Below are positions 1 through 42,509 of a stretch of DNA of 42,509 nucleotides, one piece after another. The stretch is taken from positions 1 through 42,509 of the IMG/VR virus record IMGVR_UViG_3300046533_000705. One strand, 5' to 3'. The notes below the pieces were generated by a model that saw only the letters and a program-made list of their open reading frames with translations, had not been told where the DNA came from and searched no databases. The first letter of the stretch is position 1, and each line of letters starts with the position of its first letter. This DNA comes from a virus. Made by a program: the position numbers and the translations under genes.

Positions 1-235
1 AGGTGAACTTGACCGGGGTCGTGTTGCAGAGGGGAGCGGTCGCTATGTCGTAGAACTTGAGGAAGTAAATCGAGGTGGTCGTATTGATGGCCACCACGCT
101 CACGACCACGCCGGCCCCCGGCTTTACCACCGTGGAGTTGGTGTTGGCCGCGCTGATCAGGTGAAACGGCTGGCTCTGCTGGGCCTGCGCTGGGCAGGCG
201 AGCAGCAGAGCAAGCATTGCAAGCCAATATTTCAT
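1..235 (-). CDS. Exported fibre-region protein, N-terminal half (continues at 42509)
   Basis: The gene starts with ATG at 235 and runs off the left edge after 78 codons plus one base. The N-terminus is a clear signal peptide (basic start MKYW, hydrophobic LAMLALLLA, then PAQAQQ with likely cleavage after AQA). The mature part begins SQPFHLISAANTNSTVV and resembles small beta-rich proteins found beside tail fibres in Rhizobiales-type phages (recalled resemblance, not searched). The remaining 42 codons and stop are at 42379-42509; the split codon reads TGC (Cys), so the frame is intact across the join and the full product is 121 residues. One base separates it from the stop of the upstream membrane-protein gene, so the two are probably cotranslated. 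Its function is not known. Confidence 0.8.
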   Translation of the reverse strand, partial: MKYWLAMLALLLACPAQAQQSQPFHLISAANTNSTVVKPGAGVVVSVVAINTTTSIYFLKFYDIATAPLCNTTPVKFT

Positions 236-236
236 G

Positions 237-647
237 TCATGCGCCTCCGCCGGTCACGCCGGCCTTCCAGTATAGAGCCACGATTGGTCCCAGCACGGTG
301 ACGCTGAACAGCCCGGCCGCCGCAATCCGCAGCGGGACCGGGTCGTAGACCGCAAAGCCCCAGAGCGCGCAGGCCGCGATGACGGCGAGCAGACCCAAGA
401 GGCGGGCCGACAGCACGTCGAGCGCCGCCGTGAGGACTGCAGCGTACCCCTTTTCCTCTCCTGGGGTAGATGACACCTGAGCCGGCGCCGGGATGGCTTG
501 GACCAGTTTGTCCGCCGCCGCATTGACCTTGTTCACCGCCTCCATGAGAGGGCGAGGCCGTGGCGGCGGCGGCATCTCGACAATGCGAGGGCCATCGTAC
601 AAGAGGTCGGGAGTCACACCCTCGGGCAGGTTGGCGGGTTCAGCCAT
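237..647 (-). CDS. Small membrane protein with two transmembrane segments
   Basis: This 136-residue product starts MAEPANLPEGV at 647. The open frame extends further right, but that part overlaps the well-supported 61-residue gene and does not look coding. The N-terminal 60 residues are proline-rich (MPPPPRPRPL at 25-34) and probably cytoplasmic. Two hydrophobic segments follow at about 81-100 and 105-127, giving a hairpin membrane topology. A holin or a membrane-anchored virion accessory protein are both possible, but neither can be shown. It lies between the large internal virion protein genes and the exported fibre-region genes, in the same leftward operon. No homologous family was recognised. 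Confidence 0.65.
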   Translation of the reverse strand: MAEPANLPEGVTPDLLYDGPRIVEMPPPPRPRPLMEAVNKVNAAADKLVQAIPAPAQVSSTPGEEKGYAAVLTAALDVLSARLLGLLAVIAACALWGFAVYDPVPLRIAAAGLFSVTVLGPIVALYWKAGVTGGGA

Positions 648-655
648 GTCACGCC

Positions 656-841
656 TCACTTCTGAAAAAAACTGCCACTTTGGCCTCCTATGCCGTCCTC
701 GATCTTGTGCCGGATGGCCAACAGCTTGGCGCCGACCTCGATGGCCTTGAGCCGCTCGGCCGGCTCGATGTTCTTGTCGCGCAGCACCTTGCGAACCTCC
801 TGCTCCAGGGTTTCCATGAAACCCTTCTGCCGCTCCGTCAT
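656..841 (-). CDS. Small charged helical protein, 61 aa
   Basis: This short product, MTERQKGFMETLEQEVRK onward, is rich in Glu, Lys and Arg and should be mostly alpha-helical. Its ATG overlaps the TGA of the preceding large virion protein gene in an ATGA arrangement at 838-841, so translation is probably coupled. The body has the character of a small soluble phage accessory protein and contains no membrane segment or cysteines. Position in the virion operon suggests a structural or assembly role, but there is no direct evidence. No named family was recognised. Confidence 0.6.
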   Translation of the reverse strand: MTERQKGFMETLEQEVRKVLRDKNIEPAERLKAIEVGAKLLAIRHKIEDGIGGQSGSFFQK

Positions 842-2805
842 GGCTGGGCGTTGTCCAGCGCATCAGCACCCGAGGGCGTTACCGTCCCGATGTTGGTCGG
901 CTGTGCGCGCCCTAGCTGGCGCGCTGCCTGTCCAATCCCCCTGACCGGGAGGGACTTGAGCAGAAGCGGAGGGTGAGGCCGCACTTCACCGGAAAGAGTG
1001 GCCGGCAGAGATTGCAATGCCGCCGGACTGGTCATGATGCGAGCTATTTCCTTATCGGTTCTTGAACGCACGGTATCGCGTATCTTTTTAGCCGTGCCAA
1101 TCGTCAGCCGACGCAGCAAGCCAACGGGGGAGCTGGAAAAGGCGTCCATGACCAAGTCGCCCATGATTGATTTTGCGTCCTGCATTTCCGCCAATCTCCG
1201 CGCCGTGGCGGAACCCTTGAGTGCCTGTCCCGTCATTTCGGAAGATTGCGTTTCGAACGCCAGCAACTTCTCCCATTTCTGCGCAGCCTCGGGCGTAGGC
1301 ATGATAGCCACTATTTTCTTCCGCATTTCCGGCGAACGCAGATACTTGGTCATGTCACCGAGCTTGGCGGGGTCGGTTCCCATCCGTCCGACAATGCTGG
1401 AAACCGCGCCTTCTCTCACGGCCTCTTTCTCAACATCCTCAAGCGCGTGAAAATTGGCTGCGAACTCTTCTGCCGAAACATTGCGCGATAGGATGTCCCG
1501 ACCCACCTCGATAGCGTCGAGATACGCGGATGGCCCCGACCACGCCGCCCGTGCTGCGGCATACTCGGGAACCACGGCATCCAGTTCCCCGCGCAACTGC
1601 TGTGCAAGCTGTGTCAGGGTTCTCACTTTTTGATTTTGACCCGAACGTTTCGCAATCGAAATCCTGTCGTCTATCAAACGTTTGGTGTAATCCCAGAATT
1701 GCAAATTCGGAAACACGGGAACCTGGCCGTTTTTGAACGACAGCAAGCCGCCGCGTTCCACCATGGCACCAGGGTTCATCGCCCCAAACCCATCCGCAAC
1801 AGCGTTGTCGCGCCAAATCCTGACTGCACCATGCATGGCAGCCTGAATGGTAGGACTTGCGGTCAGCCGCTCAAGACCGGGCGAAAACACCTCCCTATCC
1901 CCAGCCTCCAAGGCAGCGGAATACAACGGAGCCGCCGCCTTGGCGCGTTCCGCAACCGTTTCATTTACGGCTTGGAACGCTGTCCGGTGACTGCCGGTCA
2001 ATTCGGACAGGTCGCCGGCAATTCGACTGGCTTGCTGTTGCTGGCGTTCCATGAGAAACGGCGTAACGATGGTGCGGCCGGCGCCTGGGGTCTGCGCCAC
2101 CCGCTCCATCAACCCGCGAGTATTTTCCCCGCCTACATCGGCCAAGACCGGGTCCCGACCCGGAACTTTGGCTTGCGCTGCTTCTGCCGGCGTCATCTCA
2201 TCGCGCGCCAATGCACGCCCAATATCGGCGCGTGCCGTGGTCTTGGAGGTCAGCCCACCACCGGTAACCGCATCAACAGCATATTTCCCGGCCTGGACCC
2301 CTTTTGTGCCGACATTGATTGGATCGATTATCCGTCCCGCCGCCGCAGCCGTCTCGCCTATTTTGCCGACAGCGCCCGGCAATCTCGCCGCCGCCGAGCC
2401 GCCACCCGTAAACAGCATCGATAAATCACCGGCAAGACCGACCGGGTCGGTTGCAAGCGTATTCTTAACGGCCTCCACGCTGCCGTAACGGTCCACCAGC
2501 ATCTTGCCGACCGCATCAGCATATTTGGTGTGATCCTGCCCAGACAGCAGACCGGTTTTTTCGAGCACGCCAAGACCCAGATCCTTCATAGCAGCGGCTG
2601 TGTTGATTGGATGAAGGAACGGCTGCGCAATGTCAGAACCAAACTTAACTGCGCTTTCTGGGATATTGCCGATACCCTCTAAGGCCGCGCCGCCCCACGT
2701 TCTGTCTTTTGGGCTCGTGTTTTCCGCCCATGGCGCGTCCGGCAGATCAGAGGCTTCTGGCTGCTTGGACTGTTTGACCCACGGTGCATCCGGCAATTCG
2801 GCCAT
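838..2805 (-). CDS. Large virion-associated (internal/ejection type) protein
   Basis: The product is 655 residues from the ATG at 2805, which overlaps the stop of the upstream gene in TGATG; an ATG twelve codons upstream is less likely. The N-terminus carries a duplicated LPDAPW motif (about residues 4-9 and 21-26), followed by a glycine/alanine-rich stretch with hydrophobic helices (GDLSMLFTGGGSAAARLPG) and then long charged helices. This composition resembles the internal virion proteins that podoviruses eject with their DNA. It sits with three other large low-complexity proteins (2805-8237) downstream of the head and tail-hub genes, where ejection proteins are usual. No enzymatic motif is visible. 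The assignment rests on context and composition. Confidence 0.65.
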   Translation of the reverse strand: MAELPDAPWVKQSKQPEASDLPDAPWAENTSPKDRTWGGAALEGIGNIPESAVKFGSDIAQPFLHPINTAAAMKDLGLGVLEKTGLLSGQDHTKYADAVGKMLVDRYGSVEAVKNTLATDPVGLAGDLSMLFTGGGSAAARLPGAVGKIGETAAAAGRIIDPINVGTKGVQAGKYAVDAVTGGGLTSKTTARADIGRALARDEMTPAEAAQAKVPGRDPVLADVGGENTRGLMERVAQTPGAGRTIVTPFLMERQQQQASRIAGDLSELTGSHRTAFQAVNETVAERAKAAAPLYSAALEAGDREVFSPGLERLTASPTIQAAMHGAVRIWRDNAVADGFGAMNPGAMVERGGLLSFKNGQVPVFPNLQFWDYTKRLIDDRISIAKRSGQNQKVRTLTQLAQQLRGELDAVVPEYAAARAAWSGPSAYLDAIEVGRDILSRNVSAEEFAANFHALEDVEKEAVREGAVSSIVGRMGTDPAKLGDMTKYLRSPEMRKKIVAIMPTPEAAQKWEKLLAFETQSSEMTGQALKGSATARRLAEMQDAKSIMGDLVMDAFSSSPVGLLRRLTIGTAKKIRDTVRSRTDKEIARIMTSPAALQSLPATLSGEVRPHPPLLLKSLPVRGIGQAARQLGRAQPTNIGTVTPSGADALDNAQP

Positions 2806-4343
2806 CACTGAGTCTCCGGCACGTAGGTGGTTCCGTTCCAAACTCCGACGCCCTGCTTGAACTGCTTGCGGTCACCGATTTTGGGATCGCCGGGAAACGG
2901 TTGCGGTGCTGTAGGCCCCGCGCGGGTTTGGGCCACGGCCCCCTTGCTGGTCTGGACCTCTTTCCATAGTTGCCTTGCCTGAACCTCATATGCCGCTTGG
3001 CTTGTCGCCTTGCTGAGAAGGCCTTCTGCCTTTGCTTCCAGTCTTTCTGTGACGCGAGGCTGGCCAGTTGGGTTCATGGCTCGGGCGTAGGCGTTGGTCA
3101 GAGCGAAATTGTTGGTCAAGAATTCATTATATGCTGGATCGCTGGTTCCCGCTTGCCAGCCCTGTATCAACTGATTAAGCGGAACAAATTTGCCGCGCGG
3201 TAGTTTCTTGGAACTCTCAATAGCAAGCGGAACCAACCCGGCGACTTCATTGCTGGCACTCTCTACCCTCGCCGCCTGCGTTCCTCCGGCTCGTTGGTAG
3301 GAGACCTCACCGCCATAATCCTGGTCAATCTTGGCCTGCTTGGTTCCGTCAATGCCTTGTTCTCCGGCGACCCTTTCGTAGATATCCAAAGCCAGCTTCT
3401 TGCTGTTGGGATTTAGCCCGTTAAATGCTGCTTTGTCTCCAGCAATACGGCGCTGGACAACCGGCAGCAAAGAAACCTCAGACGCTGCCCTCCGTTGTTC
3501 CATCCTGTCGTTTACTGCATCAATAGCCAACTTCATCCGCTCAGAACGGTCCTTTATCTGTTCGTTGACCTGGAAAATGTGCTCGTAGGTCTGGGCAGAC
3601 TTTTCCCAGTGGTTCATGTTCTGCGTGTTGAACATAATTTCGTCTTGGAATTGCGCGGCGACCAGTTTTATCTCCTCCCGTTTCTGATCCATGGTCATCT
3701 TCTGGTCTTCCAAAATGGCTCTGTACTGATCCATTTTGGACTGGTTGTCCTCCAGCATCTTCTTGTTGGCTATCTCCCACTCTTTGGTCTGCTGCTGGAA
3801 CACCTCCTCGTTGCCCTCGGCGTAGCCCTTCATGGCGCCGCCGAATGCGGCCATGGTGGTGGTGGCGTTGGAGCGGCCGAGCGCACCGGCGAGACCGGCG
3901 AACACCGACATGATGCCCATGTACTCCATGCCGCCGCCCTTGATGAACGGGTTCTCGGGGGGCGGAGGAGCCTTCTGCAGTTGGCCGAGTTGCGGCCGTG
4001 GCTGATTCAACTTTCTCTCATAGTCCGCATAGAGAGGGTCAAGCCTCTTCTTCCGCTCCGCTTCCAATGCCTCGTTCTTTCCCTGTAGAGCGTCGGACTT
4101 ATCCGTATCGCTCTGAATCCTGTCGATAATCCTCTGCTGGCTCTTCTGGTATGCGTCGTCCTCGCCGCTGGTTGGAGTGGCATCGGCCATGGCGTCGGCC
4201 GCATCCCCGGAAATGCCGGTCGGTGTTTTCGCCGTTTCCGGGTTCAACCACGGCGGCCTGGTCCCATCGGCAAACGCTTGCGGTGGTGCGGGCTTGAAGG
4301 CCGCCGGGTCGGTCAGGGCGTCGAAATCGGGATAGTCGGCCAT
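2805..4343 (-). CDS. Virion-associated coiled-coil protein
   Basis: This is a 512-residue product. The first 130 residues are Pro/Ala/Asp-rich with charged helices. A glycine/methionine-rich hydrophobic patch at about 135-175 (GGGMEYMGIMSVFAGLAGAL) follows, then a long charged coiled-coil region with many Gln, Glu and Lys (QQQTKEWEIANKKMLEDN). The C-terminal third (after FVPLNQLIQGW) looks globular. A similar arrangement of helical rods around a membrane-active patch occurs in podovirus internal proteins. The stop shares its last base with the next ATG (TGATG), so the operon is translationally linked. No family name or enzyme motif was recognised. Confidence 0.65.
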   Translation of the reverse strand: MADYPDFDALTDPAAFKPAPPQAFADGTRPPWLNPETAKTPTGISGDAADAMADATPTSGEDDAYQKSQQRIIDRIQSDTDKSDALQGKNEALEAERKKRLDPLYADYERKLNQPRPQLGQLQKAPPPPENPFIKGGGMEYMGIMSVFAGLAGALGRSNATTTMAAFGGAMKGYAEGNEEVFQQQTKEWEIANKKMLEDNQSKMDQYRAILEDQKMTMDQKREEIKLVAAQFQDEIMFNTQNMNHWEKSAQTYEHIFQVNEQIKDRSERMKLAIDAVNDRMEQRRAASEVSLLPVVQRRIAGDKAAFNGLNPNSKKLALDIYERVAGEQGIDGTKQAKIDQDYGGEVSYQRAGGTQAARVESASNEVAGLVPLAIESSKKLPRGKFVPLNQLIQGWQAGTSDPAYNEFLTNNFALTNAYARAMNPTGQPRVTERLEAKAEGLLSKATSQAAYEVQARQLWKEVQTSKGAVAQTRAGPTAPQPFPGDPKIGDRKQFKQGVGVWNGTTYVPETQ

Positions 4344-4346
4344 GGC

Positions 4347-5831
4347 TTACACCGCTGCGTTCTGCACTTGCTGGGTCTGGGTCCTGCCGCCGCCGAAGCC
4401 GCCCGAGAGCGCCGCCATCATGCCGAACGACTGCATGGCCGAGGCGGTGGCGTTGGTGAAGGCGGTGTTGCTCTGCACCTGCTGGGCGCCGGCGTTCTGC
4501 AGGGCGGAAATCAACTGCGCATTGGCGTTGGAGACGACGCCCAGAGCCGCATTGGAGGAGGTCTGGGCTTGAAACGCGGTGGTGTACAGGCCTTGAACCA
4601 TCTGCGCCTTCTGGGCGGCAATTTTCTGGTCGATCTGCTGCTGGCCCTGAATCCACTGGGTGGACGACTGCGGGTTAATGCCTTGGTTGGCGAGCTGCTG
4701 GTAAAGTTGGTTCTTCTCATTCTGCGCTTGGGTGTCCAAGTCCGCCTGCTGGCCGGGGTTCACTTGGTTGGCATTGGCCTGCGCCAGATTCTGGGCAGTC
4801 GTTTGCTGGAGGGCCGGCACGTTCTGCTGCGCCTGGGCACCCACGCCTAATCCAGCTTGTGCCTGGGTGACGGCCTGCTGCGTCTGCGGCGGAATCGGGG
4901 GCGGCCCCTTGAGCAGGTTGTAGCCGAGGAAGCCGAGCGGCAGCGCGAGTTCCGCCGCCTTGGTGTAGGGGCTGTTGAGGGCGGATCCCAGCGCGGAGGA
5001 AACGCTGGAGGCCGTGGAAGGGGCAGCTGGTGCAGCCGCAGGGGCGGCGGCAGGCGCGGCCGATGGTAAGGGGTCTGTAGAGGCCGAAGCCATCGCATCG
5101 GAGCCAGGCCCGCGCGCCATCGCGGCAAAATCGGGCTCACCGCTCGGAGTGACGGGGTTGGCCGAGGCGGCAAACTGCGCCGTAGTAGTCGGGGTCTGGC
5201 TCACCGATGGCAACTCAGCGTCGATTGCTGCTGCAATGTTGGGGTCGTTGCCACCCGCTATAGCCGATGGCGCAATTGTCCCGCCCTGCCCAACGCTGGC
5301 GACCGCATTGGCTCCCGCGTTGGGTGCGGCCAGGTCAGCTTGCCCGGCCTCCAACGTGCCGGTTAGGCTGGGAGCCTGCGCCAGCTCGCCTGCGGTATCG
5401 GCTCCAACCGTGGTGCCGAGGTTTGCAAAATTGAGGGCATCCGCGCCGAGTCCCGGCAGTTCGCTGGCAGCGGCGACATCGGCCCCGGCCAGTCCGGCGG
5501 CGGTATCCACCACCGGGGCAGCCGCGCCGGCCGCACCCGCAAAATCGGCTCCGGCACCAGCCAAGCTCGGCAGTTCGCTGGCAGCGGCAACATCAGCACC
5601 CGTCAGGCCGGCCTCCGCGCCGGCAGCCCCAAGACCGACATCGGCCCCCACCGCGCCCGCCTCGGCCGCTCCGACGCCGAGGTCGGCCGCGCCAAAGCCG
5701 GCCGCAATCTCTGGGGCCACGAACGGGAAGGCGACCGCCGCGCCGATGCCGGCCGCCTCCAGCGCCGATTGCCACGGGTGGGCCTCAATGCCCCCGATCT
5801 GCCGGTTGATCCAGTCTTCCCAGGAGGCCAT
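4347..5831 (-). CDS. Alanine-rich internal virion protein
   Basis: The product is 494 residues. It starts MASWEDWINRQIGGIEAHPW and continues into a hydrophobic alanine/glycine stretch that could insert in membranes. An internal duplication of the segment GADVAAASELP appears around residues 75-130, visible in DNA as near-identical stretches near 5454-5480 and 5568-5595. The second half is glutamine-rich and helical (QAQAGLGVGAQAQQNVPALQ) and ends in a Gly/Thr tail. It lies between two other large low-complexity virion genes. The likely role is an internal or ejected virion component; this is inferred from context only. Confidence 0.6.
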   Translation of the reverse strand: MASWEDWINRQIGGIEAHPWQSALEAAGIGAAVAFPFVAPEIAAGFGAADLGVGAAEAGAVGADVGLGAAGAEAGLTGADVAAASELPSLAGAGADFAGAAGAAAPVVDTAAGLAGADVAAASELPGLGADALNFANLGTTVGADTAGELAQAPSLTGTLEAGQADLAAPNAGANAVASVGQGGTIAPSAIAGGNDPNIAAAIDAELPSVSQTPTTTAQFAASANPVTPSGEPDFAAMARGPGSDAMASASTDPLPSAAPAAAPAAAPAAPSTASSVSSALGSALNSPYTKAAELALPLGFLGYNLLKGPPPIPPQTQQAVTQAQAGLGVGAQAQQNVPALQQTTAQNLAQANANQVNPGQQADLDTQAQNEKNQLYQQLANQGINPQSSTQWIQGQQQIDQKIAAQKAQMVQGLYTTAFQAQTSSNAALGVVSNANAQLISALQNAGAQQVQSNTAFTNATASAMQSFGMMAALSGGFGGGRTQTQQVQNAAV

Positions 5832-5840
5832 GGGCCGCTC

Positions 5841-8237
5841 CTATACGTTGTTCAGGGCCGCGAGAACATCAGGTGGCAGCGACAGCGGGCCGCCGGGTCG
5901 GGGAGGCGGAGCATAGAGGCCCTGCTCGGGATTGAAATTGCCGGCCGGATTGCCCTCGTCGCCCAAGAGCGGGTTCTGGAACGGGATGGCCGCCGTGTTT
6001 CCGGTCACGGCGGGCGTGGTGGCATTGGTCGTGGTGACATCGCCGCCCGGTATCGGCTGGATCAGTTGCGAGGCGAGCGGGATGCCGGCCCCCGGCGCAT
6101 TGCCGCCCCCGGGTCCGCCAGTGTCACCCTTATCCAGCGCAGACGCGGCGTCAGGACTGAGGCTAGGCGTGCTGGCCTGCTGGGTGTCGGCCGGGCCTCC
6201 CCCCTGGACAGTTGGGGCCGGGCCAGCAGCAGGCTTGGTATCGGGCGTGGGACCGGGAGCTGGTGCAGGCGCGGGTCCGGCCGCCGCATCAATCTCGTTG
6301 AACCCTCCGCTGGCTATCTTGACGTTTGGGGCGGGAACTGCGGTTGGATCTGGAGTTCCGGCAACGACCGATGTCGCAACCGGCTTGCCCCCGGAAAACG
6401 GCTCTACTCCAGGCAGGGAGGCGTCACCAATTAGAGAACTAAACGCCACGTCCTTCGTCGGCCCGCCCGGTGCTACGGTAGTCGTGGCAACCTTGTTCTC
6501 CTGACTTTCAGGCGTGAGGTTGCCGCCTTGTAGCCCCTGAGATGGGTTATTCAGGCCGGGAAGATTCTCCAAGCCGGGAAGAGTGCTGGTGGCATCAGCC
6601 AATCTGGGGTCTCCCAAGAAGTCACCCTTGGTTACGCCGAGTGACGGAAGTTGATTGCCCTCCGCTATTGAGGCCGGCACTGGACCACTATCAGGAAACA
6701 TTCCCGCCTGAAGTTGTTCATTGAACGACGATGTGGCTGCAGGAATGGTTACATCGTTGAAGCCCTCCATCGTTTCAAATCCAGGGCGTTGAGTCCCCGG
6801 AACTATTGCAGGCGCGGGGGCGCTGGTCGGCTGGCCATCGACCTCAATCCCGAGGATGCTCGTGCCGGGGCCGAAGTCGTTACCTGCGAGTTTCATATTC
6901 ATGTTGGAAGGAACACCAGCCATGTTTGCCGGGGGACCTTCGTTGATGCCGCCGGGCACCGGAGCAGGCTGATCCGGGGTCGGCGCATCGTCAGGAAGCG
7001 GGCTGGTGTCCTCGGCGGCCTGTGCCTTCGCCATTCCCTGCTGCGCCGCGAGGATTGCCTCCTCCCCGGTCTGGGCGGGCTGTCCTATCTGGTCGGCCGC
7101 GACCGTCCCCGCCACCGGGCCGCCGAGCGAGGCAAGGCCAGATGGTCCTTGATTGCTGACGCCGGGCTGACCTCCAGGTTGTGGAGCATTCTCCGGTTGA
7201 TTGGATGGATGACTCCCCGGCAACCCGAACGGAGCCTCTGGTTCATTACCAGGCTCGGTTGGCTTGAGTTGGTCCGAAGTCAACCGATTAGCCGGGTCCA
7301 TCGCTATGGTGGCCTGGTCGATAATGTTGTTGCTGCTCAAGTTACCGCCGGCAACACCAGCCGGCAGGCCAGACGGCGTAGCCGCTCCAGGATTCGTTGA
7401 TGCAGCCTGACCGAGCGCCTGCGAAACAGGCGTGTCCCCGGAAAGAGCGGACGCTAGATTTCCCGCTCCGACGACGCTGCCCGCAGCAGGAGCTTTCCCG
7501 AGGCCCGGCGCCTGGTCGAGCATGGCCGCCGCATCGGTAGAGAGGCCGCCCGCCTGCGAGACATTGGCCGCCGGGCCAACCGCCGCATTGTCGGTCGTGG
7601 CGGTCGTCCTGGAATCGGGACCAAAGGCACCGAAGTCGTTGATGTCGTCGCGGGTGGGCTGGGCGGTCGCATCGGGGCCACCGGCCCCAAAATCTCTGGT
7701 GGAGCCGTCCAACGATGGACTTTGGTCGCCGCCGGTAGGGTCGGAACCTACGGCACCGCTGTCCGCCGGCCCGCCACCGCCGTCAGCCGAAGTTCCCTGC
7801 GTTCCACCCGTCGCATCAGATGCAGGACCACCTCCGCCGTCTTCCCCAGCGGCTGCACCAGCGTCAGAGCCACCACCACCGCCGCCGGGAGACTGATCGC
7901 CACCAGTGGCATCGCCGCCGCCATCGCCACCACCACCTCCGCCGGATTCAGTTCCGCCTCCGTCTCCGCCACCGCCGCCTGCATCACTTCCACCACCGCC
8001 ACCCCCACCTCCGGCGTCGTTCCCACCCCCAGTATCGCCGCCGCTGTCGCCGCCGCTGTCGCCGCCGCCGCCGCCATCATTTCCACCGCCGTCGTTGCCG
8101 CCGCCGTCGCCACCGCCACCGTCTCCGCCGTCGCCGCCGTCTCCGCCGTCTCCGCCATCATCGCCGCTGCATACCATCCAGGACGGTTGCCGGCCCCACA
8201 GCCACAGGTCGAGATGGTCGTCGGTCAATCTGGTCAT
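5841..8237 (-). CDS. Giant glycine/aspartate-rich low-complexity virion protein
   Basis: The product is 798 residues. About 20 ordinary N-terminal residues (MTRLTDDHLDLWLWGRQPSW) are followed by roughly 150 residues of almost pure Gly, Asp, Ser and Asn repeats (GDGGDGGDGGDGG type). The rest is Pro/Gly/Ala/Gln-rich and probably disordered, ending GGPLSLPPDVLAALNNV. Its stop overlaps nothing downstream, but its start overlaps the preceding 116-residue gene by four bases (ATGA). The acidic Gly/Asp stretch could bind calcium or act as a flexible linker, but no exact RTX nonapeptide (GGXGXDXUX) is evident. The role is unknown; a virion component is inferred from operon position. Confidence 0.6.
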   Translation of the reverse strand: MTRLTDDHLDLWLWGRQPSWMVCSGDDGGDGGDGGDGGDGGGGDGGGNDGGGNDGGGGGDSGGDSGGDTGGGNDAGGGGGGGGSDAGGGGGDGGGTESGGGGGGDGGGDATGGDQSPGGGGGGSDAGAAAGEDGGGGPASDATGGTQGTSADGGGGPADSGAVGSDPTGGDQSPSLDGSTRDFGAGGPDATAQPTRDDINDFGAFGPDSRTTATTDNAAVGPAANVSQAGGLSTDAAAMLDQAPGLGKAPAAGSVVGAGNLASALSGDTPVSQALGQAASTNPGAATPSGLPAGVAGGNLSSNNIIDQATIAMDPANRLTSDQLKPTEPGNEPEAPFGLPGSHPSNQPENAPQPGGQPGVSNQGPSGLASLGGPVAGTVAADQIGQPAQTGEEAILAAQQGMAKAQAAEDTSPLPDDAPTPDQPAPVPGGINEGPPANMAGVPSNMNMKLAGNDFGPGTSILGIEVDGQPTSAPAPAIVPGTQRPGFETMEGFNDVTIPAATSSFNEQLQAGMFPDSGPVPASIAEGNQLPSLGVTKGDFLGDPRLADATSTLPGLENLPGLNNPSQGLQGGNLTPESQENKVATTTVAPGGPTKDVAFSSLIGDASLPGVEPFSGGKPVATSVVAGTPDPTAVPAPNVKIASGGFNEIDAAAGPAPAPAPGPTPDTKPAAGPAPTVQGGGPADTQQASTPSLSPDAASALDKGDTGGPGGGNAPGAGIPLASQLIQPIPGGDVTTTNATTPAVTGNTAAIPFQNPLLGDEGNPAGNFNPEQGLYAPPPRPGGPLSLPPDVLAALNNV
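7885..8165. repeat. Trinucleotide-like low-complexity tract encoding Gly/Asp repeats
   Basis: On the plus strand the DNA is an imperfect run of ccgccg/ccgtcg/ccacc triplets, which on the coding strand reads GGN and GAY codons. It encodes the Gly/Asp/Asn/Ser repeats near the N-terminus of the 798-residue protein. Such tracts are prone to slippage, so the copy number may vary between isolates or be mis-assembled. Confidence 0.7.
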
Positions 8238-8584
8238 GTGATCCCCAGTGCTCTACGAATTAACGAGTGCTCGTCGGCGTGGTCATCCATCCAACTGTAG
8301 AATTGATCCTCTTGCGTGAGGTCCACGTCGGCCAGGTCTATGCCACCGACTCCGGTATAGGTCCGTAGCGCCCGATGCGTGGCTTCGTGGGATTCCAGCC
8401 AGGCGCTGATGATTTTCTTGTCGTCGTCCCAGAGCGCGAAATTGTAGTCGGGGATGAACAGAGGCGTCGTTTGAGTCTGAAAGATGCGGACGAATTGCGC
8501 GTGCTCAAGGTAATGCTCGTTGAGCCAGATGGAGAACCCGGCCGGGTCTTTCGGTAACACTGTACTGTGAAAAAATATTGGCAT
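8234..8584 (-). CDS. Conserved small virion-operon protein, 116 aa
   Basis: This soluble product begins MPIFFHSTVLPKDPAGFSIW and ends LIRRALGIT. It is rich in aromatic residues, His and Asp (EHYLEHAQFVRIF; ESHEATHRALRTY). No cysteine clusters or membrane segments are present. Its start shares a base with the stop of the preceding 588-residue gene and its stop overlaps the next gene (ATGA), so it is embedded in the virion operon. The two His-containing helices might bind metal, but nothing proves this. The family was not recognised; its position suggests a minor structural or assembly protein. Confidence 0.65.
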   Translation of the reverse strand: MPIFFHSTVLPKDPAGFSIWLNEHYLEHAQFVRIFQTQTTPLFIPDYNFALWDDDKKIISAWLESHEATHRALRTYTGVGGIDLADVDLTQEDQFYSWMDDHADEHSLIRRALGIT

Positions 8585-10350
8585 CAGGCTGATGTCCTCG
8601 ACGCCATGGTGGCGGCATCCTGGTACTCCATCACCAGGCCGTTGATGGTGAGGCCGGCGAAACTGCCCTGTAGCGTAATGCCGAGGTAGACGCCGGTGCC
8701 GGCAGCGGGCGACCGCTGGTAGATGAACCCGGTGGCGAACCAGTAGACATTTTGGTTGCTGTTGTTCTGGAATTGCACCGGCTGGTTGGCGTTATTGACC
8801 CAGGTGACGGTGTTGCCGGTCTGGAACGGGAATGGGGTCGAGCCGTTCTCGCTGTCGCTGGTCAGCAGCATGGTGGCAAATGTCAGAGCGGACATTGACA
8901 CCGAGCAGCGGATGGCGCGCTTGCCCTGGTTGGGGGCGTTGTTGTCCGACAGCGCCGTCTGCAGCAGCATCGGCACCGGCACCTTGGCCTGGAATATCTG
9001 GGTTATGTCCTGGCCCGAGGACGAGAACGTCTCGGTGATGCCGTTGATCGGGCAGGTGACGATGGTTTTGAGGCTGTCACCCTGGTTGGCGACAAACCAG
9101 CGGTTTTTGTAGAAGCACAGAATGAGCGAGCGGGTGACGCCGCGCACCGGGTCGCGGTAACGCGAGAGCAACAGAAAAGTGTGCAACGAAGTGTGCAGGT
9201 CCTGCACCGCCGCCTGCAGCGGCTGGGTGAAGTCCATCAGCGAGAAGATGCCGTCCATCTGGTCGGAGACTTTCTCGACCGAGGCTCCGAGGATGGCGTA
9301 AACCCCCACTTTGTTTGCGAACAGGATCAGCCGGTTGTAGGAGGTGATTGCTCGGGGAAAAGGAGTCCCCTGGTCAGACGATAGCGTGACGATGTTGAAG
9401 ATGGTGATAGAACCGGAAACCGTGACGGTCCCGATTTGCTTGATCGAATTGTCCCCGAATATATACAGAAAATTGTTGAGGGAACGTAATGCAGTAATGA
9501 TGTGGACGAGGTCCGCGTCGGTGAGCGTAGTGGACCCGGATGCGTTGGCGGGTGCGGCATCGTCGTATCCTTTGGTGCCGGTCCAGAATAGCACGCGCTG
9601 GGCGGCGAGCCAGACCCGGCCGGCGAAGATGGCTAGCGTGGTCGGCTGGATGGTGGGGATGGGCCAGACGATGGCGGTGGCGGCGGGGGCGCCGGTGGCC
9701 GGCGTGAAGGTGACAGTGAGGGTGTCTCCGGCTTTGTAGCCGGTACCGGCGGAGTCGAGGACGACCGAGGTGACGACCCCGCCGGTGAGGACGGCATGAG
9801 CCGTCGCACCAGTGCCAGAGCCTCCCGATATAGTGACAGCAGGCGGTGTGCCATAGACGCCTCCTCCGGCGGTGACCACGATGTTGGGCGACACGCCCCC
9901 TGACAGGGCGAGGACGTGGCCGTCGTAGGTGCAGTAGCCGGCGATCGAGTCGGCGATGAGGATGCGCTGCGAGGCCCACACCGTCATGTCGGGCGTCTGC
10001 GAGAAGGTGCCGGCGAGCGCGAACTGGGTGGTCACACCGGTCGCAATGACGGTCAGGTAGGCGGCCCCGGACTGGCAGAAGTTCACCACGTAGTCGGTGT
10101 TGACGCCGCCGGGCGGGGTGAAGTTGGCGAAGAACTGCGAGACGATGACCTCGCCGGCGATCTGGGCGATGGGCGGCGCGGGGCCGTCGCAGGCGACCAG
10201 TTGGTTGGGGCCGACGATCTGCAGGTTCTCGCACCAGGCCAGATTGGTGACCGGCAGCGCCTCGCGCGCCGACTGGGTGTCCATCGAGGTGAAGCCCCGA
10301 TAGGCGATGTAGGACTTGGTGGCCTTCTGGGTGGCTGCGAGGTCGGCCAT
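8584..10350 (-). CDS. Tail-hub / packaged-DNA stabilisation type protein
   Basis: The product is 588 residues and mostly beta-structured. Segments such as NLAWCENLQIVGPNQLVACDG near the N-terminus, repeated beta blades (VWASQRILIADS, GRVWLAAQRVLFWTG, NRLILFANKVGVYAI) and the position after the head-tail adaptor resemble the tail nozzle/stabilisation proteins of podoviruses (P22 gp10 or T7 gp12-like roles). A glycine-rich beta insert at about 153-228 (AGGGVYGTPPAVTISGGSG, then GTGYKAGDTLTVTF) is shared in style with the next two upstream structural genes. The assignment is by position and fold character; no search was made. Confidence 0.6.
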   Translation of the reverse strand: MADLAATQKATKSYIAYRGFTSMDTQSAREALPVTNLAWCENLQIVGPNQLVACDGPAPPIAQIAGEVIVSQFFANFTPPGGVNTDYVVNFCQSGAAYLTVIATGVTTQFALAGTFSQTPDMTVWASQRILIADSIAGYCTYDGHVLALSGGVSPNIVVTAGGGVYGTPPAVTISGGSGTGATAHAVLTGGVVTSVVLDSAGTGYKAGDTLTVTFTPATGAPAATAIVWPIPTIQPTTLAIFAGRVWLAAQRVLFWTGTKGYDDAAPANASGSTTLTDADLVHIITALRSLNNFLYIFGDNSIKQIGTVTVSGSITIFNIVTLSSDQGTPFPRAITSYNRLILFANKVGVYAILGASVEKVSDQMDGIFSLMDFTQPLQAAVQDLHTSLHTFLLLSRYRDPVRGVTRSLILCFYKNRWFVANQGDSLKTIVTCPINGITETFSSSGQDITQIFQAKVPVPMLLQTALSDNNAPNQGKRAIRCSVSMSALTFATMLLTSDSENGSTPFPFQTGNTVTWVNNANQPVQFQNNSNQNVYWFATGFIYQRSPAAGTGVYLGITLQGSFAGLTINGLVMEYQDAATMASRTSA

Positions 10351-11235
10351 TTACCAGCCTCTCTGCAGGCGCCGCCACACGGTCTGGTAGACATTGGCCA
10401 TGCGCCGGGTCTGCCGGGTGCGCTGGATCTGCCCGAAGCGCGCCTCGTACTTCTTGCTCATGTACTCGGCCTGCTCGAAGTTCTGCAGCTTCAACAGCGC
10501 CAGCCAGGAGGCGTAATACTGCACGCAATCCGCCATCGGCTGGATGATCTGCAGGTCGTTGTCGGTCGACAGCACCAGCGGGTTGGGCAACACCACGGCG
10601 TCGATTTCCAGCGCATAGGCCTGGTCCGGCACCGGGTAGATGTACCAGAGATTGGCCTCGGTGTAGTTGCTCCAGGCCGCTGGCTGGCCGGTGAGCAGCG
10701 TGTTGGAACGGAAGATGGCCTGGAAGTAGGTGAACACCTTCCACTGCAGCATGGTCCGCATGGTGCCGTACAGGAACGACACCGACAGGAAGTCGATGAC
10801 GTTGGTCATGGCGACGGCGGTGGCGGTGGCACCTGGGGGCGAGAACGTGACGGGGGGAACGGAGGTGTAGCCCGAACCCCAACTGGTCATGGCAACGCCG
10901 GTCACGGTCAGGTTGGGAGCGGTGCCGGCCATGACCGGAGTGCCGGTCGCGGTGGTGCCACCGCCGCCAGGAGGCCCGAACGTCACGGTGGGAGGCGCCG
11001 GATAGAGTCCGGGGCTGGTAACGATGGCACCGCCGACCCCACCCGTCATCGGGTAGGTTTCCTGGTTGGTGATGGTGGCGATGCCGGTGAAGAAGGTCCG
11101 CACGCAATGGAAGTCGAGCGCAACTCTGGTGCGGGCGTTGTTGACGAATGAAGTCAGTTCAGCCGGGGTGAAGTCGATGGCCGAACTGTCGTGGACCAGC
11201 TCCTGAACCTGCGAGATATAATCGGAGAGGAGCAT
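10351..11235 (-). CDS. Head-tail adaptor (phage adaptor protein) with a beta-domain insert
   Basis: The product is 294 residues. The first 60 residues (MLLSDYISQVQELVHDSS, then TPAELTSFVNNARTRVALD) and the C-terminal helices (QPMADCVQYYASWLALLK ... SKKYEARFGQIQRTR) look like the helical head-tail adaptor family of podoviruses. Between them, residues about 66-143 are a Gly/Pro/Thr-rich insert with the motif WGSGYTSVPPVTFSPPG, resembling repeats in both neighbouring genes. It lies directly upstream of the tail-hub gene, which starts one base after it ends, as expected for an adaptor. The adaptor call is supported by order and helical pattern. Confidence 0.65.
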   Translation of the reverse strand: MLLSDYISQVQELVHDSSAIDFTPAELTSFVNNARTRVALDFHCVRTFFTGIATITNQETYPMTGGVGGAIVTSPGLYPAPPTVTFGPPGGGGTTATGTPVMAGTAPNLTVTGVAMTSWGSGYTSVPPVTFSPPGATATAVAMTNVIDFLSVSFLYGTMRTMLQWKVFTYFQAIFRSNTLLTGQPAAWSNYTEANLWYIYPVPDQAYALEIDAVVLPNPLVLSTDNDLQIIQPMADCVQYYASWLALLKLQNFEQAEYMSKKYEARFGQIQRTRQTRRMANVYQTVWRRLQRGW

Positions 11236-11255
11236 TCATGTACCAGTCCTTGGCC

Positions 11256-11630
11256 TCAAACCCGAGCTTCCGCCGTCATCTTGGCGACCGGGGGCTTCGC
11301 CTTGGTGGGCTCGGCGTCGACCGGCACCATGCGGTAGAGGATGGGCGTGATGTCGAGGTTCTGCCAGAACCGTTCGGCGCGGCCGTCTTTGTCCATGTCG
11401 GGGGTGTTCCAGCCCATGCGCTTCTGCACATGCCGCTTGACGATGGCCATGTCGACCTCGGGATACCAGCCGAAGATGTGGTTGGCGGCGTCGATCGGGA
11501 TGGCGACCGCGCGGTTCTGCTCGAACACGTAGGGCACGCCATCGAAGCGGTCGCTGATCGGAAAGTCGTTCCGGTTCACGATCTTGACGTTCATCACCTG
11601 CGGGGCGGCGAGTTCTGCGTCCTCGGTCAT
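11256..11630 (-). CDS. Conserved head-region protein, 124 aa
   Basis: The product begins MTEDAELAAPQVMNVKIVNR and contains PYVFEQNRAVAIPIDAANHIFGW, a pattern typical of small head-associated proteins of alphaproteobacterial phages. It is soluble, without cysteines, and has a Lys/Pro-rich tail. It lies between the Ig-like domain protein and the adaptor, with a four-base ATGA overlap upstream. A head completion or decoration role is plausible from position only. No named family was confirmed. Confidence 0.65.
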   Translation of the reverse strand: MTEDAELAAPQVMNVKIVNRNDFPISDRFDGVPYVFEQNRAVAIPIDAANHIFGWYPEVDMAIVKRHVQKRMGWNTPDMDKDGRAERFWQNLDITPILYRMVPVDAEPTKAKPPVAKMTAEARV

Positions 11631-12277
11631 CGGTGTGCCTTCTTCTTCTTGACCTTGCTCTTGGGCTTGTCCGGTTCGTCGGGCGACTCGTCATCCACCC
11701 ACTCGCCTTCGTCACCCTCGTCCTCGTAATCCACCGGATTGTCGCCTTCGGAGAGCTTGTCCGGGATGGGAGGCTCGGCATGGAACGGGTCGGGCTGCGG
11801 GCCGAGCAGCGGGCCGTGGACGGCCGCGGGATCAACCGCCCTGACCACCGGGGCCGTGAAGGTGAAGTCCACCGGGTCGGAGAACGCCACGCTGTTGTGC
11901 AGCTTCACCGGCACGGTGTCGGGATTCACGAAGATGGACGGCTTGACGACGGTGGTGACCTCGGTGTCGGACACGAACGTGGTCGGCTCATCGAAGTTGC
12001 CGAAGGTGATGACGGTGGACTCGTTGAAGCCGGTGCCGATGCAGGACAGGACGATGTCGGCGGGATCGCCCGCCACTGCCGTGTCCGGCGACAGCGAGTC
12101 CAGCATCGGCGGCGGGTGGTTCTCCACCCACTGGGCGTAGGCTTGCGTTTCGGCCACGAACATAGCCGCCTCCAGCGCGTCGTTGCTGGTGCGCGGCGCG
12201 GTGTTGTAGGCGTCCCGGCGCGCCGTCGCCACGAAATCGACCATGGCCAGGACCTCGGGAGTGTAGGGGCTAGTCAT
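11627..12277 (-). CDS. Virion protein with an IPT/TIG-like immunoglobulin domain
   Basis: The product is 216 residues from the ATG at 12277; an ATG eight codons upstream lies inside the previous gene. Residues 1-55 are helical. Residues about 58-140 (LDSLSPDTAVAGDPADIVLS, GTGFNESTVITFGNFDEPTT, VKLHNSVAFSDPVDFTF) match the pattern of an IPT/TIG Ig-like fold. The tail is strongly acidic at 177-203 and finishes with a Lys-rich cluster (KSKVKKKKAHR). Ig-like domains on phage heads commonly decorate the capsid and bind carbohydrate weakly. Position two genes downstream of the major capsid gene fits a decoration role. Confidence 0.6.
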   Translation of the reverse strand: MTSPYTPEVLAMVDFVATARRDAYNTAPRTSNDALEAAMFVAETQAYAQWVENHPPPMLDSLSPDTAVAGDPADIVLSCIGTGFNESTVITFGNFDEPTTFVSDTEVTTVVKPSIFVNPDTVPVKLHNSVAFSDPVDFTFTAPVVRAVDPAAVHGPLLGPQPDPFHAEPPIPDKLSEGDNPVDYEDEGDEGEWVDDESPDEPDKPKSKVKKKKAHR

Positions 12278-13199
12278 TGATGAACATCTGCAAGTTGACA
12301 CTGTCGTTGGCCGCGGCGCCGCCGAAGACGGCGGTGCCGGCCGGGGTGCCGACCAGGGTGCCGCCCGCGAACGAGACGGTAGGGACGGCGGCGTAGAGCG
12401 AGCCGCCGTTGGTGATGACGATGCCGGTCAAGGTGCCGGAGCCGGTCAGGGCGCCGGAGGTCACCAGCGCACCGCCGAGAATCGGGAACGAGGGCTGCAA
12501 GCCCTGCATCCAGATCTGCGGCGGCATGTTCTGGATCTGGCCGGGCGGGAAGTTGGGCGCAATCGGCGTGGGCGGCAACGGAATGGTGTAGGGCAGCGCC
12601 GGCTGGCCCGGATAGTCCAGGAATTGCGGCACCACGTAGTAGTTGGGCGGCGTCAGGTAGCCGGCCCCGGCATTGACCAGGGTGACGGCGGCCAGGACGC
12701 CGGTGGCCGGGTTGATGGCGGCGGTCGCCGTCGCCTGGATGCCGCCGGGCGGCGGCGGGTCGATGAGGATGATGGGCGCGGCCACGAAGCCGGAGCCAGC
12801 GGTAGTGATGGTCGGGGCCGACAGCGCGCCGCCGATGATGACGTAGCCCTTGGTGGTGATGCCGTTGCCGCCGGGGGCCGTGAAGCCGATGCTGGTGCCG
12901 GTCTGGGTCGGCCCGATGCCGTTGGTGCCGGTGGTGCCGGCGGTGGTGATGGTGACGCTGGTGACCATCCCGAGCGTGTTGGCGATACGGAAATTGTAGC
13001 CATCGAACGAAATCGGGTGCGGCGTGGCGAGGTTGCGCCAGGCGCCGGTGATGGGGTCCCACCACTGGATGATCGTGGTGGCAAGGGTTGGGGCCGCCAG
13101 GTAGGAGCCGGACGGAGGATAGAAGTATTGGCCACCGGCAAGGGCGACGACAAAGGAGCCTGCCGGGTTGAAAGGAAAGGAACCGCCGAGGCGAGCCAT
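12270..13199 (-). CDS. Glycine-rich beta-repeat structural protein
   Basis: The product is 309 residues. It opens MARLGGSFPFNPAGSFVVAL, which is common for capsid-adjacent structural proteins, then runs into repeated Gly/Ala/Thr/Pro motifs of the type APTITTAGSGFVAAPIILID and VNAGAGYLTPPNYYVV. These match the beta-repeat inserts in the adaptor and tail-hub proteins. The C-terminal block (ITNGGSLYAAVPTVSFAGG) is a further copy. It lies immediately downstream of the major capsid gene. It may be a head decoration or fibre protein; this is inferred from position and composition. Confidence 0.6.
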   Translation of the reverse strand: MARLGGSFPFNPAGSFVVALAGGQYFYPPSGSYLAAPTLATTIIQWWDPITGAWRNLATPHPISFDGYNFRIANTLGMVTSVTITTAGTTGTNGIGPTQTGTSIGFTAPGGNGITTKGYVIIGGALSAPTITTAGSGFVAAPIILIDPPPPGGIQATATAAINPATGVLAAVTLVNAGAGYLTPPNYYVVPQFLDYPGQPALPYTIPLPPTPIAPNFPPGQIQNMPPQIWMQGLQPSFPILGGALVTSGALTGSGTLTGIVITNGGSLYAAVPTVSFAGGTLVGTPAGTAVFGGAAANDSVNLQMFIND

Positions 13200-13209
13200 G
13201 ATGTCACCC

Positions 13210-14217
13210 TTAGATGTTCAGGAAGGCGATGTTGTCGAACTTGCCGTGGGCCTTGCATTTCACGTCCACCATCTCCAGAAGCGTCAGCAACGCTCCGAGA
13301 TAGCCGAACTGGCCGTTGGCGAGCGTCGATTCAAAGCCGGTGAAGTGGAAGGAAGCCCGCTCATGGACGTAGAGCGAGAGGTAGTCGGTGTTCAGGAGAT
13401 AGAGGACCCCTTCAGGACAATAAGGGTCAGGATAGAACGGAACGCCTGCTACATCGAGGGCGCGGAACAGGGCCTCGACCTTGCCCTCGCCGAACGCCTG
13501 GTTGGGTGTAACCACATAGCGTTCATTCGGTGTGAAATCCTGTGCGAGGTTGGTCCAGGTGCCGAACCCCATCAACCCCATCTTGGGAATTTCGCCCGTC
13601 ACCTTCGTAACCTGGCTGATGTACTGGAGCATCAGGTTGCGGGTTGGGGTGGTGGGCGACCCGTTGTGGACGTAGGTGGATTTCCAGAAAGTATTGTTGG
13701 GACGGGATAGCCCGCCGTAGGTGGCCGCAAAGGTGCCGTCATCAACCGCCGCCGGCAGCCCGATCATCGACTGCGTGTTGGCAATGTTGTTGTACATGTC
13801 GGTCGAGAACCGATCCAACGTCACGTTGGTGGCGTCGTTCATGCGCGCCTCAATCAGCGGCACGACGCTGTAGTCCAACTGCACCAGGCCCTCCATCCCC
13901 AAGAAGGGGATGGCCGTGAGATAACCCTTGAGGTTGAACTCGGCGTTCTGCAGGCCCGGCGTCACACCCGGCTGGTTGAAGCTACCATCATACCCAATAT
14001 TTTGAATGGTAACCATCGGATTTCCCTGTAAAGGAACAGTAATAGGGGATAATCCGCCTGACGCAACCTGTGCATGACTAAGCATAGCCGCCATCCACGG
14101 CGTACTCTTCCAGAGTTGAATGAAAACTTTTGGCAAAAATGCCCTTCTGGTAATCGCCGCCAATTCTGCTGCTATGGCACCCTGTGCCGGTATTACGCCT
14201 TGGCCAAATTGCGGCAA
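13210..14217 (-). CDS. Major capsid protein
   Basis: The product is 335 residues, a usual length for HK97-fold coat proteins without a large accessory domain. It begins MPQFGQGVIPAQGAIAAELA and contains TRRAFLPKVFIQLWKSTPW, LDRFSTDMYNNIANTQS and the C-terminal LVDVKCKAHGKF-type region (read here as LEMVDVKCKAHGKFDNIAF). The gene follows the scaffold-like gene and precedes decoration and adaptor genes, the standard order of a phage head module. No maturation protease was found, and the coat has no obvious cleaved N-terminal delta domain. Some codons just inside the start are less GC-rich than those of the neighbours. Confidence 0.8.
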   Translation of the reverse strand: MPQFGQGVIPAQGAIAAELAAITRRAFLPKVFIQLWKSTPWMAAMLSHAQVASGGLSPITVPLQGNPMVTIQNIGYDGSFNQPGVTPGLQNAEFNLKGYLTAIPFLGMEGLVQLDYSVVPLIEARMNDATNVTLDRFSTDMYNNIANTQSMIGLPAAVDDGTFAATYGGLSRPNNTFWKSTYVHNGSPTTPTRNLMLQYISQVTKVTGEIPKMGLMGFGTWTNLAQDFTPNERYVVTPNQAFGEGKVEALFRALDVAGVPFYPDPYCPEGVLYLLNTDYLSLYVHERASFHFTGFESTLANGQFGYLGALLTLLEMVDVKCKAHGKFDNIAFLNI

Positions 14218-14246
14218 ATCAGCCTCCTATCAAACAGTTGAAATGT

Positions 14247-14750
14247 CTAACGGCCCTGTCTCATCTCATCGATGATGGCGTAGGCGGCGTCGGATGCGGC
14301 TTTTTCGGGGTTTTGCAGCAGTCCCGGCAGGTTGGGGAACTCCCAGATCTGGCCGTGGCGGAATTTCTCGCGGTTGGAAGGCTTGGCGGGGGCCACATCG
14401 GCGGCGTAGAGCTTGGCGGCGGCCTCGTAATCGGCCAGGCCGTACTTCTTCATCACCGCGGTTTCGATTTCCTTGACCTGGTCCTCGGTGTATTTGCCGG
14501 AACTGATCAGTTTCTGGCGCTGATTGGAGCGGAAATTCTGCTGGCGGGCGGCCTGGGCGCGGATTTCGCGCTCTTCCTGGTCCTTTTTGATCTCGGCCTT
14601 GAACTCATCGAGCTGCACGTCGGCGGGCGGGCGGTAATTCGGGTCGGCGGCCTGCACCTGCTTGAGGAAATCCTTGCGGGTCTTGGGGTTGCCGGCGAGC
14701 TTGAGCGCCAACTGGCCCAGTTCCATCAATGTTTGCTGGGAGGGAGGCAT
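14247..14750 (-). CDS. Probable scaffold protein
   Basis: The product is 167 residues, highly charged and helical, rich in Gln, Lys and Glu (DEFKAEIKKDQEEREIRAQA), as expected for an internal scaffold. It lies immediately upstream of the major capsid gene, the usual place. The N-terminal 45 residues (LALKLAGNPKTRKDFLKQV, DPNYRPPADV) are clearly related to the 77-residue protein encoded two genes upstream, pointing to a duplication. The C-terminal part (HGQIWEFPNLPGLL) is less charged. The scaffold call is by position and composition. Confidence 0.6.
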   Translation of the reverse strand: MPPSQQTLMELGQLALKLAGNPKTRKDFLKQVQAADPNYRPPADVQLDEFKAEIKKDQEEREIRAQAARQQNFRSNQRQKLISSGKYTEDQVKEIETAVMKKYGLADYEAAAKLYAADVAPAKPSNREKFRHGQIWEFPNLPGLLQNPEKAASDAAYAIIDEMRQGR

Positions 14751-14752
14751 GA

Positions 14753-14980
14753 TCAGTAGTCGTCCTTGAGGTTGAGGCCGGCCAAGCCGGGGTAGCCGCC
14801 GGGATTGCCGTAGTGCTTGGCCGCCGCCTTGTCCTTGAGGTTGCCCGACTTGAACATCGTCTCGGGGTTGCTGCCGATGTCGGCGGTCATCTTGTCGGAG
14901 GTGGACACCATGTAGCCCTTGCGGGCGAACGGGTTGATGGCGTTATCGACCTCGACGGTGTCTTTGGCTTTATCCGGCAT
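14753..14980 (-). CDS. Small head-module protein, 75 aa
   Basis: This short soluble product begins MPDKAKDTVEVDNAINPFAR and ends NPGGYPGLAGLNLKDDY. It has a Gly/Pro/Tyr-rich tail and many Lys and Asp residues, with no membrane segment or cysteine. It lies between the scaffold gene and its short paralogue and overlaps the latter by 11 bases. It may be a minor head component; there is no direct evidence of function and no family was recognised. Confidence 0.55.
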   Translation of the reverse strand: MPDKAKDTVEVDNAINPFARKGYMVSTSDKMTADIGSNPETMFKSGNLKDKAAAKHYGNPGGYPGLAGLNLKDDY

Positions 14981-15203
14981 CGGATATGATCTCCATCTTC
15001 GGGGCCACGTCCTCCGGCAGTTTGTACTTGGGGTCTATTTCCGCGACGAGCCGGAAAAAACGGGCGCGCGTCGAGCGATTGCCGGCGAGCTGCAGGCACA
15101 GCGCGGTAATCTCGTAGACCGTTTCAAGCTTGAGGCTCGCCAGCAACTCGTTGTTGCCGCCGGAGTTGACCTTCGAAGCCATAAAATGTTTCAGGAAGTT
15201 CAT
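14970..15203 (-). CDS. Short paralogue of the scaffold N-terminus
   Basis: The product is 77 residues from the ATG at 15203, which overlaps the stop of the HNH gene in ATGA; an in-frame ATG seven codons upstream is inside that gene. Its second half, ALCLQLAGNRSTRARFFRLV followed by DPKYKLPEDV, matches the first 45 residues of the probable scaffold (ALKLAGNPKTRKDFLKQV, DPNYRPPADV). Shared positions include LAGN, TR, F, V, DP, Y, P and DV. This indicates a duplicated domain, perhaps modulating assembly by the same contacts. Confidence 0.6.
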   Translation of the reverse strand: MNFLKHFMASKVNSGGNNELLASLKLETVYEITALCLQLAGNRSTRARFFRLVAEIDPKYKLPEDVAPKMEIISDAG

Positions 15204-15598
15204 ATCGCGGCCTCCCTGTTGCACTCACGCCGCCTACCGCACTCACGGCAATGACGTTGATTCTTCCACACGTAAGCGTCGTGCAGAGAATGGCCGTGGA
15301 TACAGTGAGTTTTGGTCGCCCTGGAACCACGTCTTTGGTTTTCCAAGTGCGTCACAGGCTCCAGATGGTCTGGGTTCACGCACAGCCGAACCCGACAGAG
15401 ATGGTCCAACTGAAGACCCGGAGGAATTGGCCCGACAGAACGCTCATAGGAGAACCGATGCGCAAGAACCTTGGTCTTGGTAGCCGGAGTGAATGACCCG
15501 TACCCGTTCGGAATAGACGCGCCGGTCCATATCCAGCAGCCGCTCATCGGCTCGGGGATGAACTTGTCGTCAAACCTATCGTTGACTGGTCCTCGCAT
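15200..15598 (-). CDS. HNH endonuclease, free-standing homing type
   Basis: The product is 132 residues. The core LAHRFSYERSVGPIPPGLQL, DHLCRVRLCVNPDHLEPVTH is the HNH_3 pattern found in phage homing endonucleases: His of DH, Asn of CVNPDHL and the final His. Cysteine pairs (C-x5-C in the core; THCIHGH and HCRECG at the C-terminus) may bind zinc. The gene is inserted within the head module and its TGA overlaps the next ATG (ATGA), so it does not interrupt the operon. Homing endonucleases cut uninserted relatives and spread with the repair; some assist packaging near terminase genes. Confidence 0.85.
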   Translation of the reverse strand: MRGPVNDRFDDKFIPEPMSGCWIWTGASIPNGYGSFTPATKTKVLAHRFSYERSVGPIPPGLQLDHLCRVRLCVNPDHLEPVTHLENQRRGSRATKTHCIHGHSLHDAYVWKNQRHCRECGRRRECNREAAI

Positions 15599-15601
15599 CG
15601 G

Positions 15602-15799
15602 CTAAATTGGCTTGCCCTTGCGGGTCAAGTCGCCTTTTTCTAGCGCCAGCTGGCGGTCGGAGGCCTTCACCTTGGAGGCGGCGGAGAAACCGCCCAGTTC
15701 CGGGTAGCTCGGGATGTTCTGGAACAGGCCGTTCTTCTTCTTGCGCTCGCCCATGTCGCCGGTGGAGACCTTGGGCTTGAGGTACGTGTATTCCGCCAT
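15602..15799 (-). CDS. Small basic head-module protein, 65 aa
   Basis: This product begins MAEYTYLKPKVSTGDMGERK and ends LALEKGDLTRKGKPI. It is rich in Lys and Arg, with no hydrophobic segment or cysteine. It lies between the probable disordered protein at 15812-16252 and the HNH gene. It may be a small virion or assembly protein. No family was recognised, and the call is based on the open frame, operon position and tight spacing. Confidence 0.5.
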   Translation of the reverse strand: MAEYTYLKPKVSTGDMGERKKKNGLFQNIPSYPELGGFSAASKVKASDRQLALEKGDLTRKGKPI

Positions 15800-15811
15800 T
15801 GCTCTCTCCTG

Positions 15812-16252
15812 TTACTCGCCGCCCGGCATGCCCATCGGGGCCATCATGGGCGGTGCGATGGGCGGGCGCGGCGTCATGCCTGGGGGCGGGGCGCCACCGC
15901 CCATTGGAGCGCCGACCTTGGCCGCTTCCGCCATCTGCTTGACGGCGGCCGGCTGCAGCGCGGCGTCCGACTCCTTGCCGAAGTTTGCGGTCAGCGCGCG
16001 CACCGCGTTGATCAGTCCGTTGTATTTCTTCGAGGCGATCGGGTACTTGAGCAGCGCCTGATGCAGCGTCTCGATTGCGGTCTTCACCTGCGCGTCGGCC
16101 GCCGCCTCGTTGCCGGCGCCCGCGCCTGGAGCAAGCGCCGGAGTAGATCCGGGACCGGCAGGACCGCCGGCAGGATTGCCCGGCAAGGTCGGGCGCGGCG
16201 GCAACATTCCGCCGGCTGTCATGGGAGGTTGCGGGCCGAAAGGCGGAGGCAT
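15812..16252 (-). CDS. Proline/glycine/methionine-rich protein with a helical core
   Basis: The product is 146 residues. Both ends are low-complexity Pro/Gly/Met (MPPPFGPQPPMTAGGMLPPR; PPIAPPMMAPMGMPGGE), and the central residues about 50-115 are helical (TAIETLHQALLKYPIASKKY). The ATG at 16252 has a good ribosome site (GGAG, six bases before). It is the first gene after the terminator that follows the portal gene, so it starts the scaffold-capsid segment. Portal-adjacent proteins of this composition occur in podoviruses, but the function is unknown. Confidence 0.55.
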   Translation of the reverse strand: MPPPFGPQPPMTAGGMLPPRPTLPGNPAGGPAGPGSTPALAPGAGAGNEAAADAQVKTAIETLHQALLKYPIASKKYNGLINAVRALTANFGKESDAALQPAAVKQMAEAAKVGAPMGGGAPPPGMTPRPPIAPPMMAPMGMPGGE

Positions 16253-16264
16253 TTTCGCTCCGGG

Positions 16265-16285
16265 AATTATTCGGCCGAAATAATT
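16265..16285 (-). promoter_or_regulatory. AT-rich inverted repeat before the capsid segment
   Basis: An inverted repeat AATTATT-CGGCCG-AAATAATT (one unpaired base) lies 13 bases upstream of the ATG at 16252 in a locally AT-rich stretch. It follows the intrinsic terminator at 16339-16363 in the leftward direction. It could be part of a promoter or operator restarting transcription into the capsid genes, but no clear -35/-10 pair was found. Confidence 0.3.
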
Positions 16286-16338
16286 AAGCCGAAAAAGGTC
16301 TTGCGAATAGTGTCAGGTCGAAGATGACGGCTCACATG

Positions 16339-16363
16339 AAAAAGCCCCGCGGGCCGGCGGGGC
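16339..16363 (-). terminator. Intrinsic terminator after the portal gene
   Basis: Read leftward, the sequence is GCCCCGC, a six-base loop, GCGGGGC, then five T: a perfect 7-bp GC stem with a U tract. It lies about 200 bases downstream of the portal stop and just after the 11-codon micro-ORF. It should reduce transcription from the terminase-portal segment into the capsid segment, giving different expression levels. Confidence 0.8.
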
Positions 16364-16400
16364 AGTTGATGGGTCCAGAAACTGTTGAAGCGAGGGGCGA

Positions 16401-16436
16401 TTAACGCCGCCTGCCGCGCCTGTGGCGTCGAGCCAT
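16401..16436 (-). CDS. Candidate arginine-rich micro-ORF, 11 aa
   Basis: The ORF reads MARRHRRGRRR then TAA. It has an ideal Shine-Dalgarno AGGAGG at 16442-16447, five bases before the ATG. Eight of eleven residues are basic. It lies alone in the roughly 300-base gap between the portal gene and the terminator at 16339-16363, which also contains a 16-base tandem duplication. If translated it could bind nucleic acid, or act as a leader peptide. The strong ribosome site is the main argument that it is not chance. Confidence 0.45.
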   Translation of the reverse strand: MARRHRRGRRR

Positions 16437-16532
16437 GAGAGCCTCCTATTGTTGGTTACCCGTCGAGCGGGCGGGAGAGTCTTGCCGGCACAGTGAACAC
16501 CAGATCGGGGGCAGCGAATAGTGCCAAGTCAC

Positions 16533-16564
16533 GCCGCCTCGCGGCTAGGCCGCCTCGCGGCTAG
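16533..16564. repeat. Tandem 16-base duplication at the portal stop
   Basis: The 16-mer GCCGCCTCGCGGCTAG occurs twice in direct tandem, followed by a third partial GCCGCC. The second copy overlaps the portal stop codon. It is probably a recent slippage duplication; each unit carries a small palindrome (CCGC/GCGG). Confidence 0.7.
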
Positions 16565-18285
16565 GCCGCCTTGCCCTTGTCCTTGATGCCGGCGGCCAGC
16601 TTCTGCTGCGCCTGTTGCGTCTCCGCCTTCACCCGCTTGCGCAGAGCGTGGATCATACCATCCACGCCTGGAGGATTGAGGGTTCGCAAGAGCATTTCAC
16701 GGTCGATACAGCCTGCTTTAAACAAACCGGCCGCTTGTTCGCGACTATCATCAGCGAACAAAGGTGAATGACTATGCCCGGCGACCCGCATCTTGAGCTT
16801 GCGCTCCGCCACCAGGGCAGGGATCAGTTCCTGCTGGGTGTCGGTGGTGATGCGCTCGGCGGAATTGCGCTGCAGCAGCTTGATGCCGATGTCGCCGATC
16901 TTGACCAGCGGCTGCTCCAGGCCCACGGCAACCTTCTTGATGCGGCCCGAGCCGGTCGTCGCCAGTTGCTTGGCGTGGCCACGGCCCCGCACCCCCGCCG
17001 TGCCTTGGCCGGTGACGGTTTCGGTGAGGCCGGAGGCTTCCAGGAAAATCTGACCGATCTGGTTGAACTCGGCGAAGATGTCATCGGGCATAGAGGGCTT
17101 GAGTTCATCGACCTTGGCCCCCGGAACCATGTCGGTGACCCAGGTGCCGGGACCGCCGAGCGCCTCGGCCTTTTCGTCCGTCAATCCCATGAACCCGCTA
17201 AAAACCTTGGCCGGATCCACTTGCCGCTCCAGAACATCACTGATTTGCTGTAGCCGTTCGTTGGTCCATACCTGAAGTGGGATCAGCCGGTCGCTATGGG
17301 CTTCGCCCCAGAAGAAATCATACTTGGGGTATGGTCTGACATGGATGAACGGGTGCTCGTTTTCGATGAAGATATTGGACTTGCCCTGGTAGCGGCGCTT
17401 CACGCTGTCCAGGTGGGTGACCTTGGCCATCGCCTCGACGGTGTCGCGCGAGTCGGACAGCACACCGTCGACGCCGTCGCACATGGTGAAAACGGCGTAA
17501 TCCTCGGTTACGTCGTCCCACACCCAGACCTCGTGGAAGCGGACCATCGGGTTGTCGGAATTGGGGTCGTAGGTGGCGCGCGGCTCGTAGTCGACGGTGG
17601 CGCGCCCGCTCATGGCCCCGGAGATGTTGGGGCCGCCGGTCGATGAAATGAGGAGATTGGCGAGCACCGGGGGCATGTCGTCGGAGAACACGCCGGGGCG
17701 CACCGCCATCTTCTTGATTTCGGGCTTCTTGCCGGCGCGCAGCAGGCGCATCACGGCGTTGTCCCAGTTGATGCTGTAGGAGTGGACGAAGGCCTCCTGC
17801 GAGTCGAGGTCGGGTTCGCTCTCGTCGTAGACCGCGAAGTCGTGCGGGCCGAACAGGCGGCCGAACATCTGGTCGCGGGCGTCGTTCCAGCCCATCTTGA
17901 TGAACATGCTGTCGTAGATCAGCGCCCAGAGCACGGCCTCGTTGAACACGTAGGCGATGCCGGTGTCCCTGAAAGTGTCGTTCCACTCGTCTTCCAGGGC
18001 GGTGATCTGCGCCACCGTCTCGTCGTCGGAGTTGCGCGGGGCCGCGATGTTGTAGCGACAGTGGTCGGCGGCGTAGAGGAAGGAGGCCACCAGGTCGGTG
18101 TGGGCCTGCAGGCGGTTATACTTTACTTCCACGGCGTAGTCGGTGGTGCCGAACATGAAATAGCGTTTGCGGCGCAGGTAGAGGGCTTCGCGGTCGCGCT
18201 TGGAGGCCAGGCAGGTGTCCAGGATCATCTGCACCTTGTCGTCGCGGTCCTTGCCGCCTTTGATTTTACCCCTCGGAATAATCAC
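16561..18285 (-). CDS. Portal protein
   Basis: The product is 574 residues, usual for podovirus portals. N-terminal helices (DDKVQMILDTCLASKRDREA) lead into a region with RRKRYFMFGTTDYAVEVKYN, then ENEHPFIHVRPYPKYDFFWG and WTNERLQQISDVLERQVDP, characteristic of the head-tail connector family of such phages. The C-terminus (LRKRVKAETQQAQQKLAAG) is a charged helix, as in other portals. The gene lies between the terminase and capsid genes, the standard order. The portal forms the dodecameric ring at one vertex through which DNA is packaged by the terminase. Confidence 0.85.
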   Translation of the reverse strand: MIIPRGKIKGGKDRDDKVQMILDTCLASKRDREALYLRRKRYFMFGTTDYAVEVKYNRLQAHTDLVASFLYAADHCRYNIAAPRNSDDETVAQITALEDEWNDTFRDTGIAYVFNEAVLWALIYDSMFIKMGWNDARDQMFGRLFGPHDFAVYDESEPDLDSQEAFVHSYSINWDNAVMRLLRAGKKPEIKKMAVRPGVFSDDMPPVLANLLISSTGGPNISGAMSGRATVDYEPRATYDPNSDNPMVRFHEVWVWDDVTEDYAVFTMCDGVDGVLSDSRDTVEAMAKVTHLDSVKRRYQGKSNIFIENEHPFIHVRPYPKYDFFWGEAHSDRLIPLQVWTNERLQQISDVLERQVDPAKVFSGFMGLTDEKAEALGGPGTWVTDMVPGAKVDELKPSMPDDIFAEFNQIGQIFLEASGLTETVTGQGTAGVRGRGHAKQLATTGSGRIKKVAVGLEQPLVKIGDIGIKLLQRNSAERITTDTQQELIPALVAERKLKMRVAGHSHSPLFADDSREQAAGLFKAGCIDREMLLRTLNPPGVDGMIHALRKRVKAETQQAQQKLAAGIKDKGKAA

Positions 18286-18311
18286 GTAGTCATCTCCAAA
18301 TTAAAAGACCA

Positions 18312-18605
18312 TCAACTTATCAGGTCAGGGTTTGTGGGAGGGACCTCCATCCAATCTTTGCGGCCACCAGAGTCAGGCCCCAGGTAGCGGTAGAGTTTGG
18401 GATTACCGTCTGGATATGGGACCCGCATGATGTCACCCTCCTTTAAGGATTTGTGCTTGATGAATTGATCAATATGTTCCTCAAGTGGAAAATGAGAGTC
18501 TTCAAACAAGTTTGGTGTCACAGGAACATCGTAAATCTGGCCTGGGGCTTGCTGGCTCTCCTGGCTTTGCGCCATCTCAAGCGCGACTTGGACTGCCGGG
18601 TCCAT
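18312..18605 (-). CDS. Small acidic protein upstream of the portal, 97 aa
   Basis: The product starts MDPAVQVALEMAQSQESQQA at 18605, overlapping the stop of the upstream gene in TGATG. It contains NLFEDSHFPLEEHIDQFIKH and a compact beta-like end (GDIMRVPYPDGNPKLYRYL). The open frame upstream is a shadow of the next gene. It has no cysteines or membrane segment. It lies between a zinc-ribbon gene and the portal gene in the packaging module; its function is not known. Confidence 0.6.
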   Translation of the reverse strand: MDPAVQVALEMAQSQESQQAPGQIYDVPVTPNLFEDSHFPLEEHIDQFIKHKSLKEGDIMRVPYPDGNPKLYRYLGPDSGGRKDWMEVPPTNPDLIS

Positions 18606-19096
18606 CACTTGACGCCTCCGGGCGGGTTGTGGCGGGCCTCGTAGCTGGGAACCGAGCCGGTGGGCGAGGGCGAGGCCTTGCTGAGAGGTGCCTTCACGCC
18701 CAGCCGGTCGGCGGCGATCGGCAGCTTGGCCGTCACCCCGGTGGGGGCGCAGATGGACACCGGCTGGCCGCTGGCATCGACCGGCATGTCGACCGCCCAG
18801 CCGGCCATGCCGGCGGGCTGGAACCGCTGGGTCTTGCCGGGCGTCTGCACCGGATTGACGCGCGGCGCCACCGACTCGTGGGTGCGCGGCGAGCGGTAGT
18901 TCTTGTCGCCGTAGGTGGCCACCAACTGGTTGACCGTCATGTCGATCTTCTTGGTGGCCTCGGAGCGGATCGCCACGGGACGGGGAACCCACTGCACCCG
19001 GATGCCGCCGCACTTGGGACACGGGGGATAGTCGCCCTCGCCGTCCCACTGATGAACACAGTTTTTGTTAAGGCAGCACCAAGACCGGATCACCAT
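18605..19096 (-). CDS. Zinc-ribbon protein of the packaging module
   Basis: The product is 163 residues. The N-terminus has WCCLNKNC and CPKCGG, a cysteine pattern like a zinc ribbon that may bind nucleic acid. The remainder is Pro/Thr/Ser-rich and probably extended (APRVNPVQTPGKTQRFQPAG). It lies between the HTH gene and the portal operon genes and overlaps the 97-residue gene by one base (TGATG). A role in packaging or in transcription of late genes is possible; neither is shown. Confidence 0.6.
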   Translation of the reverse strand: MVIRSWCCLNKNCVHQWDGEGDYPPCPKCGGIRVQWVPRPVAIRSEATKKIDMTVNQLVATYGDKNYRSPRTHESVAPRVNPVQTPGKTQRFQPAGMAGWAVDMPVDASGQPVSICAPTGVTAKLPIAADRLGVKAPLSKASPSPTGSVPSYEARHNPPGGVK

Positions 19097-19097
19097 G

Positions 19098-19421
19098 CTA
19101 TGCGGCCCTCCGGGTGCGCGGGCGGCCGGATTCGTAGCGCGGCATCCGCTGCCAGGTGTCGTCGCCGACGATGTGGTAGACGCCGTCCTTGCGCTGCCAG
19201 CGCAGCCCGTTCTGCACGCACTCGATCGCGTATTCGAGGCGGACGCGATAGTTCTCGGTCAGCGCAATTTCCCTGCGCAGGATGCGGTGGACGTTCTGCC
19301 GGGCGATGCCGGCAATCTCGCACAGCGGCGCGAGCCTCACCGTGAGGGAGCCGTTCTGGTCCCGGAATTCCGGGTCATACTTGAAGCGACGGAACCACCT
19401 GATGATCTCGTCAAGAGTCAG
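19098..19421 (-). CDS. HTH DNA-binding protein with uncertain start (possible frameshift)
   Basis: The frame reads LTLDEIIRWFRRFKYDPEFR, then LAPLCEIAGIARQNVHRILR, a convincing helix-turn-helix, and ends YESGRPRTRRAA. The first usual start in frame is GTG at 19340, but about 27 codons upstream of it look equally coding. There is no ATG, GTG or TTG there, only CTG at 19421. An ATG overlapping the upstream stop (19440) is one frame off and reaches a stop after nine codons. Removal of one C from the CCC at 19421-19423 would join ATG to the long frame. Position beside the large terminase makes a small terminase subunit possible. Confidence 0.6.
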   Translation of the reverse strand: MTLDEIIRWFRRFKYDPEFRDQNGSLTVRLAPLCEIAGIARQNVHRILRREIALTENYRVRLEYAIECVQNGLRWQRKDGVYHIVGDDTWQRMPRYESGRPRTRRAA

Positions 19422-19436
19422 GGTATCTCACCATCA

Positions 19437-19745
19437 TCATACGCTCCCCAAATTGCGGCACGTTCCGCAGTAGGACCTGCGATTCTGGAACTTCCAGCCG
19501 ACCTTGTCGAAGGCGAGTTGCACCGCCCTGGTGACATCGGTTTCGCCGCGCTTGACCGGCACGCCGAACGCGATGGTGCCGAGCGGGACGTGGATGATGG
19601 GCGAGTCGACGCCGCAGCGGAAGCAGGCGGTGCGCATCGGGGTGATGTTCTGCACCCACTTGTCGCGCACGTAGGCCAGCGCCTCGTCCAGGACGGACAT
19701 GCCCTTCTCGTCGCTCAGTACCTTGCTCATCGGTACCTCGCTCAT
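19437..19745 (-). CDS. Two-CxxC zinc-ribbon protein, 102 aa
   Basis: The product starts MSEVPMSKVLSDEKGMSVLD at 19745; a second ATG at 19730 has a better-spaced GAGG and could also be used. Two CxxC knuckles, CFRC in TACFRCGVDS and CGTC in RRSYCGTCRNL, flank a beta region (IHVPLGTIAFGVPV), as expected of a zinc ribbon of the rubredoxin-knuckle kind. It follows the large terminase gene with a 22-base gap. The role is unknown; nucleic-acid binding in packaging or transcription is plausible. Confidence 0.6.
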   Translation of the reverse strand: MSEVPMSKVLSDEKGMSVLDEALAYVRDKWVQNITPMRTACFRCGVDSPIIHVPLGTIAFGVPVKRGETDVTRAVQLAFDKVGWKFQNRRSYCGTCRNLGSV

Positions 19746-19767
19746 TGATTTACCCCGATGCTCCGCA

Positions 19768-21600
19768 TCATTGCAGCTTGCTCCCGTCCACCAAGATGCG
19801 CTGGCCTCTAAGATAATCAATCCCAATCTTTTGGATCTGGTTGGGGCCGGCCCCGATAGACTCCATGTAGGCGCGCTCGAAAGTCAAGCCCATGTTGCGC
19901 AGGCGCGGCTGCACCCAGCGCCGCCAGGCTTCGTGGGCGAGCGCCGCCGCTATGACCCTGTCATCCTTGTTGCTGCCCTCGGCCAGGATCGAGCCGTCCT
20001 TGATGACGATGGTCTTCATCTCGTCCAACAGCGCCATCGAGTTGATGATGAAGCGGTGCAGCTCGAAGGCGTCCTTGAGCGAGTGCATCATCGGCGGCTT
20101 GTTGGTGCCGTTGGTGCGCCACTGGTAGGCGAGGCCGGCCCCCATGCTGTCGGCGCGGCGGTAGAGGTAGTGCCGCATGTTGTTGAGCACATAGCGCAGG
20201 TCGTCCGCCTCCCGGCCGTCCTGCTTGTGGTTGATCATTTCGTGCGTTTGCGTCCGCAGCGCGTTGATTTCGTTGAACACCGCCTCGCCGGGGCCGTTCA
20301 TCTCCAGGTTCACCATCACGTTGCGGTAGTATCCGGCGAGGTGGCAGAGCGCCCAAGCGCATTGATACGTCGAGATAACAGGCGAGACAAATTCAGCAAC
20401 CTGGACAATTCGGTCGGAGAAGCAGCGTGCAACATGGATGACGGCTCGGTCAGCTTCATCAGAGCTTCCATATGCCGGATCACAACCGATAACGTAGTGT
20501 CCTGCGGGGTCGCTCTCCTCCCATACTTTAAGCTCGGCACGGCGGTCCCTCGTTGCGCTGACGACAGTGTCCTGCCAGCGTTCCGACATCATGTATTTGA
20601 ACGGCATGAAGGCCTGCTGGCGCGCCCGCTTCATGCCGGCGGTGAGACTGTCGTTGGTGAAGAAGATGGAACCGGTTGCGACGAAGGCGTCGTCCTCCAG
20701 CCAGGGGAACTGCTCGTCCATCTTGGCCTGGTCGCCCTGCTTTTCCGATTCCAGGTGCCAGCGGTACCAGGCTATCTGGTTGTGGGTGATCTCCACGCCA
20801 TACTGTTCCTTGACCAGTCTTCGTCGCTTGCGTTCGAGGATGTGGAGAGGGGTGTCCGCTCCTTGCGGCATGTATATCTTGTACCAAGGATGGTCGTCAG
20901 GGAACTGATAATGATCATGTCGCCACCAACCAACAAATACACATCGGATAGTCGGATCATTCTTGGCTTCGGCGTATCGCTCCTGCCAGAAGTTGAAGCC
21001 ATTGCCGGTGGTCTCCTCGATCTTCATGCGGTACGGGTAGTGCGCCGACATGGTGGCGGAGAGTTCGTTCAAGTCATCGGGCGAGCCCCAGAATGCCGTT
21101 TCAGTCCCATGGATGAAGTTGTTGGCCGAGGACCGCCCCAGCCCGCCCTTGGACTTCTCCTTGATGCCGGCCACGAGGTATTGGAGAACGGAACCATTCT
21201 TCAATACCAGCATGTCGCGGTTCTCGACATCCCAGCGCAGCTTGTGGGTCTTGGGCAGGCCGGAGAAGTACATCTTGATGGTGTTGCGGAACTGGGCCTT
21301 GGACTGGTCGGTGTGGGTGACGAAGGCGCCGAGCAGGCCGTCGTGCTCCATCGCCCAGAACAGGTCGAGGGCGATGAAGAAGCTGGTGGAGCCCAGTTGC
21401 CGGGCCTTGAGGATATAGAAGGTGGTGACGCCCTGCGCCAACCCTTCGCATAATTCGTCCAGTATGTACTTCTGGGTTCCCAGCAACTGCATGGGAATGC
21501 GGCCGAAGTCCTTGGTTTGGATCATCAGCTTGGAGCAGAACGCCTCGAACCGCGCTCGCGGGAACGGGGCTACGCCCAGTTTGGGGAGCGGGGCGGCCAT
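19768..21600 (-). CDS. terL: Terminase large subunit
   Basis: The product is 610 residues. The ATPase domain has a Walker A of the terminase kind, KARQLGSTS, at 65-73, and a candidate Walker B/catalytic-Glu segment IHGTETAFW at about 163-171. The nuclease domain contains YVIGCDPAYGSS with the first catalytic Asp at about 374, and KDDRVIAAALAHEAW near 565, which supplies a C-terminal acidic residue typical of the RNase H-like nuclease. It cuts and pumps phage DNA into the prohead through the portal. The ATG shares a base with the stop of the upstream 35-residue membrane-protein gene. Confidence 0.9.
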   Translation of the reverse strand: MAAPLPKLGVAPFPRARFEAFCSKLMIQTKDFGRIPMQLLGTQKYILDELCEGLAQGVTTFYILKARQLGSTSFFIALDLFWAMEHDGLLGAFVTHTDQSKAQFRNTIKMYFSGLPKTHKLRWDVENRDMLVLKNGSVLQYLVAGIKEKSKGGLGRSSANNFIHGTETAFWGSPDDLNELSATMSAHYPYRMKIEETTGNGFNFWQERYAEAKNDPTIRCVFVGWWRHDHYQFPDDHPWYKIYMPQGADTPLHILERKRRRLVKEQYGVEITHNQIAWYRWHLESEKQGDQAKMDEQFPWLEDDAFVATGSIFFTNDSLTAGMKRARQQAFMPFKYMMSERWQDTVVSATRDRRAELKVWEESDPAGHYVIGCDPAYGSSDEADRAVIHVARCFSDRIVQVAEFVSPVISTYQCAWALCHLAGYYRNVMVNLEMNGPGEAVFNEINALRTQTHEMINHKQDGREADDLRYVLNNMRHYLYRRADSMGAGLAYQWRTNGTNKPPMMHSLKDAFELHRFIINSMALLDEMKTIVIKDGSILAEGSNKDDRVIAAALAHEAWRRWVQPRLRNMGLTFERAYMESIGAGPNQIQKIGIDYLRGQRILVDGSKLQ

Positions 21601-21707
21601 CAGCGGCTCATGTATTCGTAGAAGAAGTAGAACAAGATGGCGAGCAGGATGCAGACCACCATCCCCATGAAGGTGGCGGCGACGGCTTCCAGGCTGTCGC
21701 GGCTCAT
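21600..21707 (-). CDS. Tiny single-pass membrane protein, 35 aa
   Basis: The product is MSRDSLEAVAATFMGMVVCI..., with one strong hydrophobic stretch (MVVCILLAILFYFFYEYM). A GGTGA lies five bases before the ATG at 21707, and its TGA overlaps the terminase ATG. It is one of four very small membrane proteins clustered upstream of the terminase. A holin, antiholin or spanin-like accessory role is possible; nothing proves it. Confidence 0.55.
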   Translation of the reverse strand: MSRDSLEAVAATFMGMVVCILLAILFYFFYEYMSR

Positions 21708-21712
21708 GTGCG

Positions 21713-21820
21713 TCACCAGAACTTTATGACGAAGTGGATGGCGATGATGACGCCGGCGAGCGCTACCATGCCCGACACCAGGGCGGCGGTCGCAAACCAA
21801 GCATCTTCCTCGCGGTTCAT
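21713..21820 (-). CDS. Tiny single-pass membrane protein, 35 aa
   Basis: The product starts MNREEDAWFATAALVSGMVA and ends IIAIHFVIKFW. One transmembrane segment spans about residues 10-31, after an acidic N-terminus. The ATG overlaps the TGA of the next upstream gene (ATGA at 21817-21820). It is below the usual gene-calling length. It has the shape of a small holin-accessory protein, inferred from context. Confidence 0.5.
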   Translation of the reverse strand: MNREEDAWFATAALVSGMVALAGVIIAIHFVIKFW

Positions 21821-21921
21821 CGGTGCGGCCCGAACAGGATGAGGATGAGGATGAACACGGCGATGACGAACGCGACGGCGGCCATCACGTCAAACTTCGG
21901 GGTTCTCCACATCGGGTTCAT
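21817..21921 (-). CDS. Tiny single-pass membrane protein, 34 aa
   Basis: The product starts MNPMWRTPKFDVMAAVAFVI and ends ILILILFGPHR, with a single hydrophobic helix of about 20 residues (residues 13-30). GAGG occurs nine bases before the ATG. It overlaps the end of the 108-residue gene upstream by 32 bases in another frame, and its stop overlaps the next ATG (ATGA). The role is unknown; it is part of the small-membrane-protein cluster. Confidence 0.5.
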   Translation of the reverse strand: MNPMWRTPKFDVMAAVAFVIAVFILILILFGPHR

Positions 21922-22216
21922 CGGCGGTGTCCTCGGCCGCGTCGGCGGCCCGTGACATCGCCATATACACCATTCCGATGGTCACCCGTAGGTGGTAATC
22001 GTTGCGCCAGTCGAACGACGCCAGCTTGAACTTCTCGTCCAGGCCGGGCTTGCCGGTGGGCCAGTGCAGGCAGGCGTATTCGCGGAACTTGGCCACCCCG
22101 GCGTCCAGGATGGCCGCATCTGGCATCGCCACGACCTCGACCCCCGCATCCGCGGGGGCAAGCCCCGACATCTCCTCCGGGCCGAGCGCCACCTTGATGT
22201 TGCCCTTACGCGCCAT
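21890..22216 (-). CDS. Small conserved protein next to the terminase, 108 aa
   Basis: The product starts MARKGNIKVALGPEEMSGLA at 22216, within the end of the upstream double-psi barrel gene. It has a mixed alpha/beta appearance (ECACLHW-like segment read as YACLHWPTGKPGLDEKF; DYHLRVTIGMVYMAMSRAAD) and an acidic tail. No membrane segment was seen. Position upstream of the large terminase might suggest a small terminase subunit, but no HTH is visible. The function is unassigned. Confidence 0.5.
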   Translation of the reverse strand: MARKGNIKVALGPEEMSGLAPADAGVEVVAMPDAAILDAGVAKFREYACLHWPTGKPGLDEKFKLASFDWRNDYHLRVTIGMVYMAMSRAADAAEDTADEPDVENPEV

Positions 22217-22625
22217 GCTCTGACCCCTTGAGCAGCGGCACGTCGACGGTGCAGTGGTCGTCGGTCTCAAGGCCCAAAGCCTTGGCCAAGCCGGGACTGA
22301 GGTCGCAGATGCGGCCGGTATCCACATTGGGTCCCCAGTCGACCGGGCGGGCGGCCAGCATCTTGTTGTTGGCACTGACCTGCACCTTGATGGTCTGCAG
22401 ATAGGAGCGCGGAGTGACGGAATAGTTCCAGCGCATGGCGATGTAGTGCGAGGTGGGATCGAGGCGCCGCGCCAATCCGGTGGTGCCGGCCGGCTGTTTC
22501 GGAAGGAAGTAGCCGGCGAACTTGTTGATTTCGGACGGCTCGCACAGCGCGAGGCCCTCGGACGGGGAGACGCCGGTGTCGTGCGGCCCCCCGAAGGTGG
22601 ACATCTTGCCGGAGAAGGAGGTCAT
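22206..22625 (-). CDS. Double-psi beta-barrel (RlpA-like) protein, candidate lysis enzyme
   Basis: The product is 139 residues from the ATG at 22625, which overlaps the holin-like gene's stop (ATGA). The segments VDWGP at 95-99 and GRICDLSPGLAKALGL at 104-119 match the DRGP and GRxIDLSxxAAxxLG signature of the RlpA-like double-psi beta-barrel. In RlpA this fold cleaves or binds peptidoglycan. There is no signal peptide, so export would need the holin. It is the best candidate for a lysis enzyme in this genome, where no other endolysin was recognised. Confidence 0.6.
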   Translation of the reverse strand: MTSFSGKMSTFGGPHDTGVSPSEGLALCEPSEINKFAGYFLPKQPAGTTGLARRLDPTSHYIAMRWNYSVTPRSYLQTIKVQVSANNKMLAARPVDWGPNVDTGRICDLSPGLAKALGLETDDHCTVDVPLLKGSEHGA

Positions 22626-22858
22626 CGCAGGCTGCCGCCAAACGGGCCGCCGACGTGGATGCCGGCGAAGCCGAGCATGGTGGCGATGACGTACAGCACC
22701 ACCACCAGGATGATGAACGCCAGGATGATCTGGATGAAGGTCATAAACGGCTGGCCGATGTAGGGGGAGATCAGCGGGAACAGCTTGCCGACCACGGCCC
22801 ACCAGACGAAACCGATGATGATACAGAGAAAGATGAGGCCGACGAGGGTGCCGATCAT
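22622..22858 (-). CDS. Holin-like protein with two transmembrane helices
   Basis: The product is 78 residues with transmembrane helices at about 4-26 (TLVGLIFLCIIIGFVWWAVV) and 40-64 (TFIQIILAFIILVVVLYVIA), and a short glycine-rich tail. Length and two-helix topology fit a class II holin. Its stop overlaps the start of the double-psi barrel gene (ATGA), consistent with a holin/lysis-enzyme pair. Function is inferred from topology and neighbours. Confidence 0.55.
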   Translation of the reverse strand: MIGTLVGLIFLCIIIGFVWWAVVGKLFPLISPYIGQPFMTFIQIILAFIILVVVLYVIATMLGFAGIHVGGPFGGSLR

Positions 22859-22887
22859 GGCGGCGCCGTCCTTTCAGGACAGGATGG

Positions 22888-22995
22888 CTACTCCGGCGCG
22901 GGAGGCAGCGGAACGCCAAAGTATATCACCAGCATCGCCACCACAATGGCGATGAAAATGGCTCCGGCAACGATGGCGGGGCGCTCGAGCCGCAT
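22888..22995 (-). CDS. Tiny membrane protein at the start of the late operon, 35 aa
   Basis: The product starts MRLERPAIVAGAIFIAIVVA and ends YFGVPLPPAPE, with one hydrophobic helix between a basic start and a Pro-rich end. It has an excellent GGGGAGGA ribosome site just before the ATG at 22995. It is the first gene after the TATAAT box at 23019-23024, so it is probably the first gene of the late transcript. The function is unknown. Confidence 0.55.
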   Translation of the reverse strand: MRLERPAIVAGAIFIAIVVAMLVIYFGVPLPPAPE

Positions 22996-23011
22996 TCCTG
23001 TCCTCCCCCGG

Positions 23012-23090
23012 TCAACTCATTATACATAGGGCGCGAGGCTCGCCCGGCGTCCAGTGCGCTCATCTGTCAACTGGTTCGCACTTTCTGTCA
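23012..23090 (-). promoter_or_regulatory. Candidate late promoter: perfect TATAAT, no -35, upstream TGTCA pair
   Basis: Read leftward, TATAAT lies at 23024-23019, with the start codon of the first late gene 24 bases downstream. No -35 hexamer is found at 16-18 bases. Two TGTCA half-sites, at 23065-23069 and 23086-23090, are spaced 21 bases (two helical turns) apart and share the context CTGTCA. This fits an activator-dependent late promoter, possibly using the TGTCA-binding regulator or the GcrA homologue. The rest of the 22996-23377 gap holds no confident gene. Confidence 0.5.
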
Positions 23091-23264
23091 GATGCGGGCC
23101 GCTTCTGGCGGTAAATTCGCGGCCTAATCGCGCGATATTGCCGCAAGCATTGATTTATAAGGTATTTTTTTCTATGAAATTCGCGGATATGGTCGATTAT
23201 TTCGCGGGCTCGTTGGGTTTCCTGCCGCGTTTCTGTGCCCCGGCGGAGCGCATTTTCACAAAGT

Positions 23265-23313
23265 GGCCCGCCGGGCGGGATGCCGATGGATGGCGGTATC
23301 ATCCCGGCGGGCC
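23265..23313. other. Strong GC-rich hairpin between the early-left and late operons
   Basis: GGCCCGCCGGG (+CGG bulge) GATG pairs with CATCCCGGCGGGCC: 14 base pairs with a three-base bulge and a 17-base loop. It lies 65 bases downstream of the PEP-CTERM gene stop and ahead of the late promoter. No U tract follows on either strand, so it is not a textbook terminator, but it could mark the end of the early-left transcript. Confidence 0.5.
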
Positions 23314-23342
23314 TGTACGCTGACGGAGCGGGAAGCAACGTC

Positions 23343-23383
23343 AGCCTACTCTTGCACTACGCAAGCCTACTCTTGCACTACGC
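23343..23383. repeat. Two tandem 20-base copies at the end of the PEP-CTERM gene
   Basis: The 20-mer AGCCTACTCTTGCACTACGC is present twice with a 21-base period. The second copy includes the stop codon of the PEP-CTERM gene at 23378-23380. It is probably a local duplication. Confidence 0.65.
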
Positions 23384-24073
23384 CACGCCACACTGTTTGC
23401 GGAGGCTTCGCACCAAGCCACCCAAACCAAGCAACCCGGCCGCAAACAAGCCAAGAGCGCCCGGCAGCGGTGTTTGCGCCAAGGTGGCGTCGAAGTTCCG
23501 CAGCAGCACGTTGGCGTTGCAGCCGGAGCCGCACTGGTTGACCCCAAGGCCGCTGTAGAAGAACAGGTAGTTGTCGTAGTTGCCGGCCAGGGAGTGGAAG
23601 CCTTCTTGCCCGCCGGGATCGGTGGAACTGGCGAGCAGGTTCGCCAGGCTGAACGGGTCACCGTCCTGCGTACCGTACACCCTCCAGCCTTCGTTCTGGG
23701 TCGTGGAACCCATTTGGAACGTGAAGCCGTCGGGAGTGAGGAATTGCAGGATGTCGGTCAGGTGGATTTCAATGAAGTTACCGCCGGTGATTTCGTGATC
23801 GCCGGAGGTGTCGTTGGCGAGGCCGAGGCCGTTCTCGTCGCCGCCGCCGTTCTTGCCGTACAAGGCGGTGCCGGCATCGCTCGACGTGAAGCCTCGGGCG
23901 GTGAGGTTAAGCCCGCCTGCGGTGAAAGTCTGCGTGTTGGGCAGCGCGCCGAGATGGTCCTGGAAGTTCCAGTCCAGGACAGCGGCCGAGGCCGGTACTG
24001 ATAGCGCCGCCAGAGCCGTGAAGACAGCTGTGAACAGCCTGATGTTGGCGGTCGTGGCAAGTAGATGTCTCAT
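23378..24073 (-). CDS. PEP-CTERM/VPLPA-like sorted exoprotein
   Basis: The product is 231 residues. A signal peptide (about 1-30, ending SVPASA) is followed by a Gly/Asn/Thr-rich secreted domain beginning AVLDWNFQDHLGALPNTQTF, with two cysteines near 181-185. The C-terminus has the sorting pattern PLPGAL at 202-207, a hydrophobic helix FAAGLLGLGGLV, then RSLRK. This matches PEP-CTERM sorting domains processed by exosortases, including the VPLPA variant of alphaproteobacteria. AGGA lies seven bases before the ATG. It is the last gene of the early-left cluster. A phage copy of a host surface protein, acquired by transfer, is likely; the host must supply the exosortase. Confidence 0.8.
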   Translation of the reverse strand: MRHLLATTANIRLFTAVFTALAALSVPASAAVLDWNFQDHLGALPNTQTFTAGGLNLTARGFTSSDAGTALYGKNGGGDENGLGLANDTSGDHEITGGNFIEIHLTDILQFLTPDGFTFQMGSTTQNEGWRVYGTQDGDPFSLANLLASSTDPGGQEGFHSLAGNYDNYLFFYSGLGVNQCGSGCNANVLLRNFDATLAQTPLPGALGLFAAGLLGLGGLVRSLRKQCGVA

Positions 24074-24082
24074 TGTAGTATC

Positions 24083-24274
24083 CTATGGTTCAATTGTTGC
24101 CCCTAATGACTTGTCTTCGGCAGCATCAGGACTTGCCGTATCTTGAGGGCGCTCGTCGTAGTCGAGGCTATCGAAAGTCCCGTCCTTGAATGCCAAGAAC
24201 AACGTGCCCCATTTGACGTCCTTCCACGTCTTGCCTTCCGGCAGGTGGAAGCGTTCGATGCCAGTATCAATCAT
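24083..24274 (-). CDS. Small protein upstream of the PEP-CTERM gene, 63 aa
   Basis: The product starts MIDTGIERFHLPEGKTWKDV and ends EDKSLGATIEP. The centre (KWGTLFLAFKDGTFDSLDYD) looks like a small beta sheet; the last 20 residues are acidic and probably disordered. No cysteines or membrane segment are present. It lies nine bases before the PEP-CTERM gene and may be cotranslated with it. No family was recognised. Confidence 0.5.
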   Translation of the reverse strand: MIDTGIERFHLPEGKTWKDVKWGTLFLAFKDGTFDSLDYDERPQDTASPDAAEDKSLGATIEP

Positions 24275-24295
24275 CCTCTCTGGTTTCCACTTCTG

Positions 24296-25012
24296 TCATG
24301 TGCGCCCCGGTTCTTGCGAGAAGTCGAAGGGCTTGGCCCATATATCGTGCCAATCCTCTTGCTTCGCAGGCTTCGGCTTCTCGATAAACAAGTCTGGCTG
24401 CTTCATCGCCTCATCGATGCGCCGGCACGCGATGTCGAAATACTTCGGCTCGATCTCGATACCGATGAAACGGCGGCCGAGCTTGACGGCGGCAACGCCA
24501 GTGGTGCCAGAGCCCATGAAGGGGTCGAGAATGGTGCTGGCGTTAGGGAGAAACCCAAGACACCATTTCATCAACGCAATCGGTTTTTGAGTTGGATGCC
24601 ATTTGCCGTCGCCAGTTGGGGTCAATTCAGAATGTGCAAGGGATAAAGCGCGAACTGGTTGATCGAGCGTGCTCCATGCGAACTCGCAATGCCCGCTCGT
24701 GAAGTTGCGAACAATCTTGTCCCAAACCAACCAACCTCGGGTGGGCGGAAGCGCATAAAGATGGCCGCCCCAAATGACGGCATGAGTGGCGATGCTCGGA
24801 AGCTCTAGAACATAATCGACCGTACATGCGTCCCAGGCCATGCCGTCTTGGTGGTGGAGCGGCCATTTAGCTTTCCCGCCTTGCCACTTGTCGCCCAAAC
24901 CATACGGCGGGTCTGTCACCACGGCATCGACCTTGCCCAGCGTCGGCAATATCTCCCGGCAGTCGCCGAGATACAGCGTCACGCCTTCCGCTAGGTGCTC
25001 AATCCGGCTCAA
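24296..25012 (-). CDS. DNA adenine/cytosine-N4 methyltransferase (beta class order)
   Basis: The product is 238 residues. The catalytic motif IV DPPY is at 34-37 and the AdoMet motif I DPFMGSGTTG at 163-172, in the order of beta-class DNA methyltransferases; HPTQKP at 139-144 is the usual motif X region before motif I. It starts with TTG at 25012, with GAGG eight bases upstream. It probably methylates adenine-N6 (or cytosine-N4) and may protect phage DNA from restriction or affect regulation. It lacks the C-terminal extension of CcrM, so the recognition site cannot be stated. No restriction enzyme gene is adjacent. Confidence 0.9.
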   Translation of the reverse strand: MSRIEHLAEGVTLYLGDCREILPTLGKVDAVVTDPPYGLGDKWQGGKAKWPLHHQDGMAWDACTVDYVLELPSIATHAVIWGGHLYALPPTRGWLVWDKIVRNFTSGHCEFAWSTLDQPVRALSLAHSELTPTGDGKWHPTQKPIALMKWCLGFLPNASTILDPFMGSGTTGVAAVKLGRRFIGIEIEPKYFDIACRRIDEAMKQPDLFIEKPKPAKQEDWHDIWAKPFDFSQEPGRT

Positions 25013-25079
25013 GTTTTATTCCTCATAACTATTCGTCCGGTGCGCTCACCTGCTGTCTGCGCCCCAATTTCGTTGTATC

Positions 25080-25253
25080 TCACCAGTTCTCGTTGTTGAT
25101 GACCGGAATGACGGTCGGCCAGACATCGTAGAGCCCATCGTCAGGAAGGCCGTGATCCTGCAGATAACCAACAAGCGCCGCCCTGCTGTTGACGCCCTCG
25201 GCGAAGACCGGAAGACCACGCCCCTGCCGGTGATGGATGTAATAGAGCTGCAT
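25080..25253 (-). CDS. Small early-left protein, 57 aa
   Basis: The product starts MQLYYIHHRQGRGLPVFAEG at 25253, where AGGAGG lies four bases upstream; an ATG five codons further is less well placed. It ends DVWPTVIPVINNENW. The beta-like N-terminus (LYYIHHRQG) is followed by a helical middle. No cysteine or membrane segment is present. It lies between a hairpin-containing gap and the methyltransferase. The function is unknown. Confidence 0.55.
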   Translation of the reverse strand: MQLYYIHHRQGRGLPVFAEGVNSRAALVGYLQDHGLPDDGLYDVWPTVIPVINNENW

Positions 25254-25300
25254 GCTTCCTCCTGACATGCCGGCGCTGGCCGCCTTGTCGGCTCTATCTA

Positions 25301-25323
25301 CCCCCTGGGACAGGCCCAGGGGG
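25301..25323. other. Perfect 9-bp hairpin in a 137-base gap
   Basis: CCCCCTGGG, five bases, CCCAGGGGG forms a perfect 9-bp stem in the gap between the 58-residue and 57-residue genes. No U tract follows on either strand, so Rho-independent termination is doubtful. It could stabilise a processed mRNA end or pause transcription. Confidence 0.5.
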
Positions 25324-25390
25324 CGGCACCCACCGAGGCGGCCTTGCTTATCCAGACGAGCCGCCGGCCACCCGCGGAAAGGACGGGTGC

Positions 25391-25567
25391 CTAGATTGCG
25401 TCATCCACGGCTTTCTGCTCCAGCACCGCCGCGATTCGGTTGAGCGCGTCGGCAATGGCGAACAGGCCATCCGCCACGTTGGCCGGCTCCCCATGTGAAT
25501 CCAGGTCACGATTGGGAGACGCCAGCAAGGAAGCCTCCAGCATCTGCGCTACCGTGCTCCGCGTCAT
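25391..25567 (-). CDS. Small helical protein, 58 aa
   Basis: The product starts MTRSTVAQMLEASLLASPNR and ends AVLEQKAVDDAI. The ATG at 25567 overlaps the stop of the coiled-coil gene (ATGA). The second half (NVADGLFAIADALNRIAAVL) is an amphipathic helix resembling small self-associating phage proteins. No family was recognised. It is short but well supported by overlap and composition. Confidence 0.5.
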   Translation of the reverse strand: MTRSTVAQMLEASLLASPNRDLDSHGEPANVADGLFAIADALNRIAAVLEQKAVDDAI

Positions 25568-25941
25568 ATGTCTTCGTACCGGTCGCCGCCTTCGCGGCCG
25601 GCCTGCAGGCGCTTCATGCCGTCCCCTTGCAGGGCGGCGATGCCGTCCTGCACCGGGCGCGCCTCCTTGATGCTCTGCCCGATGTGGGAGAGCAACTGCT
25701 CCAACCGGGCGTTCTCCCGCAGCAACTGCCCAATCCGTTCGCCCAGCACCTTCTTGTCGTTGCGCAAGTCCTGCAAGGCGACGTTCAGTGAGTCCAAGGT
25801 GCGGCGCAGATCATCGCATTCCCGGTCCAGCGCTTCCTTGGCTTCCGCCGTCTCCCGCATGTCGGCCAATACGTCGGGCACCTTCTCCATGAAGTGCCGG
25901 AACGACACCTCGAACCGCTCCACCGTCTCGGTACTGATCAT
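25564..25941 (-). CDS. Coiled-coil early protein, 125 aa
   Basis: The product starts MISTETVERFEVSFRHFMEK at 25941, overlapping the upstream stop in ATGA. Residues about 30-90 form a long coiled coil with leucines at heptad positions (LRRTLDSLNVALQDLRNDKK, LLRENARLEQLLSHIG). The C-terminal 25 residues are Gly/Arg-rich. Such proteins often act as assembly or regulatory scaffolds; the partner is not known. It lies in a run of overlapping early-left genes. Confidence 0.6.
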   Translation of the reverse strand: MISTETVERFEVSFRHFMEKVPDVLADMRETAEAKEALDRECDDLRRTLDSLNVALQDLRNDKKVLGERIGQLLRENARLEQLLSHIGQSIKEARPVQDGIAALQGDGMKRLQAGREGGDRYEDI

Positions 25942-26168
25942 GACTTCGTCCTTTCCTCGCTGCTTGACCCCGTCATATCTATCGTCGCCGTCATGACCGG
26001 GACCGGGATGTCCTGCATTCGCGCCGCAACTTGCCGAGCTTGCTCGACCGTCATGACGGAGTAGCAAATGTGCAACTCGTGGAGTTTGTAGACCAGCGCG
26101 GAGCGGAAATCCTCCTTGGACATCGCCGCCGCCGGCACGCCAAGCCAATGAGCGGATTCATCGAGCAT
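25938..26168 (-). CDS. Small early-left protein, 76 aa
   Basis: The product starts MLDESAHWLGVPAAAMSKED and continues FRSALVYKLHELHICYSVMT, VEQARQVAARM, then PVPVMTATIDMTGSSSEERT. A helical first half and a short hydrophilic tail are evident. The start overlaps the next gene's stop by one base (TGATG) and its own stop overlaps the coiled-coil ATG. No family was recognised; the function is unknown. Confidence 0.5.
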   Translation of the reverse strand: MLDESAHWLGVPAAAMSKEDFRSALVYKLHELHICYSVMTVEQARQVAARMQDIPVPVMTATIDMTGSSSEERTKS

Positions 26169-26350
26169 CAGAGGTGTCCTTGCGCGTCCACACTCGCCAC
26201 CAACTGATTCATCTTCTGCTCGATCATGGCGGTGAGCTTGTCGATCGCCATCGCGACGGCGTCGAGCCCGTCCGACACCTGCTCCAGCAACTCGCCCATC
26301 TCCTTGACGAACGCCGCCGTCACGTCCTCGTCCTCGTGCTCATCTCCCAT
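26168..26350 (-). CDS. Small acidic helical protein, 60 aa
   Basis: The product starts MGDEHEDEDVTAAFVKEMGE, with an acidic N-terminus, and continues as one long amphipathic helix (LEQVSDGLDAVAMAIDKLTA, MIEQKMNQLVASV). Leucines and methionines at regular spacing suggest self-association. It may oligomerise or pair with the neighbouring coiled-coil protein; this is not shown. The start region is preceded by GAGGAGG, a strong ribosome site. Confidence 0.5.
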   Translation of the reverse strand: MGDEHEDEDVTAAFVKEMGELLEQVSDGLDAVAMAIDKLTAMIEQKMNQLVASVDAQGHL

Positions 26351-26362
26351 AGAGTCCTCCTC

Positions 26363-26641
26363 TCAGGTGTCGGCCAACTCGAAGGCGGCCACGATGGTGT
26401 CCAGACGAACGCTGCAAGTGAGACGACTGGTTAGAGCGAACACCGGATGCAGTCCCCACTTCCGCAACACGGCGTTGATGTGCTCATCATGCGGCAGCAA
26501 GTCCACGTCGATCCAAGGCTCGTGAATGCCGTTGATGCGCGAGATGCAGATCACGGTGTCGTTGCTCGTCAGCAGACCGAACGACCACTCGTCGTTCATC
26601 ATGCGGCGCATAAACCATACTTCCTCAACCATGTAACTCAT
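26363..26641 (-). CDS. Tandem paralogue A, 92 aa
   Basis: The product starts MSYMVEEVWFMRRMMNDEWS at 26641, overlapping the previous gene's stop (ATGA). The core FGLLTSNDTVICISRINGIH, PWIDVDLL, LRKWGLHPVFALTSRL, LDTIVAAFEL aligns with the next gene upstream (FGLLLTDGTLVGISHIDATN, LWLDVELL, LKANGYVVQGAASPQL, INILGVAGVFQF). The two are divergent tandem duplicates. The fold looks like a small beta-sheet protein. No family was recognised. Confidence 0.6.
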   Translation of the reverse strand: MSYMVEEVWFMRRMMNDEWSFGLLTSNDTVICISRINGIHEPWIDVDLLPHDEHINAVLRKWGLHPVFALTSRLTCSVRLDTIVAAFELADT

Positions 26642-26916
26642 GTGGGTTGGAACTGGAACACGCCGGCCACGCCGAGAATGTTGATCGACGCCTTCAACTG
26701 CGGTGAGGCCGCTCCCTGCACCACATAGCCGTTGGCCTTGAGCAACTGCATCTCGGGCGAGGTGGCGGACAGCAGTTCCACGTCCAGCCAAAGCGACCCC
26801 CCATAGTTGTTGGTGGCGTCGATGTGGCTGATGCCCACCAGGGTGCCGTCGGTCAGCAACAGGCCGAACAGGCCGGTGGTGGTGAGCGCACGCTCGATGA
26901 TGACTGGATTGGCCAT
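26638..26916 (-). CDS. Tandem paralogue B, 92 aa
   Basis: The product starts MANPVIIERALTTTGLFGLL. It shares the pattern FGLL, T.V.IS.I, W.DV.LL and a C-terminal hydrophobic beta strand with its downstream neighbour, so the pair arose by duplication. The two proteins are the same length. It contains no cysteine and no membrane segment. A small regulatory or inhibitor protein is possible, since duplicated small early genes often act on host targets; this is conjecture. Confidence 0.6.
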   Translation of the reverse strand: MANPVIIERALTTTGLFGLLLTDGTLVGISHIDATNNYGGSLWLDVELLSATSPEMQLLKANGYVVQGAASPQLKASINILGVAGVFQFQPT

Positions 26917-26949
26917 TACATTATCTCGCGAAGACGGGCGTGAACGCCC

Positions 26950-27327
26950 TTATGTCATGATCTCGGTGATGGTGATGCCGTGCTGCCGCTCGATCAGCTT
27001 GCGCTTCAGCCGATACACCGCCGTGCAGGTGAACGGCTGCTTGACGTCCTCGTACACATAGACAGGGACCGGCGGAACCATATCCAGGTACTCGAAATCC
27101 GGCATGTAGACGAACATCGTGTCGCCCTCGATCTCGAACGCCAGCCGCGGATGCACCTGCAAATCCGTGATCTGCCCGGCCCGCTGCAGCAACAACAGCT
27201 CGCCATAACGCCTGGCCTCGGCCTGCGAGTCAAACCAGATGCCGTCCACCTCCACACGCCGGTTGCCGTACTTCGTCGGCTTACGCCCAGCAGCAAGAAG
27301 AAACCGTGTCGTCGTCGCCCTACCCAT
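26950..27327 (-). CDS. DUF1064-like nuclease
   Basis: The product is 125 residues. The block KYGNRRVEVDGIWFDSQAEA with E37, the strand at VYMPDFEYLD with D77, and VYVYEDVKQPF with D94-x-K96 together fit a PD-(D/E)xK endonuclease of the DUF1064 family found in phages. A role in resolving DNA branches or trimming ends during recombination is likely for this family. The ATG at 27327 has no Shine-Dalgarno and lies only five bases after a -10-like GTTATT, so the message may be leaderless. It is the first gene of the early-left cluster. Confidence 0.75.
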   Translation of the reverse strand: MGRATTTRFLLAAGRKPTKYGNRRVEVDGIWFDSQAEARRYGELLLLQRAGQITDLQVHPRLAFEIEGDTMFVYMPDFEYLDMVPPVPVYVYEDVKQPFTCTAVYRLKRKLIERQHGITITEIMT

Positions 27328-27363
27328 GAGTCAATAACTGACATGTCGCCTTACGGCTGTCAA
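27328..27363 (-). promoter_or_regulatory. Candidate leaderless promoter with operator for the early-left operon
   Basis: Read leftward: TTGACA at 27363-27358, a 19-base spacer, GTTATT at 27338-27333, then five bases to the ATG at 27327. The near-operator AGTCA-ATAAC-TGACA at 27329-27343 overlaps the -10 and the start; it matches 13 of 15 bases of the operator at 33041-33055. GAGTC (a GANTC site) is at 27328-27332. Spacing is longer than ideal, so this is a candidate, not a proven promoter. Confidence 0.45.
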
Positions 27364-28167
27364 CAACAATGTCGGGGGAGACCGGAGCCGCAGCCGCCAT
27401 GACACGCCAAGACGGATGTAAACATCCTGATGTGTCCGCAAGCTGCAGCCCCGGCCCGTGCTCCCGTCGCATGGCGAGAAGCAACACCAAAGATGACACA
27501 CCCTTCACCAAAACCCAACGCCTGACGTGCTTGAGGCAAATCAGCAGTGCCGTAGCCCATCACCACCCTAACCCAACCACCGCCGAACTCTCGGTTGCCA
27601 CAGTCCGTACATGCTCTCACGACTGCCGTTTTTTCCTGCGGCGGGGAATAGGATGGGCGCCCGCTCTCGCCTCCTCAGGCCCCAGGGGGCTTGGCGGGGG
27701 CTCGCGCGCACCGTCGCGGCCAGGCCCCTTCCCGCCCGGTACGCTGAGGAGCACACAGCGTCACGGCAGCGGAATACCCAACGAATTCAGAGGGAAACCG
27801 AATCGAGAGGCAGAACAGGAAGCACCGGGGAAGCAACCGGGAATGTCAGGCCTAGTGCCACAAGCACGGCCCATGTGCCTCTCGTCTGGCTCTATGCTGC
27901 AGTGCAGCACAGAGGCGCTCTTTCAGCCAGCACTTGCTCTCTGTCGAGCATCGCATCCCTTTCGGCTGTCGCCTACAGGGCAGGCAGAGAGGCGGGCGGG
28001 CGGTACCGCGCGAGATAGCACAACTGCCTTAATCTTGTCCACTAACCAGGTGGGGAAATGTTCCATAACTCGGGGAATATTTAGGCAATCCACAGAATTA
28101 TTGCATGTCCTGTGCCGTCGGCCTGCAGATTTGGACGATTGATCATGCGGAGGGGGGGATAGAATGG
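27364..28167. other. Non-coding control region, candidate origin
   Basis: No convincing gene was found on either strand; the open frames present have unlikely composition. It contains a 7-bp palindrome TGCTGCA-G-TGCAGCA at 27895-27909 within a larger stem (GTGCCTCT pairing AGAGGCGC). A locally AT-rich stretch at about 28030-28135 includes CAATCCACA at 28086-28094, 7 of 9 matches to the DnaA box. Position between divergent early operons fits a replication origin or master control region. This is an inference. Confidence 0.35.
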
Positions 28168-28207
28168 TGACATGTCGCTTGACACGGCCAATATGGCCGA
28201 GTAGGAT
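28168..28207 (+). promoter_or_regulatory. Rightward early promoter with palindrome in the spacer
   Basis: TTGACA at 28179-28184, a 17-base spacer, TAGGAT at 28202-28207. The spacer contains CGGCCA-ATA-TGGCCG (28185-28199), a perfect 6-bp inverted repeat that is a likely operator. Just upstream, TGACATGTCGC at 28168-28178 repeats an 11-mer found at 27340-27350 beside the early-left promoter. The first gene starts 68 bases downstream of the -10. This is the best-scoring sigma70 promoter seen in the window. Confidence 0.65.
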
Positions 28208-28274
28208 GCTGACGTTGAAGCAAACCACGGGCTGGCGCCGCCGGCCGGAACCGATACCGGAAAGGACCTCTCCT

Positions 28275-28439
28275 ATGACACCGCAAGACAAGGCCAAAAT
28301 CGACGAATTCTCCGCCGAATGGCTTTCGGTGACTGGCTACAAGCCTGCTCCGTTTCAGAAGGCAATTGCGCTGCAGCGGCTGTGGCGCGGGCAATCTATT
28401 GGCGAGATTATCGCTGCTCTTATCGCAATGCGCGTTTAA
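28275..28439 (+). CDS. Small rightward early protein, 54 aa
   Basis: The product starts MTPQDKAKIDEFSAEWLSVT at 28275. GGAAAGGA lies about nine bases upstream, and the frame above it does not look coding. It continues GYKPAPFQKAIALQRLWRGQ, SIGEIIAALIAMRV and is mostly helical with a hydrophobic end. It is the first gene after the rightward promoter. The function is unknown; a regulator or host-takeover protein is typical of this position. Confidence 0.55.
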   Translation: MTPQDKAKIDEFSAEWLSVTGYKPAPFQKAIALQRLWRGQSIGEIIAALIAMRV

Positions 28440-28470
28440 CCATCAACCCCAACCCGGAAAGGACTCCACC

Positions 28471-28818
28471 ATGAGCCAGCACTATTCCGACCCGACCCGC
28501 GAATCAGACCCGCACGCCCTCCCGAACATCGAGACATTCCAGATGACAGCCCAGGAGCAGGCCGAGCTGCTGGAAGATGAAATCTGGGACATGATGAAAC
28601 GCCCAGAATTTCGCCTTGCCAACATGAATGGCCGCGTCCGCGAAGCCATGCTTGAGGCTCTTGTTGAGCAGGAAGGCCTGACCGGGGGCTGGTACTGGCA
28701 AGCATGTTTTCCTGGCTGTCTCCCCGATGGCGATCCGATTGGGCCATTCGATACGGAGGCAGAGGCCCTCGCCGACGCCCGCGAAGGGGTATTCAGCAGC
28801 AGCCCCGACGAAGCCTGA
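28471..28818 (+). CDS. Early conserved phage protein, 115 aa
   Basis: The product starts MSQHYSDPTRESDPHALPNI at 28471, after CCCGGAAAGGACTCCACC. The C-terminal half, GGWYWQACFPGCLPDGDPIG, PFDTEAEALADAREG, is a recurrent motif in early proteins of alphaproteobacterial phages (recalled, not searched). The middle is helical and acidic (TAQEQAELLEDEIWDMM). Its activity is not known. The leader shares a repeated pattern with those of two other early genes. Confidence 0.6.
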   Translation: MSQHYSDPTRESDPHALPNIETFQMTAQEQAELLEDEIWDMMKRPEFRLANMNGRVREAMLEALVEQEGLTGGWYWQACFPGCLPDGDPIGPFDTEAEALADAREGVFSSSPDEA

Positions 28819-28896
28819 TTGCAGCCAATGGGGCTCTCCTGCGCAGCAGCGGGCCCCATTACCGGCGATCATGCCGAACCTGGAAAGGACTCGACC

Positions 28897-29109
28897 ATGC
28901 CGAAATACACGGCAACCATACGCCATTGGTCCATAAGTCAGGCGCCTGTCATCGACATTGAAGGAACGCTGCGCATTGCCATGCTGCAGGCGAACAAGGA
29001 ATTCGGCGACGGAATCCGCAACCATGAAATCGTGATTCGTGACAATGCCGGTGAGGTCGTGGCGTGCCGCCGCCTGAACGATTCGCGCTGGCACAGGAGC
29101 GCAGCATGA
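28897..29109 (+). CDS. Small early protein, 70 aa
   Basis: The product starts MPKYTATIRHWSISQAPVID at 28897, after CCTGGAAAGGACTCGACC. It contains RIAMLQANKEFGDGIRNHEI and a basic end (CRRLNDSRWHRSAA), and looks like a small alpha/beta domain. Its stop overlaps the next ATG (ATGA). No family was recognised. The function is unknown. Confidence 0.55.
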   Translation: MPKYTATIRHWSISQAPVIDIEGTLRIAMLQANKEFGDGIRNHEIVIRDNAGEVVACRRLNDSRWHRSAA

Positions 29110-29312
29110 GCCGCATCGATGTAGCGGGCGATGTCAGCTATCCCAATGGCCTCCTGAGTGACGCCATAGCGCATGCCGAAAGACGAGCATGGCGAGAATT
29201 TACCACCGTGCATGTATATGCCCGTAGTGGCATTGTCTTTGTTCGCGCCGAACATGAACCACGGCCGGACAATTCCGAAATCATCACCACCGTCAAGGCG
29301 GTGCGGACATGA
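29106..29312 (+). CDS. Small early protein beginning MSRIDVAG, 68 aa
   Basis: The product starts MSRIDVAGDVSYPNGLLSDA at 29106, overlapping the previous stop. It continues ERRAWREFTTVHVYARSGIV, FVRAEHEPRPD. The first eight residues, and about 27 bases around the start, are nearly identical to those of the next gene. It looks like a small alpha/beta protein. Its stop overlaps the next ATG. The function is unknown. Confidence 0.55.
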   Translation: MSRIDVAGDVSYPNGLLSDAIAHAERRAWREFTTVHVYARSGIVFVRAEHEPRPDNSEIITTVKAVRT

Positions 29313-29407
29313 GCCGCATCGATGTGGCCGGGGCCGTCATCCTGCTCGCGGGCGCCGCGTTCCTGGTCTTCGCGTGGAGCTCCATCCTGCTCCTGGCCAT
29401 GCCATGA
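29309..29407 (+). CDS. Tiny membrane protein beginning MSRIDVAG, 32 aa
   Basis: The product starts MSRIDVAGAVILLAGAAFLV and ends FAWSSILLLAMP: one transmembrane helix. It shares its first eight codons with the preceding gene, as if a start region had been duplicated onto a new body. It is below usual gene-calling length. A 19-codon frame (29404-29463) follows with another ATGA overlap but is weakly supported. The function is unknown. Confidence 0.5.
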   Translation: MSRIDVAGAVILLAGAAFLVFAWSSILLLAMP

Positions 29408-29503
29408 GCAGCGAAAGGGCGTTCGCACCCGTCTCGACGCAAAGAGCGGGAGAAGGCACATGAGGCGGCTCGCGACTGCGCTCTAATTGGCGATATACGG
29501 AAA

Positions 29504-29586
29504 CGGCCAGAGATGGCCGCTGAATAGGGTTACGTGAGCGGGCACCCTGGGGAGGGTACCCTCTCATTCTCGCGCCAGCGGCCATC
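29504..29586 (+). ncRNA. Switch-like structured RNA element with alternative hairpins
   Basis: TGGCCG at 29514-29519 can pair with CGGCCA at 29504-29509, giving a 6-bp hairpin with a GAGA (GNRA) loop. It can also pair as part of GATGGCCGCTG (29512-29522) with CAGCGGCCATC (29576-29586), a perfect 11-bp stem. The two are mutually exclusive. Inside the long stem, TGAG-C-GGGCACCC and GGGTACCC-T-CTCA (29535-29566) form a further hairpin. It lies after the early genes and before the terminator at 29611-29652. A transcription attenuator or antiterminator RNA is plausible. No known family was recognised. Confidence 0.5.
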
Positions 29587-29610
29587 CTAGGGCGTTTGGC
29601 GGCTATCTGA

Positions 29611-29652
29611 GGGAAGGGGGGGGCTCGGCTCGCGCCGCGTCCTCCCCTTTTT
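29611..29652 (+). terminator. Strong intrinsic terminator of the rightward early transcript
   Basis: AAGGGGGGGGC at 29614-29624 pairs with GTCCTCCCCTT at 29639-29649: eleven consecutive pairs, including two G-U, with a 14-base loop, then a U tract (29648-29652). It lies directly downstream of the alternative-hairpin RNA, so readthrough to the HTH gene at 29911 may be regulated. Confidence 0.75.
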
Positions 29653-29712
29653 GCGTTGTGCGCCGCACCATGCGGCGTGTGCGGATTTGTCCGTAGGCAC
29701 ATCCGTTGAACG

Positions 29713-29761
29713 GGTGGGAAGACGGTGGGAGGAAAGTGGGAGGAAAGTGGGAAGACGGGAG
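29713..29761. repeat. Purine-rich tandem GTGGGA(A/G)GA repeat
   Basis: Four imperfect copies of GTGGGAAGAC or GTGGGAGGAAA stand in tandem, giving repeated GGG runs (loops of 5-8 bases). A G-quadruplex or triplex is conceivable. The stretch from 29653 to 29910 holds no gene; besides this repeat it contains a 7-bp hairpin CGCCGCA-CCA-TGCGGCG near 29661-29677. Confidence 0.5.
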
Positions 29762-29910
29762 AAACAATAGTCCCATCAATGGCCTAACTTTTTCGCGGGG
29801 GACAAAAATGGCAATGGCCCCTGGGGGCAACTTAAGCGAAACCGAGGGGGCGCCGAGCCCCGGCCCCCCTGGTACGTGAAAATCATCCAACCACTTGGAA
29901 AGGTTGCTAA

Positions 29911-30291
29911 ATGCGCCACATGCCGGCCAACACCTATCGCCGCCTCATCCGCGAATTGGGGTGGAACGAGGCCACGGCGGCCAAGAACCTCGGGATCGGG
30001 GCGCGCCATGCCCGCAAGTTGGCGGCCGGCCACGTGAAGGTCACGCGCACGCTCGAACTCCTGCTGGCCGCCACGTTCGAGCTGCGGGAGCTGCGTGGCG
30101 ACGCTAATTCGCTGGCCGGGGTGGACGAGGCGATCGGGGGCCGCATCATGCGGCTGGTGGAGGTGCTGCGCGAGACCAATCCGCCGCCGGTGTTGCCGCC
30201 AGAACCGCCGCCGCCGGTGCCGCCCGCGCCCGAGCCGCCGCCGCCGGTGTTCTGGGCGCCCTCGCAGCGGCTGCCTCAGCGGCCCCGGTGA
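29911..30291 (+). CDS. HTH DNA-binding protein with a proline-rich tail
   Basis: The product is 126 residues from the ATG at 29911 (GGAAAGG eight bases upstream); the ATG three codons later is possible. Residues about 10-60 (RLIRELGWNEATAAKNLGIG, ARHARKLAAGHVKVTRTLEL) form a helix-turn-helix domain of the kind used by phage regulators. The tail is Pro-rich (PPPVLPPEPPPPVPPAPE) and ends basic. It overlaps the end of the convergent replication-region gene by 16 bases. A regulator of early or late switching is likely; the target is not known. Confidence 0.65.
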   Translation: MRHMPANTYRRLIRELGWNEATAAKNLGIGARHARKLAAGHVKVTRTLELLLAATFELRELRGDANSLAGVDEAIGGRIMRLVEVLRETNPPPVLPPEPPPPVPPAPEPPPPVFWAPSQRLPQRPR

Positions 30292-30908
30292 GAGGCCACC
30301 AGGCGGTCGAAGGTGCCCCGTGGCGGGGCATCCGGGAGGTCGGCCCACTGCTCGGGGGTGAGGCCCAGTTTCGCCTGGACGGTTGCCGCTGTCTCGCCGT
30401 GGGGCTTTGGCGTGTTGTGCCAGTGGATGCCGCGCCCGGCCATTTCGGTTTTGAGTTCGTCCAGCGTCTGCTTGGGGCATTGCGCCCGCTCGGCCTCGAC
30501 GCGGTCGCGCTCGTCCAGTTGCTCCTTGATGCGGTTCTCGCGGGCGACCGAGCGCAGGAGGTCGGCGGTGAGCGGTTCGCAGAACTTCACCACCTCGGCC
30601 ACGGTCGGGATGAAGGTGGTCTTGGTGGCCACGCCCTTGATGGGGTTGGCGCACAGGAGCGCCACCACCCGCGGGTATTGGCACAGCAGGGCCGCCATGT
30701 TGCCGATGTAGGAATCCGTGATGGCGGCCCTGCCGTTGGGGTAGGCGTCGATCATGCGACCGACTGCATCAATCGCCTCGGAGAGGGTCAGGCGGTCGGC
30801 CGACGCCTGCCTCACGTTCGCGCTCGCGGGCCAACTCAGCGAGTTCGCGGCAGCGGTCCCCCGCTGCAGAGCCTTTGATTTCGCTCCCGTTGCCGAATTG
30901 GTGGCCAT
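30276..30908 (-). CDS. Replication-region protein, 210 aa (start uncertain)
   Basis: From the ATG at 30908 the product is 210 residues, but the first 140 bases overlap the upstream gene in another frame and look less coding. GTG at 30815 gives MRQASADRLTLSEAIDAVGR and 179 residues. The core GNMAALLCQYPRVVALLCAN, PIKGVATKTTFIPTVAEVVK is a helical domain seen in small phage proteins beside replication genes. It follows the likely replication initiator gene. A helicase-loader or accessory role is possible but unproven. Confidence 0.55.
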   Translation of the reverse strand: MATNSATGAKSKALQRGTAAANSLSWPASANVRQASADRLTLSEAIDAVGRMIDAYPNGRAAITDSYIGNMAALLCQYPRVVALLCANPIKGVATKTTFIPTVAEVVKFCEPLTADLLRSVARENRIKEQLDERDRVEAERAQCPKQTLDELKTEMAGRGIHWHNTPKPHGETAATVQAKLGLTPEQWADLPDAPPRGTFDRLVASHRGR

Positions 30909-31455
30909 TTTTGCCTCCGTTCTTGGCTGCTGCCGCGATGAATTCGCGAGGATCATGCTTGGTGGCCGCCAGTTCGACCACCGAGCGGGCGAGCGCGACA
31001 TCGTGCTGGCGTGATTTCAAAAGGTTGGCGATGAGGCCACCGGAGGTTTCGCCGCAGATCTGCTTGCCGCGCCGGAACAGTTCCCTTTCGAGGTCGGCGT
31101 GCGTTGGGCCGGCAGTTTCGCCGCCGGTGGGCGGCCACGCCGAATTCCGCAGGAATTCGGAATGGGGGGTAAGGGGGGTTATAGGGGTAGGTGTGGAAGG
31201 GGAAGAAGGGGGGATGGGGGGGTCACGCATGTCACGCATGTCACGCGTGACATCGTTACGCGCCCTATGATTTCGTTGGCGAAATTTCGATGTCATCAAG
31301 TCAGCGCTGACATGCTGACGCGAGCGTTGATTTTGCTTGTTAATTCGGTTTTGCTCGCGGCGGCGCAATATTCTTTCGCGCTCGTCGGTTTGCAGGACGC
31401 GAACGATCTGCTCGTCGGTCAGGCCAGACGCTTTGAGGACGTGGATTGAAATCAT
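30769..31455 (-). CDS. Probable replication initiation protein
   Basis: The product is 228 residues from the ATG at 31455. The N-terminus has SGLTDEQIVRVLQTDERERI followed by a strongly basic, Gln/Asn-rich stretch, then a Pro/Ser linker. The C-terminal domain (ELFRRGKQICGETSGGLIAN, LLKSRQHDVALARSVVELAA) resembles the small replication proteins of alphaproteobacterial phages and prophages. The tail is basic and Gly-rich. The order, initiator then accessory gene, fits lambdoid-type replication modules. The assignment is by recalled resemblance and context. Confidence 0.5.
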   Translation of the reverse strand: MISIHVLKASGLTDEQIVRVLQTDERERILRRREQNRINKQNQRSRQHVSADLMTSKFRQRNHRARNDVTRDMRDMRDPPIPPSSPSTPTPITPLTPHSEFLRNSAWPPTGGETAGPTHADLERELFRRGKQICGETSGGLIANLLKSRQHDVALARSVVELAATKHDPREFIAAAAKNGGKNGHQFGNGSEIKGSAAGDRCRELAELAREREREAGVGRPPDPLRGD

Positions 31456-31480
31456 AGGGGAGCCCCGTTCCAGGAGGGCG

Positions 31481-31540
31481 GAAGAAGAAAAGGACAGCCG
31501 GTAAGCCTTGGAACGAGGCAACGGGAGCTACCCGCTGTCC
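31481..31540 (-). promoter_or_regulatory. Branched stem with T-rich tail ahead of the replication gene
   Basis: Read leftward, GGACAGC (31540-31534) pairs with GCTGTCC (31498-31492), followed by TTTTCTTCTT. Within the loop, CGGG/CCCG and GCCT/AGGC can form two small hairpins, giving a three-way junction. It looks like an attenuator or weak intrinsic terminator between the small exported-protein genes and the replication gene. CAGCCGG/CCGGCTG offers a competing 7-bp pairing. Confidence 0.4.
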
Positions 31541-31584
31541 CGGCTGATGGCCAGCATGGCCGGCCATTCGTATAGCGTCAATAC

Positions 31585-31884
31585 CTATCCTTCCGCGCCC
31601 GGCATGAAGCAGCGGATGGCGATGCCGTCCCCGACATCGACGGCCCACAGCACGGCATGGCCGATGCGGTTGCGCTCGGAAACCACCGCCTCCGGCGGCA
31701 CCGGCCACCACTGGGCGGCATAGAACACCTGGTAGCCGTCCATGGTGCGCCGCCAGTCGGGGTCGGCCACGGCCCGCCCGTCCGCGACCGAGCAGCACGG
31801 GATGCCGATGCGGTTCTGCAGGCTCTCGAACCACTGCCGCGTGGGCGGCGTCTGCACCAGCAACAGGGCGAGGATTACTATCAT
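31585..31884 (-). CDS. Small exported or membrane-anchored protein, 99 aa
   Basis: The product starts MIVILALLLVQTPPTRQWFE at 31884, overlapping the previous stop (ATGA). A short hydrophobic start acts as a signal or anchor. The rest has two cysteines (IPCCSVADG), aromatic residues (YQVFYAAQWWPVPPEAV) and CFMPGAEG at the end. Resemblance to small phage-encoded periplasmic proteins is only general. The function is unknown; it lies in the repressor-GcrA operon. Confidence 0.5.
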   Translation of the reverse strand: MIVILALLLVQTPPTRQWFESLQNRIGIPCCSVADGRAVADPDWRRTMDGYQVFYAAQWWPVPPEAVVSERNRIGHAVLWAVDVGDGIAIRCFMPGAEG

Positions 31885-31988
31885 CGGTTGCAGCGCCAAT
31901 AGCGGTAGCCGTTGGGCTTGGTGAACCAGTTGCGCCCCTTGGGGCCGCACACCGGGTCGGCACGGGCGGACGGTGCGGACGATCTCAT
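31881..31988 (-). CDS. Tiny basic protein, 35 aa
   Basis: The product starts MRSSAPSARADPVCGPKGRN and ends WFTKPNGYRYWRCNR. Two cysteines (positions 14 and 34) and a basic aromatic core could form a small zinc-less knot or disulphide. Start and stop both overlap neighbours in ATGA arrangements, which is strong support for translation. It is below the usual gene-calling length. The function is unknown. Confidence 0.5.
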   Translation of the reverse strand: MRSSAPSARADPVCGPKGRNWFTKPNGYRYWRCNR

Positions 31989-32359
31989 GGGGCGCTCCGC
32001 GGGCGCCCGAAAGGGGGCGCCCCCATCGGGGTTGTGGGCAGCGCCAGCGCGCCGGTGAACAGCGGGTTGTCGGGGACATTGGGCTGGATCTTGCCGACGA
32101 GGGGGCGCTTGTCGAACAGGAGTTCCGGCTCCGGCTCGGTGCCGCCCTGGAGCGCGTCCGGCAGCGGGTAGGTGGCGGGGGCAGGGCGGGGATAGGCCAC
32201 CCGATCGTCGTCCTTGGCGGTGGCGGCCAGACGCGGATCGCCCAAGGGAACCTCGTCCATATCGATGCCGGGCGGCGGCGGCCGCAGCAGCAGGCCGGTC
32301 CAGAACATCGCTAGGGCGGCGAGGAGCGAGAGGGCGGCGAGTTGAGGCGGCGATGGCAT
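31985..32359 (-). CDS. Membrane-anchored protein with a proline-rich body, 124 aa
   Basis: The product starts MPSPPQLAALSLLAALAMFW at 32359, inside the end of the GcrA-like gene; an ATG 14 codons upstream is less likely. One hydrophobic segment at about 7-25 anchors or exports it. The body is Pro/Asp-rich and probably disordered (PPPPGIDMDEVPLGDPR). The ending PPFGRPRSAP is basic. No family was recognised. It may act at the membrane in lysis or exclusion, which is conjecture. Confidence 0.5.
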   Translation of the reverse strand: MPSPPQLAALSLLAALAMFWTGLLLRPPPPGIDMDEVPLGDPRLAATAKDDDRVAYPRPAPATYPLPDALQGGTEPEPELLFDKRPLVGKIQPNVPDNPLFTGALALPTTPMGAPPFGRPRSAP

Positions 32360-32763
32360 GGGCAATAGACTCCTTCGCGAGGGGTGGTGGGGGCGCCGCA
32401 ATACCAGAACGGCGGGTGATCGCCCGCGACTGGCCAGCGGCAGGTGAAATCGGTGAGGTCCCAGATTTCCACCGGGATGCTGCCGGGGGCGAGCGCCCCG
32501 GACGGCGGCGCCGGCGGGGTCGGCGGCAGTTTGATGCGGCTGCGCCGGGGCGGCGGGCCTTCCTCTGGCGGCTTGCGTGGGGTGAGGGACAGGTGCAGCC
32601 GTCTGGCCTTGCCGATGACGGCGTTGCGGGTGATGCCCATCTGGGCCGCGATGACGCCGGTGGTGAGGCCCAGCCGCACGCCGTCGCGCAGGGCCTGCAC
32701 CATCTCGGGCGTCCAGCTAGCCTGCCCCCGCGAAGGCGGGGGTTGCTCCAGGGTGGGGCTCAT
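32311..32763 (-). CDS. GcrA-family cell-cycle regulator homologue
   Basis: The product is 150 residues. The N-terminal HTH reads WTPEMVQALRDGVRLGLTTG, AAQMGITRNAVIGKARRLHL (17-58), matching GcrA (WT..., TRNAVIGK..RL.L). A Pro-rich linker follows, then the C-terminal sigma-binding type motif CRWPVAGDHPPFWYCGAPTT, YCPCHRR (108-139), matching CRWP...F.FCGAP...YC..H. GcrA is specific to alphaproteobacteria and binds sigma70 to activate promoters, often with methylated GANTC sites. It could redirect host sigma70 to phage promoters. It overlaps the repressor gene upstream (ATGA). Confidence 0.85.
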   Translation of the reverse strand: MSPTLEQPPPSRGQASWTPEMVQALRDGVRLGLTTGVIAAQMGITRNAVIGKARRLHLSLTPRKPPEEGPPPRRSRIKLPPTPPAPPSGALAPGSIPVEIWDLTDFTCRWPVAGDHPPFWYCGAPTTPREGVYCPCHRRLNSPPSRSSPP

Positions 32764-32996
32764 AGCTTGTTCCGGGGTTTCCGCAGCCTGGCTTCCGAAC
32801 GCAGTTGCCGCATCCGGCGCAACACGTACTCGCGCACCGGCCCCTTGAGCGGCGGGCCGCAGGTCTCCCAGTTCAGGATGGTGGTGCGGCCGACGCGAAA
32901 ATGCTCGGCGAACTGCTCCTGGGTTTCGCCGCGTGCGACCCGCATGGCCATGAGCTGCGCCGCCGTCTTGGCGTCCCTGATGATGCGATTTGCCAT
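32760..32996 (-). CDS. Cro/CI-type HTH repressor
   Basis: The product is 78 residues. TQEQFAEHFRVGRTTILNWE at 25-44 is an XRE-type helix-turn-helix, flanked by charged helices. It has no dimerisation/cleavage domain, so it resembles Cro or a small immunity regulator. It is the first gene leftward of a divergent region that contains two TGTCA-N5-TGACA operators, so it is the likely protein that binds them. It is cotranslated with the GcrA homologue. Confidence 0.75.
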   Translation of the reverse strand: MANRIIRDAKTAAQLMAMRVARGETQEQFAEHFRVGRTTILNWETCGPPLKGPVREYVLRRMRQLRSEARLRKPRNKL

Positions 32997-33006
32997 TGGT
33001 TTCTCC

Positions 33007-33055
33007 TGTCAGGGATTGACATAGACCCGCTATGGTGTCATGTCAATATCTGACA
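33007..33055. promoter_or_regulatory. Divergent control region with two TGTCA-N5-TGACA operators
   Basis: TGTCA-GGGAT-TGACA (33007-33021) and TGTCA-ATATC-TGACA (33041-33055) lie 34 bases apart, centre to centre. Between them the sequence is itself an inverted repeat, ATTGACAT (33015-33022) and ATGTCAAT (33040-33047), giving TTGACA on both strands as candidate -35 elements for the repressor (leftward) and the recombination operon (rightward). No good -10 was found on either side, so promoter strength may be low or regulated. Confidence 0.65.
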
Positions 33056-33068
33056 TCGGGAGGCTGCA

Positions 33069-33278
33069 TTGGAGGACAAGAAGGCGGCAAGAAACCTGCG
33101 CAGGGCATTCGACCGCCACTTGGATGCGTGGGAGACCGGCATCGATTTCATCGTCTGCACGGCCATCGTGCTGGGCGTCAGCCGCGAGAACTTCCTCGAA
33201 TTGCTGGCGAACGCCTACGATCATTTCGATGCGGAGAACGAACAACCGGGAAAGGACGCAATCGATGTTGACGGCTGA
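33069..33278 (+). CDS. Small early protein with TTG start, 69 aa
   Basis: The gene starts with TTG at 33069, with a strong GGGAGG five bases upstream, and reads MEDKKAARNLRRAFDRHLDA, then WETGIDFIVCTAIVLGVSRE, NFLELLANAYDHFDAEN. It is helical and acidic at the end. It overlaps the start of the exonuclease gene by 14 bases. Similar small genes often precede phage recombination genes. The function is unknown. Confidence 0.6.
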   Translation: MEDKKAARNLRRAFDRHLDAWETGIDFIVCTAIVLGVSRENFLELLANAYDHFDAENEQPGKDAIDVDG

Positions 33279-34056
33279 ACAGATAGCGGCGCGGCGCGGC
33301 AAGATGACGGCTAGCCGCGTGGGCGTGCTGATGCGCGGCGACCGCGACGGCATCATGCGGCTGTACCGCGAGATGATCGGGGAGGAGATCGAGGAGGACC
33401 TGTCCGATGTCTGGGCCGTGCAATTAGGTATCTGCACCGAACCTCTCTCATTGAATTGGTACGAGAAAAAGAACGGTTATCTGCTCACACGACGGGGGAA
33501 GGTTGTTGTTCATCCGAAGCACGATTGGGCGGCGGCGACGTTGGACGGTTTTGACGAAACACTGAAGTGTTGCGTCGAGGCAAAGCACTGCGGTGGGCGG
33601 GAGCCGATCGACCCTGTGCTGATGGACCGCTATGCGCCCCAATGCCACTGGCAGATGTGGGTGACCAACACCCAGGTCTGCGCCTTGTCCATCATCATGG
33701 GGGCGAACGAGCCCATTGTCGAATACATCGACCGGGACGATGCCTACATTGCCGAGATGGTGACGCGCGCCGAGAGTTTCATGATGTGTGTGGGGATGCG
33801 GGTGCCGCCGTTCGCGCTTGATGCTGCGCCTCCACCTGAACCTGACCCCACCAAGATTGTGGATATGAGCACTAGCAACAAATGGTGTGATGCGGCGTTC
33901 GAGTGGCTCACTACCAAGGAGGCCGCTGCCAGCAACAAAGACAGCGAAAAGATATTGAAGGCAATGGTTGACAGCGATGTAAAAAAGGCATTCGGGGCAG
34001 GCTGCAGGATAACCAGAGACAGGGCGGGGCGACTCAGCCTCAGAGAGGACAAATAG
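33265..34056 (+). CDS. YqaJ/lambda-type exonuclease
   Basis: The product is 263 residues. Signature elements occur in order: KMTASRVGVLMRG near the start, GICTEPLSLNWYE with E59, ATLDGFDETL with D94, and CVEAKH with E105-x-K107, the catalytic set of the YqaJ/lambda-exonuclease family (PD-(D/E)xK). It degrades one strand of double-stranded DNA 5' to 3' to expose ssDNA for the annealing protein encoded next. The start ATG at 33265 follows GGGAAAGGA. It lacks any fused domain. Confidence 0.85.
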   Translation: MLTAEQIAARRGKMTASRVGVLMRGDRDGIMRLYREMIGEEIEEDLSDVWAVQLGICTEPLSLNWYEKKNGYLLTRRGKVVVHPKHDWAAATLDGFDETLKCCVEAKHCGGREPIDPVLMDRYAPQCHWQMWVTNTQVCALSIIMGANEPIVEYIDRDDAYIAEMVTRAESFMMCVGMRVPPFALDAAPPPEPDPTKIVDMSTSNKWCDAAFEWLTTKEAAASNKDSEKILKAMVDSDVKKAFGAGCRITRDRAGRLSLREDK

Positions 34057-34806
34057 ATGACTATCCCAATAAAGCAGTCGGCTGCCGAGGACGCCATCGA
34101 GTCGGCCCTGATGCAGGGCGACCTGTCCAAGCTCTCAGCCCCGCAACGGCTGGAGCATTACCGCGCGGTCTGCAAGAGCCTCGGCCTCAATCCGCTCACC
34201 CAGCCGTTCGCCTACATCGTGCTGAACGGCAAGCTGCAGCTCTACGCGCTGCGCAACTGCGCCGACCAGTTGCGGGAACTCAAGAAAGTGTCGCTGCAGA
34301 TCGTCTCGCGCGATGTGGCGGATGGCATTCTCACAATTCATGTGAAGGCCAGCCTGCCGGATGGCCGATGCGACGAGGAATTGGGGGCGGTGCCGTTTCC
34401 CGAGAGCCTCAAGGGCGAGGCCCGCGCCAATGCCGAGTTGAAGTGCATCACCAAGGCCAAGCGGCGGGCCACGCTGTCCATCTGCGGCCTCGGCTGGCTT
34501 TCGGAGGAGGAGGTGGAGTCGATTCCGGGGGCGCGCAAGCCGCCCGAGCCAGGCCCCGATGTCGTGCAGAAGCCGGAGCCCCCGCCGGTCAAGCCGGCCG
34601 CCGAGTTGCTGGAGGCGGCCCGTTCCTTTGCCAAGCGCGGATCGAAGGAGTTCACCGCGTTCTACCGCCCGCTGACGCAGGCGCAGCGCGATGCGCTGGT
34701 GCCGCACGGGGCCGAGTTGCGCGAGCTGATGAACGAGGCCGACGCCGACATCGCTCGCGACGAGGCGGTGGGCGAGCACAATCCCGAAACCGGAGAGGTG
34801 GCGTGA
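34057..34806 (+). CDS. Single-strand annealing protein, RecT/Red-beta-like
   Basis: The product is 249 residues. The block LEHYRAVCKSLGLNPLTQPF, AYIVLNGKLQLYALRNCADQ, LRELKKVSLQIVSRD is a common signature of annealing proteins paired with phage exonucleases; the central KCITKAKRRATLSICGLGWL is also conserved. The C-terminal 90 residues are charged and may recruit SSB or the exonuclease. The gene starts immediately after the exonuclease stop. Together they form a two-component recombination system. Confidence 0.65.
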   Translation: MTIPIKQSAAEDAIESALMQGDLSKLSAPQRLEHYRAVCKSLGLNPLTQPFAYIVLNGKLQLYALRNCADQLRELKKVSLQIVSRDVADGILTIHVKASLPDGRCDEELGAVPFPESLKGEARANAELKCITKAKRRATLSICGLGWLSEEEVESIPGARKPPEPGPDVVQKPEPPPVKPAAELLEAARSFAKRGSKEFTAFYRPLTQAQRDALVPHGAELRELMNEADADIARDEAVGEHNPETGEVA

Positions 34807-35006
34807 CCGAATTCACCACGCAGGAGAAGCTCAAGGCCATCGAGAAAGAGTTGGCGATGCGCCGCAATGTCTACGCCAAATGGGTCGCGTCGGGGAAGAT
34901 GAAGCCGTTCCACGCCGAGCGCGAGATCGCTGTAATGGAGGCCATACGCGATGACTACGCCAATGCGATTTTCGGAGGAACTATGGGTGCAGCAGGAGGT
35001 CGTTGA
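34803..35006 (+). CDS. Small recombination-operon protein, 67 aa
   Basis: The gene starts with GTG at 34803 overlapping the previous stop (GTGA), with GGAGAGG upstream. The product reads MTEFTTQEKLKAIEKELAMR, RNVYAKWVASGKMKPFHAER, EIAVMEAIRDDY, a helical protein of a kind that recurs beside recombination genes in alphaproteobacterial phages (recalled). Its last 52 bases overlap a convergent gene on the opposite strand. The function is unknown. Confidence 0.6.
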   Translation: MTEFTTQEKLKAIEKELAMRRNVYAKWVASGKMKPFHAEREIAVMEAIRDDYANAIFGGTMGAAGGR

Positions 35007-35257
35007 ACTGCTACTGTACTTGCGGCAGGCAGGACTTTCAGACGCACCAGTTCTTCAATTAGCAACTGTAGGTCTGGAATGGGAGCGGGCGCGGGATCGG
35101 CGTAAGCCGCCGCGGCGGCGGCAGCGGCGGCCCTCTGCTCGGCGGTAGCCTCTTTCTGAAAGTGGATTTCGCCATCGGCCGCCACGCCGTCGATGTGCGG
35201 GCAGACCGCGCGGATGGCGGCGTCGTAGGCGGCAAGGTTCTCTATTTTCACAGCCAC
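34955..35257 (-). CDS. Fibre-associated small protein, 100 aa
   Basis: The product starts MAVKIENLAAYDAAIRAVCP and continues HIDGVAADGEIHFQKEATAE, QRAAAAAAAAAYADPAPAPI. The pattern AV-CPH-DGV, FQKEAT-EQRAAA recurs in proteins encoded next to tail fibres in alphaproteobacterial phages. The C-terminus (LQLLIEELVRLKVLPAAS) is helical. Start and stop overlap neighbours. It is the last gene of the late transcript after the fibre genes and could assist fibre assembly. Confidence 0.6.
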   Translation of the reverse strand: MAVKIENLAAYDAAIRAVCPHIDGVAADGEIHFQKEATAEQRAAAAAAAAAYADPAPAPIPDLQLLIEELVRLKVLPAASTVAVQRPPAAPIVPPKIALA

Positions 35258-36576
35258 ATGCTCCCGATCAGTTGGTCGTTGGAGCCGTTGTCGAACGTAT
35301 TGGCATGACTGCCGTCGCTGCTCTCCAGGGCGTAGACAGTCGCCAGACCGGTGAAGCTGGCTTGGAACGACGACATCAGCGTGGTGTTCATGGCGTTGGC
35401 CGTTGTTACTTGCACGAGAGAGTTTTCGTTGAAGGCGGCGGACGAAACGCCGATGCCGGTAATACCGGCAGCCCCGAGTGCCGCCGCAGTTGTGACGCCG
35501 CCGCGGCGCGTGAAAATTGCCGCCCTCTCCGATGTCCCCTGCACGAAGCTTATGGCATTGCCGAAACTGCCGCGCCCCGGCCTGACGATGCCGGAGGTGT
35601 AGGTGTAGGGCGCACCATTGTCGGTGACGATGGTATTGATCAGGACTTGATTGTAATAGTTGTAGATGCCTAAATTAGCCCCACCGCCGCCCGATGCGGC
35701 CGTGCCGAACAGCCATATGGCTTGGCCATCGTTGACCGTGTTGAAAGTACCGAGATAGCTGCCTTGGTTGGCGCTCAACGTAATGGTGGTGGTGGAATTG
35801 GTGCGCGCGGTGGTGGTCGCAGCATTGGTCAGCATGCCGCCGAAGACGGCAAGCCCGGTGGCGCGGGCCGTGAGACTCGTCCATTGCACGGTGCAAAGTA
35901 CCGGAGCCCCCCCTACGAGGGTGGCGAATACGTCAAACATGTTGTTGTTGGGCCACACGGCGGCGTTGGCCATCGGGTAGGACAGCCCCACCGTGTCCGC
36001 CAAGCCTGCAGTGTACTGGTACATCTGCACACTGCTGCCGTTGTAGATGGGAACGAACGGGTGAACGTAGGGGGCGTAGTAGATGGTGGTGGAATTGACG
36101 GTGGAAGACATTACCGGAACGCCGGATTGCAGGGTCAAGCGGCCGCCGGGGATGCCGTTGAGCCCGGTGCCACCGGTTCCTGGACTGCCGAACGCCGGGG
36201 CCTCCAGGAACCAACCGCCGACGCCGCCGCCGAGCGCCTGGCTGAACCGCACCACGTATTCAAAGCCAAGGACCAGGTCGTTGAGGCCGCACTGGGTGAC
36301 GCCGTCAGCCCGGTACACCGGCAGGAACCCCAACCCGTTGACTTGGGCGGTGACGCCGGCGCCGGAATTGGCGGCGGCGCGAAAGCGCGCGGCGCAGAAC
36401 TCGGTGTAGCCGGTGAGCACCGGGCAATTGACCAGGGGTGTGAGCGATATGGCGGTGGCGCCGGAGGCCGAACACGGTATTTCCAGCATCTGCGCGGTCT
36501 GCTGGAACTGCTGATCCAACAGCGACAGCTGCTGGTTGCCGCCGAACAGATTGCCGAAGTTGACGGGCCAGGTCAC
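35248..36576 (-). CDS. Tail fibre / receptor-binding protein
   Basis: The product is 442 residues. It opens MTWPVNFGNLFGGNQQLSLL, DQQFQQTAQMLEIPCSASG, a usual N-terminus of trimeric fibre proteins in these phages, followed by GFLPVYRADGVTQCGLNDLV and long beta-rich, Gly/Thr/Ser/Asn sequence. The C-terminus (QASFTGLATVYALESSDGSH) could be the receptor-contacting part. It overlaps the 100-residue gene by ten bases. Fibre assignment rests on composition, the recalled N-terminal pattern and location beside another fibre gene. Confidence 0.7.
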   Translation of the reverse strand: MTWPVNFGNLFGGNQQLSLLDQQFQQTAQMLEIPCSASGATAISLTPLVNCPVLTGYTEFCAARFRAAANSGAGVTAQVNGLGFLPVYRADGVTQCGLNDLVLGFEYVVRFSQALGGGVGGWFLEAPAFGSPGTGGTGLNGIPGGRLTLQSGVPVMSSTVNSTTIYYAPYVHPFVPIYNGSSVQMYQYTAGLADTVGLSYPMANAAVWPNNNMFDVFATLVGGAPVLCTVQWTSLTARATGLAVFGGMLTNAATTTARTNSTTTITLSANQGSYLGTFNTVNDGQAIWLFGTAASGGGGANLGIYNYYNQVLINTIVTDNGAPYTYTSGIVRPGRGSFGNAISFVQGTSERAAIFTRRGGVTTAAALGAAGITGIGVSSAAFNENSLVQVTTANAMNTTLMSSFQASFTGLATVYALESSDGSHANTFDNGSNDQLIGSMWL

Positions 36577-36579
36577 GGT

Positions 36580-38163
36580 TTAGAACCTCGCGTCAAAGCT
36601 GAAATTTATTCCTGCAGAAGGCGGAAAAAGACTAAATCCTCCAGCACCGGAAGACGTAGTAGTTATAGTAACGCCGCCTGCAGATACCACCCCAGCGACC
36701 GGCTGGCTGCAATTATTCAAAGTCCAAGTTCCATTTTTTGTAGCTATAGGTGTTGTACGCAGTTGTGGACTAAATGAAAAACTAAAATAGAATGTCTGGC
36801 TTCCGGCAGTAGCCGCTCCTCCCAGCACTGGAAAGTTGGTGGTTCCATCCCCACCAAGGCTCTGCCAGTAGCGTCGGCATACCTTCAATTCCTGGTCATA
36901 CGGCCGCATGATGAGCGGCGCGCGGCTCGATGGCGGAAGCTGGGTTCCCGGAACAACAATCAGCCCGGTCACAGAGAAGCGCGCGGTCAAGGGGATAGTG
37001 TTGGTGGTGCCGGTCACGCCCTGGAAACTCCCGTTGAACCACGCCCCCGGCGTGGCCTGCCGAGCGGTGCCGCATGAGAAGTTGATGCAGACGTTGAGGC
37101 CAACGGCGTTGGTGGAAAGCCAGTTCGCGCTGATAGCCGTGTCGCCAGGTATGGTGAAAGTCTTCCATTCCCAGGTATTGGCGGCATTCACGTTGAAGCC
37201 GGACACGAACGAACGGGTGGCGCTATCGGAACGCAGCGAGAGGGAATACAGACCGGTGAAAGCCGCGTTGATCCAAAACCCGATGGAAATCGACTGCGCG
37301 CCGGCGGTCCCCCAGGCCATGCGCGAGAACCGATAGCCCTCGATGAAATTCGTAATCTCCAGGAAATCGTTCACTGTCGGGGTGATGTTGGCGACGGCGG
37401 CCGAAACCGTCACGCTGCCCTTGTAGCCTGGCGGGGGAGTCGGGCCGGCTCCGGCTGCCCCGGCCCACGTGATGCCTTGCGCGCCGAAAGAGCCCACCAA
37501 CCAACTGTCAGCGATGTATTTGCCGACAGTGGTGCCGCCCGCGCCGCCGGAGATTGTCGTGGTCCCGTTCTCCTGGCTGACCTCACCGTTGCCGTTCACC
37601 TGCATCCCGTTGTAAGCCATGGCGTCGAACGGAGCGGCGTTGGCTGCGGGAGTGAGCTGCACCCAGGCGGCGTTGTCGCGGCCATAGATGTTGCCGTCGA
37701 GCGGGGCCTCGGAAACGCCGAACGGCACCTGGTTCCAGTTTGCGTTCTGGCGGCCATAGAGCAACCCGTCGAGCGGGGCCTCTGGGACGCCGCCGCCACC
37801 GCCGCCGCCGCCGCCACTGTTGGCGCCGCCGGCGCTGATCACCGAGGTGGGGCCGCCGTGATAGAACTCCCACACCGTCACCTGATTGCCGCTGCCTGAC
37901 ACCGCGATGGCGTTCATCGCGCCGGTGAATTCCTGAAATACCAGCCCGTTGCTCGGGAGGATGGAGGTGGAACCGATGCCGCCCACCACCGCCGCGAGTG
38001 GTAGCTGGTCGGTGCTCACGCCGGGGCACACCCAGATGACGCTACCCGACAAGTTGAATACGTAGAGCCCGCTGCGCGACAGGTTCTGCGGCGCTATCTG
38101 CACGCTGGTGGTGCCGACCGGCGGGGTCTTGATGGAGGCGGGATTGGGATATGTGCTGGCCAT
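36580..38163 (-). CDS. Tail fibre protein with repeated collar motifs
   Basis: The product is 527 residues. The middle contains two copies of EAPLDG(L/N)(L/I)YGR(Q/D)NA(N/A)W, a known fibre-shaft/collar repeat of alphaproteobacterial phages, after a poly-Gly linker (GGGGGGGGG). The C-terminal domain (LKVCRRYWQSLGGDGTTNF onward) has the beta-rich character of a receptor-binding tip. It starts in the gap after the beta-helix protein. The repeats are strong evidence of a trimeric fibre. Confidence 0.7.
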   Translation of the reverse strand: MASTYPNPASIKTPPVGTTSVQIAPQNLSRSGLYVFNLSGSVIWVCPGVSTDQLPLAAVVGGIGSTSILPSNGLVFQEFTGAMNAIAVSGSGNQVTVWEFYHGGPTSVISAGGANSGGGGGGGGGVPEAPLDGLLYGRQNANWNQVPFGVSEAPLDGNIYGRDNAAWVQLTPAANAAPFDAMAYNGMQVNGNGEVSQENGTTTISGGAGGTTVGKYIADSWLVGSFGAQGITWAGAAGAGPTPPPGYKGSVTVSAAVANITPTVNDFLEITNFIEGYRFSRMAWGTAGAQSISIGFWINAAFTGLYSLSLRSDSATRSFVSGFNVNAANTWEWKTFTIPGDTAISANWLSTNAVGLNVCINFSCGTARQATPGAWFNGSFQGVTGTTNTIPLTARFSVTGLIVVPGTQLPPSSRAPLIMRPYDQELKVCRRYWQSLGGDGTTNFPVLGGAATAGSQTFYFSFSFSPQLRTTPIATKNGTWTLNNCSQPVAGVVSAGGVTITTTSSGAGGFSLFPPSAGINFSFDARF

Positions 38164-38191
38164 GTGCCTATCCTACCATGGTATTTGTAGG

Positions 38192-40414
38192 TCATGTGAA
38201 GTGCCCGATCGAGGGATTGATCCAGACCGGGAACGCGGCGGTGGTCGCGGTGGAGTTGGGGTCAAAGTTTCCGCCCAGCGCCTGCCATTGGGTGAAGGTC
38301 TTGACGACGCCGTTGTCCTTGTTGAACTGCGAGGCGGCGGTCCCGCCGTTGGTGGCATTTGGGCACAGATAGTTGTTGCGGTCGATGATGGAGGTGGTGT
38401 TCTGCCCAGACACCAATTCGATAATATCGCAAGTGCTCCCAGTCCGAGTGTCCTCGACCTGGTTGTCGGTGAAAACGATCGGCTTGGTCGCGGTTAAAGC
38501 TACGGAATTACTTATGGCAAACGTCGCTCCGGCCGCTTGGTAAATCTTGTTTCGGTACGCCTGGTAACGACAATTGGCGGCCATGCTGGCAGCTACGTTG
38601 CCAGGGCTTATGCTGGGATTGATGAACCCCGCTCCCATGATGCCCCAAGCCAGATTGTCCCTGAACGTACCGGTGAGGCAACTGGAGAAAAAGAACGCAC
38701 CCAAAGACAGGCTAGCGATTGCATTCTTTTGTGAAACGGTATTCTTCCATTGCACAGCCAGAGGATTGTTGAAGCCATCGTCCATGTCGAGCACATACTG
38801 AGTTCCGAACATATAGTTGCTGTCCACACACCACCATTGAGCAATTTCCGTGGCCACGACTCCGATACAAGTAAAGCTAGCTATCGAGAACGAGCTGTTG
38901 CTTATATTGTAGGTTCCCGATCCGCCTGTTCCGGTCCCAAAAGATGTAATCGTTACACCATTAGGGATTGAGTTGGAACTCGCGTCATACAATGTCATTC
39001 CAACTTGCCATGGAGGGCTAGCATTTCCTGTCTGCATAACATTCAAAACGCCTGTGGTTATGCTCGCTTCAGGCATAAGGCTGTATTCGCTGTATGAGGA
39101 AGTTAGATTTACCCAATCTCCGTTTATGCAATACGATCGAGTGGGAGTTCCCCCCACGATGCTGCTGCCGAAATTGATCCATCGGCAAAGGAAATTCTCT
39201 TTCACCACCGGATAAATATGATGATCCTGGGCGCCGCCAGTGCCCTGTCCGGTGATGCTGCACCCCATGATGAACAGCCACTTGCTGGTGCCGCAATAAA
39301 TTCCCATGCGATTATTAGCGCCCCCCGAAATAGGGCAGGTAGAGGTGCATTTCCAAAAACCATTTCTAACAACATTCCCCATATTGAAACCAGAATTGGT
39401 GCTCAATGCAATAATGTCATTCGGAACACCAATCGATGTTACGGCAGTTACGTTGTCAAAGTAGAAATCGCTGACTATCAAGGCCGGGTCGTCATTCTGT
39501 CCGATAAGTCCTACGACATGGTCCCCAGTATTGCCGCTGCCGGCGATTCCTTGAACATTAGATATGACGATGTCTCGGAGATTGACACCGCCGGTTGACC
39601 CGCCTGACCCGGTACTGAATTGAATAGGACCATAGGCGTTGACGTTGTCCTCGCGGATGGGATCGGCACCCGCTCCGTAGGCATCGACTCTGAAACCGTT
39701 CACGGGCAAGGTGTTCCCGTTGCCGATGCCAGCAGCGCCATTCAGGAAATTGGAACCTCGCTTCAGGTGCCACGCGACATTCTGGAACGGCACTGCAATC
39801 GCTGCTGTCGCAGTGAACGCAGAGCCTAGATTGTTCATCGGAGTAGCGGGAGACAGCCCATTTCCATTAACGCCTGCGGTCGAGTCGATCCAGAGTTCAA
39901 GGCCGGTGGCATTGAAGGTGCTGGCAGTGAATGTGGCAGTGACGGAGGTGGTGGTGAAACCGGCTCCGTTCTTGCCGCGGCAGGTCAGGGTGATGGTCTT
40001 GGACCCGGCGGTGCGATAGACGTAGGCCGCCTCGGGGCCGGTCTGATCGGTGTTGGCGTTGACGCTCGGGCCGCCGGTGGAATAGGGGTAGATCGATGGG
40101 TTGGTGAAAACCTCGGTGCCGCCAGGGTCGCCGAAGTTCCAGGAGTATTCCAAGTCCTCGTAGGGTTGGGTGGTGCCAGTGGCGGTGATGTTCATCGCCG
40201 AGACTTGCACGAAGGCCGGGAGCTGGCCGCTGGAGCGGGATAGCGCGATGCCGCCGGACGTGTTGATGGCGATAATCGTGACATTCGGATTGCCGCCGAA
40301 GACCGCAGGACCGCCACCACCAGAAGCACCATGTCGGGGCCACGCGAAAGCTGGCGTGGCCAGCGATATTGCGAGCAAGCTCGTAGCAGCCAGCATCTTC
40401 CTTCTGTTCAGCAT
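38192..40414 (-). CDS. Exported PKD plus beta-helix protein, candidate depolymerase
   Basis: The product is 740 residues. Residues 1-24 (MLNRRKMLAATSLLAISLAT, PAFA) form a signal peptide with a twin-arginine-like RRKML. A PKD-like domain follows (YSWNFGDPGGTEVFTNPS; YVYRTAGSKTITLTC). The block WIDSTAGVNGNGLSPATPMN starts a right-handed beta-helix of the polysaccharide-lyase type (DSTAG.NGNGLSPATP.). The rest is repeated beta strands. Such proteins degrade polysaccharide in many phages, but a secretion signal is unusual for a virion protein. Confidence 0.65.
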   Translation of the reverse strand: MLNRRKMLAATSLLAISLATPAFAWPRHGASGGGGPAVFGGNPNVTIIAINTSGGIALSRSSGQLPAFVQVSAMNITATGTTQPYEDLEYSWNFGDPGGTEVFTNPSIYPYSTGGPSVNANTDQTGPEAAYVYRTAGSKTITLTCRGKNGAGFTTTSVTATFTASTFNATGLELWIDSTAGVNGNGLSPATPMNNLGSAFTATAAIAVPFQNVAWHLKRGSNFLNGAAGIGNGNTLPVNGFRVDAYGAGADPIREDNVNAYGPIQFSTGSGGSTGGVNLRDIVISNVQGIAGSGNTGDHVVGLIGQNDDPALIVSDFYFDNVTAVTSIGVPNDIIALSTNSGFNMGNVVRNGFWKCTSTCPISGGANNRMGIYCGTSKWLFIMGCSITGQGTGGAQDHHIYPVVKENFLCRWINFGSSIVGGTPTRSYCINGDWVNLTSSYSEYSLMPEASITTGVLNVMQTGNASPPWQVGMTLYDASSNSIPNGVTITSFGTGTGGSGTYNISNSSFSIASFTCIGVVATEIAQWWCVDSNYMFGTQYVLDMDDGFNNPLAVQWKNTVSQKNAIASLSLGAFFFSSCLTGTFRDNLAWGIMGAGFINPSISPGNVAASMAANCRYQAYRNKIYQAAGATFAISNSVALTATKPIVFTDNQVEDTRTGSTCDIIELVSGQNTTSIIDRNNYLCPNATNGGTAASQFNKDNGVVKTFTQWQALGGNFDPNSTATTAAFPVWINPSIGHFT

Positions 40415-41334
40415 ATTCCACCGGATACGCCTGCGATGGTGGTGAGGTAGACGTTGGTGGCGTGGCAGAGGTCGGTGATGTTGGCACCGGATAGATCGCC
40501 GCCGATCGAGAATGTCATTATCTGGCGAGGAGAGCCGTTGGTAACTCCTGAACCCAATGTATTTGAGGCAAGAACATAGAAATCAAGATTGGTCATCGCC
40601 GTAGTGGCGCCTTTACCCATGAACCCGGATATGGCTACCGCGTTCTTGTAGCCAATGTCCCCAGTCGCGTTGGGGCGGGTTATGAGGTAGTGGCCGAGAG
40701 TGTCGGTTTGGGTGTTGCCGCTAGGGAAGGCGTTAGCGTTCACAGCAAGCGCAGAGTTGCCAGCCGAAGCAGCACTCAGTCCTGCCGAGATATATGTAGC
40801 AACAGGAGTGCTGCCATCGACAATACCCATGTCGACATCGCTATTGGCTGGGTTGAAATTGTTGGTGTTGCTCCAGAGTGAGAAGTGGGCCGCGTTCAGT
40901 GTGTAGTGGCCGCCTGCGGTGGAGGGATTGAAGTTGGTGTCGAGGGCGATGGTGGTCGAGGCATCGACGCCGGTGTAGCCGCGATCGGCGGTGAAGGTTG
41001 GGGTGCTGATAAGAGTGGTGTCGTGAGTTCCGGGGGTCACCATGTTGACGCGCGCGTCGGCCGCATTAGTCGTGGCGAGCATGTTCCAAACGTCGAGCTT
41101 GGCGAAGACGCCGGAGGTGACACGGCCGCATATTAGGGTGTCGATGGCGGTCTTGTGGGTGGCGTCGAGCGAGGTGGCGGCGATGTAAGCGGCGGATTGC
41201 GAACAAGAGGCGGAAAAGCCGCCAGTGGCGACGAGGTTGTAGGTCGAATCGCGCGTCTGCCAAAAGGCCAGCGCAGGGGTTAGGCAGACGAGAATGCCGA
41301 ACCACCAGAGGGTCCAGAAGACGGGAGGCTTCAT
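40408..41334 (-). CDS. Exported fibre-region protein, 308 aa
   Basis: The product starts MKPPVFWTLWWFGILVCLTP, ALA, then FWQTRD, a signal peptide. The body is beta-rich, with Asn, Thr, Ala and cysteines near 40, 65 and the C-terminus (GSVSGGIC-type ending, read here as AGVSGGIC). It contains LVATGGFSASCSQSAAYIAA. Start and stop overlap both neighbours. It may be a lectin or a structural partner of the beta-helix protein; the function is unassigned. Confidence 0.6.
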   Translation of the reverse strand: MKPPVFWTLWWFGILVCLTPALAFWQTRDSTYNLVATGGFSASCSQSAAYIAATSLDATHKTAIDTLICGRVTSGVFAKLDVWNMLATTNAADARVNMVTPGTHDTTLISTPTFTADRGYTGVDASTTIALDTNFNPSTAGGHYTLNAAHFSLWSNTNNFNPANSDVDMGIVDGSTPVATYISAGLSAASAGNSALAVNANAFPSGNTQTDTLGHYLITRPNATGDIGYKNAVAISGFMGKGATTAMTNLDFYVLASNTLGSGVTNGSPRQIMTFSIGGDLSGANITDLCHATNVYLTTIAGVSGGIC

Positions 41335-42191
41335 AGCTTGTAGCCCCAGGCGGTGACGGACACGACGCCGCCGGTGCCGGGCGCGGCCGACACAACGGCG
41401 ATGCTGGTATTGGCCGCGCTGGCCGGGATGCACGGCGTGAAGACCATTTCCGTCACGCCCAATCCGCTGGCATTGGGGGCGGTCCACTGGGTGAAATTGA
41501 GCGTAGCGGTGATGACGCCGGTAACGGTGGCGTTGCCGGTGGCGGCGGCAGTGGCATTGGCACGGATCGAGAAGCCACAGATGTAGGTGGTGACGGAAAC
41601 TGCGCCGGCCAGGGTCGCGGTGGTGGCGGCGGTGGTGCCGGTCGCGGTGGCGGTGTAGGGGACTGCCGTGTCGGGATAGGGCGCGGTGCCAACCGTGCCG
41701 ATGTGGGCGGTGCCGGCGGGGATAGGAGCCTTGAGGTCGTCGTCCACCTGACCCAGGCAACCGAGAATGGAATAACCGGCGACGGAGCAGGTGTGGGCGG
41801 TGGTGGCGGTGTTGGTGCCCTGCAGGGCCGAGGTGGCAAGGGCGGAGGTGTTGAGGTTGGTCCCGGCGTTGGCGGTGACGGTGCCGGTAACGGTAGCATT
41901 CAGGTTGGCGGCAGTCGCTTGTACGACGGTGGCGTTGAGGTTGGCGGCGGTCGGCTGCGACACCGGCTGCGTCGTGGTGCCGGTCGGGTCGACGCGCAGC
42001 GGGTTGCCGGCCGTGGCCTTCTCGACGTTGGTGCTGTCGATCAGCACCATGGCCGGGCAGACCTTGGTGGCCGAGCAGACGAAGGCAAACACCGTGGTGG
42101 CGCCGCCGGCGGTCGCCAAATAGTCGGCCGTGGCCGCAACCGGGGTGAGGACGAGCGCCGCATAGACGGCGCGCAGGAGCCATTTTCTCAT
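41331..42191 (-). CDS. Exported repetitive fibre-region protein, 286 aa
   Basis: The product starts MRKWLLRAVYAALVLTPVAA, TADYLATAGG, a signal peptide. Residues 30-70 contain AFVCSATKVCPAMVLIDSTN, TAGNPLRVDPTGTTTQPVSQ, a pattern of fibre-region proteins in Rhizobiales phages and prophages (recalled). Repeats of TAANLNATV follow (LNATVVQATAANLNATVTGT). The C-terminus is a Gly/Thr/Ala beta domain. Several cysteines suggest disulphides and thus an oxidising compartment. The function is unknown. Confidence 0.65.
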   Translation of the reverse strand: MRKWLLRAVYAALVLTPVAATADYLATAGGATTVFAFVCSATKVCPAMVLIDSTNVEKATAGNPLRVDPTGTTTQPVSQPTAANLNATVVQATAANLNATVTGTVTANAGTNLNTSALATSALQGTNTATTAHTCSVAGYSILGCLGQVDDDLKAPIPAGTAHIGTVGTAPYPDTAVPYTATATGTTAATTATLAGAVSVTTYICGFSIRANATAAATGNATVTGVITATLNFTQWTAPNASGLGVTEMVFTPCIPASAANTSIAVVSAAPGTGGVVSVTAWGYKL

Positions 42192-42382
42192 CGGGCTAAC
42201 CCCAACATTAAGGGAAGGATGCACAGATTTGTCCCACTGACATCAATCGTGCCGGTGCCGCACGGGGTGGCAGGAAGTCCCGAGAACGAGCCGGAACCCA
42301 CATAGGTCGTGAGCAGTTGCGCCGAGGTCTGCTGCCAGCCGCACGCGCCCACCACGACTAGGATTCTGATGATGTTCTTCAT
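42188..42382 (-). CDS. Small exported protein, 64 aa
   Basis: The product starts MKNIIRILVVVGACGWQQTS, AQ, then LLTTYVGSGSFSGLPATPCG and ends DVSGTNLCILPLMLGLAR. A short signal peptide, possibly lipoprotein-like (VGAC), precedes a compact Gly-rich domain with two cysteines. The ATG overlaps the stop of the wrap-around gene (ATGA). It belongs to the cassette of signal-peptide genes; the function is unknown. Confidence 0.55.
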   Translation of the reverse strand: MKNIIRILVVVGACGWQQTSAQLLTTYVGSGSFSGLPATPCGTGTIDVSGTNLCILPLMLGLAR

Positions 42383-42509
42383 TTGAAGAACACCGAGATG
42401 GCCACGCCGGCCGCCGCCACCGTGTTGTCGTTGTCGTTGATGCCGCCGGTCAGGCAGATGCCGATACCGTTGACGAACGAGGGGCCTTGGTCGAGCGCGA
42501 CCGCCAAGC
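42379..42509 (-). CDS. Exported fibre-region protein, C-terminal half (start at 235)
   Basis: This is the remaining 42 codons of the gene that begins at 235. It reads LAVALDQGPSFVNGIGICLT, GGINDNDNTVAAAGVAISVF, FK then TGA. The pattern G-GICLTGGINDNDNTVAA resembles the C-terminus of small exported phage proteins. The TGA overlaps the next ATG (ATGA). Frame continuity across the join, codon TGC from bases 1, 42509 and 42508, supports circular closure. Confidence 0.8.
   Translation of the reverse strand, partial: LAVALDQGPSFVNGIGICLTGGINDNDNTVAAAGVAISVFFK

Follow-up and report, generated by a model that had tools for sequence, protein, structure and literature searches.

Why would a bacteriophage encode a protein with the ends of a sorted bacterial surface protein, and could such a protein be handled by a sorting enzyme of its host? 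For PEP-CTERM proteins, exosortase has been proposed to recognize a C-terminal tag and to place the protein body at the surface (Haft et al., 2006; PMC1569441). The window, i.e., the whole stretch of 42,509 nucleotides analyzed here, is an IMG/VR virus record (IMGVR_UViG_3300046533_000705) with terminase, portal-like and capsid genes. The gene that raises the question (23378-24073) is encoded by the minus strand, starts at an ATG and is preceded by the ribosome site AGGA; the plus-strand reading of this interval contains stops and was ruled out. The features on which the argument draws are the following.

13210..14217, minus strand: major capsid protein (phrog_9953, E 6e-23; 56% to uncultured phage MW202825)
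19768..21600, minus strand: terminase large subunit, which marks the window as phage (phrog_2, E 1.2e-9; 43% to MW202825)
22622..22858, minus strand: small membrane ORF, 78 aa, first conserved gene past the cassette (98.7% identical in L007)
23265..23313, minus strand: hairpin downstream of the gene (fold and compensatory changes in other carriers)
23378..24073, minus strand: PEP-CTERM-like phage protein of family A, 231 aa (ORF call, model scores, homologues in 17 IMG/VR loci)
23396..23473, minus strand: predicted C-terminal sorting tag TPLPGALGLFAAGLLGLGGLVRSLRK, residues 201-226 (PF07589 match at residues 200-222; P202, L203 and P204 invariant in family A)
23474..23980, minus strand: predicted exported, beta-rich body, residues 32-200, with a conserved CGSGC (family A alignment; about ten strands in a model of low confidence, mean pLDDT 52)
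23984..24073, minus strand: predicted signal peptide, residues 1-30, MRHLLATTANIRLFTAVFTALAALSVPASA (hydropathy and ASA cleavage-like site; in every full-length homologue)
24083..24274, minus strand: small ORF, 63 aa, directly upstream, ending 9 nt before the family A gene (ORF call)
24296..25012, minus strand: DNA methyltransferase (N6_N4_Mtase), co-oriented early gene (PF01555, E 2.4e-22; phrog_67)

The first-pass annotation had described a signal peptide and a tail made of a PLP motif, a helix and basic residues, and this description is borne out by hydropathy, by the tail itself and by its conservation among homologues. Kyte-Doolittle values over 17-residue windows peak at 1.98 at the N-terminus and 1.93 at the C-terminus of the protein and do not exceed 0.69 in the body, which places no transmembrane helix between the signal peptide and the tag. 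A heuristic hydropathy reading predicts a cleavage-like site between ASA and A after the N-terminal hydrophobic stretch, and at the extreme C-terminus the PLP motif is followed by a hydrophobic helix and a basic cluster. The body contains much G, N, S and T and little K and R. Its AlphaFold model is poor (pLDDT 52), Foldseek pairs it with carbohydrate-binding and gingipain adhesin domains at low TM-scores, and no PDB match was obtained at E<=0.001; we therefore claim no fold for the protein. A sequence search of the PDB did not yield a match either.

The tail was expected to match the curated PEP-CTERM and VPLPA-CTERM models, and this expectation held for one homologue but not for the window copy. 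PF07589 scores the latter at 16.8 bits (E 0.0072), below its gathering score of 20.7, and neither TIGR02595 (cut-off 16 bits) nor TIGR03370 (VPLPA-CTERM, cut-off 25.35 bits) is listed for it, even at E<=10. The window protein is thus not a member of TIGR03370, and a TIGR02595 search of the window's own record gave no match, with the controls equally unmatched. Two further models align with the window copy below their cut-offs, so that it belongs to neither: XDP1 (NF041927; 22.7 bits, E 8e-5, cut-off 125), with a weak likeness in the N-terminal part, and the floc-associated PepA (NF033554; 20.3 bits, E 4e-4, cut-off 80), in the second half and the tag. Weak similarity to XDP1 and PepA is seen in several family A members. 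The family A homologue L002 exceeds the TIGR03370 cut-off (31.4 vs 25.35 bits), L014 and L016 lie slightly below that of TIGR02595 (15.7 vs 16), and two members of a second family introduced below, L046 and L016:7296-7955, exceed it. Taken alone, the window sequence makes a case for sorting that is no more than suggestive.

Family A comprises 17 loci in IMG/VR. In the alignment, all full-length members keep the signal peptide, the body and the tripartite tail; beyond the invariant PLP the tail positions vary, and omega values of about 0.16-0.35 against the window copy indicate purifying selection. Tripartite tails occur in 11 of 574 called ORFs of the carrier phages, where 1.0 is expected after shuffling, and all but one of these (10/11) belong to family members or their neighbors. 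Since the tail is kept in 17 viral loci, omega is low and L002 exceeds the VPLPA-CTERM cut-off, the window tail is more than a chance resemblance. No relatives of family A were found in 84,980 species genomes by a peptide-pattern scan, which detects close relatives only, nor among isolate phages or plasmids.

Similar to PEP-CTERM and VPLPA-CTERM proteins (EpsH, XrtD-type TIGR04152; PMC1569441), the window protein thus combines a signal peptide with a motif, helix and basic C-terminus, has no other transmembrane helix, and has a body with little known homology. In contrast to them, it is encoded by a phage that brings no exosortase of its own, the window copy scores below the cut-offs, no close cellular homologue was found, and tags are swapped between homologues.

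The exchange of tags emerged from a scan for tripartite tails, which identified another tagged protein immediately adjacent to the family A homologue in G016. This protein (L016:7296-7955), which has a signal peptide and is unrelated to its neighbor except for an almost identical VPLPA tail, is the founder of family B (24 viral loci); family C has nine loci, and the tagged proteins often stand in tandem. Head, terminase and replication genes in the family B carriers examined show that these are phages. Between the five tag classes of family B (VPLPATLPLF, VPEPSTWGMM, VPGPxxGAGLPGL, TPLPAALPMF and TPLPGAVWLF), bodies are 49-69% identical and tags 30-47%; the tags of family C are of several classes as well. 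This suggests that a tag may be replaced independently of the body. A family B member with the VPEPSTW tag exceeds the TIGR02595 cut-off (24.2 vs 16 bits), and for the VPGPxxGAGLPGL tags and most TPLP tags no NCBIfam sorting model scores above its cut-off. The second proteins of family C in L053 and L060 match FxDxF PEP-CTERM (NF038126) over most of their length (E 3e-10 and 7e-11); family C, to which the window protein does not belong, aligns with this model nearly end to end, at 42.6 bits under a cut-off of 50.

A VPGPxxGAGLPGL motif followed by a helix and RRRR is present in L042, L043, L049, L053, L054, L056, L059, L060 and L062, and may represent a sorting signal as yet unassigned. A further tandem pair (L085:3007-3576 and 3564-4256) carries VPLPAAVWLF and VPIPGALPLF tags, and its second body represents another family.

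Six phages carry two adjacent tagged proteins with non-homologous bodies. In these phages the tags of the neighbors have a mean identity of 0.66, vs 0.44 for mismatched pairs; 4 of 720 permutations reach the match observed for the neighbors. The tail DNA of the two neighbors is 94% identical over 82 nt in G016, with little identity in L049, L053 and L060, and part of the likeness may result from copying of tails within a phage. The simplest reading of the matched tags is that the tag presumably follows the exosortase of the current host.

These observations bear on the strongest alternative, in which the protein is never sorted: exported by its signal peptide and held in the inner membrane by a C-terminal segment that is simply an anchor, it would act in the periplasm, for instance in lysis or membrane-bound exclusion, independently of exosortase. 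The sub-threshold scores of the window tail, the many tags that match no sorting model above cut-off and the position of the gene near a small membrane ORF and packaging genes would agree with such a role. However, the PLP/PEP motif is kept though the helix diverges, whole tag classes are exchanged and are matched between unrelated neighbors, and some homologues pass the sorting models; as an anchor alone needs neither the motif nor matching tags, we regard this explanation as unlikely. By comparison, exosortase-type sorting of the family A protein appears very likely from the sequence evidence.

An exosortase was not found in any of 31 phage records including the window, several of which are fragments, and a sorted phage protein would depend on the enzyme of the host. 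No carrier contains a tRNA, which might have pointed to that host. For two carrier backbones the nearest isolate phages are phages of Rhizobium; among plasmids, the neighboring methyltransferase is best matched by a Bradyrhizobium plasmid (40%), and the G+C content is around 60%. From these phage relatives, the plasmid match and the G+C content we would guess that the host probably belongs to the Hyphomicrobiales; an alphaproteobacterial host is plausible. The samples that yielded the carriers are, judging from their IMG sample numbers, presumably soils.

Dependence on a host enzyme, with none encoded by the phages, would also suit a protein that, when abundant, merely occupies the host exosortase and thereby reduces surface display by the host or disturbs EPS assembly, the body mattering little. 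Yet purifying selection acts on the body (omega about 0.1-0.35), and the body is better conserved than the tag; it therefore has a job, which makes competition for the enzyme a very unlikely purpose.

The genomic setting is that of accessory cargo. The earlier placement of the gene as the last of an early operon is broadly right: the methyltransferase, the small ORF and the gene are followed by a strong hairpin, the small membrane ORF and the terminase. The tail of the 63-aa ORF recurs upstream of the family A homologue in L012. The hairpin folds with about -33 to -37 kcal/mol in the window, L002, L003, L006, L007 and L011, is similar in L014, and shows a compensatory change between the window (GGCCCG/CGGGCC) and L011 (GGCCCA/UGGGCC). 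It is located 3' of the gene in most family A lineages, in one copy per carrier examined, and may act as a terminator or mark where the cassette ends on its 3' side; it is strong yet lacks a clear U-run. A 92-aa ORF called at 23060-23338 was discarded as an apparent by-product of the hairpin region.

Two other regions of the window deserve mention. On the plus strand, at 34057-34806 and 33040-34056, a YqaJ-type recombinase/exonuclease gene adjoins a conserved 249-aa ORF, and the two (33040-34806) are probably a recombination pair. In the structural region, a 798-aa ORF (5841-8237) has a G/D-rich repeat near its N-terminus (GDDGGDGGDGGDGG) and no Pfam match.

At least five phage backbones carry family A. 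One is shared by the window and L007-L009; another, the G003/G005 and G016 type, has an internal virion protein with its nearest relatives in Rhizobium phages; G013 has a portal 40% identical to Rhizobium phages; and G012 and G002 represent one backbone each. Between L007 and the window, terminase and portal DNA is 94-96% identical and the family A gene about 75-79%; likewise, the 78-aa membrane ORF is nearly unchanged in L007, but the PEP protein is just 70% identical. G026 has a capsid 93% identical to that of the window, with different tagged proteins in place of the family A protein. The window, L007 and G026 therefore share a backbone and differ in cargo, as defines a moron, an accessory gene between conserved modules that varies among sister phages. 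This distribution suggests that phages of different backbones may exchange cassettes of tagged proteins. An integrase is present in the family A carriers G012, G013, G014 and G016 and in the family B carriers G018 and G025; none was detected in the window, G001-G003, G005, G006, G008, G010 or G011. Another exchanged gene, an ORF of about 100 aa, is 90-92% identical between otherwise different carriers (G008:13182-13511, G005:17919-18236 and G013:11474-11776).

Such cargo resembles phage morons and genes for lysogenic conversion or superinfection exclusion, in that it is accessory, lies between conserved modules, is exchanged, carries a 3' hairpin and is accompanied by an integrase in several carriers. 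Unlike morons, the window gene has no convincing promoter of its own, as a promoter scan of the window gave nothing better than shuffled sequence, and morons do not usually rely on a sorting enzyme of the host. The variation in presence, copy and position among sister phages, the lack of a PHROGs match, and a signal peptide and tag that point outward make it highly improbable that the protein is a minor virion or tail protein using signal-like ends in assembly, although it adjoins portal and terminase in G013 and has the weak Foldseek similarities given above. Just as improbable is a recently captured bacterial gene or contaminated contig with no phage role, since the gene, though PEP-CTERM families are otherwise bacterial (PMC1569441), is conserved, is flanked by phage genes in many independent contigs that also contain capsid, portal and terminase genes, and has no close relative in the scanned species genomes or plasmids.

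We therefore return to a phage-encoded substrate of a host exosortase, as the first-pass annotation had proposed; this is strongly supported by the homologues that pass curated models, by a PLP-helix-basic tail that unrelated phages have conserved, and by the exchange of tags seen in families B and C. As read from the sequence, the signal peptide would export the protein and the tail would retain it in the inner membrane. The host exosortase would then recognize the tag and pass the body outward, a step that the model matches and the pattern of tag exchange support. Once displayed, the body might alter the surface, either by hiding receptors or EPS from other phages or by aggregating cells. 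We put the probability that the cargo is a secreted protein processed by the host exosortase, and released to or anchored at the outer surface, at roughly two in three. Of the possible effects, surface masking or superinfection exclusion is put forward tentatively, and an effect on aggregation or biofilm formation of lysogens seems rather unlikely.

Phages alter the surface of their hosts by enzymes, lipoproteins and membrane proteins. In open PubMed Central papers we found no description of phage-encoded PEP-CTERM cargo, bar a passing mention of a related domain: proteins with the putative exosortase interaction domain TIGR03118 occur in Yellowstone virus contigs, among genes transferred to viruses (PMC11003980). 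There these proteins are merely listed, with function unknown, and we found no analysis of tag, host or mechanism. In bacteria, PEP-CTERM proteins have been reported as needed for floc formation in activated sludge (Gao et al., 2018, as cited in PMC12642866; see also PMC9850573).

If sorting by the host takes place as proposed, the exosortase pathway with its body-independent tags would be a new route by which phages change the host surface, and the phage tags would form a natural record of which exosortase recognizes which tag. This would help in predicting the hosts of uncultured soil phages, and would offer a tractable reason for the diversity of PEP-CTERM bodies. It is conceivable, if somewhat speculative, that soil phages carry modular surface cargo, in which several unrelated bodies, often in tandem, are combined with exchangeable tags that suit whichever sorting enzyme the present host has, VPGPxxGAGLPGL being the class for a partner enzyme yet to be assigned. 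If so, the phage would programme the host exosortase to put phage proteins on display, for instance to shield the cell from rival phages.
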